64,000 nucleotides of DNA, from positions 98,587,784 through 98,651,783 of the forward strand of contig NC_072893.1 in assembly GCF_027943255.1 (NCBI RefSeq). Direction: 5' to 3'. Shown in pieces: positions 1 to 64,000 of this stretch. The position numbers and the translations under genes were made by a program. The notes below the pieces were generated by a model, which searched no databases, was not told where the DNA came from, and was given only the letters and a program-made list of their open reading frames with translations. Source of the DNA: Anastrepha obliqua (lineage: Eukaryota > Arthropoda > Insecta > Diptera > Tephritidae). Numbering within the stretch: the first letter of the stretch is position 1; each line of letters opens with the position of its first letter.

Positions 1-105
1 TTTTCTTATGCTACTGTAGGCATGCTTAGATATATGAATAAAATGATAGAAAAAATACGTATTTTATGAGTCCAAATGATACATACATATTTATAATGGA
101 AACGA

Positions 106-1086
106 TATAGATGCTTTCCATTTCAATTCAACCGAGCTATTCGGGTCATGTTCTTCGATTTCGATGAAACTTAAATATGTTACTCTCTGGTCAAAATTAT
201 GAGACACGTATTTTTTTGTTCGCCCGAAAAAAAATTTTTCAAGAGTTATCGGCAATTTTGTTTTTCGGCTCAAACTCGATTTTTTTTAATTATATAAGAA
301 AATTTTTTTTAAGTGCCCATAACTTAGTCAAATATGAGCCGATTTTAATAATTCTGGATTCAAAATGATCGTAATTACTTACACGAGCGACTTCGTGTAG
401 AAACAATTGCAAACCAGTAGTTGAAAATTTTTTATTTAGCAAAAAAGAAAAAAATGAACCGCTTTTAATAATTTTGGGTTCAAAAGGATCGTCATTACTT
501 ACACGAGCGATTTCATGTAGAAACAGTTGCAAAACAGTTGTTGAAAATTTTTTATTTTGCAAAAAACAAAAAGTGCGAAACAGGTTTTTTACTCAAAAAT
601 TCATTACTCAATAACAACTCATTTTAGCTACTGGGCATTCAGCTTAATTGAAGTTTGAGGTGTCCTCTTGATTTGGAAAAAGTTATAAAAAAAAATACAC
701 TTTTTGAAATATTGAATTTCGAAAAAATTTCAATTTTTTTTCCTTTTTGCTAAATAAAAAATTTTCAACTACTTTTTTGCAATTGTTTCTACATGAAGTC
801 GTTCGTTTAAGTAATTACGATCATTTTGAATCCAAAATTATTAAAATCGGTTCATATTTGACTAAGTTATGGGCATTTAAACAAAATTTTTTCTTATATA
901 ATTAAAAAAAATCGAGCTTGAGCGAAAAAACAAAATTGCCGATAACTCTGAAAAAAAATTTTTTCGGGCGAACAAAAAAATACGTGTCTCATTATTTTGA
1001 CCAGAGAGCAACATATTTAAGTTTCATCGAAATCGAAGAACATGACCCGAATAGCCCGGTTGAATTGAAATGGAAAGCATCTATAG
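106..1086. mobile_element. Long palindromic (foldback-like) repeat element
   Basis: The arms, about 106-455 and 735-1086, are inverted copies of one another; the same peptide-like reading appears on the minus strand at 91-273 and on the plus strand at 918-1151, which is a consequence of the inversion and not of a gene. The outer end of both arms is the word TATAGATGCTTTCC or its complement. A 120-bp direct duplication (336-455 and 456-575) lies at the inner end of the left arm. No transposase is visible, so this is a non-autonomous foldback or a large MITE; target duplications were not found. Confidence 0.7.
336..575. repeat. Tandem duplication, two 120-bp units
   Basis: Unit 1 (336-455) starts GAGCCGATTTTAATAATT and unit 2 (456-575) starts GAACCGCTTTTAATAATT. 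They match through the words TTACACGAGCGA and GTTGAAAATTTTTTATTT, with scattered substitutions. The duplication makes the left arm of the surrounding palindrome longer than the right one and must be younger than the palindrome. Confidence 0.75.
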
Positions 1087-1822
1087 TTAAATTCTGGAGA
1101 AATTTCGATAACAATTTGTATCCTCAACTCAGAGAATTTTCTTATATGTAAGATATTATCAGTTTTTCCTTCCACGTACATTTGCGAACATATTTTTTCT
1201 GATTTTAAATTTAAATTTCTAACCAGAAACTGCCCTAAAATAATATTATTAATATTGAAAACACTACTTTTTGAAGTACATGTTTTTTTTTGCCATGAAT
1301 TTAATTTCTTTTAAAATAAACTACGATTAAGTGCTAATTCAATTGCTTAATTTTTTATTGAAGTTTGCTGTGGAACCAACGATTTTCTTATTTGATTATA
1401 AAAAATATATAAACTAAAATTTTAAATGTATATACTCGTCTATCATAGTGGAGAACAACAGTATTCATTTTTCATTGTTGCCACATTTGGTCTTTAAATT
1501 TTACTCTTTTCACCACTGTGGAGTGCGATTGCTCTATGTTCACCCACGCACTCGCAAAGCCAATTTTGCCGACCTATGTTCTTGTGTAAAATGAGCGGTG
1601 ATGTGGCGGCCGAAATTACTCTCACAATTTTGCTTCGGATGGCCAAAGCTAGTAATCTAACTTCATTGGATGATATGCATATGTTTGAGGTGGTCAATGC
1701 ACTGCATCAGGACGAAGAGCGCTATCATGTTTTGGTTACTATAACCTTCCTAGTGCTATTTGGTCAAAAAGCTTTTCTAATTTCAATGTTAACTCTGAAC
1801 TTGAAGTTCACTTTATTGATTG
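1087..1822. other. Intronic or intergenic stretch with one unassigned ORF
   Basis: AT-rich DNA. The only open frame of note is at 1576-1833 on the plus strand (85 codons). Its middle (from MSGDVAAEITLTILLRMAK to about HQDEERYHVL) has a protein-like composition and is less AT-rich than its surroundings. I do not recognise it; it could be an exon relic or chance. Confidence 0.3.
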
Positions 1823-2367
1823 AGGGTTATTAGTAAGAGCGCTTCAACTTTTGAACTTTTTTGAATAAAACACAAACGGTTTGACTTTTTTAACTAATTT
1901 TTTTTTTATTATCAAGTTTGAACATATGCATTTAAGTATGAAATTCGATTTCTTTTGCATGACCACCGCGTGCACGTTTTACGAAGTCCAATCGTTGAAC
2001 CCAATTTTCGACCACTCTTTTGCATAAATCGGCCGAAATTCCAGCAATTTCGCGTTCAATATTGGCTCTGAGCTCACAAATCGTCGCCGGTTTGTTACTA
2101 TAGACCAATGACTTCACATAACCCCAAAACGGGACGGCTTGTTAAATGGACCGTAAAATGTCCGTAATGCTCCTAAAGTAGCAGCAACAGAACGATTATT
2201 TTCATAAAAAATTTGCACGATTTGCAATCGTTGCTCAAGTATGTAGCGTTCCATGATGAAATGTATACTAACGAAGTTTACAAATGACAAGCGAAAAATA
2301 AAAAATAATGCGTCGTTCGCCCTCTCTATCGGAAAAAAGTTGAAGCGCACCTATTAAATAACCCTAT
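1823..2367 (-). mobile_element. Internally deleted DD41D-type mariner, MITE-like
   Basis: Inverted ends AGGGTTATTA...GCGCTTCAACTTT (1823-1851) and the complement (2338-2367) bound a 545-bp element. On the minus strand it encodes a transposase N-terminus (from about 2254, beginning MERYILEQRLQIVQIFYENN, the first helix-turn-helix) joined to a C-terminus (1932-2117, with VYSNKPATI and the terminal block EIEFHT). The catalytic core with all three aspartates is missing. A non-autonomous deletion derivative of the mariner group that recurs through this window. Confidence 0.75.
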
Positions 2368-2385
2368 ATTTGCAGTACTAATTTA

Positions 2386-3365
2386 CAGGGTGAACGATAT
2401 GAACTGTTACCAACTTCACACTGCTTGTATCTGTAAAACAGCTCATGACATCAACGTCAAAATTGTTCTAATGATAGTTCAATATATTGTTTGCATTTGC
2501 GTCTCAGTTTTGTTTTTCTGTGATGGAATTCAAACGTACTCGTAATAGTGTGATTGCGTTATATTTGGCTGGAAAATCACAACCAGCCATTGTTCGTGAG
2601 CTCACCCACCTCAAAATGAATAAAATGTTTGTGTATCGCACTATAAAACGTAGCATTGCAAAAAAAACCGCAACAACGCCAGAAATGGTTTGGAAAGTGA
2701 AGGCTCGACTTGAACGAAATCCACGTCGAAGTGGAAGAAAAATGGCCTAAGAACTGAAAATATCGCAAGACAGCATTCGACGCATATTGAAAAATGAGCT
2801 CAAGGTCAAGGCTTACAAGTTCCAAAAAGTACACGATCTTTCACCCCAGCAAAAAAAAAGTTCGGTGCGAAAGAGCAAAGGAGTTGCTGCGCTTGCACGA
2901 ACGTGGCGAATTTCCTAACATTGTGTTTTCTGATGAAAAAAATTTCCCAATTGAGCAGTTCACAAACACTCAAAACGATCGTGTTTACTTGACCGAACGC
3001 TCATCCGAGAATTTGAGCCTACGTATGTATGGCCACTCGAAGCAATTTCCCATCGCAAGTAATTGTTTGGGCCGCAGTGACCGCTGATGGACGCTCTTCA
3101 ATCGTTTTTATCGAGCCTGGTGTCAAAGTGAATGCGATTTATTATCGGGAAAATGTTTCGCTTTAGAGCCGTGGACACGCAAACATTTCGGTCGTAGACC
3201 ATGGACGTTCCAACAGGACTCGGCTCATAAAGCTCGTGTGAACCAAGAATGGTTATAAAATCATGTTCCACACTTCATTTCGTCCACACAATGACTTTCG
3301 AATTCGCCAGACGCAAATCCGATGGACTATTCCATCTGGTCCATTTTGGTGCCAGAGAACGTTAA
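2386..3365 (+). pseudogene. Degenerate DD37D (maT-like) mariner transposase
   Basis: A TA followed by CAGGGTGAACGATATG opens the element. Translation gives an N-terminal helix-turn-helix (2523-2750, MEFKRTRNSVIALYLAGKS) and, in shifted frames, IVFSDEK (first catalytic Asp), FQQDSAHKARVN (second Asp) and NSPDANPMDYS (third Asp). Spacing between the last two is 35 residues as read, with two residues apparently lost from the usual SAPSHKA motif, which fits DD37D. In-frame stops, frameshifts and a missing 3' end make it inactive. Confidence 0.75.
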
Positions 3366-4115
3366 TGTATAGAGAAGTCTCACGAGGTATGAATAGTGTG
3401 AATTGTCAAAACTGAAGTGAAACCGCGAAGACTTTTTCACCTCGCTTAACTCGACAGCGGGAACTTCTTAACAGAGCTGATTACAATGAATTATGTACGA
3501 GTACATTGGTTCTGTTCAGTTTTTGGTTTCTGTATGAAACCAAATTGACGAATGCCAACGGCATTTTTCAAGGCATTTGCTTTTGCATTTCTATGTTCCT
3601 TTGATAAACGAAAATTTTTTCAATTCATATTTTCAAACAAATACAATGCCAAATAAATATTTGAATTGTGCGCCAACATTTAAAATCAAAGTAACTTTGA
3701 TGTTTGTTGATTTAATTTAAAAAGAAGAATTTAAACAAAATACATTATAAAACGACCTCACATTTTGTTGTGTGCGTTTTAGTAAATTAAAACTTCATAC
3801 AGATTTGATGAAAATTTTTACTAGTTTTTCGACTCGAATTTAATTTTAGACAAGAATTCAAAGAGCATATTGGTATATTGATGAATATATATGTGTATCA
3901 ATATATGCATATATATAAATATGTTATGTTAGTTCCATTTGTGCAAAAGCGAAAAACGAAATTTTTTTCAGTTTACATATATTACAGGGAATAATATATG
4001 TATGCATTTTATAGATAGTATAAAACTTTGAAATTTAATAAATATAGTGTTGCACGCATATGTATGCACTGAAGCAACATGACCTACCTCACGAGCTTCA
4101 CCTTATCACCTTTCA
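3366..4115. other. AT-rich stretch, no gene seen
   Basis: Contains the tail of the DD37D remnant at its left edge and short TATATG-rich runs near 3880-3920. No convincing reading frame on either strand. Confidence 0.4.
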
Positions 4116-5246
4116 TGCAATAATTAGAGAGTAAATATCGTAATGATCAAACAAATGGCAAAACAATTCTCTTCTGCATAAGCATCTACATATTGGGCGT
4201 ACATGGGCGTATATGCACACTTGATGCCCTAACCTATGTACGTACATACATATGTGTTTTGAAATATACATATATTGATCAAATCAATAAATTCTTTATA
4301 GAAAACGCTTCATTACCAGGCACACAATAAGATGGCATATGCAAATATAAATATGTGAATTTTTTATACATATGCAATACTATGGCACCCAGAATCATGG
4401 CCTAGCGTACATACTTATTTGTATTTTGAACTTCCAGCAAAACAATGCTTATTAGTATACACATAAGAAAGTACATACAACCGCACACACAGGGCCTCTT
4501 TATTCCTCAAAATGCGTATGTCGTTCAAAGCTAAAATTCTCTGCCTAGCGACTACAAGAACAAAATGCATTCATAAGCGCAGGCGTAGCGGCCATCATTC
4601 TAGTTGCCATGGTGCTGAACAGCCTGAAACTGTTCAGCACCGTCGCGACTATTTTGAGCTGTTCAGCTCCATGGCAACAGGCGCAGACGTAGCGGCCATC
4701 ATTCTAGTTGCCATGGTGCTGAACAGCCTAAAATAGTCACAGCCTGAAACTGTTCAGCGCCGTCGCGACTATTTTGAGCTGTTCAGCACCATGGCAACTA
4801 GAATGATGGCCGCTACGTCTGAAACTGTTCAGCGCCGTCGGGACTATTTTGAGCTGTTCAGCACCATGGCAACTAGAATGATGGCCGCTAAGTCTGCGTC
4901 TATGACTTCATTTTGTTCTTGTAGGCGCTAGGCATAGAATTTTAGCTTTGAACGACATACGCATTTTGAGGAATAAAGTGAGTGCCCTGTGTGTGCGATT
5001 GTATGTACATGCATATGTGTATATTAATAAACATTGTTTTGCTTGAATTCAATTCACATATTTATATTTGCATACTATATGCCATCTTCCTGTGTGCCTG
5101 GTAATGAAGCGTTTTATATAAAGATTTTTTTGATTTGATAATTGACATAGTTAGGGCATCAAGTGTGCATATGCAGAAGAAATTGTTTTAGCATTTGCCG
5201 GAATTCGGTCATTCGAATATTTACTCCCTAATTATTGCATTGAGAA
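4116..5246. mobile_element. Foldback element with arms of about 500 bp and internal repeats
   Basis: Outer ends ATGCAATAATTAGAGAG (left) and the complement of CTCCCTAATTATTGCAT (right) match. The match continues inward through GCATATGCACACTTGATGCCC, AAACGCTTCATTACCAGG and TCGTTCAAAGCTAAAATTCT. The core (about 4580-4900) is built from repeated, mutually inverted units with words such as GTTGCCATGGTGCTGAACAG and GACTATTTTGAGCTGTTCAG. This layout is typical of FB-type foldback elements; no coding region is present. It lies in the intron or 5' flank of the sulfotransferase gene. Confidence 0.75.
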
Positions 5247-5362
5247 CCCTTTACATAAGGCCACACGGATACTAATTATATGGTGATACTCTATGATATT
5301 AATATGGATATCAAATGTAAGAACATATGAAAAAGTTGGTTTACTTCTCACAAAGCCAAATA

Positions 5363-5705
5363 CACTGTGTGACAAAAAAAAAATTAAATATACTTTTATG
5401 GAGACCTATGTAGCACAACTTGTGGCTATAGAAAAACTAAAAAAATGGTATAGGAGAAATTTCCAATACACCCCCAAAATCTCATTTTATGGCCATAAAA
5501 CCGTTTTTCAGTAGGTTGATGTGAAGAATCACTCCTAACTTCGCCAATTTCCATCCGATTTCGAATTTGTTTTTTTAGTTCGAAAGAACAAAAACAAGCC
5601 TTTTTGACAGTGTGTTGACAATTTTTCTGAAATGACAACTGACGAGACTGTAGACGGAAGTATTTGGAATTTTTTTATTTTTTCTCTATTTTTTCAACTT
5701 TGGCA
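5363..5705 (+). repeat. Solo terminal repeat of the 14.2-16.3 kb element
   Basis: Begins TA-CACTGTGT and shares with 14174-14420 the words CCAAAATCTCATTTTATGGCC, TTTTTCAGTAGGTTGATGTG and ACTGACGAGACTGTAG. It is cut by the DD41D mariner remnant that begins near 5707. It carries about 80 bp (5385-5460) that the copy at 14174 lacks. Confidence 0.65.
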
Positions 5706-5706
5706 T

Positions 5707-6360
5707 CAGCCAGAAGAATTGCAACAACTACCAATGTATCCAAAAAAGGTTACAGTTTGGTGCGGTTTATGGGCTGATGGTATCATTAGACCGTACTTCT
5801 TCAAAGATGCTGCGAATCGTAACGTAACTGTGAATGGTGAGCGCTACCGTGAAATGATATGCAACTTTTTTTTGCCCAAAATGCAAGAGCTTGACTTGCA
5901 TGACATGTGGTTTCAGCAAGACGGTGCCACATACCACACAGCACGCATAACAATGGACTTGTTGAGAGGCGAGTTCGGTGAACATTTTATTTCACATTCG
6001 GGACCTGTCAATTGGCCACCCAGATCGTGCGATATAACGCCTTTAGATTATTTTTTGTGTGGCTATGTTAAAGCTCATGTCTATTCAGACAAGCCTGCTT
6101 CAATTAACGCATTGGATGACAATATTAAAGCATTTATATGTGAGATACCGGCCGAAACATTGGAAAGAGTATGCCAAAATTGGACTAAGCGGGTGGACAA
6201 TTTGAAGCGCAGTCGCGGTCAACATTTGCATGAAATAGTCTTCAAACATTAAATTATATGGACTGTACCATTGATTTAAATAAAAATGTCATGTATTGTT
6301 CTGAATTTTAAGTGTGTTTTTTTGAAAAACTTTCTTATAACTCTTAATAAATTACCCTTT
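5707..6360 (+). pseudogene. DD41D mariner transposase, C-terminal two thirds
   Basis: From about 5710 to the stop at 6250 the frame reads KVTVWCGLWADGI, WFQQDGATYHTA (second catalytic Asp) and PPRSCDITPLDYFLCGYV (third Asp), with exactly 41 residues between these two aspartates, the signature of the DD41D 'rosa' subfamily. It ends in HLHEIVFKH. The 3' end follows, finishing ATTACCCTT next to TA. The N-terminal DNA-binding part and first Asp are gone, replaced by an unrelated repeat; the long open frame starts inside that repeat at 5632. A closely related C-terminus lies at 63803-64000. Confidence 0.8.
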
Positions 6361-6665
6361 AGTAACATATACGAGCTTGTGCACATTTATATGTACAAGG
6401 CAGATTTGGCTTAATTTATTCACTAGGGGAATCCATTGGGTACACCTTATTTATTTCAAAGATCGAAGGTTAGGTAAAATACCAACGAGGATTTGCACAC
6501 ATATACGAATCATACACTTATATTACCTATTGGATTCATTAGATGAAACGTAAATAGAGGTATCCGCTGCGTATATTTTATTGATTTCATAGGAGGAAAA
6601 CTCATTTATTTTTACTTCTACTATTACATATTACGTTACCAATATTAACAATTTTAATATTTCAG
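6361..6665. other. Intron sequence 5' of the first recognised sulfotransferase exon
   Basis: AT-rich. It ends in a pyrimidine/AT-rich tract and the acceptor TTTAATATTTCAG at 6665. No repeat recognised. Confidence 0.5.
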
Positions 6666-6785
6666 CGGGCACTACAGAAACGAGTAAAAGTGAAACTGAA
6701 TATCGAGTACCTGGGCTGACTGCATTAGCATCCTTTCCTGGAAGCGGTAACACTTGGCTTCGTTACTTATTGCAACAAGCGACAG
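6666..6785 (+). CDS. CG9164-like: WSCD-family sulfotransferase, internal exon with PAPS loop
   Basis: First recognised exon of a gene whose 5' part lies outside the window or was not seen. After a two-base split codon it reads [19 protein letters not shown] and then [18 protein letters not shown]. The SFPGSGNTW stretch is the 5'-phosphosulfate-binding loop of sulfotransferases, which transfer sulfate from PAPS. Flanked by TTTCAG and GTAATT splice sites; the last base G is joined to the next exon to give Gly. WSCD proteins are predicted Golgi type II membrane proteins; the anchor would be upstream. The fly homologue, as I recall it, is about 300 residues, so roughly three quarters is encoded here. 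Confidence 0.85.
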
Positions 6786-7360
6786 GTAATTTTTATAATA
6801 TAAAAGCACATGTTTGCATTAACTGTTTTCTTTTCTCACCGAAAGAAAAAAGAGCATTTGGTAATACAAGGTGTGCACTATAATTATTTACGTTAGTTGA
6901 GTGAACTATGTATTTAGGTTAAGTATTCTGCACGACACCAAAGAACGTAATAGGAATCAATTTGAAAAGTAGTTGAAATTATATGATTTTTGGAAATATG
7001 TGTATTTTCGACGCCTTATCGCTGTCTGCAAATCACTAAACGTCAATGCGTGTGCCAAACAAAATAAATGAATTGTTTTACGGCCGTAGAAGTGAATGTT
7101 TGCACTGACATTGTAATAGGGCCCCGTTACCGGAACGACTCGGAGTTACTTCAACAGCATTCCTTAAAAATGTATGGGGAATATTTTGTGTTGTTATAAC
7201 AACAAGAACAATATTTCCCATTGTTTTCGAAACTACTACTCAATATAATGCACAAAGTAAAATTTGTTCAATTAAAAATGTGCTCGAATGATATATAATA
7301 TTAAATTATTTATTTATGCTAATGGAGCATATCATAAAATATGTATGGAACTAACTAACT
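6786..7360. other. Start of sulfotransferase intron 1
   Basis: Non-coding. At about 7118-7215 it holds a short relic, CCGTTACCGGAACGACTC ... TATGGGGAATATT ... TTATAACAACAAGAAC, which resembles 15255-15374 and looks like the (CAA)-rich 3' end of a LINE. Confidence 0.45.
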
Positions 7361-7631
7361 GGCGGCCGTCGTAGCTGAATGGGTTGGCGCGTGACTACCA
7401 TTCGGAAGTGCGTAGGTTCGAATATTTGTACATGAAAATGAAGAAAACGTTTTTCCTAATAGCGGACACACGTAGGCAGACAATGGCAAATCTCCGAGTT
7501 TATTTCTGCCATGAAAAAGCTCCTCATAAAAAATATCTGCCGTTCGGAGTCGGCTTAAAACAGTAAGTCCCTCGGTCCCCACACCACAAATCGGAGAAGG
7601 TGCTCAGGCAAACATCAAAAAAGGGCGTATA
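7361..7631 (+). mobile_element. SINE copy 1 (tRNA-derived)
   Basis: Head GGCGGCCGTCGTAGCTGAATG with the A-box-like GTAGCTGAATGGG; the B-box region reads GGTTCGAATAT. The body contains TTTCTGCCATGAAAAAGCTC and ends near GGGCGTATACG. Diverged, shorter than copy 9 and without the (TA)n tail. No clear target duplication. Confidence 0.8.
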
Positions 7632-7632
7632 C

Positions 7633-8590
7633 GTTCTGTCAAAAAAGTACCGGGTTTAGCCAATCATCAAAGCACCTTTAAAACGCGTTTGAAGATTCAG
7701 CTCCTTCAGAAAATTCTCCTTAATGGCCTCTATCGACTCAAAGCGGCGTCTGCGGAGTGGCAATTTAAGTTTTGGGAAAAGGAAAAAGTCACAAGGGCCT
7801 AACACTGGTGAATACGGTGGTTGTTCCATAATATTTGTCAAGTTTTTGGTCAAAAAGGTGTTCATAATATGAGCCTTGTGAGACGATGCCGTATCATGGT
7901 GCAAGATCCATGATCCATCTTTCCACAAATTAGGTTGTTTCCTACGCCCTTTCTCTCTCAAACGTCGTATAACTTCCAAAAAATATTCTTTACTTCCCGT
8001 AGAACCATTTGTAACGAATTCCGAGTGCACACCACCAACGTGGCTTTTTGGGTTTCGGCATGTGGGGATAGCGGCATTCAGCCACCTATTGACTGGTTTG
8101 CATGTCAAACTCATATACCCACTTCTCATCACCTGTTACGATGCGCTGGATAAACGTTGAGTCCGAAATCACTTGCTCAAGCATGACTTCAGCCACCTTC
8201 GTCCGATGAATTTTTTGAAAGAAATTCAACTCGAGCAGCCACACGTCTCATGCCCAATTGGTGGTGTAAAATCTTGCTAATTGATTCGTGAGACACGCTA
8301 AGGTCAGGAGCTACCTTCCTCTAAATTAAATGATGGTTTTCCAGCACCATTTCCTTGACTATGTTCACTTTTTTATTCATTGAAAACGTTGATGGGCGAC
8401 CAGTTCGGTGCAAATCCTCCACGCATTCTCGGCCCTCTGCAAAAGCCTTATATCTCTCGTAGACCCATGTTTTTGATAAAGAACACTCGCACAAATACAA
8501 ATGAACAATTCCTGATATTTTTTGACAGAATGTAATATATATAAGTATGATATCCATATATAATAAATTTTTAAACTTGATTTCCCCATA
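7633..8590 (-). pseudogene. DD34D mariner transposase, broken
   Basis: Minus-strand fragments: 8321-8557 (YERYKAFAEGRECVEDLHRTGRPST, the N-terminal DNA-binding domain linker) and 7656-8132 (WILHHDTASSHKA with the second Asp; PPYSPVLGPCDFFLFPKLK with the third). There are 34 residues between the two aspartates, as in classical mariners. A frameshift separates the parts and the canonical SPDLAP motif is altered. One end reads CAAAAAAGTACCGGGT at 7639-7655. Inserted right beside SINE copy 1 in sulfotransferase intron 1. Confidence 0.75.
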
Positions 8591-8626
8591 TTTTCATTTT
8601 CACATCCATATTTATTGCAGAGGCTA

Positions 8627-8963
8627 GGTTAGATTAGCCTGGTCGCCAATAAGACACGCATAGACCTCTTGATTAATAACGATACCAGATAGATACCGAT
8701 CTCTGTGAATACTGAAAGTAGCCATCATGTAGGATGTCAGCGCTTTTGATGAATCTAAGCAGAGCTGGGAGATCCACTTTTCAGACTCCTCAAGACCCTC
8801 AAACAATGGGGCTTCCGGGCATTTTAAACGCGTTTTTAATAACGCCGGACAAACCTACAGAAGGTGTTCTAAAGTTTCCTCTCTGCATTTGTCCGTGTTA
8901 GCAATCGCTATCTTGTACGCATATGCAGCCACTAGATTATGACCTGTTAGCATACCTATAATA
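8627..8963 (-). mobile_element. LINE B, 3' end (R1/LOA-like)
   Basis: Matches the 3' end of LINE A at 17888-18120 (GGTTAG...AGCCTGG, TAGGATGTCAGCGCTTTT, GGCATTTTAAACGCGTTTTTAATAACGCC). On the minus strand this is the 3'-terminal part of a non-LTR retrotransposon. It is separated from the rest of the element (10275 onward) by a complete DD41D mariner inserted at a TA. Confidence 0.7.
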
Positions 8964-10274
8964 CAGGGTGGCTGATGAATTTTGCTACATTAGGAAACTC
9001 AAATAACTTTTTTTTTAGTGTATGGAATTCATTTATTTTTTTTCAAGTTGAAGGTCATTAAATTTTATTAAATGTAGCTTAACTAGTTTTAAAAATAATT
9101 GAATTTAAATGCCCCCCATGCTCGTTGACACAAGTGCGTCATCTTAGTAAAAAGTTGTTCATTGCTGCTTTGAGAGTTGCGACAGGATAGCCGCAATTGT
9201 TGCCCGAATGGATTGTTTTAGTTCATCCAAATTTGTTGGCTTTGTTTTATAAACTTCTTGTTTACATAAACCCCACAAGAAAAAGTCAGGTGCAGTAAGG
9301 TCAGGCGACCTGGGGAGCCAACGAAATTCGGAGTTTCTTGAAATCAGTTTATTGGGAAATTTTCGTCGCAACTCTGTCATAACAGTCTGGGCTATGTGAG
9401 ACGTTGCCCCATCTTGTTGAAACCACACAGAATTGAAAGGAATTCTCTTTCGGCGTAGTTCTGGATAGAAAAATTCTTTCAGCATTTTCAAATAACGGTC
9501 TCCAGTAACCGTAACTGTGTGACCATTTTCTTCAAAAAAATAAGGCCCGACAATACATCGTGAAGAAACCGCACACCACACTGTCACGCGAAGAGGATGC
9601 AATTCCGTCTCGTGGAGTATCTGTGGGTTAGAAGTACTCCATATTCGACAATTTTGTTTGTTCACATTGCTGTTTAAATCGAAATGGGTCTCATCAGACA
9701 TGAAAAGGCAGTTTAACATGTTTTGGTCTTCTTCCACCATTTGCAGGATCTTCTGGCAAAATTCCAAGCGGATCGGCAAGTCTGCTGCATTCAGTTTGTT
9801 AACCATTTGAATTTTGTAGGGAAATAAGTCTAAATCTTTGTGCATTATTGTTTGCAAAGACTGTCGGCTGACACCAAGTTGAGCAGATAAGCTTCTTGTT
9901 GAAACCCTTGGATTGCTTTGTATAGCTGCAGCTACAGCAGCGATCGTTTCCTCCGTCCGAACTGGTGGGTTTCGATGATAAGGCCTTCTTGCGACTGTTC
10001 CTTGCTCAGCAAAATTATTCACCAGTCTCATTATGGTCCATCTGCTCGGGGGATCGCCGCCAAACATCCGCCTGTACTCTCTCTGTACCAAAACTACGGA
10101 CTCCAGTGCGTGATAGCGGCGCACTATCCGAATTCTTGTTTGCGTGTCCCAGTTATCCATTTTAATAAATTTTAAAGATCAATCTGCAAATTAACACAAA
10201 AATGGAACAGATAACTTAAAAAGAAAAAAAGTTATTCAATTTTTTTTTGGTAGCGGCTTTCATCAGCCACCCTG
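8964..10274 (-). mobile_element. Almost complete DD41D mariner element
   Basis: Both ends are CAGGGTGGCTGATGAA in inverted orientation (16 bp perfect, then weaker to about 25 bp), flanked by TA at 8962-8963 and 10275-10276. Length 1311 bp. It carries a 333-codon transposase frame on the minus strand. The insertion splits LINE B, so this mariner is younger than that LINE, and both lie in intron 1 of the sulfotransferase gene. Confidence 0.9.
9159..10160 (-). CDS. DD41D mariner transposase, frame open except at the C-terminus
   Basis: Cut-and-paste transposase of the Tc1/mariner superfamily. Residues 1-120 form paired helix-turn-helix domains (RRYHALESVVLVQREYR; LSAQLGVSRQSLQTIM). Catalytic aspartates are D156 (FMSDETHF), D250 (WFQQDGATSH) and D292 (LTAPDFFLWG), with 41 residues between the last two. 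The frame stops after ILSQLSKQQ. Downstream a +1 frame carries the expected C-terminal block (NEHGG and a terminal IIFKTS), with one further in-frame stop. So a one-base frameshift and a stop near the end, not decay of the core, break this copy. Confidence 0.85.
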   Translation of the reverse strand: MDNWDTQTRIRIVRRYHALESVVLVQREYRRMFGGDPPSRWTIMRLVNNFAEQGTVARRPYHRNPPVRTEETIAAVAAAIQSNPRVSTRSLSAQLGVSRQSLQTIMHKDLDLFPYKIQMVNKLNAADLPIRLEFCQKILQMVEEDQNMLNCLFMSDETHFDLNSNVNKQNCRIWSTSNPQILHETELHPLRVTVWCAVSSRCIVGPYFFEENGHTVTVTGDRYLKMLKEFFYPELRRKRIPFNSVWFQQDGATSHIAQTVMTELRRKFPNKLISRNSEFRWLPRSPDLTAPDFFLWGLCKQEVYKTKPTNLDELKQSIRATIAAILSQLSKQQ

Positions 10275-11125
10275 TAGTTCTGCAGTCCTTTCGCGAGAGG
10301 ATTTTATCGCTCCTGTTATGCACAAATCAGCGAGTCGCTTAATCCTTTCCAGTGGCATTAAGTATGTTAGTTTTCTTGTCGTAGTCCACCATACTAAGGC
10401 CCCATACAGCAATATCGGTCTGACTATTACACCAGAGAGGGTGATAGACCCAAGTAACGCCCAGCATTCTTTTACTGTTTTAACTTCCTTCCACCGTTCC
10501 TGCGACATTCGCCCCAGCTTGTCACTACGGTCAGTGAGTGCGGTTAGAGTAAGTCGTTGTCTCCGTTTTTCGGTTTAGTCATCTCATGCCTTTGCTTCTG
10601 CTTTTTCGATGGCACTGAGGCCTCGCTATCCGCAGAACCCTGCCTCTTGTTGGCTAGCTCTTCTTCTATTTTGTTCGCATACTTCGGATTGGAGGCTGCG
10701 AACATTGGTTTTGCTGCGTAGAAGGCCCGACCAGTTTTGATAACCTCTCCGGCCCAAGCCAACCGTTCCTCCCCTTGCTTTGTCAGGTTGGACTTGCTGC
10801 CAAATCGAGCTTTGGTCTTCAGCTTCGCCTTATCGGGCTTAATCCTTGGCCTGTTTTTGCTATCCGAAGCAGCACCATTGGACCCAGCCGGAGAACGCAG
10901 GAGTGCTTCTTCCTCAGCTGTATTAGTGCTCCAGACGCTTTCGTGGTCCGAGTCTTCGTGGACAACGGCACGTTATGCGTGTGTTTGGAAGTAGCATTGC
11001 GACCACTGTAACCTGCTCCCGCTACAGTGGAAGTTTTGTCGCTTAAGTTATGGTTTGTATTCATCTTTTTCGTACGACCACCTGCTCGACGAGGCGAGCG
11101 CAGAGTTCTATGTAAATAAAGGGGA
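10275..11125 (-). mobile_element. LINE B, ORF1 part joined to RT tail (internal deletion)
   Basis: Minus-strand reading. 10263-10508 encodes the end of a reverse transcriptase (RPILLYGALVWW, ERIKRLADLCITGAIKS), nearly identical in layout to 18613-19065 of LINE A. From about 10544 to 11064 it encodes lysine-rich ORF1-like protein (EELANKRQGSADSEASVPSKK). ORF1 therefore runs almost directly into the RT end; the endonuclease and most of the RT are missing. Copies of this kind cannot retrotranspose by themselves. Confidence 0.65.
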
Positions 11126-11263
11126 ATTCAAACAGTCCACCACGGCAGCGCCCCATGCCATGGAAAGGCCACAATGGAACATCACGATTTTTAATTGAAT
11201 TTCTTATTTAATACTTCTGTGAATGGTTAAGATACTTAGTTGTTTCAATAACGCTTATTTCAG

Positions 11264-11515
11264 GAATTCTAACTGGGAGTGTGTACAAGGATTATGGTTT
11301 ACTGAAAACCGGATTTCCCGCAGAAAATATTCGTAATAACTCCGTATTATTAGTCAAAACTCATGAGTTCGGTCCTAATGCGTGGGAACCATTTACTAAG
11401 GCCATTTTACTTGTACGTGACCCAGAAAAAGCAATTTTGGCAGAATTTAATAGACAAAGCGGGGGTCATATTGGATTTGCATCTCCCGATCGCTACAAAA
11501 GAACTAGAGGAAAAT
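11264..11515 (+). CDS. CG9164-like: WSCD-family sulfotransferase, exon with 3'-phosphate site
   Basis: Acceptor TTATTTCAG at 11263, donor GTAAGT at 11516; 252 nt. The frame, joined to the previous exon, reads [19 protein letters not shown], then [14 protein letters not shown] and [21 protein letters not shown]. The LVRDP...AEFNR block corresponds to the 3'-phosphate-binding segment that contacts PAPS in sulfotransferases. The last base T is completed by AT of the next exon to give Tyr. No lesions. The good splice sites and intact frame show this is a functional gene, not a relic. Confidence 0.88.
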
Positions 11516-12322
11516 GTAAGTATACAAAATTTTTAAAAAAGGGTAGGCACTTCTATTTTTTAAATTTAATTGTAGCTGATATTACCCTAGGTGTTTTTTA
11601 CTATAAGTGAACTAAAACCACCTTAAGATATCACGAAAAACGATTCTAAGTTGGCCGCTTATTAAACTTTAATTAGGTATGGTCAATGCAAATATGAGTT
11701 ATTGTTACCCTCTTACTAAAAACGTGTGGGATTTTTTTATTTATATCCTAATTTTCTTCGATTTTCATATAGCCGAACAAAAATAAAAAAAATTGTAACT
11801 TTGTCTTGAAAATTCTTAATTTAATGAAAAATGAAGCATGGGCGAAAAATTTAATTATTTTTAACACTCGTCCGAAGAGGCACTTCTTGCCGGATATAAA
11901 TCAAGGTGGTTTCGATAATTCAAAAACGAATTTCATTGGCAGCAGCTGTTGGCATCTCAGAAGCTAGTGACTGTGTAGCCTTTCTTCTCATTTCCCCTCA
12001 TGCAGCTGGCTGAACACCTTTTGTTGTCGCTAAGCTGCCTCCCAGAAAAGTGTTTGCTTTGTTTTGTAGGTTTTTTACGGTATCCATCGGATTGAAAAAC
12101 GTTGTCATTGGTTTTCGCGAGGCCTTGAAGCGCAGTTGCCCCTTTGACTGCTGCCAGCCTCTCAGGATCATCGGATCCTTAACTGAAGTGATTTAACCGG
12201 AAAAAGTTTACCCAATTTCAACCGATTTCATTCGATGAGTACAGTAGTGGCAAGTTTGCTTGATTTTGAAGGTCGCTTCCGGTGTGACTCAGTTGCTTCC
12301 CGACAATAAAGGCCTGGGATGG
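11516..12322. other. Sulfotransferase intron 2, left part
   Basis: Non-coding. 11870-12240 is less AT-rich than its surroundings and may be part of an unrecognised repeat, but I could not match it to anything else in the window. Confidence 0.4.
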
Positions 12323-12491
12323 ACACCAGAATGACCAGGACAATATTAGTAGTTTTCTTCACTACAATGATACGGCCTCCGGTGATTTTAGAACAATGTT
12401 CAGTATTCGGCAAAAAATTGTTCTAAAATCACCGGAGGCCGTATCATTGTAGTGAAGAAAACTACTAATATTGTCCTGGTCATTCTGGTGT
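12323..12491. repeat. Perfect palindrome: 75-bp arms, 19-bp loop
   Basis: 12323-12397 (ACACCAGAATGACCAGGACA...) and 12417-12491 are exact reverse complements over 75 bases by eye. The loop between them is 19 bases. It lies within intron 2 and would be transcribed as a hairpin in the pre-mRNA. The small open frame on the minus strand at 12228-12413 is a by-product. Confidence 0.9.
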
Positions 12492-12880
12492 AATACTGAG
12501 GTCCGGGTATATAAATGCATTATAATCTTGTCACCTTATGAATCAAACTTTCACCAGGGATCCGCCCCACTGGTATATAGTTGCTCCTGAATTTTAGCCT
12601 CATGCGCATGTGGACGTGCTTTTTGAGGTCCGTATTATTTAAGTTAAATAGAACCTTTGTGGTCGTTGACTTTGGTCTCGGCATTTGCGTTGCTTGTCAA
12701 CCGACTACATAAAAATTTGGATGGGGCCCTACACCCTAGTAGGTTGATTAAGATTTTTAAAAGAAAATAAATGCTTTAATATCTCTTAAGAAAGTACTAG
12801 AGGCTTATTAAATGCGGTTTCGAAAATTAAAAGATCCGTTTCTTTAAACGTATATTAACCAATTTCACCTTATTTTGCAG
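12492..12880. other. Sulfotransferase intron 2, right part
   Basis: Non-coding, ending in the acceptor TTATTTTGCAG at 12880. No element recognised. Confidence 0.45.
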
Positions 12881-13050
12881 ATTGGACACAATTCGTATTA
12901 AAAAGCCTAAAAATGTGGGAGGCTACTAACTTAAGTTGGGCACGAGACTTCTCAGGCAATGTCAAGGTTGTGTTCTACGAGGACTTGGTCGGAGATTTAG
13001 AAAAAACGTTGAGGGGAGTTCTAAACTATATAGAATTTCCTATTAACGAG
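12881..13050 (+). CDS. CG9164-like: WSCD-family sulfotransferase, third recognised exon
   Basis: Acceptor TTTTGCAG at 12880, donor GAG-GTAATA at 13051; 170 nt, ending exactly on a codon. It reads (Y)WTQFVLKSLKMWEATN, WARDFSGNVKVVFYEDLVGD and TLRGVLNYIEFPINE. The VVFYEDLVGDLE stretch matches the conserved YEDL motif of sulfotransferases (VxYEDL...D). The following intron of 8.75 kb is the longest in the recognised part and is full of mobile DNA. Confidence 0.87.
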
Positions 13051-13332
13051 GTAATAATTCATCAGACCTTATACAAGATAAAAAAAAAAGATTGTTGGTA
13101 TGGACCTTGAAAGGGTGGTTCATTTGAAGGAGAATACGTCGAGCCTTTTATTCTTCCCATAAAGGTTGGACTAGCGGTTTCTTTTAAGTCACATGTTATT
13201 TTGGCACATAACTATCACCCACAAAATTGTATTTTCATTTTGATTGATTTTGGTTTAAAATATTCTCGCAGAGTGAAGAAAACACACCATTTATCCTCTA
13301 GCGGTAGCTCAAACAACCACTGCCTCCACTTA

Positions 13333-13430
13333 CAGTGCGGTTCACTTGATTAGAGGCAATCATTTTTATGGAATAAAATGGATATTAAAGCTTCTTCATT
13401 GTTAAAGCTTTTTAATTCAAGTGAAGACTG
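13333..13430. mobile_element. Small Tc1-type MITE
   Basis: 98 bp flanked by TA (13331-13332, 13431-13432). Ends CAGTGCGGTTCACTTGATTA and, inverted, CAGTCTTCACTTGAATTA. The CAGT start and TA flanks are those of Tc1/mariner elements. No coding capacity. Confidence 0.6.
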
Positions 13431-13649
13431 TACTTTGCTCGAAAATAAACATGTATTAAAATATTATTCCATCTAACGGTATTTTATAGCGGTAAAATAC
13501 TGCAGCTGTAATACTGTGCTTTATTTATTGGCATAGAATAGAGGCACTAACCAAATAAGAAAAAGTATGAAATTTTGTTTTTTTACGTTTATTATTTAAA
13601 GCTTAATAGTTTGTGCTAATGAAATTTCAGACCAAGCCGTTTAATTGAT

Positions 13650-14152
13650 TCGAAGTTAAAATGCCATAAATCGATGTTTTGGAGATATTTAACTCCGATT
13701 CCATGAATTTCAACGATGATTTCGGTTAAGTTTTGATAAATTTACGAATAATTTTGATGGAGTTTTCGGTTATTACTGATTTTGGGCGGCCCGTATGTTC
13801 ATGTTCTCACAACCATCTCTGAAACGTTTAAACCACTCAGGAACTCTGACACGAGATAGACAATCACCGCCATACACTTTTTTCATCAATTCAAATGTTT
13901 CGGTAAACGTTTTACCGATTTTAAATCAAAATTCTATATTATCTCTTTGTTCGAAACTCAATTTTGTACCGATGACACAAACATTCTGACATTTTAGACG
14001 CAATAACTTCGCTTCCGCTACATCGAATGTCACCAAGCTTTCACTGGAAGTCAGCTAGAGATGTAACTTCCAACGCACTAACTCATTAAAAAGATGGCGC
14101 CATCAAAAACATTTTTATGACGCCAGTCTTGTTTATTTTGGACTTCCCCTTG
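13650..14152 (-). pseudogene. Mariner transposase N-terminal fragment
   Basis: On the minus strand 13989-13795 reads IEFWFKIGKTFTETFELM, KKVYGGDCLSRVRVPEWF and KRFRDGCE, the typical N-terminal helix-turn-helix domain of mariner transposases (YG.DCLSR..V.EW.KRF.DG). The continuation to 13650 is degraded with stops. The catalytic core is absent. The right edge near 14150 reads ACAAGGGGAAGTCC on the minus strand and may be the element end. Confidence 0.65.
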
Positions 14153-14607
14153 TATATATTTATTTATTCATTACACTGTGTAAAACAAAAAAAAACTAAA
14201 AATACACCCCAAAATCTCATTTTATGGCCAAAAACTGTTTTTCAGTAGGTTGATGTGAACAACCACTCCTAACTTCGCCAATTACCATCCGATTTATAAT
14301 TTGTTGCCTTTCTGACAGTGTGTTCATAATTTTTTTAAATTGAAAACTGACGAGACTGTAGTTGTGAGTCTTTGGAATTTTTTATTTTTTCTCCATTTTT
14401 TCAATTTTGACATCACGATATTATCCGATATTGAGGATTTTTTTGGTACACTATTATTATAGTAAATTTAATTTTGCTTCGAATGAGGTATATTTGACTG
14501 TAATTGAATTAAAATTCATAGAGCTGAGTGACTTTTAAGATTTTATTTTTTTTTTTTACTAATTTGGCGATGCTTTATTATAGATACATAATATTTATTG
14601 GAGTATC

Positions 14608-14930
14608 GGCCGCCGTAGTCGAATGGGTTGGTGCGTGATTACCGTTCGGAATTCACATAGAGAACGTTGGTTCAAATCTCGGTGAAACACCAAAATTAAG
14701 AAAAAACATTTTCCTAACAGCGGTCGCCCCTCGTTAGGCAATGGGAAACCTCCGAGTGTATTTCTGCCATGAAAAAGCTCCTCATAAAAATATCTGCCGT
14801 TCGGAGTCAGCTTGAAACTGTAGGTCCCTCCATTTGTGGAACACCATCAAGACGCACACCACAAATAGGAGGAGGAGCTCGGCCAAACACCCAAAAAGGG
14901 TGTATACGCCAATTATATATATATATATGT
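14608..14930 (+). mobile_element. SINE copy 2 (tRNA-derived)
   Basis: Head GGCCGCCGTAGTCGAATGGG, B-box region GGTTCAAATCTC, body with GCCATGAAAAAGCTCCTC and CCTCCATTTGTGGAAC, 3' end GGTGTATACGCCAAT followed by a (TA)n tail at about 14912-14930. Full length or nearly so. Nested in the TIR element of 14.2-16.3 kb. Confidence 0.88.
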
Positions 14931-15254
14931 AAGTATATATGTACATATACATAATAGTACGGTATGGTACGGTACTGTACTGCATACAACAGAACTGGTT
15001 AGAACTTTCAAAAATATCTGAAAAATAATGTTTAAATCTTTGTTGAATCCCTTTTATTTGTATTATTAATACTATAAAGTGGCTGATTATTATGTGCTAC
15101 TAATATGCAGCGTAGTTTATAAAACGAAATCCTTTTTCCAAATTTTTGTATGCAGCTATTGTCTCCTGCAGCGTTAAAAATTTGCTTCAAAGAATTTCTA
15201 TCATCAAATTTAGCCGACTAGCGAGATTCTGAAATCTTCGTTTCTACGACAGTC

Positions 15255-15374
15255 GGTTTTACGTTACCGAAACGACCCAGATTTATATCCGGCCAAGAAC
15301 TGTCACTCCAGCAGCATTCCCCGTATGCAAATATGGGGAATGTTTATGCTGCTGCAGCAACAACAACAACAACA
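15255..15374. repeat. LINE 3' tail relic ending in (CAA)n
   Basis: TTACCGAAACGACCCAGATTT...TATGGGGAATGTTTATGCTGCTGCAG followed by (CAA)n at 15359-15374. A diverged partner is at 7118-7215. Looks like the 3' end of a 5'-truncated non-LTR element; the coding part is not present. Confidence 0.45.
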
Positions 15375-15375
15375 T

Positions 15376-15760
15376 TCTGAAATCATCGTGCAGCATATTC
15401 CATTGTTTAAATTGAAACGCAAGCATCTTGGATGATACAATATAATGGGAGCAGATAAGTAAATTCAAAATTTGTAGCAACTTTCTGATTTTAATTTTTC
15501 AATACTTAACGTCAAAGGCGGTATACGGCGGCCATCAACCACTGTTTCAAACGATGCTTTCAATCCGCGAATAAACCGCAGATAAAAGAAAATTGATTGA
15601 GATTATTATCACGCATTTCTTTTTCAATAGAAATATGAAAAAGCTCCCAAGTGTACCTAACTTCACACTGTATATTGATTAACAAAAAAAGTTTGTTATT
15701 ATAATTTAACCTTATTAAAACGTCAAAGTTTTATTGTTTTGCTTCAATTTGTGAAAAGAA
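15376..15760. other. Interior of the TIR element, upstream of its ORF
   Basis: No coding sequence. AT-rich; may contain the ORF's promoter, but no clear TATA plus initiator pair was found. Confidence 0.3.
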
Positions 15761-16135
15761 ATGTGCGATAATCGCAATAAGTTTTGTTTCATATGTGGTT
15801 TGTTGGTGGAGCAAAAGCATCGTTTGAAGTTACAGAATAATACAGCTCTGGTTGATGGCTGCAACGATTTCTTTAAGCTTACATATACTACTTCTGATCG
15901 CTGGTATGAACCGGAATTTGTTTATATTGAGTGTTCCTTGAAATTCAAGAGATATAATTCAAAACGTTGCCAGAAAAGTCGAATTTCCTTATATTCTCCG
16001 ATGATACGGCATCATCAGCCTTATCATAAACTAGATGACTGTTATTTTTGTAAAACGGACTTAAACGGTCATCATTATAAAAAAAATAAAAAATTAGTAA
16101 ACAAACAAAATCTTAAAACTCACACAACTCTATGA
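15761..16135 (+). CDS. 124-residue protein with CxxC pairs, transposon-associated
   Basis: An uninterrupted frame within the TIR element. It begins MCDNRNKFCFICGLLVEQKH: a first CxxC. Then come WYEPEFVYIECSLKF and, near residue 95, DDCYFCKTDLNGHH, a second CxxC followed by His. The pattern (CFICG near the start, a middle single Cys, DCYFC later) is that of a large family of arthropod proteins of unknown function that I have seen described only as uncharacterized. Those are longer, so this copy is probably shortened. A metal-binding fold is likely; any role in transposition is inference. Confidence 0.5.
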   Translation: MCDNRNKFCFICGLLVEQKHRLKLQNNTALVDGCNDFFKLTYTTSDRWYEPEFVYIECSLKFKRYNSKRCQKSRISLYSPMIRHHQPYHKLDDCYFCKTDLNGHHYKKNKKLVNKQNLKTHTTL

Positions 16136-16275
16136 ATTTTCATCAAATTTACTACAATATAATGATAGTGTACTAAAAAAATCCCCAATATCGGATAATA
16201 TCGTGATGTCAAAATTGAAAAAATGGAGAAAAAAACAAAAAATTCCAAAAACTTACAACTACAGTCTCGTTAAAG

Positions 16276-17215
16276 TCTCGTGTTGTTAAGAAATTCCTCA
16301 AGTTTATACGCAGCCATGGTTGGATCTTTGCCTGATGCTAGCAAGACAGTGTCGCCTGTAAATCGTCGTTACCTGGCGTACACCTGCTTCCATTGTTAGG
16401 TTATCAGAATACTTGTCTTCTTATTTTACAAAAAAGTTGCCTCCCAGTTATATAGCTTTTCATTAATTTGCAGTAGTCTGTTGGTAAATATTATAAGTTA
16501 AGAGTTTTTGTAGAAGTCATGCATGTCACACTGTGTCAAAAGCTTTGGTTACGGCTTTTATCGATGTTTTCAAAAAATATTGTTCGTAACTCTGTGAACT
16601 TGCAGGATGTTGGCATGTTTTTGCCTGAATCCGAATTGGTGGTAAGGTATTATTTTATCTTTTTGTATAATGGGCTCGATTCTGTCAAAAATCAACTTTT
16701 CAAAGGCAGATAGTGCTACAAAGTTACTTGCGTATGATCCTTGCATGGTTTTGGTACTGCAATAATTTGGGCAATTTTTCTTACTTTTGGGAAATATTTG
16801 AAGTTCAAGATTTGTTTGAGTAAGTTCCTTATATAGATAAGCCCCTTCTCTGGGAGCTCTTTTAAAATTTTGCCAGTTAGTAGGTCTTATACTGGCGACT
16901 TCTCTTTCATAAGCCTTGGCAAAATTCGATCTAGTCCAGCTACCATCAAGTCTTCTGATAGTTGGTTTGTATAACATTTTATTTTCGATTTACTTTGTCG
17001 TTATATGGGGTCCAAGATTTTCGATGTGCCTCTTAAGGTTTTCGTTTTTATGGTGAAACTTTTTGTTTTTTGATTTTTTCTAGGATGTGTGCAGGTATGT
17101 TATAGCTCGAGGAAGAGATAGGTTCTTGTGGAATGGATTTCAATGTGGCGTTCATTATTGTTTCATTAAAATGGGCTATCGCACTGTCGATTTCGTCAAA
17201 GGTCTTTAAGCTTAT
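16276..17215 (-). pseudogene. Jockey-like LINE, reverse transcriptase fragment
   Basis: Minus strand. Near 16290-16370 it reads DTVLLASGKDPTMAAYKLEEFL (RT active-site region, with the first residues of the YADD box changed); 16570-16977 reads ALSAFEKLIFDRIEPIIQ and IPYHQFGFRQKHANILQVHRV, the RT fingers region of Jockey-clade elements. Frameshifts are frequent. Truncates the right terminal repeat of the adjacent TIR element. Confidence 0.7.
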
Positions 17216-17887
17216 TTTATTCTATTGACTGAGCTTACATACGGTCTATTACAAATAAAATTCAATCACCATTTACAATGCAATGGTGCTGGGCCATTTG
17301 CGGATGAAGTGACTTATTTTGCTGATGAGTGAATTCTTTTTGTTTAATCGCAGATATATATGTACACGCGTAAAACAACACAGCTTTTATAACAATGACC
17401 TAAATTATCTATAAATTGCACTTTAGTATTCGCTTCCCAGGGGAAAGTTTATTTGACATCATTTATAAAGTTGAAGCGCGTTTATGAAATGAGAAACAAT
17501 AAGAACAAACGTCAAGTCACAAACCAACTTGCACGAAAGTATTCTTCTTGTGTGAACGGCATTTCTTTAATTATTCTATACGTTTTTGGAACTCTCTTCC
17601 CGTTGGATTAAACAATTTATAGGTTATCAAAAAAGGTGTTAACCAACTACTATAACAACGGGTGTAAATAAACTTTTGTTTACAGATATGTGTATGTAGT
17701 TCTCGTATTAGGAATAAACTAAAAAATAAAGTGAAATAAATAAACTAATATAATAAAATAATATAAAATCATTTTTTACAAATTTTTAGCTAATCATAAA
17801 TATCTGTGCTGAGCGCACGTCATGTCAAACTATGTCATTGTAACATGTGTATACTTGTACCTATACATACATTTGTGCTCACATGAT
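17216..17887. other. Intron stretch, no element recognised
   Basis: AT-rich part of sulfotransferase intron 3. No reading frame or repeat match was recognised on either strand. Confidence 0.4.
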
Positions 17888-20800
17888 TAGGTTAGGTTAG
17901 GTTAGCCTGGTTGGCAATAAGCCACGCATAGACCTTTAGGTCCCTAGCGATACCAGATGGATACCGACCTCTATGAATACTGAAAGTAGACATTATGTAG
18001 GATGTCAGCGCTTTTAGCGAATCTAAGCAGAGCTGGGAGATCCGCTTATGAGACTCCTCCTCCTCAAACAATAAGGCTCCCGGGCATTTTAAACGCGTTT
18101 TTAATAACGCCGCACAAACGAATTGAGTCAGTTTTTTTTGTCATTAATTCTACAAATAACTTTTGCTGTTTTGCATGTGGTCAAATTAATCCACCTAGCT
18201 TCCACTAGTTTTTTCATGTAGTCGTCCATTTCGTTGTATATTGTATTTCTTCTCTTGTTCAAATGGTAATCTAACAGCACTTTTTGCTATCTCATCTACT
18301 ATTTCGTTCCCCATAATGCCTTTGTGACCAGATACCCAATAGATATGCAGCCTACTGTTTGCGGCTAGCCTTTCTATGGCCTCCCTGCTCCGTTGAACAT
18401 TTTTGGACTTATACAATATGAGCTTATTGCTGCGTGACTTTCCACGTATATATTAATTGTTGAGTTCTTTCTTGTTCTTCTGTAGGCTAGCTCCGCGGCT
18501 TTCCCCACAGCAAAAACTTCCGCTTGGAAAATACTGCTGCGGCCTGGCAGCCGTCTAAAGTTTTAGAGTCGTGTGGCCTTCATGGTCTATGGCCAGGCTT
18601 CATGCCTTTGTCTCATCCCTCGTCTTCAATTGTAGTACGAAACCCTCTCTCCCAATTAAAGTACGGAGTCATGTAGTCTGTGCAATCTGAACTCCACTTC
18701 CCTATTGAGCTACGTCCGAAGGTTCTACAGGAGAATACTCTAGCAGCCACTAACCTCCTCGCGGATTTCGCTACCAGGTTTTCCACCATAAGGTCAATAG
18801 GTGCCATGCTGAGCATCATTTCCTGCGCCGCCTTTGGAGTGGTTTTCATCGCTCCTGTAATGCAAAAAGCAGCGAGTCGCTGAATCCTTTCCAGTGGCAT
18901 TAAGTATGTCAGTTTTCTTGTCGCAGCACACCATACTAAGGCACCATACAGCAATATCGGTCTAACTACTGCCGTGTAGCACCAATGCATCAGAGAGGGT
19001 GATAGACCCCAAGTAACGCCCAGGATTCTTTTACCTGCGTACAATGCATTACTGGCCTTTTTCACCCTCTCCCCAACATTGTGCTTCTACAGCAACTCGC
19101 TGTCCAGTACTTCCAGTACTCCGAGGTACCTCGCATGATCTTTGAGAAGTAGTTCGTTGTTGACTAGCTTCGAGAGGTTCCACGCCGGGACCTTATACTT
19201 CCTGGTAAAAAGTATCATGTCCGTTTTTTCCGCGATTATTCCTAGTCCTGCGCGAGATGTTCATTGGTGTACCGTTTTAAGTGTGTTGTTCATCACATTA
19301 CTGATGGTGTCCAGTTACTTTCCCGTAATTATTATAGCTACGTCATCGGCATATGCCACTAGTTTTGGTGTCCCTCCGTCAAATTTTTTGAGCAGTTCAT
19401 TTGCTACAAGTAACCATAATAACGGCGATAGCACCCCACCTTGCGGAGTACCTCTGCATGCATATTTGGTGACGCTCGTATCGTTCCGTATCGTTCCGTA
19501 TCGTTCCATAGATAAACCGCGGGTTGCACATTAAGTGACTCTATACTATTTAAAATAGCATCTTTCGTAACGTTATTTAAAGGCCATTGAAATATCTAGA
19601 AATACACCTAGAGCATACTCCTTATATTCTAACACCTTTTCTATGTTTAGTACAAGTGAGTGAAGTGCAGTTTTAGTAGATCTACGTTAGTGTAAACGTG
19701 CTGAGCCTTGGATAATTCGTCCGGGGCAATTGTATCTCTAATGTATGCATCTAGAATCGTCTCTAACGTTTTCAGGAGAAATGAGGTCAGACTAATGGGC
19801 CTGTACTCCTTCGAGTATAGAGGGTTGCATTTTCCAGCTTTTGGAATAAACACAACTCTCGCTTCTCTCCACAACACAGGAACATAGCTGAACCTGAAGC
19901 ATTCCATAAATATCGTTCTTAACCATGGTACCACAAGAGCATGGCTGGGAAGATTCCATCCAGTCCTGGCGATTTATATGAGTCGAAACTTTGTATAGCC
20001 CATTCTATCTTGTTAGTCGTAATTACGTTCGTCGGGATGTCGTGCACAATATCTCTTCTAGTTTCGAGGTCTGTAGTGTCCGCACACCCTGAAAAATGTG
20101 TGCTGACTAGGTCTTCTAGAGAGTCCTCACAACTGTCAGCCCACTCCACGTTAATTTTTCGTGTTGCTATTGACATTGACGGATTCTTGGATAGCAGTTT
20201 CCTGAGTCTAGCCACTTCATTAGTGCCCTCCAAACTGCTACAGAAGTATTTTCAAGATTCCCTCTTGGCTCTACGTATTTCTTTCTTGTATACTTTTAGT
20301 AGATTCTTATACTCCTTCCACCAGAACTCAGCAACTTTGGCTAACCTATAGAATTTATGTCCCCTACGCCTTTGTGCTCCAAATCCTTGTTCCACCAAGA
20401 AGGCTTCACTTTGCGTCTATTACATGTTGGGGGGCAGGATCTTTTGTAGGCTTTAGCGAGAGTAGTTGCAAACAATTCAACCCTTTTCTCAAGTGCAACG
20501 TGTGACCTGTATTTTCGAGGTGTCATTAGTGGTTTTGATAGTATATCCCTACACCCCTACCTCTCAGTTCGTATTCTTAGGATTTCTAAAGAATATATTT
20601 TTGGTTTTTGAGCGGAATATAATCTGAAAGCTTACATATATATCTGTGATCAGAGAATGAAGGCCTACTCAACACTTCCCATTGGAGTGTTAAATCAAGT
20701 ACATACATTCTTCGAGGTTGGTCCAACATATGTGGGTTCTTCACCTCTATTAGCTATTTCTAGGCTTCTCTGAAGAATATAGTTAAATAGTGACTCATAT

Positions 20801-21005
20801 CGGTCGTTTATGTCCGCACTACCCCAGACCGTGTGATGTGCGTTTGCGTCAGTTCCTACCACCAGAGCGTGCTTCTTTCTGGCAGCTGTTTCTATCAGCT
20901 TCCGAAGTTCTATCTGTGGTGCTTCTTCATCATGTGGCATATAGCAAGACCCAAAGAGTAACGTCTCATCTTTGCAGTCCTCCAGCGCCACCACTGTCAG
21001 ATAAT
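17888..21005 (-). pseudogene. LINE A, R1/LOA-like, EN-RT-RNase H, degenerate
   Basis: Read on the minus strand from 21005: endonuclease (20994-20695, VVGTDANAHHTVWGSADIN), RT (SYKSPGLDGIFPAML near 19960; KEYRPISLTSFLLK near 19800; GTPQGGVLSPLLW and YADDVAI in 19315-19509), thumb (LLYGALVWC, LAAFCITGAMKTTP in 18613-19065), then RNase H (HIYWVSGHKGIMGNEIVDEIA near 18330). The 3' end is at about 17888, near TTAGGTTAGG repeats. Several frameshifts and stops separate the parts and the 5' end is truncated within the endonuclease. It sits antisense in sulfotransferase intron 3. Confidence 0.8.
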
Positions 21006-21804
21006 CTGAAGAGAGATTATGATCAATATAAGAATATATTATATACTTTTTTTAACCATTATCGTTGTTCTTATTTTATTCTTTGTAATCGGGATGTAGG
21101 TGTTTTAGTTATGTGACTTTAGACCGGAGACTATGTTGCCCGATGCTATCCTGGACTAGAGCCACGTGATCAAATCACTTTATCTTTTTACAATACTCGC
21201 AAAGTTTTTCATGCTAAATTTTTGTCGTTAATGCCTTTTAAATATAGTTCATTGTTCAATAAAAACTAAATAAAATAAGAATTTTTGGAAAACTTCTGGG
21301 TACGCAGTTTTATAGCGAAAATTGCGAATTTTCTTCCATATAAATTACATGTTTTTTAAATGGATGAAAATGCAAGAAAAGATTCAAAAATCAATTAGAT
21401 TTTTCTCAAACTTACACTTTATTACACATACCTATTAAATATGTATTATATTTCCGATTATAAAACTGAGCATTTTGACGGCAATTTTTTTATATTTGTT
21501 AAATTTTTTTGAATTTAGTACAAAGTTCAGAACATTGATTTATAAAATGAACTATGACAATACAAAAATAAAAAAAAATGAGCTGAAGACTCTTCTGAAG
21601 TCGTAAAAAAATTACCTACCTGTCACGATTAGAGTGATTCCTAATTAAATAAACAGTTTGCTGCTAGCGCTGCAAAGCACTTATCTTTTAAATAATTTAT
21701 TATTGTACAAATTTTTAGAAAATAAATATAAATAAATATCTGCTTTTTTAATTTCATTTAACATGTACTTAAATTTTTATATTTGAAACTTCGAACTATT
21801 TCAG
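21006..21804. other. End of sulfotransferase intron 3
   Basis: Very AT-rich non-coding DNA ending in the acceptor CGAACTATTTCAG at 21804. Confidence 0.55.
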
Positions 21805-21954
21805 AGTCTCTTGAGCTGTGCTTTGACGAGGAGAGAAGGTGTGTTCCGGAGAAAGAAACGATTTCTAAATTTTGATCCATTTACTCTATCCATGCGTTCT
21901 ATAATTAAGCAGAAGAAACTATCAGTATATAAATACCTTGAGAAGCTTAAATGA
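21805..21954 (+). CDS. CG9164-like: WSCD-family sulfotransferase, last coding exon
   Basis: Acceptor CTATTTCAG at 21804; phase 0, matching the end of the preceding exon at 13050. The 49 codons read SLLSCALTRREGVFRRKKRF, LNFDPFTLSMRSIIKQ and end KYLEKLK before TGA at 21952-21954. The RREGVFRRKKR and NFDPFT motifs are what I expect at the C-terminus of WSCD-family proteins. The basic stretch follows the last conserved helix of the sulfotransferase fold. A possible polyadenylation signal AATAAA is at 22087. Together the four exons give 692 nt, about 230 residues, without a lesion. Confidence 0.85.
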   Translation, partial: SLLSCALTRREGVFRRKKRFLNFDPFTLSMRSIIKQKKLSVYKYLEKLK

Positions 21955-22086
21955 TGAGCTTCCACAAATAAGCTGTATTATTTACAAGTACATACCTATT
22001 TGGCGCGCTTCATGACCGCATTGTAATTTATACTTATATATACTCCTAAGTGTATTCATTATATGATGATTCTAAAGCAACCATGG

Positions 22087-22092
22087 AATAAA
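22087..22092 (+). terminator. Candidate polyadenylation signal of the sulfotransferase gene
   Basis: AATAAA, 133 bp after the stop codon at 21954. It is the first canonical signal after the stop that I noticed; in AT-rich DNA chance matches are common. Confidence 0.4.
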
Positions 22093-22294
22093 GTACCATG
22101 GAGTCTGCTCAAATTATTAATACGTACTTACATATTTTAAGCTCGCCATTTTTTGATTTGATTTATTCAAATAGTTTTCTTTATTTCTTTTGGAAGATAT
22201 ATGTAAATAGGTACTACATATGTATACTTTGTATGATCATATATAGTTATGTATTAGACCGGGGTGCTTTGTATAATATACAATTTTTCGATGC

Positions 22295-23065
22295 GACAAC
22301 GCGCCGCACACTGGGGATTTAGCGGAAAAAAGTCAAATTTGCAACATACCACCTACGCATTGTTTAATGGTATTTCTAAATTCCAGAATAGAACCAACAA
22401 TAAAATCAAAAAGAATTACTAAACTCCGACTTACAGTTTTTTTTATAGATATGTCAAAAGTATAATTTTTTTATAGTATTGAACTGACTAAGAAAAAACT
22501 GCAAAGCCAAAGGTGGTTTTTTTTCCTTTTGCTTGAGCCGACTTCCAATTTTTTATTTTTGATTTAGGGTATGATATTTTTATATATTTTAGCCGGAAGA
22601 ACAAAGGCTGTGAAGCATTTGATTATCTATTTATAATTAATTTTACGAAAAAAAAAAAATAATAATAAAAATAATAGCGTCTCTTTTAGTTTTAATCAAT
22701 TGCAGGTGCCACCAGGTGGCACTGATTATTTTTTGGCAATGATAATAACTAAACGCTTTCTAGTGTGTGCATAATGATAACGAAACACTTTTAATTTTGT
22801 TGTGACATTTTGAGGGTAATCCAGAATTATGAACTTACATGTATCCTGTGCGTAAATATTTGCTGGCTTATATTAATAACAAAAAAAAAAAAAATTATGA
22901 ATTTTAAAAAACAATTTTTTTTTAATTTTTTTAAAAAATAGTTTTTAAACATGTTCTTTTCATACACAAATATATACAACTTCGTTAGTAGTAAAAATGT
23001 AAATATTTTTTGAGATGTATACTTTTTTCCGCATCTCTGTACAAAAATCCCCAGTGTGCGCCGTC
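22295..23065. mobile_element. TIR element, about 770 bp, non-autonomous
   Basis: Left end GCCGCACACTGGGGATTT plus GCGGAAAAAAGT (22302-22330); right end, inverted, GGCGCACACTGGGGATTT and GCGGAAAAAAGT (23024-23065). Interior is AT-rich with poly-A and poly-T runs and no open frame. The DNA to its right (23066-23200) is itself a repeat that recurs inverted at about 32780-32895. Superfamily uncertain. Confidence 0.55.
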
Positions 23066-23200
23066 GAAATTATGATTCCTCTTGTCATTACTAAAAAAGT
23101 CCTTCTCCGGCACATGTAGGCCAAAAATTAATTTCGAGGTTGTATAATTTCATTTTTATGGCTTAACTAGAATTTGTAAGTTACTTGGAATTTATCGTAC
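23066..23200 (+). repeat. Dispersed repeat shared with 32780-32895
   Basis: AATTATGATTCCTCTTGTCATTAC and CTCGAGGTTGTATAATTTCA-like words match the complement of 32780-32895 (GTAATGATAAGAGGAATCATAATT; GAAATTATGTAGCCTCGAAAC). Diverged. Confidence 0.5.
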
Positions 23201-24388
23201 AGAACTTTTTTTTATAGCAAGGATATTCTAATTTATTTCACATAACGGCTGTATGTAACTGCATAAAATAATCGTGCGTAACTCAAAATCCGTAATTAAG
23301 AAGCGCGATTTGCCATACAAAATTTATCTCCCAAAATCTGAGATTATAAAATAAACCCAGATAATAACGATACTTTTTCACATGCAACCCTGTGTTATCG
23401 ATAATTATTATTACGAATGTGAGGAGAAACATCAAAATAAAAACTAATATAAATGTAATGGTCACCGGCAACAGGTTTGTAGACATAATTCTAATAAAAT
23501 GTTTGTTAGCTGTTTGTTATTACCTAAGCGTGTGTCCATAAACGCTTTGTCCTCTTATTACTTGTTATAAAATGTAATATAGAAGTTCCCATGCATATTG
23601 CTGCCATAATTTTTTGTAACCTCAGTAAACGTCATTTACGGATTTCCTCCTACTGTTTATTACTAGCCGCCAATTGCGCAATTAAATTAGATATTCCTTC
23701 CTAATAATTAAAGAAACCAAAAACACCGAAATATTCCACCAAAATAATTTCTATGAAGAAAAACCTCTCAAAGCAGTATTGTCAGCTGATTGTCAATTTG
23801 CAGGTAATCTGCCATATGTGAACGTGTATATTAATTTTGTGGATTTATATTATATTAATATTAATATGTATACCAAAATGCTCAGAATGACGTCGATGCG
23901 GAATCGATTTAGCTATGTGTGTCCGCCCATCCATGTGTTCGATAACTCCAGCAAAAAATAATATGTCTCAATTTAGTTTCTTACACCTCATTTAGATCCG
24001 ACAAAAACCTTATTGATATCGGATAAAAAACTCGCCCACTTTTAATCTTACAACTAAAATTCCGTCCGCCCGTCTAATGTTATAAGCTATAACTTGAGAA
24101 AAAGCAAGGTCACTGAACTCTATACAAGATAAGTATATATTCAAAATAGGCGAAACGCCCTGCTCCCACGGTAATTTGAGGGTGAAGTGTTACAAATAAG
24201 ATAAAATTACTAAAATTTGATAAATTCAAAAAATAAATACTGTGAAAGTGATTTGATATTTTTTTCGCAAAATTTTTTAATATTTATTTTTTACCGTTTT
24301 CCGTTCCTATTTTATTTAAAACCTTTTATTGTTGTCGTCATACGTGTAGTAAATTTTATACTTATTTTTATTGTCGTAAGTGTAGTAT
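23201..24388. other. AT-rich stretch, no gene seen
   Basis: Contains a short repeat near 24058-24095 (GTCTAATGTTATAAGCTATAACTT) that resembles 33335-33360 in inverted orientation. No coding sequence was recognised. Confidence 0.4.
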
Positions 24389-24402
24389 ATTTTAAACGTA
24401 TA

Positions 24403-24700
24403 TATATATGTATACATATATATATAATTGGCGCGTACACCATTTTTGGGTGTTTGGCCGAGCTCCTCCTCCTATTTGTGGCGTGCGTCTTAAGGTTGTA
24501 CCGCAAATGGAGGGACCTACAGTTTCAAGCTGACTCCGAGGGCATATATTTTTATGAGGAGCTTTTCCATGGCAGAGGGGCGATATCGATGTTTTTTTAA
24601 TTGTGGTGTTTCACCGAGATTCGAAGCTACGTTCTCTCTGTGAATTCCGAATGGTAGTCACGCACCAACCCATTCGGCTACGGCGGCCGCTGAATTCCGA
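24403..24700 (-). mobile_element. SINE copy 3 with 14-bp target duplication
   Basis: On the minus strand: head GCGGCCGCCGTAGCCGAATG, B-box region near 24625, body with AAAAGCTCCTCATAAAAAT, 3' end GTGTACGCGCCAAT followed by a (TA)n tail at 24403-24430. ATTTTAAACGTATA occurs at 24389-24402 and again at 24701-24714. This is a direct target-site duplication and shows retrotransposition. Confidence 0.9.
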
Positions 24701-24714
24701 ATTTTAAACGTATA

Positions 24715-25689
24715 AAAATATGTATTTATAGGATTCGCAAGGAATCCTATCGTTATATTATATAAGTATTTTCAATTTCCACACAGTTAAAACAAGTTGG
24801 TTATGCTTTCAAATACTTTTAAGCCAATACGACACTTAGGACACTTTGTGAAATACCTAAATATAATATCTTATTTTTTCCCCTAATTTTCATAAGTAGT
24901 ATGAAAAGTAATGGAATAATGATAATAAGTAATAATGAAATATAAATAATAATGATATATTTAGCAAGCTGTCGAAAAAATGTGCTTTTGCAAAAATTCA
25001 AATTTTATACCCATCCAGTAAATGTGATTGTAATAGACAATTTTTGCTTAAGACAATAAACGCAAAGAAATTGCCGTGACACTTTTAAAACTAAAGTTAA
25101 CAAAATGAATATTTTATTGTTGAACTCGGCAGGATATCCTTTCGAAGAAGCCTATAAGAATGAGCGTGAAAATTTTAGAATAAAGTAAAAAAAAAAGAGA
25201 TTAGTGAGCATTTCGGTCCGCACCTTTTTTTGTTAGAGAAAAGTCTCCACCTCTTTTAAAAACGACAAAATCTTACCCCAATCACAGTTCGGTTTTCCTA
25301 CATACAAGGAGAGGTGGAGTGGTATAGAGCTCACATTTAGCGCGAAAAATTTCGTATATTTTATGAACCGTAACTGATTATTCTCAAATTCAAGCACAAT
25401 ACTTTGCTTTAGAAGGAGCTGATTTGAAGTTATGTTTCGTTTCGATACCTCTCTTGGTACTGGAATTATAGACTAAAGTGTGGTCTCAAGAATTGACAAG
25501 ATACAGTATCCGATAGATTATGACAATATCGAGGTGAAATGAAAGGTCAGTCAAAATTGTAAAGTTATGTCTAAATATCCATTTAAATAATTTCTTTTTA
25601 AATAAATGTATTTTTATGTTTTGTTAAACATAAATTAAGTACTTGTTTATTAACATAAAAGCAGTAAAGTTTATTTTATTTATATTGTT
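24715..25689. other. AT-rich stretch, no gene seen
   Basis: No convincing coding sequence or repeat match. A short purine/pyrimidine-rich inverted motif (AGTCTCCACCTCT at 25243 and AGGAGAGGTGGAG at 25306) is the only structure noted. Confidence 0.35.
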
Positions 25690-25870
25690 GTAAAGCTTAT
25701 ACAGCTCATCGTTAATCTTCCGCAAAACTTTTCTCTCGAAAACTCCAAGAGCCGCTTCGTCAGCTGTTTTCATTGTCCTTGCTTCTGCGCCATACACCGG
25801 CAGGATGAGTGGCTTACAGACTGTAATTTTTGTACAAAAAGGAAGGATTTTAGTTCTCAATTGCCAACTC
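25690..25870 (-). pseudogene. LINE reverse transcriptase C-terminal relic
   Basis: On the minus strand LPVYGAEARTMKTADEAALG followed by VFERKVLRKI. This matches the region after the RT fingers and palm in many non-LTR elements (LLYGSEAWT...ADE..L..FERKVLR.I). Only about 60 residues remain. Confidence 0.65.
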
Positions 25871-26332
25871 CAAATTGCCAAATGTGTACATGCAAACGTA
25901 AATTTGGTTAACTAACTTCTGACAAAGTGACAGCTATCACGAGGCGTACCGAGATAAGGTTTTTATTTTTTTATCATAAAAAATATTATTAAAACTACAA
26001 AGCAACGATATTTTCAAAACCTGCAATCGCCCACATTTTATTTAAAGTTTCAGTGAAAAAATGTGTCTTAAAAAATTCATTTATTTTAAACGAGATGTAA
26101 CTTTAAGTAAATTAATATATAATTCTATAATGTAGAAAAAATAATTAAGGGTAGTTTGAAATAAACCTGATTATAAACTCCGAAAAATTCACGTTTGATT
26201 AAATAATTCTTTTTTGTTAGCGCCTTATGGTAAAAAGTGCCTATCTATTCAGAATAATTTACTTTTTTTATTAAGACTCAGATATTTGGCTGTATACTTA
26301 TATGGTATGATGACTGTATATTTAATATATTG
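25871..26332. other. AT-rich stretch, nothing recognised
   Basis: No open frame or repeat of note. Confidence 0.35.
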
Positions 26333-26455
26333 GTGGCCGCCGAAGCCGAATGGGAAGGGCATAGGATCGAGTCTCCGTGCATGAAATGTATTTCTGCCAT
26401 GAAAAAGCTCCTCATAAAAAAATATATCTGCCGTTCGGAGTAGACTTAAAACTAT
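26333..26455 (+). mobile_element. SINE copy 4, internally deleted
   Basis: Head GTGGCCGCCGAAGCCGAATGGG is followed directly, after a large internal deletion, by TTTCTGCCATGAAAAAGCTC and CTGCCGTTCGGAGTAGACTT. The B-box part and the 3' third are missing. Confidence 0.75.
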
Positions 26456-27100
26456 ATAATAATTTGGGCTATGCAGTTAATATACTATAGTATAATTTAA
26501 GTAGAATATCATTGAGTTTAATAATTAGGAAAGTACTTTTTATATCACCGAAAGTGAATTAATGCTTTTTTATAAAAATAGTACCGAGAACTTTTAACTC
26601 TTTACTTACCCTAAGATTATTGTAGCTAATGTTATACAACAAAATTAGAATGCAACCAGCCACCATTAAATCATTTCACTAACGTTTCTATTTTGTTAAT
26701 TATTCTTACTTTTTTGACGATTGTACGATTTGTTTTTACAAGTACATATATCAAAAAGGGGGAATGATCGGAAAATACACTTTAAATTGCAACTTCTGTA
26801 CTTTATTGTACATTCGTTAGCTCAAAAACAATAGAAATATTTTCTCATCCTAAGCAATCTTGAAAATATGAGCGTATCAGTAAAGGACAACTTTTGAAAA
26901 TGGACCATACACATTTTCCAGCAATACGGGAAAATTTCCTTTCTTTTCTGGATAATGCGATTTTTTAAGTTTTTAAATAATGAAACTATTTTTAGGGGTT
27001 GGCAATGTGTTTTCAAAATGTCCTAAAACCACAATATTTTTGTATTGAGATTTTTCACCATTATTTAGCAATCATTGCCAGTGTCTTTGTTACCTTTGCT
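26456..27100. other. AT-rich stretch, nothing recognised
   Basis: No coding sequence or repeat was recognised. Confidence 0.35.
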
Positions 27101-27109
27101 CGGACAATC

Positions 27110-27435
27110 TTAAAAAAAAAAAATAAATAAATAAATAATTGGCGCGTACACTTCTGTTAGGTGTTTGGTCGAGCTCCTCCTCCTATTTGTGGTGTGCGTC
27201 TTGATGTTGTTCCACAAATGGAGGGACCTACAGTTTCAAGCCGACTCCGAACGCCAGATATTTTTATGAGGAGCTTTTTCATGGCAGAAATACACTCGGA
27301 GGTTTGCCATTGCCTGCCGAGGGGCGACCGCTATTAGAAAAATGTTTTTATTAATTTTGCTTTCACCGAGATTCGAACCAACGACCTCTCTGTGAATTCC
27401 GAATGGTAATCACGCACCAACCCATTCGGCTACGG
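27110..27435 (-). mobile_element. SINE copy 5 with 9-bp target duplication
   Basis: Nearly full length on the minus strand. Head CGCCGTAGCCGAATGGGTTG at the right, B-box near 27370 (GGTTCGAATCTC), 3' end GTGTACGCGCCAATT followed by an (AAAT)n/poly-A tail at 27110-27137. CGGACAATC is found at 27101-27109 and 27436-27444. The tail differs from the (TA)n of the other copies. Confidence 0.9.
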
Positions 27436-27444
27436 CGGACAATC

Positions 27445-28740
27445 CTATTTTTAATATATTTTCAAAATAAAAACCTATCCTAAATTCGGCTATGTTTCAG
27501 GGGTCGGCATACGGTTTGGAAATCGCGGTTTTCCAGTTTTTACGGATTTTGGTATCTGAACGATATGTCTCAATCGCATATACATATCTCCAAGAGAATT
27601 TTTATTTACGTAGATGGTCATTAAAAACGTTCCTTTATTTGTAAAATATATCCGACTTTGAGAAATTTTCGCGAGGTCCTTCCATTTAAGGAAGGGCTAG
27701 TTATGAATATGTTCGACATTTTTGAAGAAACGGAACAAATGACACCGGTGATTTTAATGGCGTTAACGTACATAGATAATTTAAGCACCATGATGTTACC
27801 AGTTTTGAACGAATTGCACTTAAAAATAATACCTTCAATGTATGAAGATTAAGAAAATAAACTTTCGGTGTGTGTCGAATAACATTTAAAAATTCCTAAT
27901 AACGTTTGGAGTGATAAAAAACCTGGGCCTGACAAAACAGTCATGAGCAAATTTTATTATATAGTATACTAGTAGCACCCGGCAATGCCAGAGCACTGTA
28001 ACCTTAAGGTCTATTGTGTCTCATTTTAGGATTTAGGTAATGCATTTTAAACAACCGAGAAGAACTTCAGCATAGGCTATTATAATTCATAGAGACGTCA
28101 TTTGTTACCTGGTCACATAGTATTCTGCCGCATTCGTGCATCGGTGTAGCGCAATGCCAAAGAATGCGTCTCGTAGTATTGTTCTCTACTCTGCAAAATT
28201 TGCAGATTTACTATTTTTTCCAGTTCCATAAAAACTATATTATCTAATTGTTATGATGTAAGCAGAAAGTCTCTGTAGCTATGTATGTATGTATGTAACT
28301 ATATATGTAGAAGTAGTTGATGTTCCCTTCTTTGTGAGTATAGAGCTGTATAGAGAATCCATGGCATGTGTTAATCTTTCTAAGCACTAAATCGCCAGTT
28401 TAGATAACTAGTTCCAACGCTTTTAGCCTGACGTATGCAAATCTTAACATTGGAAAAAATTATATGACGTGGCGAATTTATAAATGATTTAAATTTTTTG
28501 TACGCTTTATAAAGCCTCTTCTTTTCGCCAAGCATTAGCAAGTGGCGAATAGATGAAGTAACTGGTACAAATGAACATATAATGTAATCGAATGGTACAA
28601 TATAACACATACTTGTATATAGAGCTGTCTTAAATTGCATGTTTTGAGGTATAGCCATACTCGCTAGCGGCGAATCATACGCGATAACTTTGTTGTTGTT
28701 TTCGCATGCAAATTTTTCGACAAGTTAAGGGGTTATATAC
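27445..28740. other. Non-coding stretch with a few unassigned ORFs
   Basis: Includes a 64-codon plus-strand frame at 27658-27852 and a 92-codon minus-strand frame at 28380-28658, neither recognised. GTATGTATGTATGTA microsatellite near 28280. Nothing here can be named. Confidence 0.3.
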
Positions 28741-31345
28741 CTTGTGAGCCCGAAAAAATGGACGATTGTCATAATTGTTTTTAAATATGTTTTAGAAATG
28801 ATGATGAATCAAATGATTGCAAAATCCCCTTTCAGCTATATATTGAGTAAATTAAATGAACAAGGCCAAATCTTCAAATCAATTGAAAAACGCTTGTGTG
28901 CCCTTGAACAAAACATGCAATTTTTTGACTATGAATAAAATACTAAAAATAATATTATGGAATGCCAACGGACTAGCTAAACACCAAACAGAGCTAGAAG
29001 TTCTGTTCACCAACGACGAAATTCACGTCTTTCTAATAGCTGAAACACACTTCACAAAACATTCATATTTGAATTTTAAACATTATTCCCTATACCAAAC
29101 TATTCACCCCAACAATTGTGCAAGAGGTGGCAGCGCCGTTCTCATAAAAAATAATATAACTCACCACTTGGAAGACCAACTCAGCGCCGAGAAATTTCAA
29201 ACACCTTCCGTTTCTGTCGAGGCCTTCGAGCAACAAATATTACTAAGAGCTTTATACAGCTCACCCAGACACCAACTAAAATCTGAACATTATGTATCTC
29301 TCATCGAAAGATACAAAGGACGTTTTATTATTGTATATTAGGCGATTTCAACGCTAAGCACATACATTGGGGGGTCTAGGCTTACAATGACAAAAGGGCG
29401 CGAAATGTTTAAAGCCATAAGACAAAGAGGTTGCGAAATAATTTCAACTGGTAAGCTAACATACCTGATTTGATTGACTTTTTTGTCTCCAAAAATATTC
29501 CCGCAAACCATCTTTCTATTTCCGAAGGCTTCGATCGGAACTCTGACCACTCACCGATCCTTTTAGAAATATCAGGAAATGCGGTACTAAATAAAACGTC
29601 TCCTCGTCTATTTAATAACTTCTCCGACTGGCAGTATTTCCAACTGCAATTACAAGCTGTAGTGGTAGATTGATGATCCTGATGATGCCGTGCTTCAATT
29701 CACGGAAATAATTCAAAACGCAGCATGGAACAGTACGCCCCAGCAAGGCGTCACATCAAATAAGAAAAAATACCCATCATATATTAAGTTGCTGAGAAAT
29801 AAAAAACGAAAACTTAAACGTCGTTGGCAGTAAACCAGATATCCTAAGGACAAATTGAAACTCAACCAAACCACAAAACAACTACACGTTAAAAAATGAT
29901 AATTTCAATCGATAGCACCCATCAAAGCAAACGACACCCAATGGGCAAAAACCAATGAGCAAAAAGCAAATTTATTTGCAGAGAATCGTCGAAAAACCTT
30001 CTGTGCCAATAATGGATCTAAAGATATTGACATCTCGTCAAATTAGATTGAAAGCGATGTCAGCATTGAGCCAGTTATTAGTAACGAAGAAGTAATGAAG
30101 TAATGAATGAATAAACAAGAGAGTTATTCCAACGCACCAGTTTGGCTTTCGAAAAAATCACTCCACAATCGACCAAGTTCACAGAGTTGTTAGAATCATA
30201 GAGTGTGCGATAGAGGATAATAAAGTTTGCGCAGCGGTGTTCCTTGACGTCTCACAGGCGTTTGTCAAAGTTTAGGCATACGGGCTTACTCCACAAACTA
30301 AAATCGATTTTGCCCAGGAATTATTGCGAAATTCTTTCTTCCTACCTTTATGGCAGATACTTTCGTATTAGACTTGACAACGCCTATTCTTCATTGCAAA
30401 AAGCAAGCGCGGGGGTACCTCAAGGACGTATACGTATGACTTATCGGTTCACGAGCAACACGTTACCACAACCTTTGCAGATTACACGGCTATCCTAGCA
30501 GTTGGAGAAGTAATCGAGACTACAACGGCGTAATACCAATCAGCGGTGAGTTCTATTGCAGCATGGGCAAAAAAATGGCGTAGCAAATTAAATAATTCAA
30601 AATCAGTGCACATTGTATTCGGCCTGAAAAAAACAATTTACAAGCCAGTCTACATAAACAACGTAAATATACCGTACGTCAACGAGGCAAAATATCTTGG
30701 AATAACTCTTGATGCTAAACTGCGTTGGAAGGCGCATGTCAAGAAAAAGCGTGAAGAGCCGGAATTAAAAACAAAAAACCTTCTTTATCTTATTGGTAGA
30801 CCCTCTATTCTGTCAACGAACAACAAACTACTGCTATACAATCAAATTCTTAAACCGGTCTGGACGTATGACATTCAGCTATGGGGATGCTCAAGCGAAT
30901 CTTGCATGACAATTATCCAACGATTCCAAAATAAAGTGTTGCGCAACATCGTCAATGCTCCATACTATGTACGAAATTTCGACCTCCATCGTGATCTTGG
31001 TATGCTACTCATCACTGACGTGGCGAAAAAGTATGCCATGGCTCACAGACAACGTTTAAGTACACATGTCAACGCTGAAGCATTGGCTTTGCTTCAGCCA
31101 AATACTCATCGTCGGCGGCTCAAGCGTAAAACATTTTTAGACCAGATGGGCACCCAGTAGCAGCAGCACCTTATTTATTTATACATTCATAATGAATTTA
31201 TGAATATTGAGGCATCTTAGTTTTTTCCTTTTTTAATATATATCTTCAATAAAAATTGCTCGTTAGTATCTTTATTTCGTTGTACTAGTTGTAATTTCTA
31301 AACGTTATTCTGCTTATACTTTAAGATGCGTTAATAAAAAAAAAA
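28740..31345 (+). pseudogene. Jockey-like LINE C with poly-A tail
   Basis: Plus strand, 5'-truncated. The end of an ORF1-like frame (to 28938, ILSKLNEQGQIFKSIEKRLC) overlaps the ORF2 start at 28928 (MNKILKIILWNANGLAKHQ), the apurinic endonuclease domain of Jockey-clade LINEs. Then LIAETHFTKHSY, DRNSDHSPILLEI (29470-29673), RT parts near 30130-30420 (HQFGFRKNHSTIDQVHRVV, ASAGVPQGRI) and a long C-terminal frame (30546-31160, YLGITLDAKLRWKAHV, VLRNIVNAPYYVRNFDLHRD). Ends in a poly-A run at about 31331-31343. Frameshifts, stops and an internal RT deletion around 30060-30130 make it inactive. Confidence 0.85.
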
Positions 31346-32440
31346 AAAGAAAACAAAAATGAGGTATGTATCATACTGAAGGGTAACTCTTGAAGAATAC
31401 ATTTTGGTGTATTTATTTTAAAAAATGTTATTATTTATTGTTGATATCGCCCCTCCCCTGAAACGCCGTTTTTTAGAAGAGGCTTGCGGTGATCACGGTA
31501 GCGCATGAGCAGCTCAACTGAAATCAAAAAAATTAAATGATTATTGTAGAAAAATGTTTTTTAGTGAATCTAAACGGTTTATTTACCCAAAAAAAAAAAA
31601 TTTTTCTCGATATGAAAACCGCTTTGCCCCAAAAAACGATTTTTGAGGCAAAAATTAATTCCAGCGAACTATGCAAATATTTATAAAAAGTGAACCGTTC
31701 AAATTCACGAGGTTGGAACTTCGAATAATTAAAAAAAAGTTTATCCAAATCGGTCAAATAGTTTGCTGCTTAAATTCATATGTAGGTATGTACGAGAAAA
31801 TAAAAATAAATTTTGATTGTTTTAATTATGTTCTATAATTGATTTGGAAGACGCCTCTATTCACAGGAAGGATACCATATGTGATTGAAAACGATTTTAT
31901 TATTTTTCAAAATATTTTTCAAAATTTTTAATATACTTTTGCATTGAATTGAATTAATTTTTGATGCACATTGTCCAGTCACGTTTCCAGGGCGTTTTTT
32001 AATGCGAACACACCTTGTTACTCGCCGTACTTATGCCCAAGGATGCCTCAATCTAACGACATGTGACATAACGATTTGCTCCATTATTTCGTACATAACA
32101 GCGATATTTCTCCTCTAACAACTGATTTTTAATAACCTTCCTGGAATTCGTTGTTGGTCGAATAGCGACCACAAGAAAGTTCATTGTACCAGTTTTTACG
32201 GTGCTAAGGATTGTATTTGTTGGCGCATTCTTGTCTTATTAATCCACGTCGCAATTTACGACGCTAACGGTAATACTATTATAGTTTAATGAAACTGTTT
32301 TCCCGAGATGAATTTCTGAATCTAATGTGAACAACACTAATATGGATCACACATCAAAATGTTCTTAGTGTGACGTATATGATATGTCAAACTCTCCAAA
32401 GGAAATGTCAGATGGCACCTAACAACACCATAAGTGGCCA
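31346..32440. other. Non-coding stretch, no element identified
   Basis: AT-rich. 32000-32300 is less AT-rich and may belong to the same unit as the promoter-like motif at 32453, possibly an old LTR; I could not find its partner. Confidence 0.3.
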
Positions 32441-32452
32441 AGACCGGAATTA

Positions 32453-32492
32453 TAAATAGTAACCCTCGTGCACTGATACATTCAGTTACTAA
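32453..32492 (+). promoter_or_regulatory. TATA box plus initiator, orphan promoter
   Basis: TATAAATA at 32453-32460 and an arthropod initiator-like TTCAGTTAC at about 32483-32491, with the initiator A some 33 bases downstream of the TATA start. This is the standard spacing. No gene follows within reach, so it may be the promoter of a solo LTR or a lost element. TGGCGGGTTGC at 32536 could be a primer-binding-site remnant, but this is speculative. Confidence 0.35.
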
Positions 32493-32779
32493 CCGGTGTA
32501 GCTAAACCGTGACTTCCGCAAAACCCCGAAGGTGCTATGGCGGGTTGCAAAAAACTTAAAAAAATTAACTCGATGGTGGCCACAAACGATTTTCAGGGGA
32601 ATCTTTAAATTTAAAACCAAAATAACTATATTAAAGTAGTATAAAAATGTTATTTTATGTAATTATTATATTTTCCTTTATTGGGATCAGTACTCGGTTA
32701 TGGACATATAAATGACTGCAACTGTTAAATAAAATAAGAATTGAAAATTGTAAAAGAAAATTGAAAAATGTTCAAAATA

Positions 32780-32895
32780 CTCCAAGTGTCTTGAAAATTC
32801 TAGTTAAACCAAACATGTTCCATAAAAATGAAATTATGTAGCCTCGAAACTCATTTTAAATCTATTTTCCGTAATGATAAGAGGAATCATAATTT
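32780..32895 (-). repeat. Dispersed repeat shared with 23066-23200
   Basis: Inverted relative to 23066-23200, with the end word TAAGAGGAATCATAATTTCG. No coding potential. Confidence 0.5.
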
Positions 32896-33604
32896 CGGCT
32901 GCCTAATGGCCCCGGCATAATATAATATTATATGTATGTAGGTATTTACTTTTCCGTATGTGGATTTTTATTATATTAAATTTTTATGTTAATGCTGATT
33001 TTTAAATATAAATATTTTTTTATGTATGTATTGTAAATTTATAAATGTTAATGTGTTTATGACTAATTTCTACAAGCGTGGATTAAGCTATAAAGTGAGA
33101 CAATAAATAATCTAATAAACGCATAATCAAAAATAATTTGATTCAGTTCAATGAACGGGTTCTTCAGGGGGTTTTCTACTACAAAAGTTTTATGTTGATA
33201 TGTATATGTATGTTTCAACGTATTCCGCAACTACTAACAAATCAGGAAGTGCTAAATTTGATCTAGACCAAACTTTGTATACCCGCGCATATTTTAGAAC
33301 AATTTGAGTTGGTTATTGGTTTCCGGAATCGAAGTTATAGCTTGTAACATCAGACAGAAGGACTAATAATCGTGACGCCCAAATTTTTCTTCTTCTCTTT
33401 TTCTTCGTAGTTTATTTTTTCGCTTTATCACTTTTACAAAATTACAGTAATTTTCCTTTATTTATAAAAGATTCCACATTATTTTCTTCTTTGAAAATTG
33501 CCGTTGTATGAAAACTGGGCGTAATTATGGACCGATTTATCCCTTTCTCAATATTAAACTTAATTGGACAAAGATATGTTTCATTGAAATATATTAATTT
33601 TTGT

Positions 33605-33680
33605 TCGAGTTATCGCGTTCCAGGCCACATAGAAATTACTGGAAACAAAATGGCAGGTAAATTAACCATTTTGAGCCTTA
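33605..33680 (+). pseudogene. LINE RNase H relic
   Basis: VPGHIEITGNKMAGKLTILS is readable at about 33606-33668 and matches the RNase H motif (W)VPGH.GI.GNE.AD. of non-LTR elements. Nothing else of the element is recognisable nearby. Confidence 0.5.
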
Positions 33681-34120
33681 GGAAAGGGTAACTTTTCAGG
33701 AAATAGAGGAAAACAAAAAGGATCATACTGGTACAATCTACTAGATATATCCCAATCAAAATCAGTGATAGGTAGCTTAACTTTAACCGTTCTAAAGATT
33801 GTAAGGAATTATATTTGTATATATATATATACAGTCCTGTGCAAAAAAAACCGGACAGTCTGAAAACTCCATTTTTTGAAGTAGTATGGATTTTATCAAA
33901 TATGTTTGAATGTGGTTATATTCCATTGTGTTTTTAATACAAAAGTATGAAATAAAACCAATAAATTTCGTACGTGTTTTTAATATTTTCATACTTTATT
34001 TGTTTTAGCATAGTCAATAACGAATGTTTTATTATTAGTTTATCCTTATTATATAATCTTACAGCTAATTAATTCAAAACAAAATTAATTATTTCATTAT
34101 AAATGTTATAATTTGAAGTT

Positions 34121-34387
34121 TTAATACTTGGTCGCACCGCTTTTTGCCTTAATTACCGCTTTAATACGTCTCGGCATTGATGTAACCAGGGTTTGCAACA
34201 ATTCCTCCGAAATATCGTTGTGCCAAGTGTCCATTATAATGTTATCCAGGTCAGTTTTGTTCTTCGGCTTTTTTTCAGCTGCCTGCTTCTTTACAATGGC
34301 CCAGAGGTTCTCAATTGGGTTTAGGTCGGGACTGTTACCCGGCCATTCCAATTGGACAATTCCGTTTTTTTCCATAAATTCTTTTAC
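34121..34387 (-). CDS. Tc1-like transposase, exon 2
   Basis: After an 87-bp intron (34388-34474; GTAAGTTATG...TTATTTGTTGCAG on the minus strand) the frame continues VKEFMEKNGIVQLEWPGNSP and DLNPIENLW, giving E288, and ends SGATKY before the stop at 34121. There are 34 residues between D253 and E288 (DD34E). The predicted protein is 350 residues, a normal Tc1 length. Minos, a Tc1-like element of Drosophila hydei, also has a short intron in this gene. Every catalytic residue is present, so activity is possible. Confidence 0.92.
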   Translation of the reverse strand, partial: VKEFMEKNGIVQLEWPGNSPDLNPIENLWAIVKKQAAEKKPKNKTDLDNIIMDTWHNDISEELLQTLVTSMPRRIKAVIKAKSGATKY

Positions 34388-34474
34388 CTGCAACAAATAA
34401 GGAATAAATCATTGGTTTTTTGATTCGACATTTAAACAAAACACTCGGGAGATTTAACAAAAATCATAACTTAC

Positions 34475-35260
34475 TTTGTGAGATCGGTGGCATGGCGCAG
34501 AATCATCCTGAAATATAACGTCCGTTCTTAGAGAATACTGCTCCTCAATGACAGGTATTAAATGCCTATTTAAAATTGAAATGTAAGCATCTCCGTTCAC
34601 CCGACCATCAATAAGAGTCAGTGCTTTCGTTCCGTCATAGCTGAAGCAGACCCATACCATTCTACCAACTGACTGTCTTACAGTAGGCAGTATGCATCCA
34701 GTTTTATATCTTTCGCCAGATCTGCGCCTCACATGGTGGATACCATCCGATCCAAAGAGGTTAAACATGGATTCATCCGAAAAAATCACATTATTCCAGT
34801 GCTCGACAGTCCAGTTTTCATGAGTTTTGGCCCATCGGTATCGTTTTTGACGCATTTTTTCGTTCAAAAACGGCTTTTTTGCGGGATGTCTTCCTACAAA
34901 ACCGCCATTTATCAATCTCCTACGCACAGTAGATGAATCTATTTTGACGCCAGTTGCATCCAAGAACTCCTTCCTGATGTCTGCCGAACATTTGAAACGG
35001 TCCTGGATACACATCCGCTTAATCATCCGGTCTTCAGCAGGCGACGTCTTTTTTCGTCGCCCAGATCCTTTCTTTCGCTCCGTTGAAGCCGTTTCTGCAA
35101 ATTTCTTTAAAAAATCGGCAACAGATGATTTGCTGAAGCCTACTTTAGCAGAAATTTGACGTACGGACAATTTTTGCTGTGATAGTGCAATAATTTGCCC
35201 CGTAACGACAGCTCCCATTTGCTTCGATCTTGGCATATTTTTGATATTAACACTTGCCAC
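34475..35260 (-). CDS. Tc1-like transposase, exon 1
   Basis: 262 codons from ATG at 35260 (a second ATG nine residues later, MPRSKQMG, may be the real start). Residues 20-60 and 75-120 are paired helix-turn-helix regions (LSVRQISAKVGFSKSSVADF; the CSADIRKEFLDATG segment). A basic GRRKK between them resembles the GRPR-type linker and nuclear-localisation region. The catalytic domain starts near 150, with D162 (IFSDESMF) and D253 (FQDDSAPCH). The exon ends RSHK before a GTAAGT donor at 34474. The length divides exactly by three, so exon 2 continues in phase 0. Confidence 0.92.
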
Positions 35261-35423
35261 GTATCAACTATTTCACTTATTGGTTAAATTATGATACAAA
35301 TTAATTCAAAACTGTTCTATTTATATACAAAAAAAAGCTACTTACCGCCAAGAAGCTTTATAATCAAGCTATAGAAAATTAAATAGGGTAAATTAGCTGT
35401 CCGGTTTTTTTTGCACAGGACTG

Positions 35424-35725
35424 TATATATATTTGGCGCGTACACCTTTTGTTTGGGTGTTTGGCCAAGCTCCTCCTCCTATTGGTGGCGTGTGTATTGA
35501 TGTTGTTCCACAAATGGAGGGACCTACAGTTTCAAGCTGACTCCGAACGGCAGATATTTTTATGAGGAGCTTTTTCATGGCAGAAATACACTCGGAGGTT
35601 TGCCATTGCCTGCCGAAGGGCGACCGCTATTAGAAATATGTTTTTCTTAATTTTGGTGTTTCACCGAGATTCGAACCTACGTTCTCTCTGTGAATTCCGA
35701 ATGGTAGTTCGGCTACGGCGACCGC
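35424..35725 (-). mobile_element. SINE copy 6 with 13-bp target duplication
   Basis: Minus strand. Its body runs from the head near 35720 (CGGTCGCCGTAGCCGAA, shortened) to GTGTACGCGCCAAATA; its (TA)n tail continues at 33812-33831 on the other side of the Tc1-like element. TTGTAAGGAATTA at 33799-33811 and 35726-35738 is the target duplication. Confidence 0.92.
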
Positions 35726-35738
35726 TTGTAAGGAATTA

Positions 35739-36149
35739 AGTAAGAACGATTTTAGAATCAGAAAAATACTTCAGCACATGAATGAGGTACAATAGATCTT
35801 TCATGTGACAATCTTAAATCTCTTATAATATATTAATAATAATAATTATAATATCGCCTAATCTCATCATTCTGAGCAGTATTTAGTAAAGATAAGATTT
35901 TTTTTGTAAAGACTTTACGAAAATGGAAAAACAGAGTATACAGATATTTTATTTATTTTGTTTTATTTCATTTTTGAATTTACAATACAAAAAAGTGTCG
36001 ACTCATTTCATTGATTCACACCGGAGCTTAAATGATACATTTAAAAGCGCTATTACCGGCACAAGTTTGAACAAACGATAATGTATTTTTATTATGTCAG
36101 AGTTTCTAGAGGGAGTTTGACATAAAGCAATATTAAATTTTATGGTGGA
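35739..36149. other. AT-rich stretch, nothing recognised
   Basis: Short TAATAATAATAAT runs near 35830; no coding sequence. Confidence 0.35.
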
Positions 36150-36652
36150 ATAATATACTTAAGAAATAGCTTTAACTCCTCCATAAGGCTAAAATATTTC
36201 CCCCTTCTATGGAAAGTTTCAGAAATAATAGCATTGCCGAAACCAAATAAAGACGCCAGTAAACCATCATCATATAGGCCTATAAGCCTCTTACCAATTC
36301 TTTCAAAACAATTGGAAAATTTGTCCATGTTCGTCTTGATCCCATCATACAAGCGAAGAACATAATTCCCTCCCACCAGTTTGGATGCCGACATAAGCAC
36401 TCGACCATTCAACAAGAGCACCGAGTAGCTAACAAAATCATTAATAAAATTGACAAGAAAAACTACTGTGACGCAACTTATCTCGACGTAGCGAAGGCTA
36501 TATAAGTTAAAACAAATATTCCCACTTGGCCACTATCTATTACTGCGAAGTTACCTAAGCGATCGGTACTTCTATGTTAAACATCAGGACGAATGCTCGG
36601 AGGTATTAAAAATGGATGCCGGAGTACCACAAGGCAGCGTACCGGGACCATT

Positions 36653-36757
36653 ATATATATATATATAATTGGCGCGTACACCCTTTTTGGGTGTTTGGCC
36701 GATCTCCTCCTCCTATTTGTGGTGTGCGTCTTGATGTTGTTCCACAAATGGAACACT
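36653..36757 (-). mobile_element. SINE copy 7, 5'-truncated, with 9-bp target duplication
   Basis: (TA)n tail at 36653-36667, then ATTGGCGCGTACACCC to TTCCACAAATGGA: only the 3' 90 bp of the SINE. GGGACCATT occurs at 36644-36652 and 36758-36766. Truncation at the 5' end with an intact tail is the signature of LINE-driven target-primed reverse transcription. Confidence 0.92.
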
Positions 36758-37028
36758 GGGACCATTGCTGTATATAATTTACACATATGACATTCCCTAT
36801 CCAAATGACTACAGCATGATTGTTACTTTCGGCGACGACACAGTATTAATTACGTCTGATAGGAATATAAATGCCCCTTCATTGAAGCTACAAAATCTAA
36901 TTGACACAATGTTGACTTGGTTTGCAAAATGGGGAATCATGGTAAACACAGATAAAATGGTCCAGGTAATATATACCAACCGAAAACAAACTGTCAGTAT
37001 ACAACAAACTACCAATACATATTATATA

Positions 37029-37930
37029 AAGGGGTTTTCAATTGGCGCGGGTCGATTTTGGCGCCCTGTGGCAGCCATCTTGTTTTGGTGACATGTGTCA
37101 AATCTTTTGGTTATTATTCAGTTGTTTATGCCAAATCATCATGGCAAGTTACACGATTGAACAGCACTTTCAAATGATAAAACTTTATTATCAAAATGAG
37201 TGTTCATTAACGCAAACGTTGCGCACATTGCGCCCATTTTTCGGTAGACGTGGTGGCCCTTCAAAGTCGACTCTTCAACGTTTGGTGGCCAAATTTGAGA
37301 CGACCGGGTCAGTAAACAATCAGCCAACATCCGTACGTTCAAGGAACGCAAGATCAGCCGAGAACATTGCCGCGGTCCGTGAAAGTGTACAGCAGAACCC
37401 GAGGCAGTCTATTCCTCGCCGTGCACAAGAACTTGGCCTTTCGCAGACTTCAACTTGGCGAATTTTGCGTCGGGACTTGGGCCTGTACCTGTACAAGATC
37501 CAACTGACCAGGAACTCAAAGTTGATGACCATAGACAACGCCGTTTGTTCGCTGACTGGGCTTCGAATCGTTTGGAACGAGGCGCATTTTTGGATGAATG
37601 GCTGTGTTAACAAACAAAATTGCCGTATATGGGACGACACCAATCCACACGAGGTTCCCCAGGTGATAATGCATCCTCAAAAAGTTACCGTTTGGTGAGG
37701 AATTGGGGCCGGTGGCGTCATTGGTCCGTACTTTTTTGAAAACGACGTTGGTGAGGCGGTCACCGTCAACAGCGAGCGCTACACAACGATGATAACCAAT
37801 TTCTTATGGCCCATATTGAACCATATGGACCTAGACGACATGTGGTTCCAGCAGGACGGCGCTACGTACCACACAGCAAACGCCACTATTGACATTCTCA
37901 ACATCTACCCACCTTTATTGAAAAACCCTT
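37029..37930 (+). mobile_element. DD41D mariner, deleted copy (902 bp)
   Basis: Flanked by TA (37027-37028, 37931-37932) with ends AAGGGGTTTTCAATTGG and, inverted, AAGGGTTTTTCAATAAAGG. The transposase start is MASYTIEQHFQMIKLYYQNE at 37141, with helix-turn-helix motifs (SIPRRAQELGLSQTSTWRIL). A deletion removes the stretch around the first Asp (NEAHFWMNGC is left). A stop follows KVTVW (37698). WFQQDGATYHT is present, then the C-terminal third is missing: ATIDIL jumps into NIYPPLLKNP, which is really the 3' end. Inserted in LINE D. Confidence 0.85.
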
Positions 37931-38642
37931 TATAAGACAATGATCTGGAGATGCGGCATAGAACTATGGGGGACAGCATGCAAATCAAATATACAAATAA
38001 TTCAACGACTTCAATCAAAAATTTTAAGGAGTGTCGTAAATGCACCCTAGTATATAATAAATGAAGACTTACACGGCGACCTAAAAATTGATCCCATAAA
38101 AGACGTAATTCAGAAATACAGCACGAAACACACACAAAAATTACTAACCCATTCGAACAAAGAGGTACAAGAAATACCGCACATGGAGCTACACAGAAAT
38201 TAAGACTAAAGCGAATCGCACCAACAGCATTAGCAGATACAAAAACTATTTTAACAAGCTAAAATTAAGTACAGGTAACCCTCCTACAACGCGATTAATT
38301 GGTTCCTGAAAAACTCCGCGTTGTAGGAAAATCGCGTTGTAGGAAACTTTTTTTTCCTCCATTTTTCCTTTTCTTAAACAATATCACGCAAGTAACATTT
38401 TAAAGTTTTCTCAGCCGAATTAATTATATTAGACCTTTCATCGAATAAAAAAAATTTATTTTTTCAAAGATATTTTTCTATTTGTCTATTTCAATATAAT
38501 AACATAAATTAATTCATTTAATTAACCAGCAAAAAGCAATTCATTTATTTAAATAACATAAAACTAAGGAAAATAAAATCTGGGAAAAATAGACACGGAT
38601 TTTCAAATCTACATATTTCAGAGGATTTTAAATCTCAACCTT

Positions 38643-38864
38643 CTACAAATCCGCTTCCTCGTCCTCGCTTATTATAATTTGCTTCAAACGTTTTGCTCTT
38701 GGTCGTCCTATTTCAAAATCCGAGCAAACACTTTTAGTATGTACATACCCTGCAAACCAACGTTCACCAGTTTTTCCAATTTTACCAACACATTCACTCA
38801 ATTTTTCCAATAATACCCACACAATCACATTTAATTCTTTTGTCATTTTCGATGGGTTATACAT
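38643..38864 (-). CDS. Unassigned 73-codon ORF near the left end of the capture element
   Basis: Begins MYNPSKMTKELNVIVWVLLEK and ends GRPRAKRLKQ followed by an acidic SEDEEADL tail. The GRPRAKR stretch resembles an AT-hook-like basic motif. It may be the remnant of the element's own transposase or DNA-binding protein, but I cannot place it. Reads toward the left terminal repeat. Confidence 0.3.
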   Translation of the reverse strand: MYNPSKMTKELNVIVWVLLEKLSECVGKIGKTGERWFAGYVHTKSVCSDFEIGRPRAKRLKQIIISEDEEADL

Positions 38865-38980
38865 ATATTTATCTCATAATTTTCGTGAATACTTATTAAA
38901 CTTAACTATAGTGAGTGCGAAAGTGACAGCAAAAAACAAGTTGCAAATGTCAAATACAAAAATGAATCGCGTTTAATTCT

Positions 38981-39002
38981 ATGAAAATCTCCAAGCGAAA
39001 AG
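38981..39002 (+). other. Possible 5' exon with splice donor
   Basis: ATG at 38981 reads MKISKRK, then AAAG-GTAAGTT at 39003. A matching acceptor TTTTATTTTCAG ends at 39077 and another, CTTTACAG, at 39128 is the ACSL exon border. If transcribed, splicing into the ACSL fragment would be out of the ACSL frame. MxxSKRK starts are seen in pogo-type transposases; this is only suggestive. Confidence 0.35.
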
Positions 39003-39128
39003 GTAAGTTCAACAATTTTTAGTAAATTTTGCAATTATATATCTATTTAAACTAATAAAATGTATTTTTATTTTCAGAAAAACATATTCACAACATCAAG
39101 AGAGTTGATATCAACAAATCCTTTACAG

Positions 39129-39211
39129 CTAGTGGATGTGCCGGAGATGCAGTATTTCGCCAGTCAAAACAATGGGAAGGTGTGCGTGCGCGGTTCTAAC
39201 GTATTCCACGG
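39129..39211 (+). pseudogene. Captured ACSL fragment, exon a
   Basis: Long-chain acyl-CoA synthetase (fatty acid activation: fatty acid + ATP + CoA to acyl-CoA). After an acceptor CTTTACAG it reads LVDVPEMQYFASQNNGKVCV and RGSNVFHG, the segment just before the A5/L motif region of ACSL proteins. Donor GTAGGT at 39212. The upstream two thirds of the enzyme (AMP-binding P-loop, start) are not in this window, so this is not the functional gene. Confidence 0.85.
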
Positions 39212-39335
39212 GTAGGTGTTGATAATTTAAGCAAATAATGGTTTCTTCCTGTGCGAACTTGATTTCTGTGACTAAAACTAGGGCACTAAAAAAGGCACTT
39301 GAATGATAATTTCTTTCTCTGCCTTTGCGTCGCAG

Positions 39336-39563
39336 TTATTACAAAGATCCCGGAAAACTGCTGAGGCTGTTGACTCTGAAGGCTGGCACCACACGGGCGA
39401 TGTGGGCACGTGGCTTCCAAATGGCACGCTGCACATAATCGATCGTCGCAAACACATTTTCAAGCTAAGCCAGGGCGAATATATTGTACCGGAGAAGATT
39501 GAGAATATTTACATTCTGAGCCAATATGTAAATCAGGTGTACGTTTACGGATAGAGCCTTAAG
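39336..39563 (+). pseudogene. Captured ACSL fragment, exon b, with frameshift and stop
   Basis: Acceptor CGTCGCAG at 39335. It reads (G)YYKDPG, then after a one-base deletion in the A run at about 39352-39356 TAEAVDSEGWHHTGDVGTWL, PNGTLHIIDRRKHIFKLSQG and EYIVPEKIENIY. These contain the conserved TGD and DRRK.IFKL.QGEY motifs of the adenylation C-terminal domain. Glu of the expected VYGESLK is replaced by TAG at 39552-39554. Donor GTAACT at 39564. Confidence 0.88.
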
Positions 39564-39641
39564 GTAACTCCATTTTTTGACATAATTTCTAGCTTTTCAT
39601 GTTCACGGAATATTTACATACAACCCTTAACGCCCACTTAG

Positions 39642-39815
39642 AGCTGCATCATAGCCGTCGTCGTGCCTGATGTGGATGTTCTCAAGCAGTGGGCGAACGA
39701 CAATCGCGTCAAGGGCACACTTTCGGTGCTATGCAATAATCCATAAGTAAAAGAACTCATCAGGAGCGATATGCTGAATTGGGGTAAGCAGAGCGGACTG
39801 AAATCCTTCGAACAG
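39642..39815 (+). pseudogene. Captured ACSL fragment, exon c, with stop
   Basis: Acceptor CCACTTAG at 39641, donor GTAAGT at 39816. It reads SCIIAVVVPDVDVLKQWAND and VKGTLSVLCNNP, then TAA at 39744-39746, then VKELIRSDMLNWGKQSGLKS. Phase 0 at both ends, as in a genuine internal exon; the splice sites are still good although the frame is broken. Confidence 0.87.
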
Positions 39816-39920
39816 GTAAGTAGCCCAGTGCATATCTGCTTATACTAGTAGCGTATGACGTGGTAATAATATCATAATTTAAAATTAATAATAATTACAA
39901 ATTTTGTATTTATATACCAG

Positions 39921-40034
39921 GTCAAGGATATATATTTGCATCCCGATCCGTTTTCGGTACAAAATGGACTACTCACACCAACATTCAAAGCGAAGCGGCC
40001 ACAATTGAACAAAACAGTGCGAGAAATCCCGTAG
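39921..40034 (+). pseudogene. Captured ACSL fragment, last coding exon
   Basis: Acceptor TATATACCAG at 39920. It reads VKDIYLHPDPFSVQNGLLTP and TFKAKRPQLNKTVREIP before TAG at 40032-40034. PFS..NGL.TPT.K.KR..L is the conserved C-terminal motif of ACSL enzymes. Here the frame is intact. Presence of introns shows that the copy was made at the DNA level and not from mRNA. Confidence 0.87.
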
Positions 40035-40099
40035 AGGAGTTAGAAGTAAAATGCGAACAATTTTAAACTTTATGCGAAAATAGAAAAAACATGCAATTG

Positions 40100-40640
40100 C
40101 TATTTATTTAATTAGGCATCAATGTAAATTTCTGTAAAATAGATATTTTAAATACCGGCATAAAAGCAAACTATTACCATATTAGCCAAAACTATTCTTC
40201 AGGTACTAAATAAAATTTTATTAGAAAAGAGTAATCAAATGTAAATATTATACTAATTTATGTCAAATTACTTTAATTCGTGTTCACTTTCTAACACCAA
40301 AACCTAATTTAAGAATGTAAATATTATACTAATTTATGTACATTAAAACTAAAACGTAAACTTTTCTAATAACTAAACTAATTCATGTATATAAATAACT
40401 AAAACTAAAAAGTAAATTTGTCTAACACCAAACCTAATTTTACAGTGTAAATATTAAAATAAATATCTAAAACTTAACGTAATTTTATAATGTAAATAGT
40501 AAATTAATATAAATAGCTGTACATAAATAGAACATACTAAAAAAATTATTGTATATTGTATTAATTTTCTTTAGAAACTAAAAATTAATTAAATAAATAT
40601 TAAAATAATTCATTAAATAAATAATATTCAATAAATAACC
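40100..40640. repeat. AT-rich degenerate tandem block
   Basis: Repeated words such as GTAAATATTATACTAATTTATG and AACCTAATTTAAGAATGTAA occur several times between 40235 and 40530. Low complexity, possibly the 3' flank of the captured gene expanded within the element. Confidence 0.5.
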
Positions 40641-40704
40641 ATTTGTTTCAGTAATTTTGAAGGATTATTGTATATAGGATCCGTAAGTATTACCTACAAA
40701 ATTA

Positions 40705-40935
40705 CCCAGTTGAAGAGATTCTGTTAACTACATGTTAACAACGAAATTCACTAGTTTATGAAATTCTGTTAACTACATGTTAACAATAACATTCACCGGC
40801 CCAAAAGATTCTGTTCACTACATGTTAACAACGAAATTCACTAGTTCATGAAATTCTGTTCACTACATGTTAACAACAACATTCATGAGTTCAGAAGGTT
40901 TTGTTCACTACATGTTACCCACATCATTCACAACT
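40705..40935. repeat. Tandem repeat, five copies of 45 bp
   Basis: The word CTACATGTTA starts at 40728, 40773, 40818, 40863 and 40908: an exact 45-bp period. Units alternate between two versions (AACGAAATTCACTAGTT and AACAACATTCA-type), giving a 90-bp higher-order period. Units one and two contain the palindrome GTTAACTACATGTTAAC. It is within the TIR element, near its right end. Confidence 0.88.
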
Positions 40936-41369
40936 TGAATGTCAATTAGAGCAGCACAGCAGTATTGAAAAATTTCTGTTAGTGCGAGCGAATAAAATCA
41001 TCACACGTATAGACTGGAAGTAGGTAGAAAGTGCACGGCGTAGAATATAAAATTACTACAAAGCTCACAACTTCACAGGTGAACGATACCCACAAGTTAG
41101 CAGGGTAAATAGCAGGTAGTTGGTTTGCAGGGCAGTTTATAGAATATGTATTTAAAAAATGCTTAAAAATCGCGTTGTAGGAGTCGCGTTATAAGAAACA
41201 TTCCGCAATTCGCAAACCGCGTTGTAGCGAAATCGCGTTATAGAAGTACCGCGTTATAGGAGGGTTACCTATATCACATATTACTGTTGCTATAAATTGC
41301 CATAAATTGGGATATAATAAAAAAAAAATGTAATGTACGCTTTTTTTAACCATGGGACCCTGTTTCGGT

Positions 41370-42135
41370 AGAAGAGCGTGAGTTAGTTTTGGAATGTCGT
41401 ATCGTAAAATAGCTCAAATTGAAAATTTAAGTTCATCCATAATTCAGCACATTATTGAATGCTTTATGCATGAAAATCGTGTGGTAAATAAGGGACGACA
41501 GGCTTCAAATACAACTTTCACGGAGAAAGAGTGTTGTCGGTTATTGCGCCAAGTGAAGAAAAATCCAGTTACAAGCGCTCCAAAGTTAACTGAAATGGCC
41601 AAAACGGATTTAGGTAAGACTTGACATCCAGAAACTTTTGGAAGAGTACTGAGGGAAGCATATTTAAATGACAGACCCGTAATAAACCTTTCGTTAAGAA
41701 TAGAAGTACGAGATTGCAGTTTAGGGAGTAACCAAGGACAGTACTTCTGGAAGATAAAGTAATAATAAACTTATTTGGACCAGATGGCAGGCCTTTTATA
41801 AGGCCTCCAAAATTTGCGAGCTACTATAAAACACGGCGGTGGCAACGTTATGGTTTGGGAATGTATGCCATCAAATGGAGATGGAAACTTAACATTTATC
41901 GAAGAAACAAATATGACAAATATGTTTATTTAAAATTTCTGCAGAAAATTTGGTTCAAAGCGCTAGGAAATTACAAATTGAAGATGACTTTCGCTTTTAT
42001 CAAGATAACGACCATAAATCACAAGTCACAAATAATCCAAACATGGTTAATATACTCATAAATGCCCCCACATTGTTGAAACTCCTGCATATTAACCCGA
42101 TTTGATTGTGATTGAAAATTTGTGATCAGCCAAAT
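41370..42135 (+). pseudogene. Tc1-like transposase, degenerate
   Basis: 41394-41624 reads MSYRKIAQIENLSSSIIQHI and FTEKECCRLLRQVKKNP, SAPKLTEMAKTDLGKT: the helix-turn-helix part. Then, in shifted frames, TRRWQRYGLGMYA with an overlapping GGGNVMVWE reading, DKYVYLKFLQKIW and YQDNDHKSQ-like remnants of the second Asp motif. Many indels. Differs from the complete Tc1-like element at 33.8 kb and has no intron. The 3' end is lost near 42135. Confidence 0.72.
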
Positions 42136-42139
42136 AAGG

Positions 42140-42480
42140 GAATTTTTTTTTGTTTTTTTTTTTATTTTTTTTATTTCCCACATTAATCATGCATCTGTCA
42201 TACTGACAACAAGTATATTTTTTAACAATTAGTTAGGAAGATTTTTAAATATATTTCATCATGGCCAGTGCGATTACATTTTAGGATAGCAATTACATTT
42301 TACACAGAACAGTTACTTTAGCATACGAGAATTCAATTTACAATTGGTCGGTTTCTCTTCAGTCGTCGTAAAGTTGTTTTTTCAAGTTGTGAGATTGTAT
42401 TGACTTCTTTGTTTTTGTGCTGGTTTATTTCGTTAAAGTATTATATCTTGTTGATATCGTTTTTATTTCTTCGTCGATTG
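42140..42480. other. Poly-T-bounded stretch, probable LINE 3' end
   Basis: A run of T at about 42148-42173 followed by AT-rich sequence: a minus-strand poly-A tail with 3' untranslated sequence is likely, but no coding part is visible. Confidence 0.35.
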
Positions 42481-42482
42481 AT

Positions 42483-43310
42483 CGTGGGTAGGTAGGTAGG
42501 TAGGTAAGTGGGGTGGCTGTCGCAATGACACACTTAGATCTTTCATAGGTCCATTGCGATACCACTGCAGCTTATCCCTACCCTATGGGCTCCTTTTTAA
42601 AACATCCGGTAGCTTTAGTAAACGAGCAAAGCTTCGTTAGTTTTATATGCGCTATGTCCATTTTGGGTGTTTGGCCGAACTCCTCCTACTATTTGTGATG
42701 TGCGCCTTGATGTTGTTCCACAAATGGAGGGACCTACAGTTTCAAGCCGAGGGGGTAGCCAGATGTTGCTTCCGCTCACTTCCCAACTAACCGTCGTAGT
42801 ATCTGCGTTACTGAAATTTTGAATCATAAATATTTTAAGTTGGGTTTTTGCAATTACACATGCCCTTTTAATACCTTCACAATTGGTCTTATATACATAA
42901 ATATAACCTGAGGTCCTCAAGTCGCAGATTTCGCCATTCCGTACTCCGGGGCTCCTGGATGAGGACTACATCTGGCTGATCTACTGCAGGCGATCCAGGA
43001 GGGCAAGGCAGGCTTCCTTACAGTGGTGTAGATTTATCTGTAGAAGGTGCACCAGCTGTTAGCTTTATGTCTGGATCTTCTTTACTTTCGCATAAAAGTT
43101 TCCTTTCGGAATACTTCCACTGTTGTACGGAATACTTACTCTCCCGTTCGAAGTACATCCTCCCTAAGCCCATTTCTGAGCCTGAAGAAACGTATTCTTT
43201 TTCGGTGGGATGTTCATCTTCACTTATTGGTTCTGTTTCGTTCATGGGCTCTGTGCTATCCTTAGTGGTGAGGAATTCTATTGCCTCCGTATCAGTTTTG
43301 TAAATTGATT
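42483..43310 (-). pseudogene. LINE G (R1/LOA-like), endonuclease part and (TAGG)n end
   Basis: Left edge GGTAGGTAGGTAGGTAGGT at 42487 is a tetranucleotide tail on the minus strand, as in LINE E at 62.05 kb. On the minus strand 42920-42780 reads DLRTSGYIYVYKTNCEGIKR and NFSNADTTTVSWEVSGSNIW, and before it CLALLDRLQ: the endonuclease domain. Upstream, 43018-43245 (NETEPISEDEHPTEKEYVSS) is probably ORF1 or the ORF2 leader. SINE copy 8 interrupts it. Confidence 0.6.
42655..42755 (-). mobile_element. SINE copy 8, fragment
   Basis: CCATTTTGGGTGTTTGGCCG to CTACAGTTTCAAGCCGA: the 3' third of the SINE only. It lacks both tail and head. No target duplication identified. Confidence 0.75.
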
Positions 43311-43318
43311 GAAGGTAA

Positions 43319-44475
43319 CAGGTGGCGCTAAAGTAATCCTCCTATCAGAAAATGCTATACATTTTGCGATTGGCCCCTAATGTCAGTTCTGTTTTGACAT
43401 TTGTGTAGTAAACATATGCGAAATACACGTTAATAAACAATGTTACGCTACACTGCTCCAGAAGGCAGAATATTGCTGACTATTTATTTGACCAATAATC
43501 GGTCGGTGACTTTGGCACAACGTGAGTTTCGTCGCAAATTTCCTCGCCTACTGGTGAAACACTGCGACGTTTAGCCGCTCGCCTCGAAGAGACTGACACA
43601 ACACGAGATGCTGCTAGGCGTGGCAGACCCCGGAGTAGCCGTTCTGCAGAGAATATTGCTGCTGTAGCCGAGGATGTCATGGAAGCGCCGTCGACATCGA
43701 CCAGACGACGTGCCATGCAAATGGGTATCAGTCGACGGTCTTTACAACGAATTTTGGCACAAGATTTGAAGATGTTTTCCTACAAAGTCCAGACGGTGCA
43801 TCAGCTGTTAGCTGCTGACCGCCAATCGCGTCTAACATACGCTCAAGCCATCCTTAATCACCACCAAGAGGAAGATGATTTTTCATCAAAAATAATTATG
43901 AGTGATGAGGCCCATTTCCATCTTAGCGGGTACGTAAATAAGCGAAATTTACGCTTCTGGGGCACTGAAAATCCGCGTGTAACCCACGAAGAGCTATTAC
44001 ACCCGTTCAAAGTCACTGTATGGTGAGCTGTTTTCGCTGGAGACGTCATCGGACCTTTTTTCTTCGAAGACATCTCGGGCCAAACGGTTACTGTGAATGG
44101 TGAGCGCTACAGAGCAATGATCAACGAGTTCTTTTTGCCGCAACTTGATGAATTGGGATTGGAAAACATGTGGTTCCAACAGGACGGTTCAACGGCACAC
44201 ACTGCACGTGCCACAACCGATATGCTTAAGGATGCATTTCCCGGGCGCCTAATCTCCCGTTTTGGCGATTTGCACTGGCCAGCAAGATCGCCTGATTTAA
44301 CCGCTCCAGACTTCTTTTTGTGGGGCTTTTTGAAATCGCGGGTTTATATCAACAAGCCTCAGACTCTTGCAGCTCTGAAAGACAATATCCGTCAAGAATG
44401 TGAGGACCTATCGCCGGAAGTTTTGGCCAAAGTGATGGAAATAGCCATAAAAAGGGCTCAAATGGCAATCAACTG
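43319..44475 (+). pseudogene. DD41D mariner transposase, third lineage
   Basis: Plus strand. A likely start MLRYTAPEG at 43440, then frameshifts in the DNA-binding region. 43679-44026 reads SRRSLQRILAQDLKMFSYKV and IIMSDEAHFHLSGYVN (first Asp) up to KVTVW, then TGA. 44093-44475 reads WFQQDGSTAHTA (second Asp) and WPARSPDLTAPDFFLWG (third Asp), 41 residues apart. The C-terminus is cut at about 44475, where another mariner in opposite orientation begins. Sequence differs clearly from the copies at 9 kb and 37 kb. Confidence 0.82.
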
Positions 44476-45286
44476 TAGCTTTATTATAAAGATAAGGGTT
44501 TGCCATTATGTTTTAAAAATGATTCCAGCCGAGAGGCCCAATTTTCGACCACTTTTTGCAGCAATTGGGGCCGTATGTCAGCAATAACGCGCCGAATATT
44601 CTCTTCCAAGATGCCAATCGCCTCGGGCTTATCTGCGTAGACAAGCGACTTCACATAGCCCCACAAGAAATAGTCCAGCGGTGTTATATCGCACGATCTT
44701 GCAGGCCACGCCACAGGTCCACGGCGCGAGATAATGCGCTCACCAAAAGCTTTCTTCAATAAATCGATTGTTGCGTTGGCTGTATGGCATGTCTTGTTGG
44801 AACCAAAGGTCGTCCACATCAACATCGTCCAATTCAGGCACGAAAAAGTCATTAATCATGGCTCTATAGCGCTCTCCATTGACTGCAACATTATGGCCGG
44901 CTTCATTTTTAAAGAAATATGGACCAATGATTCCCTCTGCCCATAGAGCACACCAAACAGTGACTTTTTGAGGATGTAACGGCGTCTCAGCAATGGCTTG
45001 TGGATTATGTTCACTCCAAATGTGACAATTTTGCTTATTGACATACCCATTCAACCAAAAGTGAGCTTCATCGCTGAACAAAATTTTCTTCGATGCGTCG
45101 CGCGAACCGAACCATTATTTTCGTAATAAATTTGCACGATTTGCAAACGTTGTTCAGGTGTAAGTCTATTCATTATGAAATGGCAAACCAAACTGAGCAT
45201 AATTCAAGTGACAGCTGTCAAAAAGACCATCTACGAAAAAAGTAGTGTCAACTTGAAAACCTAACCTCTAAAAAAAACACCCTTTA
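44476..45286 (-). pseudogene. DD41D mariner transposase, convergent copy, deleted
   Basis: Minus strand, from an end reading AAAGGGTGTTTTTTTT at about 45284. N-terminus MNRLTPEQRLQIVQIYYENN near 45173 is joined by a deletion to KILFSDEAHFWLNGYVNKQN (first Asp). A short deletion breaks the frame after WFQQDMPYSQ: the second Asp motif is damaged (QQD retained). The third Asp motif is WPARSCDITPLDYFLWGYVK. The end is also deleted, since IIFKT appears out of frame. Related to the copies at 5.7 kb and 63.8 kb. Confidence 0.8.
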
Positions 45287-47375
45287 CCTATCGGACATTG
45301 TTATTAAAGTAATATTTTTGATTGCTGTCGTTGTATTTGTTTATGTGAGTTCTTTTTGCAGTGGTTTAATGACCGCATTGTATAGTAAAAGTTTGTTGGA
45401 AATACTGAGCTTAGAATTTCTACCTACTATCCAATGCATTTGTCGAAATTGTTCCTTTATTTGTTTTATTTTGAGTCCAGATGGATTCCAAGATATTTTG
45501 CAGATGTTTCAATTAATATATTTTTATTGTTGAGCTTAATCGGCATAGCAGCAACCTTGTCGTATATATTAATATACTTGTTACTGCTCCATTTGTTAAA
45601 CAACTTTACATTGTTGGTGTGCATCTGTATTTGGTTGTTGCGGTTGAGAGGTTTTTGTCAGATGACGGTAAAATTGTGTCGTCTGTAAATGTTGCTATAG
45701 TAGTCATCTGGGAGTGGTATGTCAAAGGTAAATAAGACGTGTAGCAGTAGTCCTAGAACGCTGCCTTGATGAACTTCTACTGTTATTGGATGTATATGTG
45801 AGTATTTATTATTGTATTTAATGTAGAAGCATCTATCAGTAAGGTAACTCTTGATAATTAAATATTAGTCCAGTGGTAATATTGTCCTAATTTTATGCAA
45901 GAGACCTTTGTGCCAAACTTTGTCAAAAGCTTTTGCGATGTCCAAAAAACACAGTATCATTTATTTTCCATATCTGAAATAATTTTTTTTGTAACTCGAT
46001 GTATATATATGGTCAATAGTTGAATGTTTTTTTCGAAAACCGAATTGATGATCTGGAATGATATTTTTCGTGTCAAGATTTGGGTAATTCTGTAGTGTAA
46101 AAGTTTTTCAGCGATTTCAGATATAGGCAGAAGTAGGCTTAAAGGTCGATATGAAGTTAAAGCTTTTGGATTTTTATCCGGTTTTGGTAGCGCAATGATT
46201 TCTGCGACTTTCCATACTTTTGGGAAGTATTGTAAACGGAGCATACTGTTAAACACGTTTTGCTTTGCTTTATGTTTAATTCTAGTTTTGATGCATAATA
46301 TCACTTTTTGTGTGCTTGTCTTTCTAATTTTTGTGATGTTATCAGTATTAACATTATTAATCGTGTCAATTTGTTTATCTTCGTCGTTCAATAGGACTTT
46401 TTCAAAATCATTTCCCAAAGTCGCTGCTTTTTCATCCTTTATAAAAGCCCATGTGTTGTCAGCTTTTCTAAGTGGGGGTTGATGCTTTATCTGGTTTTTA
46501 AGTTTTTTTGTACATTTGCACAAGGAATAATTTATATCATATGTAGGAGTTACATTTTTTAAATATTTTTCAATCTCATTATTTTTTATGTCTCATGAAC
46601 AAGACTTCAATTTTTTTGTGGATAAGTTTAACCTCTGTTTGTTTGCAGGAAATCTGGTTGTTGCCATCTTTTTCTCAATTTTCGTTTTTCCTTGATTTGC
46701 TTTTTAATGAAAATGTCATTTGAAAAGTTTTGTGCGCTATATTTTTGCTGCGGTGTGAATCTGAATCTTGCGTCTATGTCATTAAAACGTGTACAAAGGT
46801 GTACTGAGAATTAGTTTTTGGGAGACGTGCTTTCGTACTCATCCCAATCGGTCCTCTTTGTAAATATTTGGGGTGTTGTCTCTGTGGGGTAAATTTTTGA
46901 TGTGTAGTTAAGTATTATCGGCGTGTGGTCAGAAGATAATTCGAAACTTGATTTAAGCTTCAGCTGGTTAGGTTAATATTTTTAGTTGTACAGAAGTCGA
47001 TTAAATTAAATATAAATATTTTTAGTTATACAGAATTAGATAAAAAAATCTGAAATTGAAACATCCGAAGGTCAGTAAGTTGGTGCACCCGTGCTTATAA
47101 ATCTGCATTTGTTTTATGGATTGCGTTAATTAAATATAAGTACATATATACCATTTTTATTAGTCAACCTTGAACCCCAGTCAGTATGCTTTGCATTTAA
47201 GCCTCCTCCAGTAATGAATCTGTTGTTTAATGTCTTAAAATAATCATCATATTGATCAATTTTTCTGTAAATTAAAAACCGCTTCAGCTCTAAATATTTC
47301 CGAATTAGTCCATTTGCATTCCAGATAAGAATTTTTGTAGTATTACTTTCGTCCATTCGAGCTATAAATTAACAT
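45287..47375 (-). pseudogene. Jockey-like LINE H, minus strand
   Basis: Read from 47356: MDESNTTKILIWNANGLIRK is the endonuclease start; GGGLNAKHTDWGSRLTNKNG follows. The RT region, 46523-45957, reads NDFEKVLLNDEDKQIDTINN, LQYFPKVWKVAEIIALPKPD, LTSYRPLSLLLPISEIAEKL. Near 45650-45720 the active-site region reads ATFTDDTI in place of FADDTA. The rest, toward 45290, is degraded. Endonuclease middle and RT linker contain large gaps. Confidence 0.75.
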
Positions 47376-47640
47376 TGTTATTATGTTCATCATATTACTC
47401 GTAGTTAGTCATTTGGCTGATTAAAGTTTGTTCATGTCTTTGATTTCATCAATACCTTTGTTGTTTTGCGGTTTGATAGTTAGTTCTCATTATATTACCT
47501 GTGGATTTGATGGGGCTATTCCATCAGCATAACTTAAACCTGGTATCACTGTTGATTTTGTGATGTTTGGATTTAGTTTGTGATAGCTTCCTTTTTGCAT
47601 AATGGTAGGAATCGTTGGATTTTTATGGCTTTATATATTT
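47376..47640. other. Non-coding stretch between two LINE remnants
   Basis: AT-rich, no coding sequence; may be the 5' leader of the adjacent minus-strand LINE. Confidence 0.35.
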
Positions 47641-48190
47641 CGCAGCCTTTGTATCATAAGGAAAATCTTGGGGCTGTAACCCTAGAATCCTGAGATGGAT
47701 GTACATCATGATAATAAGACCAATGAGGGCATATGGAGGGGTGGCTTGGACATCTAGAGTCACTTTCTTGACAGCGCGGGCAGCTCTAACTAAGCTTCAG
47801 CGCTTAGCATACATGCGCATCACGGATGAAGGTGTTGCTCGAGTTTATACTGCTCCATACAGTCATTCAGCAATCAGCCAAGCGTACCCTGCTGAATATT
47901 ACCTGCAAAGGTTTCGGGAGAGGAAAAGTGTTGTCATCTAAAAACATAGAAGGGCTAAAGCTGCAGCTCCCACTCACCCAGCTACCCAGAGATGATATCA
48001 CTAAGGTGATCAAATTTGAAAAGAAGTTCAGCATTGAACTGAACAATATGTTGAACTTGAGTATACCTGAATTTGAAAAGAAATTCCCAGCACTGGTACA
48101 CAGATGGCTCGAAGACCCTAGAAGGCATATGCGCTAAAATTTAGACCGAGGGCACAAAAGGCCGAAGAGCCAATCTCATTCACACATGTA
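47640..48190 (+). pseudogene. R1/LOA-like LINE, RT thumb and 3' part
   Basis: MYIMIIRPMRAYGGVAWTSR and LTKLQRLAYMRITD at 47699-47850 correspond to the conserved (I)RP...YG...W and LQR.A...ITG motifs after the RT core. A frameshift follows, then 47941-48137 continues KNIEGLKLQLPL. Ends near a TATCTATCTATC microsatellite at 48190. RT core missing upstream. Confidence 0.65.
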
Positions 48191-48934
48191 TCTATCTATC
48201 TATGATGAAACGACTTGTGCAGGATGATTTGTAATCAAATGTATTACCCTTTCAATTATGACTATTTTATCTTTTAGGGCTGGTAAACGCACCTATTGTT
48301 TGCAATACTCTTATTAGATGAAATTCAAGGTGAAAGTACTAAGTATTTCTGCTTCAACAAAATTACGGCGGTCAAATCAAATTTATGAATGAAAGAGTTT
48401 TTGTTACATTAAAGAACATTTTAGAATACTAAAACGATTATCGCGTTGCGCATGCTGCTGCTTCTCCATCTATGAAGGTATTTTGCATTTGTAGGTGCAA
48501 TATTTTGGAATTTCGACCGGTAGATGACAAAAGCACACGGAAGCAAGAAGGGTAGCACGGAAGTACTATGTTGTATGCTTGTATGCGTTCACTTTCCAGT
48601 CTTTCTCGATGAAAATTGCTAACTTAGAAATTTACTTCTAGAATTGTCGCGAGTTTGGTGAACGTAATTTTTTTGCTTTGGCAATTGGGGTCCGGTGCTT
48701 GTGTAAATACATATGTATGCACATGGGCTGTAATAAATTGATGCCTGCATATAAATTACATTTGTGCGTCCATACAAACACATGTATGAATATAGTATAT
48801 ATGCATATACATATGTACGTACGTTTAGCGTATACTTTCTCAGTGCGTAGACCTCAGCGGCTACGCCGCTTAATTTGTGTCGATTTCTTTTTATTTATAC
48901 ATAGGTGCAAAGACATCGTTTCTCACCTCTAGAA
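48191..48934. other. Non-coding stretch, no element recognised
   Basis: Rich in CATATG/TGTATG words near 48700-48830. The 84-codon frame at 48678-48932 looks like low-complexity chance sequence. Confidence 0.35.
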
Positions 48935-49298
48935 CGAGGAGACATGTTTTGCTCTTCCACCTCGTTCGCCAGATTTGACTGCGCCCGACTTCTTTTTATG
49001 GGGATATTTAAAAGACAAAGTGTATCTTAATAAAGCAGAGACTATTAGACAGCTGAAGAAAAATATTCGAGATGAAATACTGAGCCGTCAACCAGAAACA
49101 TTATGTGGTGTAATGGAAAACGCGTTAAAAAGAGCCAATCTTTGTATCGACAAAAATTGTGGATATTTGTCTGATGTAATATTTCATACATAATTTCCAT
49201 AAAATATATTCCATGTATAAAAACAATTAACCAAAAGAAATGATTATTGCAAAAGTTATTTGTGTTTAACATTAGTAGGTCTTATTTGGCCCACCCTG
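48935..49298 (+). pseudogene. DD41D mariner, C-terminal fragment with 3' end
   Basis: LPPRSPDLTAPDFFLWGYLK contains the third catalytic Asp; the frame continues VYLNKAETIRQLKKNIRDEI and ends GYLSDVIFHT (stop at 49191). The 3' terminal repeat TTATTTGGCCCACCCTG ends at 49298, followed by TA. The 5' end and the first two aspartates are gone. Another lineage of the same subfamily. Confidence 0.82.
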
Positions 49299-49439
49299 TA
49301 CAACCAGTGCCTTCAAATTTTAGTAAAAATCGTGCTTTGTCCTGATATTTCGCTCTGCTATAAAATCACTATAAGTACAATAAATTAAGTGAATAAAATT
49401 AAAAAATATCATGTCATGAACATTAGTATTTAATAAAAA

Positions 49440-50150
49440 TCACAAAGTAATATCAATCCGTCAGGGTAAATTCTTTTTTGAGTAGTTTTTTACAGTCCGG
49501 ATACAATTTTCTATGTTCCTGGACGCAGCGCAACAAGAACTGTTGATAAGTCCGTTAAAATCTTGCATTAATTTAACAGCACTTTCAGCAGTATTATCTG
49601 AAGAAGATACATCTTCCTTTAGAAAGCTGTCATGGATCTGCAGTCTTGAAAGGAATTCTTTGCTCTTTTCTGATACGAAATCATTCAGTGCTTTATCTGA
49701 AAAAAAAACCTTAAATAACAGTTCAGTTCTTTCTTCGGCGAATAATAACGTTGGCTAAAATCTGAGGTTTTCTCACTGTTGAAGTCGGCAATTAATTTTT
49801 TTTCAGTTTGGTTATCAACGCCATCATCAAACAGTGAGAGAAGGACTATCTCTTCACATGAATACCACAAGTGATGACTAAACTTGCTTATAGAAAAAAA
49901 TGAAGAAATGTTTTGTCAACTTTTTCGTACCTTTTTAACTTCTTCAAGAAGCGCAAATCTATGTTAGATGCTTTGGTCGCCACTGTGCATTCGAGCCACG
50001 CTTTAACATATAGCATCACGACAAATAAGCAAATATCTTGTAGAGCCTTTTTGTCCTTCGCCGTCATTCTGCATTTTGACTGAAGTAAACATATTTTTAA
50101 AGAATAGATTGCTCTCGCCATCCATCGCCATTTTTTTTGTTTTCTTTTGG
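49440..50150 (-). pseudogene. Unclassified transposon-type protein, C-terminal part
   Basis: Minus strand, from 50150: RWMARAIYSLKICLLQSKCR, MTAKDKKALQDICLFVVMLY, VKAWLECTVATKASNIDLRF, then after a frameshift HLWYSCEEIVLLSLFDDGVD. This is a multi-copy arthropod protein family that I associate with a DNA transposon but cannot name. Its N-terminal partner is at 55153-55320, in the same orientation and order. The two halves are separated by the BEL/Pao element, and the middle part of the protein is missing. Confidence 0.6.
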
Positions 50151-50689
50151 CGGGACAGACTAACAAGTACAGCACTCAGACACAATTCAGTCCATTGTAC
50201 TGCACTCGGCTTCCCTTTTTCTCTGACGAAAATTTCGCCGGGCAGGCAGCTGTGTTGGACTTTTTGTCGAGGCGCCGATAAGGACGTGGCTTAGCAGAAC
50301 CTGTTCCCGCCACATTGACTGGCGCTAAGACTGTGCTCGAGAGCGAGACAGTTTGGGAACGCCCGTGCCCGCCGAGTACTCGGTAGCTTCTGTGGGTGTC
50401 ACTTTCGCCGGTCGAGGTCTAACACAGACGCAGAAGGGTCGGCAGAGCCACATGAGGATTTCTCCCGGATGGACCTTGCCCACCGCTTTCTCCTTTCCCT
50501 CCTAGTCACGCTCTTCGATTTGCTGGCTTCTTTGGGAGGTCGTGCCGCCACCGCAGTCACCTCACAACTCAGGCCCTCCGAAACTGGGAAACGTTTTTCA
50601 ATCATTGGGAAAGCAACCCCCGTCTCTTCCAGGATGCGCCCTCGCTCATACTCATGAGAGACTATCAGTTAATTTTTAAAATCAAACGT

Positions 50690-51452
50690 TTAACATGTCG
50701 CTTAGTCCAGGTAATGGTATCTTCATTAGAGGCGATTCACCGAATACTGCACCAACGAGTGGGCAACTGTCTTCAGATCGCGTGTCGTTTTGGCAGCAAT
50801 TATGGAATCAGTGGGAGATTTAATAGCAACGTTCACCGTCGCTCACACCAGTTTGGAGGAAATAGACTTTGAGTCTATGGCCAGTGACCTGCCCTGCAAA
50901 TTCGATGCTACATTAGTGACACTTAAGGCGAACCTGCAACGAGAGATTGGGAGACGTAACACAAGTCAGCACTGCTCGACATTTAGAGCGAACACTGGTG
51001 ACTCGTCGATCATCGTGAATGCCAATCGTTCTCGCTTGCCTTTGCTAATGCTGCCTAAATTTAGTGGCACCTACACCAAGGGGAGCAACTTCTCTATGTT
51101 CACCTCCGTCATTAACAACGATGGCGACCTAACGCAAAGCGATAAGCTGCAATACCTGCGATCCTGTTTGAGTGGTGCTGCTTTGGACACTATCCAATCT
51201 CTGAAGATAAACGAAACTAATTATAAAAATGCCCTAGATTTACTCAAAAAACGTTTTGATAACAAGCTAATTTTATTTAAGACACACATCAGACAGATCT
51301 TTGGGCTGGGAAGGGCAGGTGCTTCCGTAAGCAAGCTGCGGGAGTTGACGGACAAGGTTACATCACACATACGCGCGTTGCAGTCATGCATCATAGTGGA
51401 ATTACTAGTCCAGTTGGACAAGGCTACTCAATCCAAGTGGGAAGAAAATTAA
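50690..51452 (+). pseudogene. BEL/Pao gag (DUF1759-type)
   Basis: The frame 50790-51452 contains LPKFSGTYTKGSNFSMFTSV and LQYLRSCLSGAALDTIQSLK, the hallmark of Pao-family gag. The reading before it (from 50695, MSLSPGNGIF) is in another frame, and the frame ends at a stop at 51450. The nucleocapsid follows at 51507-51830: CAFCRCPDHRIYRC and, one frame on, CLNCLKGGHQIWIHC, two CCHC zinc knuckles. Confidence 0.82.
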
Positions 51453-51956
51453 TCTAGCAACGAACGGCCGTCGTGGGATCAGTTAGTTGAATTTGTTGGA
51501 AAAGCGGTGTCGTACCCTCGAAAATGTGGAGCATGCCAAACGGATCATGTTGACAAAAACGTCAAGACTGTGAGTACAAATAAAAGAAAATCATTTGTCG
51601 TTTCGAATGCCTCAGTAGGTGGTTGCGCGTTTTGTCGGTGCCCTGATCATAGAATTTATCGCTGTCAGCGATTTTCCTATCTTTCTCCAAACCTTCGCTG
51701 AAAAGAAGCCAAGAAACTCTCGCTTTGCCTTAATTGTCTAAAGGGTGGTCATCAGATCTGGATCCATTGCAAATCTGGATCCTGTAGAGCTTGTCAACTG
51801 AAACACCATATGCTTTTGCATTTTGACCGCACATAATCTGCTTCAACTTCTATACCAGGCTCAGTCACGCAACCACCCGAACTGCAATCAAACACCATAT
51901 CTGCAACATTATCTGTCGCTGGGCATGCCGTTACTTCGAGATCTCCATCTGATGCT

Positions 51957-52235
51957 GTGCTTCTAGCTACTGCAGTAATTTTTGTCAAAAATCGTACTGG
52001 TACCTTCGTGCCATGCCGGGCGCTTTTGGACTCGGGTTCCCAGTTTCACTTTATTACAAATCGTTTTACTAATCAATTAGAACTTCGTAGGACCAAATAT
52101 TCGGCGGCAGTTTCGGGCATCAGGGATGCCAACCTGTCAACTGAAGGCTATTCGGTCGATGTTGTACCTACTGAAGTCGCGGGCTTTAGATTTCTCAACG
52201 CACATCAAACTCGTCGTTGTTCAAACAATCACTGA
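51957..52235 (+). pseudogene. BEL/Pao aspartic protease
   Basis: CRALLDSGSQFHFIT contains the LDSGSQ active site typical of the BEL/Pao (A17-type) protease. The frame shifts after VDVVPTEVAG and continues at 52126-52734 into the linker to RT (PNFNLPQRTDLFIGARLFFK; the LLGRVISGG motif). Confidence 0.8.
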
Positions 52236-52239
52236 CAAT

Positions 52240-53540
52240 CAGCCTGGTTTTTCAGTGAGAATCGCGGACTGGAACGTCCCTTCGAACATTCAACTAGCTG
52301 ATCCCAATTTCAACTTACCTCAGCGTACTGACTTGTTTATCGGAGCAAGACTATTTTTTAAACTTCTTTGCGTTGGACAGATACAGTTGGCGCCCGGATT
52401 TCCAGTTCTTCAAAAAACTCTTCTCGGTCGGGTGATATCAGGTGGTGGTCAACAGACCTCTAAGCTTTCGTCATTTGTGGCCAATCAAAGGTCTTTGAGA
52501 GACATCGACTCTTATACCCGACTAGACGATTTGGTACGTCGCTTCTGGGAAGTAGATCACATTTTTGAGCCAATCACTAAAACAATAAGGGAGGTGCTCG
52601 ACTGCGAGGCACATTTTCAGCAAAATGTTTCGCGTTTAACCTCAGGCGAGTATTATGTTCGCTTACCTTTGAAACTCGGCACAGAATCATTGGCGAATCA
52701 TACACACAGTCATACACAAAGCGACGATTTGTGAGCCTTGAGCGGAAGTTAACTAACAATATCGATTAAAAGCTAAAGTACTCGGCATTTATATAGGAGT
52801 ACGTTGAGTTGAATCACATGTCAGTGGTCACCGACGCTGAGGGCCATGAATGCAAATATTTTTTACCACATCACTGCGTTGTCAAGGAAGATAGCTCCAC
52901 AACAAAGCTTAGGGTCGTTTTTGATGGTTCTGCCGTCACAACTTCGGGCCTTTCATTAAACGAGATACTAATGGCGGGGCCGACCATTTAACCCAAACTT
53001 TTCGATATACTTATTCGCTTTCGCACGTTTCCCGTTGCACTTACTCGAGACATTTGCAAAATGTATCGTTGCGTTCGCGTCCCTGCACCCGACAACATGT
53101 TGCAGAGCATTTTGTGGCGGGACTCCCCCGAATCGGACATCAAGATTTATAAGCTTGCGTTCCTAGCTTAAAGGGCAATGCATCAACTAGCCTCCGATTA
53201 GTCCTCGTCTTACCCCTTGGGTTCGCAAATTGTCAAACGTGATTTTTACGTAGATGCCCTCATCTCCGGAGGAAACTCAGTTGAAAAAGTACGCGCGATA
53301 TTGCATCAAACCACCAGTCTCCTTGCCCGTGGAAATTTTCATCTCCGGAAATGGTGCTCCAACACAACCTAGACGTTCTTCATCATATTTCTGATGCAGA
53401 AAAGGAAACCTTCCTTAAATTCGATGACGGTAGCAATATTACCAAAACGTTAAGACTCACATGGGATCCCTTTAAAGATAATTTGTTGTTTGGATGCACC
53501 AGAAATTCTAAACGGTCTGCATTATAACAACAGATAGTTA
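52240..53540 (+). pseudogene. BEL/Pao reverse transcriptase, YVDD changed to YVDA
   Basis: 52809-52991 reads YFLPHHCVVKEDSSTTKLRV and VFDGSAVTTSGLSLNE, the start of BEL RT. Later, FPVALTRDICKMYRCVRVP holds the A-motif Asp. At 53241-53270 the active-site box reads DFYVDALISGG: the second Asp of YVDD is Ala (codon GCC at 53256-53258). Stops are present near 52989 and 53170, and a deletion after 53340. Inactive. Confidence 0.8.
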
Positions 53541-53879
53541 CGACCCGCTAGGTTTGATATGCCCCACCCTGACTAGGGCGAAAATTCTGTTACAGCGAAT
53601 GTGGAGAGACAAGATCGATTGGGACGAGAGTCTACCGCTCTCACTGGACACAGATTGGTCGGTCTTTTGCAAAGAACTCGCATATGTGCAGTATTTATCA
53701 TTTCCGCGTTACTATGGGAGCCGCACCCCGAGAACTCTGACAATCAAATTTGTGGAAGCATGGACCCCCGTTCCTGCAAGAAGAAGAGTGTAGTTGGACC
53801 AAGTCCATCGAGCCTCCAACTAAACTCCCGGAAATTCGTCAAAGAGTTCTGGTATCCATGAATAATCGAATCGACATCT

Positions 53880-54395
53880 CGCTTTGAGTTGCCTAAGAAG
53901 CGCAATCCGGCCTCACGAGCTTTCATCGTCACAGGAGTGGACTACTGCGGTCCATTTTATTTCAAGCCCGAAAACCGCAATAAGTCACCCCAGAAATGTT
54001 ATATCAGAGTCTCCATCTGTTTTGCAACCAAGGCCGTGTGGATGGAACTAGTGAGGGACATTTTAACTGGTGCTTTCTTGGAAGCTCTCAAGCGATTTAC
54101 GGCAACACGCGGCATGCCAAGCTGTATTTGGTCAGACAGCGCAACCAATTTCGTAGGCGCTAAGAACGAGTTGAGGGATCTAAAACGCCTACTCCTAACA
54201 GAAGAATACCGCAGCAAGGATCACGTCCATTGCCTCAACAATGGGTTCGACTGGCGATTCATACCACCTCCTTCACCACATTTCGGCGGCTTGGAAAAAT
54301 GGCTAAACAAGACCTGTACCGCACTCTTGGCTATGCAATTCTTGGTTTCGATGAACTGCGTTCTGCGTGGTATGTCAAATCTCTGCTTTAATTAA
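53880..54395 (+). pseudogene. BEL/Pao integrase core
   Basis: 53889-54395 reads GVDYCGPFYFK (first Asp), SICFATKAVWMELVRDI, SCIWSDSATNFVGAKNEL (second Asp) and PPPSPHFGGLEKW, where the third acidic residue is expected near the FGGLWE box; the box is altered to GGLEKW. The tail up to 54400 is frameshifted. Confidence 0.82.
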
Positions 54396-54895
54396 CTCTT
54401 ACACCTCTTGTACCTCTTTCAGAAAATCCAGAAGACCTTGATGTTTTAACTCCTGGCCATTTTCTTATTGGCGGCCCGCTTACAGCTGTTCCTGAGCCTA
54501 ACATCACGCTTTTGAACTACAATCGACTCGGTCACTTGCAGCATGTCACATACTTCTAACAGCTATTTTGGAAACGATGGAGCGAAGAATACCTCACTCT
54601 TCTTCAACAAAGAGCAAAATAGCGCACCCCTCACCTCGATGTGCAAACCAACGATATTGTATGCATTAAGATGAAAATTCAGCGCCTCTTAAGTGGCCCC
54701 TTGCGCGCGTCATAGAAGGCATTACTGGTGAAGACGGTGTTGCACGAGTGGCTGTTCTGCGTACATCCACTGGCCTTACATTTCGAACTGTTACTAAATT
54801 GTGCCTACTTCCGGCTAAGGAATCAGTTGAAAGCCCTGAGCTTTCAATGGAGGGAAGGATGTTGGGAGCAGCACCTGATTTACAGGATATAGTTT
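54396..54895 (+). pseudogene. BEL/Pao C-terminal DUF5641-type domain
   Basis: LTPGHFLIGGPLTAVPEPNI at about 54445-54510, WSEEYLTLLQQR, and near the end RVAVLRTSTGLTFRTVTKLC with LLP. These are the typical motifs of the domain that follows the integrase in BEL/Pao pol. Stops and a small gap near 54610 and 54710. Confidence 0.78.
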
Positions 54896-55110
54896 AATTG
54901 TATAGCTTTAATATCTTAGTTTAGTATTGTAGTCTAATTTATACTATTGTAATATTTTTTACTCGTTACATCTGTAGAAACTTGAATTTCGACATCAGCT
55001 GGGACAGGTGAACCTTAGCAATTGTAAAAAGAACAACAACGATCGGGTAAATCTTAAATCGGAAAATAAATTATAAAGTTGTATGAAAATAAAAGTGTTT
55101 TAATTAATTA

Positions 55111-55330
55111 TAAAATTAATAGCTGCCAAAAAAGCTTGGTGGCCGAACAAGACTTGTTGAGACGGCCTTAGCTTGATGTTTTTCAGAAGAACTCTCCATT
55201 TTTGGCACTGCAAGAAGCTGTTCTCTATCGTCAATCGCAGTAATAACTGGCAAGCATTCTTCTTTGGAACTTCGTACATCTAACCCGGGCAATAGTTTCC
55301 CATCCCAGTGGAACAATGGAGCACTAATAA
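55111..55330 (-). pseudogene. Unclassified transposon-type protein, N-terminal part
   Basis: Minus strand from 55316: FHWDGKLLPGLDVRSSKEEC, LPVITAIDDREQLLAVPKME and SSSEKHQAKAVSTSLV, after which homology stops at about 55153. The HWDGKLLP motif is characteristic of the same arthropod transposon family as 49440-50150. The order N-term (right) to C-term (left) fits one element cut by the BEL/Pao insertion. Confidence 0.62.
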
Positions 55331-55799
55331 TCTCAAAAATCCCACATGAATTGACAAATAAAACATGTAGTCACGCGCAGTGCTCATGCAACTTGTATTG
55401 CAAGTGGACACGGGTTATCGTTTATAAATCGAGTCAATATTTTTTCTGGACATTATAGGGTTATTACGAAAGGGGGCATCCTAATACATATGTATATACA
55501 TCTGCAACTAACACAGGGCGATCTGTTCGTTACAGACGTGGTACGGCGAGAGTTCAGGTGGGTCTGCATTTTTTTAAGATATTTTTCTCTGCTATTTGAA
55601 ACTTGGTCATCTACCATTTTAACGTAACCGTGTTTTCTAGCTAATGCATCAAATCAAGTGTACAAAACGTTGTTATCTTTACAAAAGGTTACGTTATTCA
55701 AAACAACTGCTGGACTTTTCTGTGCTTTGACCGAAAATGTAACATGTTTACATTTTTGCGCATTCACTTCATTTTGCCAGTTCCCATCCTCCCCTTAGA
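55331..55799. other. Non-coding stretch right of the split transposon
   Basis: May include more of the transposon's 5' region (55330-55460), too degraded to read. Nothing else recognised. Confidence 0.3.
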
Positions 55800-56140
55800 G
55801 GCATTGTAAGAGAAAACCCGACTTAAAGATGCTATGGAAGTCTGAAGGTAGTTATTTACGTAAAAGCCCTTCGTGCTAAACATTGTCAAAGGCTCGCGCA
55901 ACATCGAGAAGGAAAAAGAGAATGCTTTTCTGATTTCATTGTTAATGCAATTAACCTGTTCTATAGTTCTTAGTGTTTCTTACGAAAGTCAGATTCATGA
56001 GTAGGTATTATGTTATAACTATTAACGAACATATGTATTTTAGATATGAGTACCTTTTCACAAAGTTTCGAGAAAGAAGGCAGTACGCTGATTATAGCAT
56101 TTGTGATTATCTGGTGGCTGGAAATTGTACATATATTTAT
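55800..56140 (-). pseudogene. LINE reverse transcriptase relic
   Basis: Minus strand: LPSFSKLCEKVLISKIHMFV and NSYNIIPTHESDFRKKH, then LFLLDVARAFDNV, the RT A-motif region with its Asp. Frameshifted and short. Confidence 0.65.
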
Positions 56141-56683
56141 GTATAAGCCAAATGAATTCAAAACTCCGAAATACCTTTATAAGAAATTAAGATTGATGAG
56201 ATCTAATAACAAAAATCTCTGATTGTCCCCAAATATTCTTACTTAAGGCACACTTATCTCCATGTCATAAGAATCTATATTTTGACTTACTTATAAAGGC
56301 AATATATCTGACAGTTAGTTTTCAGTTCTAAGTTTATATTCTATTTTACTAGAGTTAAGTTTTTTACAATTTTTGCAACTTCCATTCCGTAGATGTATTA
56401 TAACGGATTAACAGTCTTATACATTCTCCCACGCATCTTAGATAAATAAAATAAAAAATGCGCTGACTGTGCGACGAAGTTATCATGTTCGCGATTTTTG
56501 CTAACATTGCTGCGGTGATTGAGAGATCATAGTACAATCCATACATGTGTGAATGCTTTTGTTCGCAGCGTAACATTCTCATTCTTCATAGGCATAATAA
56601 AATCGATTGGGTGGTACGAATACTAGCAAAGCTGTTTGTTGACTGTCACTGGACAAATCTATATGATTAAAAAAATTTGTTTA
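56141..56683. other. AT-rich stretch, nothing recognised
   Basis: No coding sequence or repeat of note; ends at the TTA target duplication of the next element. Confidence 0.35.
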
Positions 56684-57328
56684 GGCCGGATTCACACTGT
56701 GATGCCGATCACGGTCCGCTCTCGGTCCAGTCTCGGTCCGGTAAAATATTCACAAACGAAAAACAATGACTGTATTCACATTATCCGTGCTGTTCAAGTT
56801 TCGGTACAGTCACACTCCAGCATCGATCAAGCTCGAAGAATATTTTGCTGGAGCGTGATCGAACTTGCCGCGACTTGTATTGATAGTGTGAATAACGTTG
56901 CGTTCTCGGTTCAGTCTTTCGACAATAGCAAAGGAGTGCAGATCGAAGTTTTTACAATGACAGCTGAAAAATCTTGGTCTTTTGAAAAAGGTAAGTAATT
57001 GCATACAGGATTTATTACAAATTTTGAAGTTTTATTCAAATGGTGAATAACTAAAAAATAACGATCAATATCAGTATTCAAGATAATAAAGTAATCAATA
57101 TGACGTGAATGAAAATTCCATTTATTTAACGGCTAAGTCTTCAAGATCAAAATTGAATGCCATTTTTTGGCGAAAAAATGCACAAGATCTGTTTTACGTG
57201 TTCACGCGACGAACGATGAATCGCGACTGGACCGATGTAAGAACACAAATGTAGATGTCGAAAGATTTTACCGAACCGAGACTAGACCGAGAACGAACCG
57301 TGATCGGCACCATAGTGTGAATCTACCC
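56684..57328 (+). mobile_element. PIF/Harbinger-like TIR element, 645 bp
   Basis: Flanked by TTA at 56681-56683 and 57329-57331. Terminal repeats extend about 64 bp with some mismatches; shared words are GATTCACACT, GCCGATCACGG and TCTCGGT, and they end in CGGTAAAAT. The three-base TTA duplication suggests PIF/Harbinger. At 56957 an ATG frame reads MTAEKSWSFEKG and runs into a donor GTAAGT at 56991: it resembles the first exon of a MADF/Myb-like protein of such elements. No transposase inside. Confidence 0.72.
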
Positions 57329-58397
57329 TTATGAGAAAAATGATTTAGGAGATTTGTCATTGGCTGTCGAGGAGCTTCGTGTTTAGGAAAAAGTAATCTC
57401 CCTAATTTTGACTTTCCACATCGCAGTGTGGATAAAGGGCCCAAGATCATAAGCCAGCATGCCCGTACAAATACACTACAATATGCATATGTAAAATATT
57501 TATACAAGTTGTTTTAAAATTTATTTCATTTAAATGTTGCTATCAAAGTAGAACAGTAAAATTAATTGTTGTTTTTCATAACGGTCAAAATCATAAATTA
57601 TGTGTATTCAAAATAAATTTTCATATACATATACATATAGTATGTATAATTTAATTGTGTAGACTTATTACATAATTTTCTATTACTATCCGCTATACAA
57701 TGATTACTTCTGCAGTAAACTCTCTTCCAATTAATCGTTACCTTAATTATATAATATATCCAAGTAAATATGTACTTGCATATCTATTTACAAATAATTT
57801 CGAAATATTACAATTTGTTTAGTCAATTTAATTCTACGTAAATACAAAACTAGTTATATATGTATGTACATCTAAATATTTGGCAACAACTAAATTCGTT
57901 GCATGGTATGTATGTATTTCTTATATTGAATTACTTTAAAGGAAGCATAAGAACCACGACAATTATCCACAGGATTTTCGGTTTCGTAAACTACCACATC
58001 TCTCACGTCTTTGAAATCTATGGTCTACATCTGAGAAATATTAATTCTGGAAAGAGAAAAATAATATTTTTAAAAATTATAGCATAAAGCATGAAAAGAT
58101 GAAAAATAGCAGTTTGATTTGAACTAACAGAAAAATATGCTTTTTAGAGATAATCTCTGTGAACGAACAATTTTTAGACTGGCAGAAGGCTAAAACGAAG
58201 CTATTTTTTTATTATTTGATTTTGATGGCTGGTCAGCAGACCATATTGCCAGATCAGTAAAAAATACATATCAAAAAGTAAAAAAGTTCATATTACAATG
58301 TTAAAGGAAGAAATAAAGATAAAGTTTAATGAGTGTAACTGGAGATAACTTATAAACTACATAATCTTATATATATATATATTTTTTAAGGGTTATA
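57329..58397. other. AT-rich stretch, no gene seen
   Basis: 57860-58087 is an open frame without recognisable similarity. ATATAC-rich runs near 57620-57880. Nothing identified. Confidence 0.35.
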
Positions 58398-58739
58398 AAG
58401 GGTTTTTTCAATTGGCGCGGGTCGATTTTGGCGCCCTGTGGCAGCCATTTTGTTTTGGTGACATCTGTCAAATCTTTTGTTTATTATTCAGTTGTTTATG
58501 CAAAATCATCATGGCAAGTTACACGATTGAACAGCTGAATGAGTGTTCATTAACGCAAACGTTACGCGCATTGCGCCCATTTTTCGGTAGACGTGGTGGC
58601 CCTTCCAATTTCTTATGGCCCATATTGAACCATATGGACCTAGACGACATGTGGTTCCAGCAGGACGGCGCTATGTGCCACACAGCTAACGCCACAATTG
58701 ACATTCTGCATGCATACCCGCCCTTATTGAAAAACCCTA
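58398..58739 (+). mobile_element. DD41D mariner MITE, sister of the 37-kb copy
   Basis: Start AAGGGTTTTTTCAATTGGCG, end (inverted) AGGGTTTTTCAATAAGGGCG. It reads MASYTIEQ, then a small deletion, NECSLTQTLRALRPFFGRRG, then a large deletion to NFLWPILNHMDLDDMWFQQD. It has the same terminal junction (ATIDIL into YPPLLKNP) as 37029-37930. So both descend from one deleted ancestor; this copy has lost more. Confidence 0.87.
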
Positions 58740-59000
58740 TAGTAGGAAATTAAAGGAAATAGAGTTCACATTATTGTCTTGAATCTTATAATTTTATATT
58801 GCTTGTCTTTACAAAGTCAATTTAATCGGAAAGGTATTCTGGATTTTTAGTTAATAAAATTTCTTTAGTAGAGTTAAACTTGGTAAATTTCGATCTGGTA
58901 TTATTATACTAAGCACAGGTTTAGATCGAGTGTTTTATACTTTCAGTACAAATGTTGAATTGCATGGACCCAATCAAGAACATATATTCGCAATCATACT
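58740..59000. other. Short non-coding stretch before LINE F
   Basis: AT-rich; the right part may already be 3' untranslated LINE sequence. Nothing else seen. Confidence 0.3.
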
Positions 59001-62000
59001 GGTGTCCGGACATAAGTCTGTTAATGTTTATGAAACCAAGGCTTTAATAGCGGCACAGGCTATCTCGGCGAAGATTTTAGCCTTGGTGCGCGTCAATTAT
59101 ATATTTTTCGTAAAGCATCTTTCTTACTATATTTGATGTCAATCACAGTTCCAGGAGAAACGGCAAGCTTCGCAGCTCTATCCGCCCGTTCGTTCAAGGA
59201 GAAACCTGAATGACCAGGTATCCACACTATTTCACATACTTCAATCGACGACGTCTCAATTATAGCATTTATTTTGGTCACTGTATGGTAATTTCTGTAG
59301 TGTTTTTTTAACATTATCCAACTAGTTTTACTATCGGTGAAGATAACTATCTTTTTCGGGTTACTCTTGTCTGCAACCAATACTGCATATTTTATGGCCA
59401 AGAGCTCAGCCGATAAGGATGAGATGTTCTCATTGATTTTGAATAGGTAGGATTAACAGCGACATAGCATTTGATTTTGGAATGATTCTATTTTTTTAGC
59501 AATATACTTCGGTGCGTGGTAGGTTGTGGTTCTGGCGTATTCGAGTTTGGATCTAATTAGCGACTTATGGTATATAGGCTTAGGGCAGCATGAGGGGGTA
59601 GTCTTCCATTAGTGTTGGTCATCATCCTAACTGCATTCACCTTTGATGTTGCATCTGGAATAGTGGTCTTTAAATTTCAGGCGGTTATTTATCCATTTTC
59701 CTAGGAAATTGATTGAAAGTTTTTGTCTTATAGGGATATTATTAATTTGAAACTCTATATTCTTTTTGGAGCCCTTAGCAAAGTACATACAACGCATTTT
59801 GGTAAGGTTAAGATTGCGAGTTGCTAGTTTCAAAGAATGCGTTTGTGTTGTTTGATAGATTTAGAACTGCTTTATTCAAGTCCGTTTCATACGAAATGAT
59901 TGCAAAGTCGTCCGCGAATTGGAGTATAGATGTATTTTCGTCTTGCAGTTCGTGAAGAGATGTAGATTATATATTAAATATTATTGGGCTGAGACCATGA
60001 TCCTTGAGGGATACCACCCGTCACCTTCATGACTTCTGTGCCAAGAACAAGGGAGAAGAAATTTAGTATCCAATGTGAAAACTCAAGTGGAACACCACAC
60101 TTAGTAAAAATGTTACTAAGTTTATTTATATCAACACAATCGTAGGCTTTGGATATATCAAGCGCTACCATTACTACTTTATATCCTTTCTTCTTTTTGG
60201 AGGTAATAAGATACATCATTTGATTGATACACATTGTGCCGGAAAGGTTTTTGCGCAATGCGAAACTAGAAGCTGAAAGAATAAGATTTAGCAACTTTGC
60301 GCAAACTGAAATCAGAGATATGGGTCTAAAATTCTCCACTAAATTTAGAACAGCTCCCCTTTTTGGAATGGGAATTATTCTAATTTTTCTCCATTTATCA
60401 ATGACCGTATTATTCATCTAACAATAGTTAAGTGCATCCAGTAGTTTTTCCTGACTCACTTTGGGTAGTGCCTTAATCATATTGTATTTTATTCCGTCAA
60501 TACCAGCGGTAGTATGTTCAGTTTTTCTAGCCCAGACCTTGTCTAGATTTTCGAGTTCAAATGGGGTCCTCTCAAAGTCCTTAGTCGGTATTATGAGTAC
60601 TGGTGTTGAATTTTGGCAGATCTGATTCTTGAGGTGAGTAAGAAAATCCAACTTTTTGTTGATTCATGAGCGTGGGAGTTACTAGCTAATATTTTGTGAC
60701 AGTGAAAAGATCTCCAAAACTTCCGCCCGGATGATATTTTGCTTGTTTCTGATAGATGTTGCTCTCTTATTCAACTCATCTGTAGCCGCCTTATAACACA
60801 CGTAGTTTTGATAATTGTAGTGTCTCTCTAGTTTTGCACGGGCCAAAGGCAGGAATTCTTCTAAGTAATGTATCCAGGGTGCTATTCTACCATGCTTTAG
60901 GTCTATATCTAGATTCTATTCCAGCCGCCGTAGCCGAATGGGTTGGTGCGTGACTACCATTCGGAATTCACAGAGAGAACGTCGGTTCGAATCTCGGTGA
61001 AACACCAAAATTAATAAAAAGATTTTTCTAATAGCGGTCGCCCCTCGGCAAGCAATGGCAAGCCTTCGAGTGTATTTCTGCCATGAAAAAGCTCCTCATA
61101 AAAAATATCTGCCGTTCGGAGTCGGTTTGAAACTGTAGGTCCCTCCATTTGTGGAACAAGATCGAGACGCACACCCCAAATAGGACCCCAAAAAGGGTGT
61201 ATGCGCCAATTATATATATATATATATTCCTTGAACTATCAATAACCGCTCTAAAAGACTCTGAGATATTTTGCGGCACTGAAGACAACCTAAGATTTGC
61301 CAGACCCTAATTTAATCTCTTTTTGGAGCATACCGACATGTATTGGCGTATCATAACACTATTAATTTCCCAACAGTATTGCATCCCAAATAAAATCCGG
61401 AACACCAAAATTTGCAAACGTCAAATCCAGAACACTACCATGACTAATCACATGATCTGCTCTGCGAAGAAAGGTATGTTTTCCATTACTCATGCAGTGT
61501 ACCCCCAACTCCGAATCATATCCTCCCTTCTGCGAGTTTATGGAATCGTCAAATGCATCGCAGCGAGCATTGAAATCGACCCCGATAATTGTAAATGGGT
61601 TTGTACTAGCAAAATGGAAGATTCTATTCGTGAAGTCAGCGGTTGATACTCGTGGTGGAAAATAAACTGAAAATATGTTTATATTTGGTTTTAAATTAGT
61701 AGTTCTAACAGCTACTACAACTAAATGAATTTCACAGTTATTTTTTTAGAAGCGAATAGTTTTTTTGAGTGCTATGGCAACGCCACCACAACCATCTTGT
61801 CTAAATCTGTGAATAAGGTTGTAATTCAATAGGCGTAAGGCGAAATCGTTCTCGTTAAAGTGAAAGATTTCAGATAATAATACAGAATCAATATTGTCTT
61901 TGTTCGCAAAGTATTCTAAGTCATAATTGCTTGTACTATAACTTTGTATAGAGTTATATCCCAAACCATGTAGATTTTGATTTTTAAGGATCATAAACTT

Positions 62001-62046
62001 TTCACTAGTTCCTTTCCATTTGTTACTTTGCAAAAGCATGAGCATA
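59000..62046 (-). pseudogene. I-type LINE F (EN, RT, RNase H), degenerate
   Basis: Minus strand. Endonuclease remnants at 62040-61260 (NLHGLGYNSIQSY, LLSEIFHFNENDFA, RQDGCGGVAIALKKTI). RT: 60651-60418 (TTAGIDGIKYNMIKALPKVS), 60417-59974 (IIPIPKRGAVLNLVENFRPI, ALDISKAYDCVDINKLSNIF with the first Asp, GGIPQGSW), then a FADDFAIIS-like box near 59900. RNase H at 59401-59093: KIVIFTDSKTSWIMLKKHY and VWIPGHSGFSLNERADRAAK. SINE copy 9 interrupts it at 60923-61224, and LINE E cuts its 5' end at 62047. Frameshifts make it inactive. Confidence 0.8.
60923..61224 (+). mobile_element. SINE copy 9, near full length
   Basis: Best copy for the structure. A-box-like TAGCCGAATGGG at 60931, B-box GGTTCGAATCT at 60984, body with CTGCCATGAAAAAGCTCCTC and ACTGTAGGTCCCTCCATTTG, 3' end GGGTGTATGCGCCAAT and a (TA)n tail at 61209-61224. 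Likely target duplication TATTCC at 60917-60922 and 61225-61230. A tRNA-related head plus unrelated body and simple tail define it as a SINE transcribed by RNA polymerase III. Confidence 0.9.
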
Positions 62047-63790
62047 TTTGCATTAGGTAGGTAGGTAGGTGAAATGGCTGCAGTGCCGGTCTGGCACTTC
62101 TCAAGTAGCACAAAAGCGCCGTTTTGATACCATTATGAGACCTCTAACAGGCAGATATCTACATCCAGCCAGAGCTGTTGATATAATGGAGGAGACTGAT
62201 TGGATTTTGGTTGGCGCACTGCCCCAGGCTGTCGAAGAAAGGAGCGCCCAGTGGCCTTAGTCGTCTAGCTGCCAAGCCCGGACATTTGCAGAGAAAATGC
62301 TCTACAGTCTTCTTCTTTGAAAGGTCCCCCCAGCTTCTGCAATGGGGGTTAAATGGTAACCCTAGCCTTTCCGCGTGTGTGCCGCTCGTCCAGTGATCGG
62401 TAAACACAGATACGGGTTTGGAAATTGAATGGCGAGGAGTCCAAATTGCTTTCTGAGTCCTTCGTATATTGTAGTGGGGCCAAAGGGTTTTCGAAATAGC
62501 ACATGAAGAAATGGACTTTCCTGAGAAATAATTTGTGCAGTTCCCCTTTGATAACTATCAGGGGGACGCCGATGACCGAGGAGGAGGTCTCTGAGGCCAA
62601 TTCAGTTCCCTTCCTGGCAAGCTCATCTTTAAATTCATTTCCCTCTATATTTCTATGCCCTGGAACCCAGATCAGAGAAACGTTACCTGCACCCAAAAGA
62701 TTTGATCTCTTCTTTACAGGAGTTTACTAAATTCGGTCTGCACCATGGTGTCGTCAGAGCCTTAATCGCGGCTTGACTATCGGAGAAAATGTTAATATCT
62801 CCCTCGCTCCCACGTTCCCTAAGCATTTCGCAAAGGCTTCTGTTTGAAAAACACTTGTAGTGTTCGGCAGTTTAAAGAAGATAGATAAATTGGCTGATTT
62901 AGAGAAAACCCCTGCTCTGAATCTCGATTCCATCTTGGAACCGTCAATGAAGACAGAGGTGTAAGCTTCGGTGTAGATTTTCCCCTCGATCCAATCCTGC
63001 CTATTAGGAAACATTATCCTAGCACGGCCCTCAAATTCTAGTTTACGGATAGAGAGATCTGTTTGAAGTTCGGAGAAATACGGTGTTAACTGCCCGGAGG
63101 TCTCCAGACGCCAATCTCCTTTAACCTGATTGCACTTTAAGCTGCGATGGAAATGACGGAAAAGTCGATGGGAAGTAAGTGCAAAAGGACATTCAGGACA
63201 GCACTGGGGCAAGTTTTACATGCTCCGGTGATGCTAATGTATGCAATTCTTTGCTCTCTCCCAGTTTAGTGATATTATAGCCGTTTCGAAGAGCTTCCCA
63301 CCAAACTAGGCATCCATATGTTAAAATTGGCAAAACCACTGCGTTGCGCATCCACAGCACGACCTGTGGCTTGAGCCCCCATTTTTTACCGAACATAGAT
63401 TTGCAGGAGTAGAAGGCTGTACTGGCCTTCTTTACCCGATTTTCAATGTGTAGCTTCCAATGGAGTTTGGAGTCAAGTATCACTTCAAGATACCTAACTT
63501 CCCATGAGAGCGGGAAAACGTGGTTGTTTGATTTGGGAAGTCGGAAGGGTGGAGGTTTACATTTTTTGGTAAATAGCACCAGCTCCGTTTTGTCAGACTT
63601 TGTCAGACAATAGCAACTACCCAAAGTAGGGGCGAAAGGACACCACCCTGCGGCGTCCCACTGTGAGGGAATCTAATGACTGTAGCCCCTCTTCCGCCCG
63701 CATTAACTTCCCTGCCGCCAAGCAGGGACGAGCTCAAGAGACTGATACGTGTTTCCGACTTTAGTCTATCTAACGCAGTGATGTTATTAA
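62047..63790 (-). pseudogene. R1/LOA-like LINE E, RT to 3' end
   Basis: Minus strand, inserted in LINE F. From 63790: SGTPQGGVLSPLLW (RT), then YLEVILDSKLHWKLHIENRV, LPILTYGCLVWWEAL, then the RNase H start YTSVFIDGSKMESRFRAGV and, at 62696-62600, LIWVPGHRNIEGNEFKDELA. A C-terminal zinc-knuckle-like EHFLCKCPGLAARR lies near 62300. The 3' end is a GGTAGGTAGGTAGGT run at 62056 (as read on the plus strand). The 5' part is missing. Frameshifts separate RT, RNase H and 3' domain. Confidence 0.8.
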
Positions 63791-63802
63791 AATCACCTTC
63801 TG

Positions 63803-64000
63803 AAGGGTGATTTTTTAAGAGCTATAGGAAACTTTTTCAAAAAAACACACTTAAAATTCAGAAAAATGCATTTAGTTTTTGTTTAAATCGAGTACAGTCC
63901 ATATAATATTTGAAGATTATTTCATGCAAATGTTGACCGCGACTGCTCTTCAAATGGTCCACCCGCTTAGTCCAATTTTGGCATACTCTTTCCAATGTTC
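63803..64000 (-). pseudogene. DD41D mariner, C-terminal end, cut by the window
   Basis: Minus strand: TLERVCQNWTKRVDHLKSSR and HLHEIIFKY, nearly identical to the C-terminus at 6150-6250. The original stop is lost (CAT-TAA has become TAT-TAT). The 3' end GAAAAAGTTTCC...ATCACCCTT matches that copy as well. Most of the element lies beyond base 64000. Confidence 0.82.

Follow-up and report, generated by a model that had tools for sequence, protein, structure and literature searches.

Which transposon carried part of a long-chain acyl-CoA synthetase (ACSL) gene into a 3,000-bp segment of the Anastrepha obliqua genome, and did it do so once or several times? For terminal-inverted-repeat (TIR) transposons, gene capture has been documented well in plants but only thinly in animals. 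The original prediction for this locus, made from the sequence of the window (the whole 64,000-nucleotide stretch of contig NC_072893.1, positions 98,587,784 to 98,651,783), was that a pogo/Tigger-like element had captured the fragment as DNA. In this study, capture as DNA by a TIR element was upheld; the capturing element, however, is an inner one of CACTA type and not the Tigger. Very probably, a non-autonomous CACTA element captured the 3' part of ACSL and spread to at least 11 sites, with one copy nested in a Tigger MITE.

Results

A CACTA-type element nested in a Tigger MITE

Re-examination of the window sequence confirmed a 3,000-bp segment with inverted ends (38272-41271), CAGGTAACCCTCC at 38272 and GGAGGGTTACCTA with its last base at 41271. 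With zero mismatches, AGGTAACCCTCC is present at two sites only in the window, the outer left and right ends. The clustering of CGCGTTGTAG-type words at these ends was likewise found again, with 7 matches (3 left, 4 right) against 0.87 expected for the whole window. The outer ends are of Tigger/pogo type as proposed, because the left arm codes for 26 C-terminal Tigger residues, all identical. PF03184 and PF03221 are precomputed on P0121-P0123, and P0121 and P0122 are annotated as tigger transposable element-derived protein 1-like in Anastrepha. In a survey of 28 Tigger loci at 27 places, window included, all 23 copies with both ends read have the CAG ends and TA flanks of Tigger/pogo elements; the right terminal base of the window copy is A instead of G.

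The inverted-repeat pair that matters is a second one, at 38748-38761 and 41119-41132, which had been missed. The resulting nest is organized as follows:

38272-38747, unstranded: left part of the outer Tigger MITE, 476 bp, immediately flanked by the TA duplication (99.8-100% identity to L003, L004 and L005)
38646-38723, minus strand: coding sequence of the 26 C-terminal Tigger transposase residues (26/26 identical to P0123)
38748-41132, plus strand: inner CACTA-type Pack element with ACSL fragment, 2385 bp (left end shared by 10 further dispersed copies)
38748-38761, plus strand: left TIR CCCTGCAAACCAAC, 14 bp (in 11/11 ACSL-carrying copies)
38762-39092, plus strand: CACTA left region with leader, donor, intron and start of the next exon (11-copy comparison)
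39093-40239, plus strand: captured ACSL 3' region, comprising the end of an intron, four exon pieces, three introns and 3' UTR (identity to L052)
40240-41132, plus strand: CACTA right region including the right end (matches to L057 and other copies)
40696-40931, plus strand: tandem array of a 45-bp repeat within the CACTA right region (also matched by the array in other copies)
41119-41132, minus strand: right TIR, complement of the left at 14/14 positions (in 9/11 copies, window included)
41133-41271, unstranded: right part of the Tigger MITE, 139 bp, the junction lacking 99 bp of MITE interior (comparison with other MITE copies)

The outer element is a 714-bp short form of Tigger, a MITE derivative, and served only as landing site for the inner element (714 - 99 + 2385 = 3000 bp). 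The 2 bp flanking the inner copy in the window differ (TA/CA) and 99 bp of the MITE are gone; thus, the insertion was accompanied or followed by a deletion.

The captured ACSL fragment

Frameshift-aware alignment to P0001 (fly ACSL5) reproduced the four predicted exon pieces with GT..AG introns (39212-39335, 39564-39641 and 39816-39920), as well as the one-base loss and both stop codons:

39129-39211, plus strand: ACSL exon A piece (alignment to P0001)
39336-39563, plus strand: ACSL exon B with the one-base loss (codon 34) and the TAG at 39552 (alignment to P0001)
39642-39815, plus strand: ACSL exon C, TAA at 39744 (alignment to P0001)
39921-40009, plus strand: ACSL exon D, truncated by a 201-202-bp deletion (comparison with the parent)

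The homology to the parent gene extends beyond the predicted 39129-40034 (to about 39093-40239) and runs from the interior of an intron to the 3' UTR. The fragment can be aligned to a parent ACSL gene, L052, in two blocks of 90.6% and 94.3% identity. Since the captured piece extends from an intron into the 3' UTR, with its introns retained, capture took place at the DNA level. The deletion near 40009 takes the last codons, the stop and the beginning of the 3' UTR; a lost intron was considered and rejected, because the corresponding stretch of the parent comprises coding sequence, a stop and UTR.

The fragment lies in sense orientation, downstream of a leader and splice donor that belong to the element itself. 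A coding role was rejected after inspection copy by copy, as the frames are broken: the window copy and each of L046-L051 have a frameshifting loss, the window copy and L046-L048 also stops, and L053 has stops and frame-breaking losses, the counts of which are distorted by an unrelated stretch in exon 4. L054 has lost 97 bp, L055 a large part and L056 exons A to C of the ACSL sequence. In the stretches read, the copies are decayed and encode no working enzyme.

In the CACTA left region, a GTAAGT donor at 39003 opens an intron of 75 nt (39003-39077). Of the proposed exon start, an ATG at 38981 followed by this donor, the donor is common to all 11 copies, but the ATG is private to the window copy; a conserved chimeric start was rejected, given GTG at that position in the ten others. 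The left 325 bp of the inner element are 96.0-99.7% identical among 11 copies and the right 200 bp 98.5-100% among nine. In the right region, 40253-40357 is matched at 86% identity by L057 sequence that lies downstream of its open transposase frame, and in L056 the CACTA left region is followed by a transposase-like frame.

Dispersed copies and the parent gene

A genome search with the ACSL fragment returned 12 matching places, one of which is the parent, so that 11 copies of the inner element were found, window included. The parent L052 matches P0001 residues 74-704, has no inner TIRs and is open through the stop in the captured part. Within the stretches read, the left inner TIR is present in 11/11 copies and the right one in 9/11 (L047 and L048 with one mismatch in the right arm). 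The 2-bp target duplication is identical in seven of the nine two-ended copies (AT, TA, CA, TA, TA, AA, TA); in L051 the flanks are imperfect (AT/AA). Random pairs gave a mean of 0.71 identical flanks and reached 7 in 0 of 20,000 draws, and shifting one side by 1-4 bases left 0-1 identical. Among the detected left-end matches of the family, 11 of 39, more than a quarter, carry ACSL. Paired ends with no ACSL match occur as well, e.g., at C4:41341027-41344048, C2:106585892-106589330 and C3:40929156-40931716. As in Pack-TIRs, a host gene fragment lies between both TIR ends with its parent gene elsewhere, and, as in multicopy Pack-TIRs, one chimeric structure occupies several sites with distinct target duplications. 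Viral contigs yielded no match in an exact word search.

Long relatives and superfamily assignment

Three longer places of 6.8-7.4 kb, read in parts, have both ends (C3:134864017-134870843, C5:104034268-104041219 and C1:9841656-9849006). These ends are near-identical to those of the inner element and surround open transposase frames of 658, 658 and 791 codons, with ends and frame on one strand. Animal CACTA elements are described with CCC termini and 2-bp direct repeats (PMC1636069). The inner TIR, CCCTGCAAACCAAC, starts with CCC, and identical 2-bp duplications flank 7/9 copies, the window copy and L051 being unmatched. On the opposing side, plant CACTA elements have a CAC terminus, which the inner element lacks. 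Pfam Transposase_21 (tnp2) matched L062 (2.6e-4) and L064 (4e-4), both below the curated cut-offs and both followed by DUF4218; the tnp2 search of the direct relative L057 and of L066 gave no match, and Pfam searches with parts of the ends were uninformative. The transposase motif definition includes C(2)C and H(3-4)H (PMC12730594), and P0124 contains CSKC at 253 (C(2)C) and HGLLH at 447 (H(3)H), short motifs taken irrespective of their position relative to the catalytic residues. Taken together, the CCC termini, the 2-bp duplications and the relatives with tnp2-like matches make membership of the family in the CACTA superfamily very probable. TA in four of the seven duplications and the weak Pfam support would also suit another superfamily with short duplications, e.g., one of PHIS type or related to pogo/Tc1; this is quite improbable, as AT, CA and AA duplications are at odds with strict TA targeting, and the termini, the motifs in P0124 and the order of tnp2 and DUF4218 in the relatives argue for CACTA.

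Discussion

Very probably, a non-autonomous CACTA-superfamily transposon took up the 3' region of an ACSL gene as DNA, most likely once and presumably by template switching during repair or replication. The ACSL-carrying element was then copied to at least 11 sites in the A. obliqua genome, with the transposase of the 6.8-7.4-kb relatives that share its ends as likely source of mobility. One copy entered the Tigger MITE of 714 bp, and the nested structure of 3,000 bp in the window is the result.

That the Tigger element itself captured the fragment, as first read, is suggested by the position of the fragment between its ends in the window and by a Tigger family with TA duplications and many other copies. 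It is nevertheless exceedingly unlikely: the ten other ACSL copies are bounded by the inner ends, which have an inverted repeat and 2-bp duplications of their own, and none of the ten (0/10) has Tigger ends or a match of at least 40 bp to the Tigger flanks of the window. Fragments of one gene at many places might also reflect dispersal by segmental duplication or retrocopying next to coincidental transposon ends. A retrocopy would not have kept its introns, and against segmental duplication all 11 copies start at the same transposon end, 9/11 with both ends, their flanks differ, 7/9 have 2-bp duplications, and the aligned window flanks share no homology outside the inner ends. We therefore give such dispersal hardly any credence.

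The 3' junction of ACSL to transposon DNA is identical in all 11 copies, which argues for one capture followed by transposition as the most likely course, judged from the sequence comparison. At 36 aligned sites the ten compared copies agree and the parent differs, some of these possibly being changes in the parent, versus a single site at which a change in part of the copies splits them around the parent. Several independent captures by one family are improbable, although the 5' junctions differ: those of L053, L054 and L055 are the longest, the window group and L049-L051 have shorter ones, and that of L056 is of another kind. The shorter ones look like deletions from the longest junction; L051 and L053, on the other hand, lack the simple 201-bp deletion. 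In an unrooted tree the parent joins between L049/L050/L051 and the remaining copies, with a support of 0.590 on one side, as several captures would allow. The tree was rejected as proof of a single capture, since it is unrooted and its support of 1.000 separates L049/L050/L051 from the rest.

Pack-CACTA elements of Arabidopsis are reportedly CACTA elements with host gene fragments. In soybean, Tgm-Express1 is a CACTA element with exons and introns of host genes, like the element described here; it carries five unrelated fragments and lies inside an expressed plant gene, whereas here one gene was captured in an animal by an element with CCC ends (PMC1947982). The animal CACTA element SmTRC1 also has a TIR starting with CCC and 2-bp direct repeats, at the target in 7/14 copies, and is described in the available text without a captured host gene, unlike the inner element (PMC1636069). 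According to the available text of a survey of animal Pack-TIRs, 370 were found (208 hAT and 115 TcMariner), four of them multicopy and none in insect reference genomes (PMC8277862). As here, these have both TIR ends, a host gene fragment and a parent elsewhere, and the multicopy ones have distinct target duplications; in contrast to the survey set, the present case is from an insect, of CACTA type, with 11 copies and relatives in which a transposase frame is open. Another multicopy gene capture in a fly is Ssk-FB4 of Drosophila melanogaster. FB4 was put in the MULEs and reported as a protein family, with TIRs of about 700 bp and 9-10-bp duplications, as opposed to the 14-bp TIRs, 2-bp duplications and decayed frame of the inner element (PMC8277862). 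Pack-Tigger1 of gibbon resembles the window in that a host fragment lies inside Tigger ends, but it is a single copy explained by gap filling, whereas the Tigger of the window is a landing site only (PMC8277862).

The locus is a case of a multicopy animal Pack-CACTA, and it illustrates that nested insertions can mislead on which element captured a gene. One might speculate, as a rather unlikely extension, that an animal CACTA family, still mobile in a fruit fly, shuffles host exons, and that RNA from the copies influences the parent or the captured region aids the spread. If true, spliced chimeric RNA or small RNAs from the copies would be the agents acting on the ACSL gene, or the poly(A) signal and splice sites of the ACSL 3' region would be the element's advantage and explain its spread. 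In summary, a single genome contains much of the chain: the parent, eleven copies descended from it whose junctions differ, and long relatives in which the transposase frame is open; thus, the capture mechanism is directly testable in an insect.

Organization of the nested segment

Both the inverted ends and the acyl-CoA synthetase (ACSL)-like exons of the original prediction are present in 38272-41271. The spliced exon translation (X at stops) matches insect ACSL; the best-matching cluster, whose representative is Drosophila yakuba ACSL5 (P0001), reaches 89% identity at 98% query coverage. Frameshift-aware alignment upheld the one-base loss, both stops (TAG at 39552 and TAA at 39744) and three introns with GT..AG borders.

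The outer left 150 bp has at least 40 scored matches in this genome (836 Mb). The Tigger survey covered 27 places, with the window copy among them, represented by 28 loci because L002 and L045 are one place. Both ends were found in 23 loci, with TA on both sides in 23/23; 15 are short (623-725 bp; 714 bp in 10) and 8 longer (2,027-2,906 bp). Three 714-bp copies, L003, L004 and L005, share with the window copy a left part of 476 bp and a right part of 138 bp; in the window copy, 2,385 bp stands in place of 99 bp of the short-form interior (714 - 99 + 2385 = 3000). On the minus strand of the left arm (38723-38646), 26 codons encode a product identical to the end of the Tigger transposase P0123; P0121 and P0122 are almost the same as P0123 at this end; they come from Anastrepha obliqua and A. 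ludens and carry the name "tigger transposable element-derived protein 1-like". The outer right terminal base of the window copy (41271) is A, and G in 23 other both-end copies. Two 2,446-bp Tigger copies, L032 (C3:56.67 Mb) and L033 (C3:41.34 Mb), have identical 8-bp flanks on both sides, suggesting either that this part of the chromosome was duplicated or that the assembly holds it twice.

The stretch replacing the Tigger interior has exact borders, formed by a perfect 14-bp inverted repeat, CCCTGCAAACCAAC. Searched against the genome, the ACSL fragment has 17 matches, which fall at 12 places across six contigs; the 11 places outside the window were retrieved for comparison. Ten of these share the inner element with the window from 38744-38748 rightward and have no match of at least 40 bp to the Tigger flanks; the carrier is therefore not the pogo/Tigger-like element originally proposed. 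The left TIR is present in 11/11 ACSL copies and the right TIR in 9/11, the window counted in both. The right TIR of L056 does not lie within the retrieved stretch, and the right end of L046 gives two matches separated by 2.3 kb, suggestive of a subsequent insertion. Copies with both ends (n=9) measure 2,165-2,747 bp, and seven have identical 2-bp flanks (random pairs: mean 0.71; at least 7 in 0/20,000 draws), the exceptions being the window (TA/CA, plus the 99-bp loss) and L051 (AT/AA). Identity among copies is 96.0-99.7% in the left 325 bp (n=11) and 98.5-100% in the right 200 bp (n=9). In the window, the right region of the inner element holds a 45-bp tandem repeat (40696-40931).

The window is a transposon-rich region. 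Other transposon-like frames lie at 9159-10178, 34454-35263, 50730-51452 and 59974-60417, with HTH (including HTH_Tnp_Tc3_2), DUF1759 and reverse transcriptase domains.

Long relatives and superfamily assignment

In L056, the common left end is followed by a frame (one frame change) and then by ACSL intron 3 sequence. The frame translation matches P0124, an uncharacterized A. ludens protein of 612 residues, at 93% with 75% query coverage. P0124 has 84 matches in the genome, and three places carry long open frames (658, 658 and 791 codons) close in sequence to P0124. In the 791-codon frame (L059, C1:9844094-9846316), part of the protein is duplicated internally without a stop. Searches with the inner ends gave 40 scored matches for the right end and 39 for the left, 11 of the latter belonging to ACSL carriers. 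As placed by these matches, each of the three open frames is flanked by both inner ends (right end match 100%, left end 99%).

Long relatives with both inner ends and an open frame on the same strand
C3:134864017-134870843, 6,827 bp
C5:104034268-104041219, 6,952 bp
C1:9841656-9849006, 7,351 bp

By their shared ends, these long relatives are the likely partner of the ACSL copies. Paired inner ends 2.5-3.4 kb apart without a listed ACSL match lie, for example, at C4:41341027-41344048 (left end match 100%), C2:106585892-106589330, C3:40929156-40931716 and C1:30982897-30985357; such pairs could be simple deletion derivatives or contain captured sequence of other origin.

The inner element has CCC termini and 2-bp repeats, like the animal CACTA elements described in PMC1636069. 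P0124 contains C(2)C and H(3)H motifs, which PMC12730594 gives as common to EnSpm, Mirage, Chapaev and Transib. Pfam returned DUF4218 alone for P0124 (0.17). Among four genome relatives, L062 (2.6e-4) and L064 (4e-4) matched Transposase_21, each with weak DUF4218, L066 gave weak DUF4218, and L057 neither domain. All these matches fall below the curated cut-offs, so support for placement in the CACTA family is good from structure and moderate from protein sequence.

Parent gene and history of the copies

The one retrieved place without inner ends, L052 (C3, about 128.525 Mb), is the parent ACSL gene to which the fragment aligns. It matches P0001 residues 74-704, and its exons from LVDVPEM onward keep an open frame until the stop. 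The captured piece runs from within the intron preceding the LVDVPEM exon (L052 position 3786, 3807 or 3823, varying by copy) into the 3' UTR, stopping near position 5165; in four copies the BLAST match extends to 5201. Since three introns are kept, the template was DNA, as originally predicted. The predicted exons stand and the right border does not: it was set by a 201-202-bp deletion, absent from L051, that fuses the end of the remaining coding sequence to 3' UTR sequence. In L053, about 200 bp of unrelated sequence (inner element about 1210-1420) replaces part of ACSL exon D.

Among ten copies, distances are 5.0-9.0% to the parent and 0.07-6.5% between copies. FastTree placed the parent between two groups of copies, L049/L050/L051 (support 1.000 for the split) and the remainder (0.590). 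The tree is unrooted, so a single clade of copies is not shown by the tree alone. The switch from ACSL 3' UTR to transposon DNA lies at the same place in 11/11 copies. The parent differs from a state common to the compared copies at 36 aligned sites, against one site splitting the copies around the parent; some of the 36 may be the parent's own changes. This common junction and the 36 versus 1 sites back a single capture more strongly than the tree does. The lost base and Q139* are common to the window, L046, L047 and L048, and H47N, T53M and D64N to L049, L050 and L051. L051 clusters with L049/L050 but does not carry the 201-202-bp deletion found in those two and in the other group; gene conversion among the copies, or template switching from one to another, would account for this, although neither is proved.

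Proposed mechanism

For multicopy Pack-TIRs, fork stalling with template switching plus transposition was proposed, and gap filling for single-copy ones (PMC8277862); the ACSL element resembles the former in being multicopy and dispersed. Most probably, while a CACTA copy was being repaired or replicated, synthesis switched into the ACSL gene and back, which would have replaced most of the element interior, and the chimera would then have been mobilized by the transposase of full-length relatives. In the sources partly covered by a limited literature search, neither an insect Pack-CACTA nor a CACTA element with a gene fragment in Anastrepha obliqua was found, which does not mean that none is published. 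The ACSL frame is disrupted or partial in every copy looked at, so none is expected to yield a functional enzyme; in the window copy, synonymous and nonsynonymous changes number 6/5 plus two stops, too few for further inference. The ACSL piece lies in sense orientation downstream of the element's leader and a conserved GTAAGT donor, and therefore a chimeric leader-ACSL RNA is possible.
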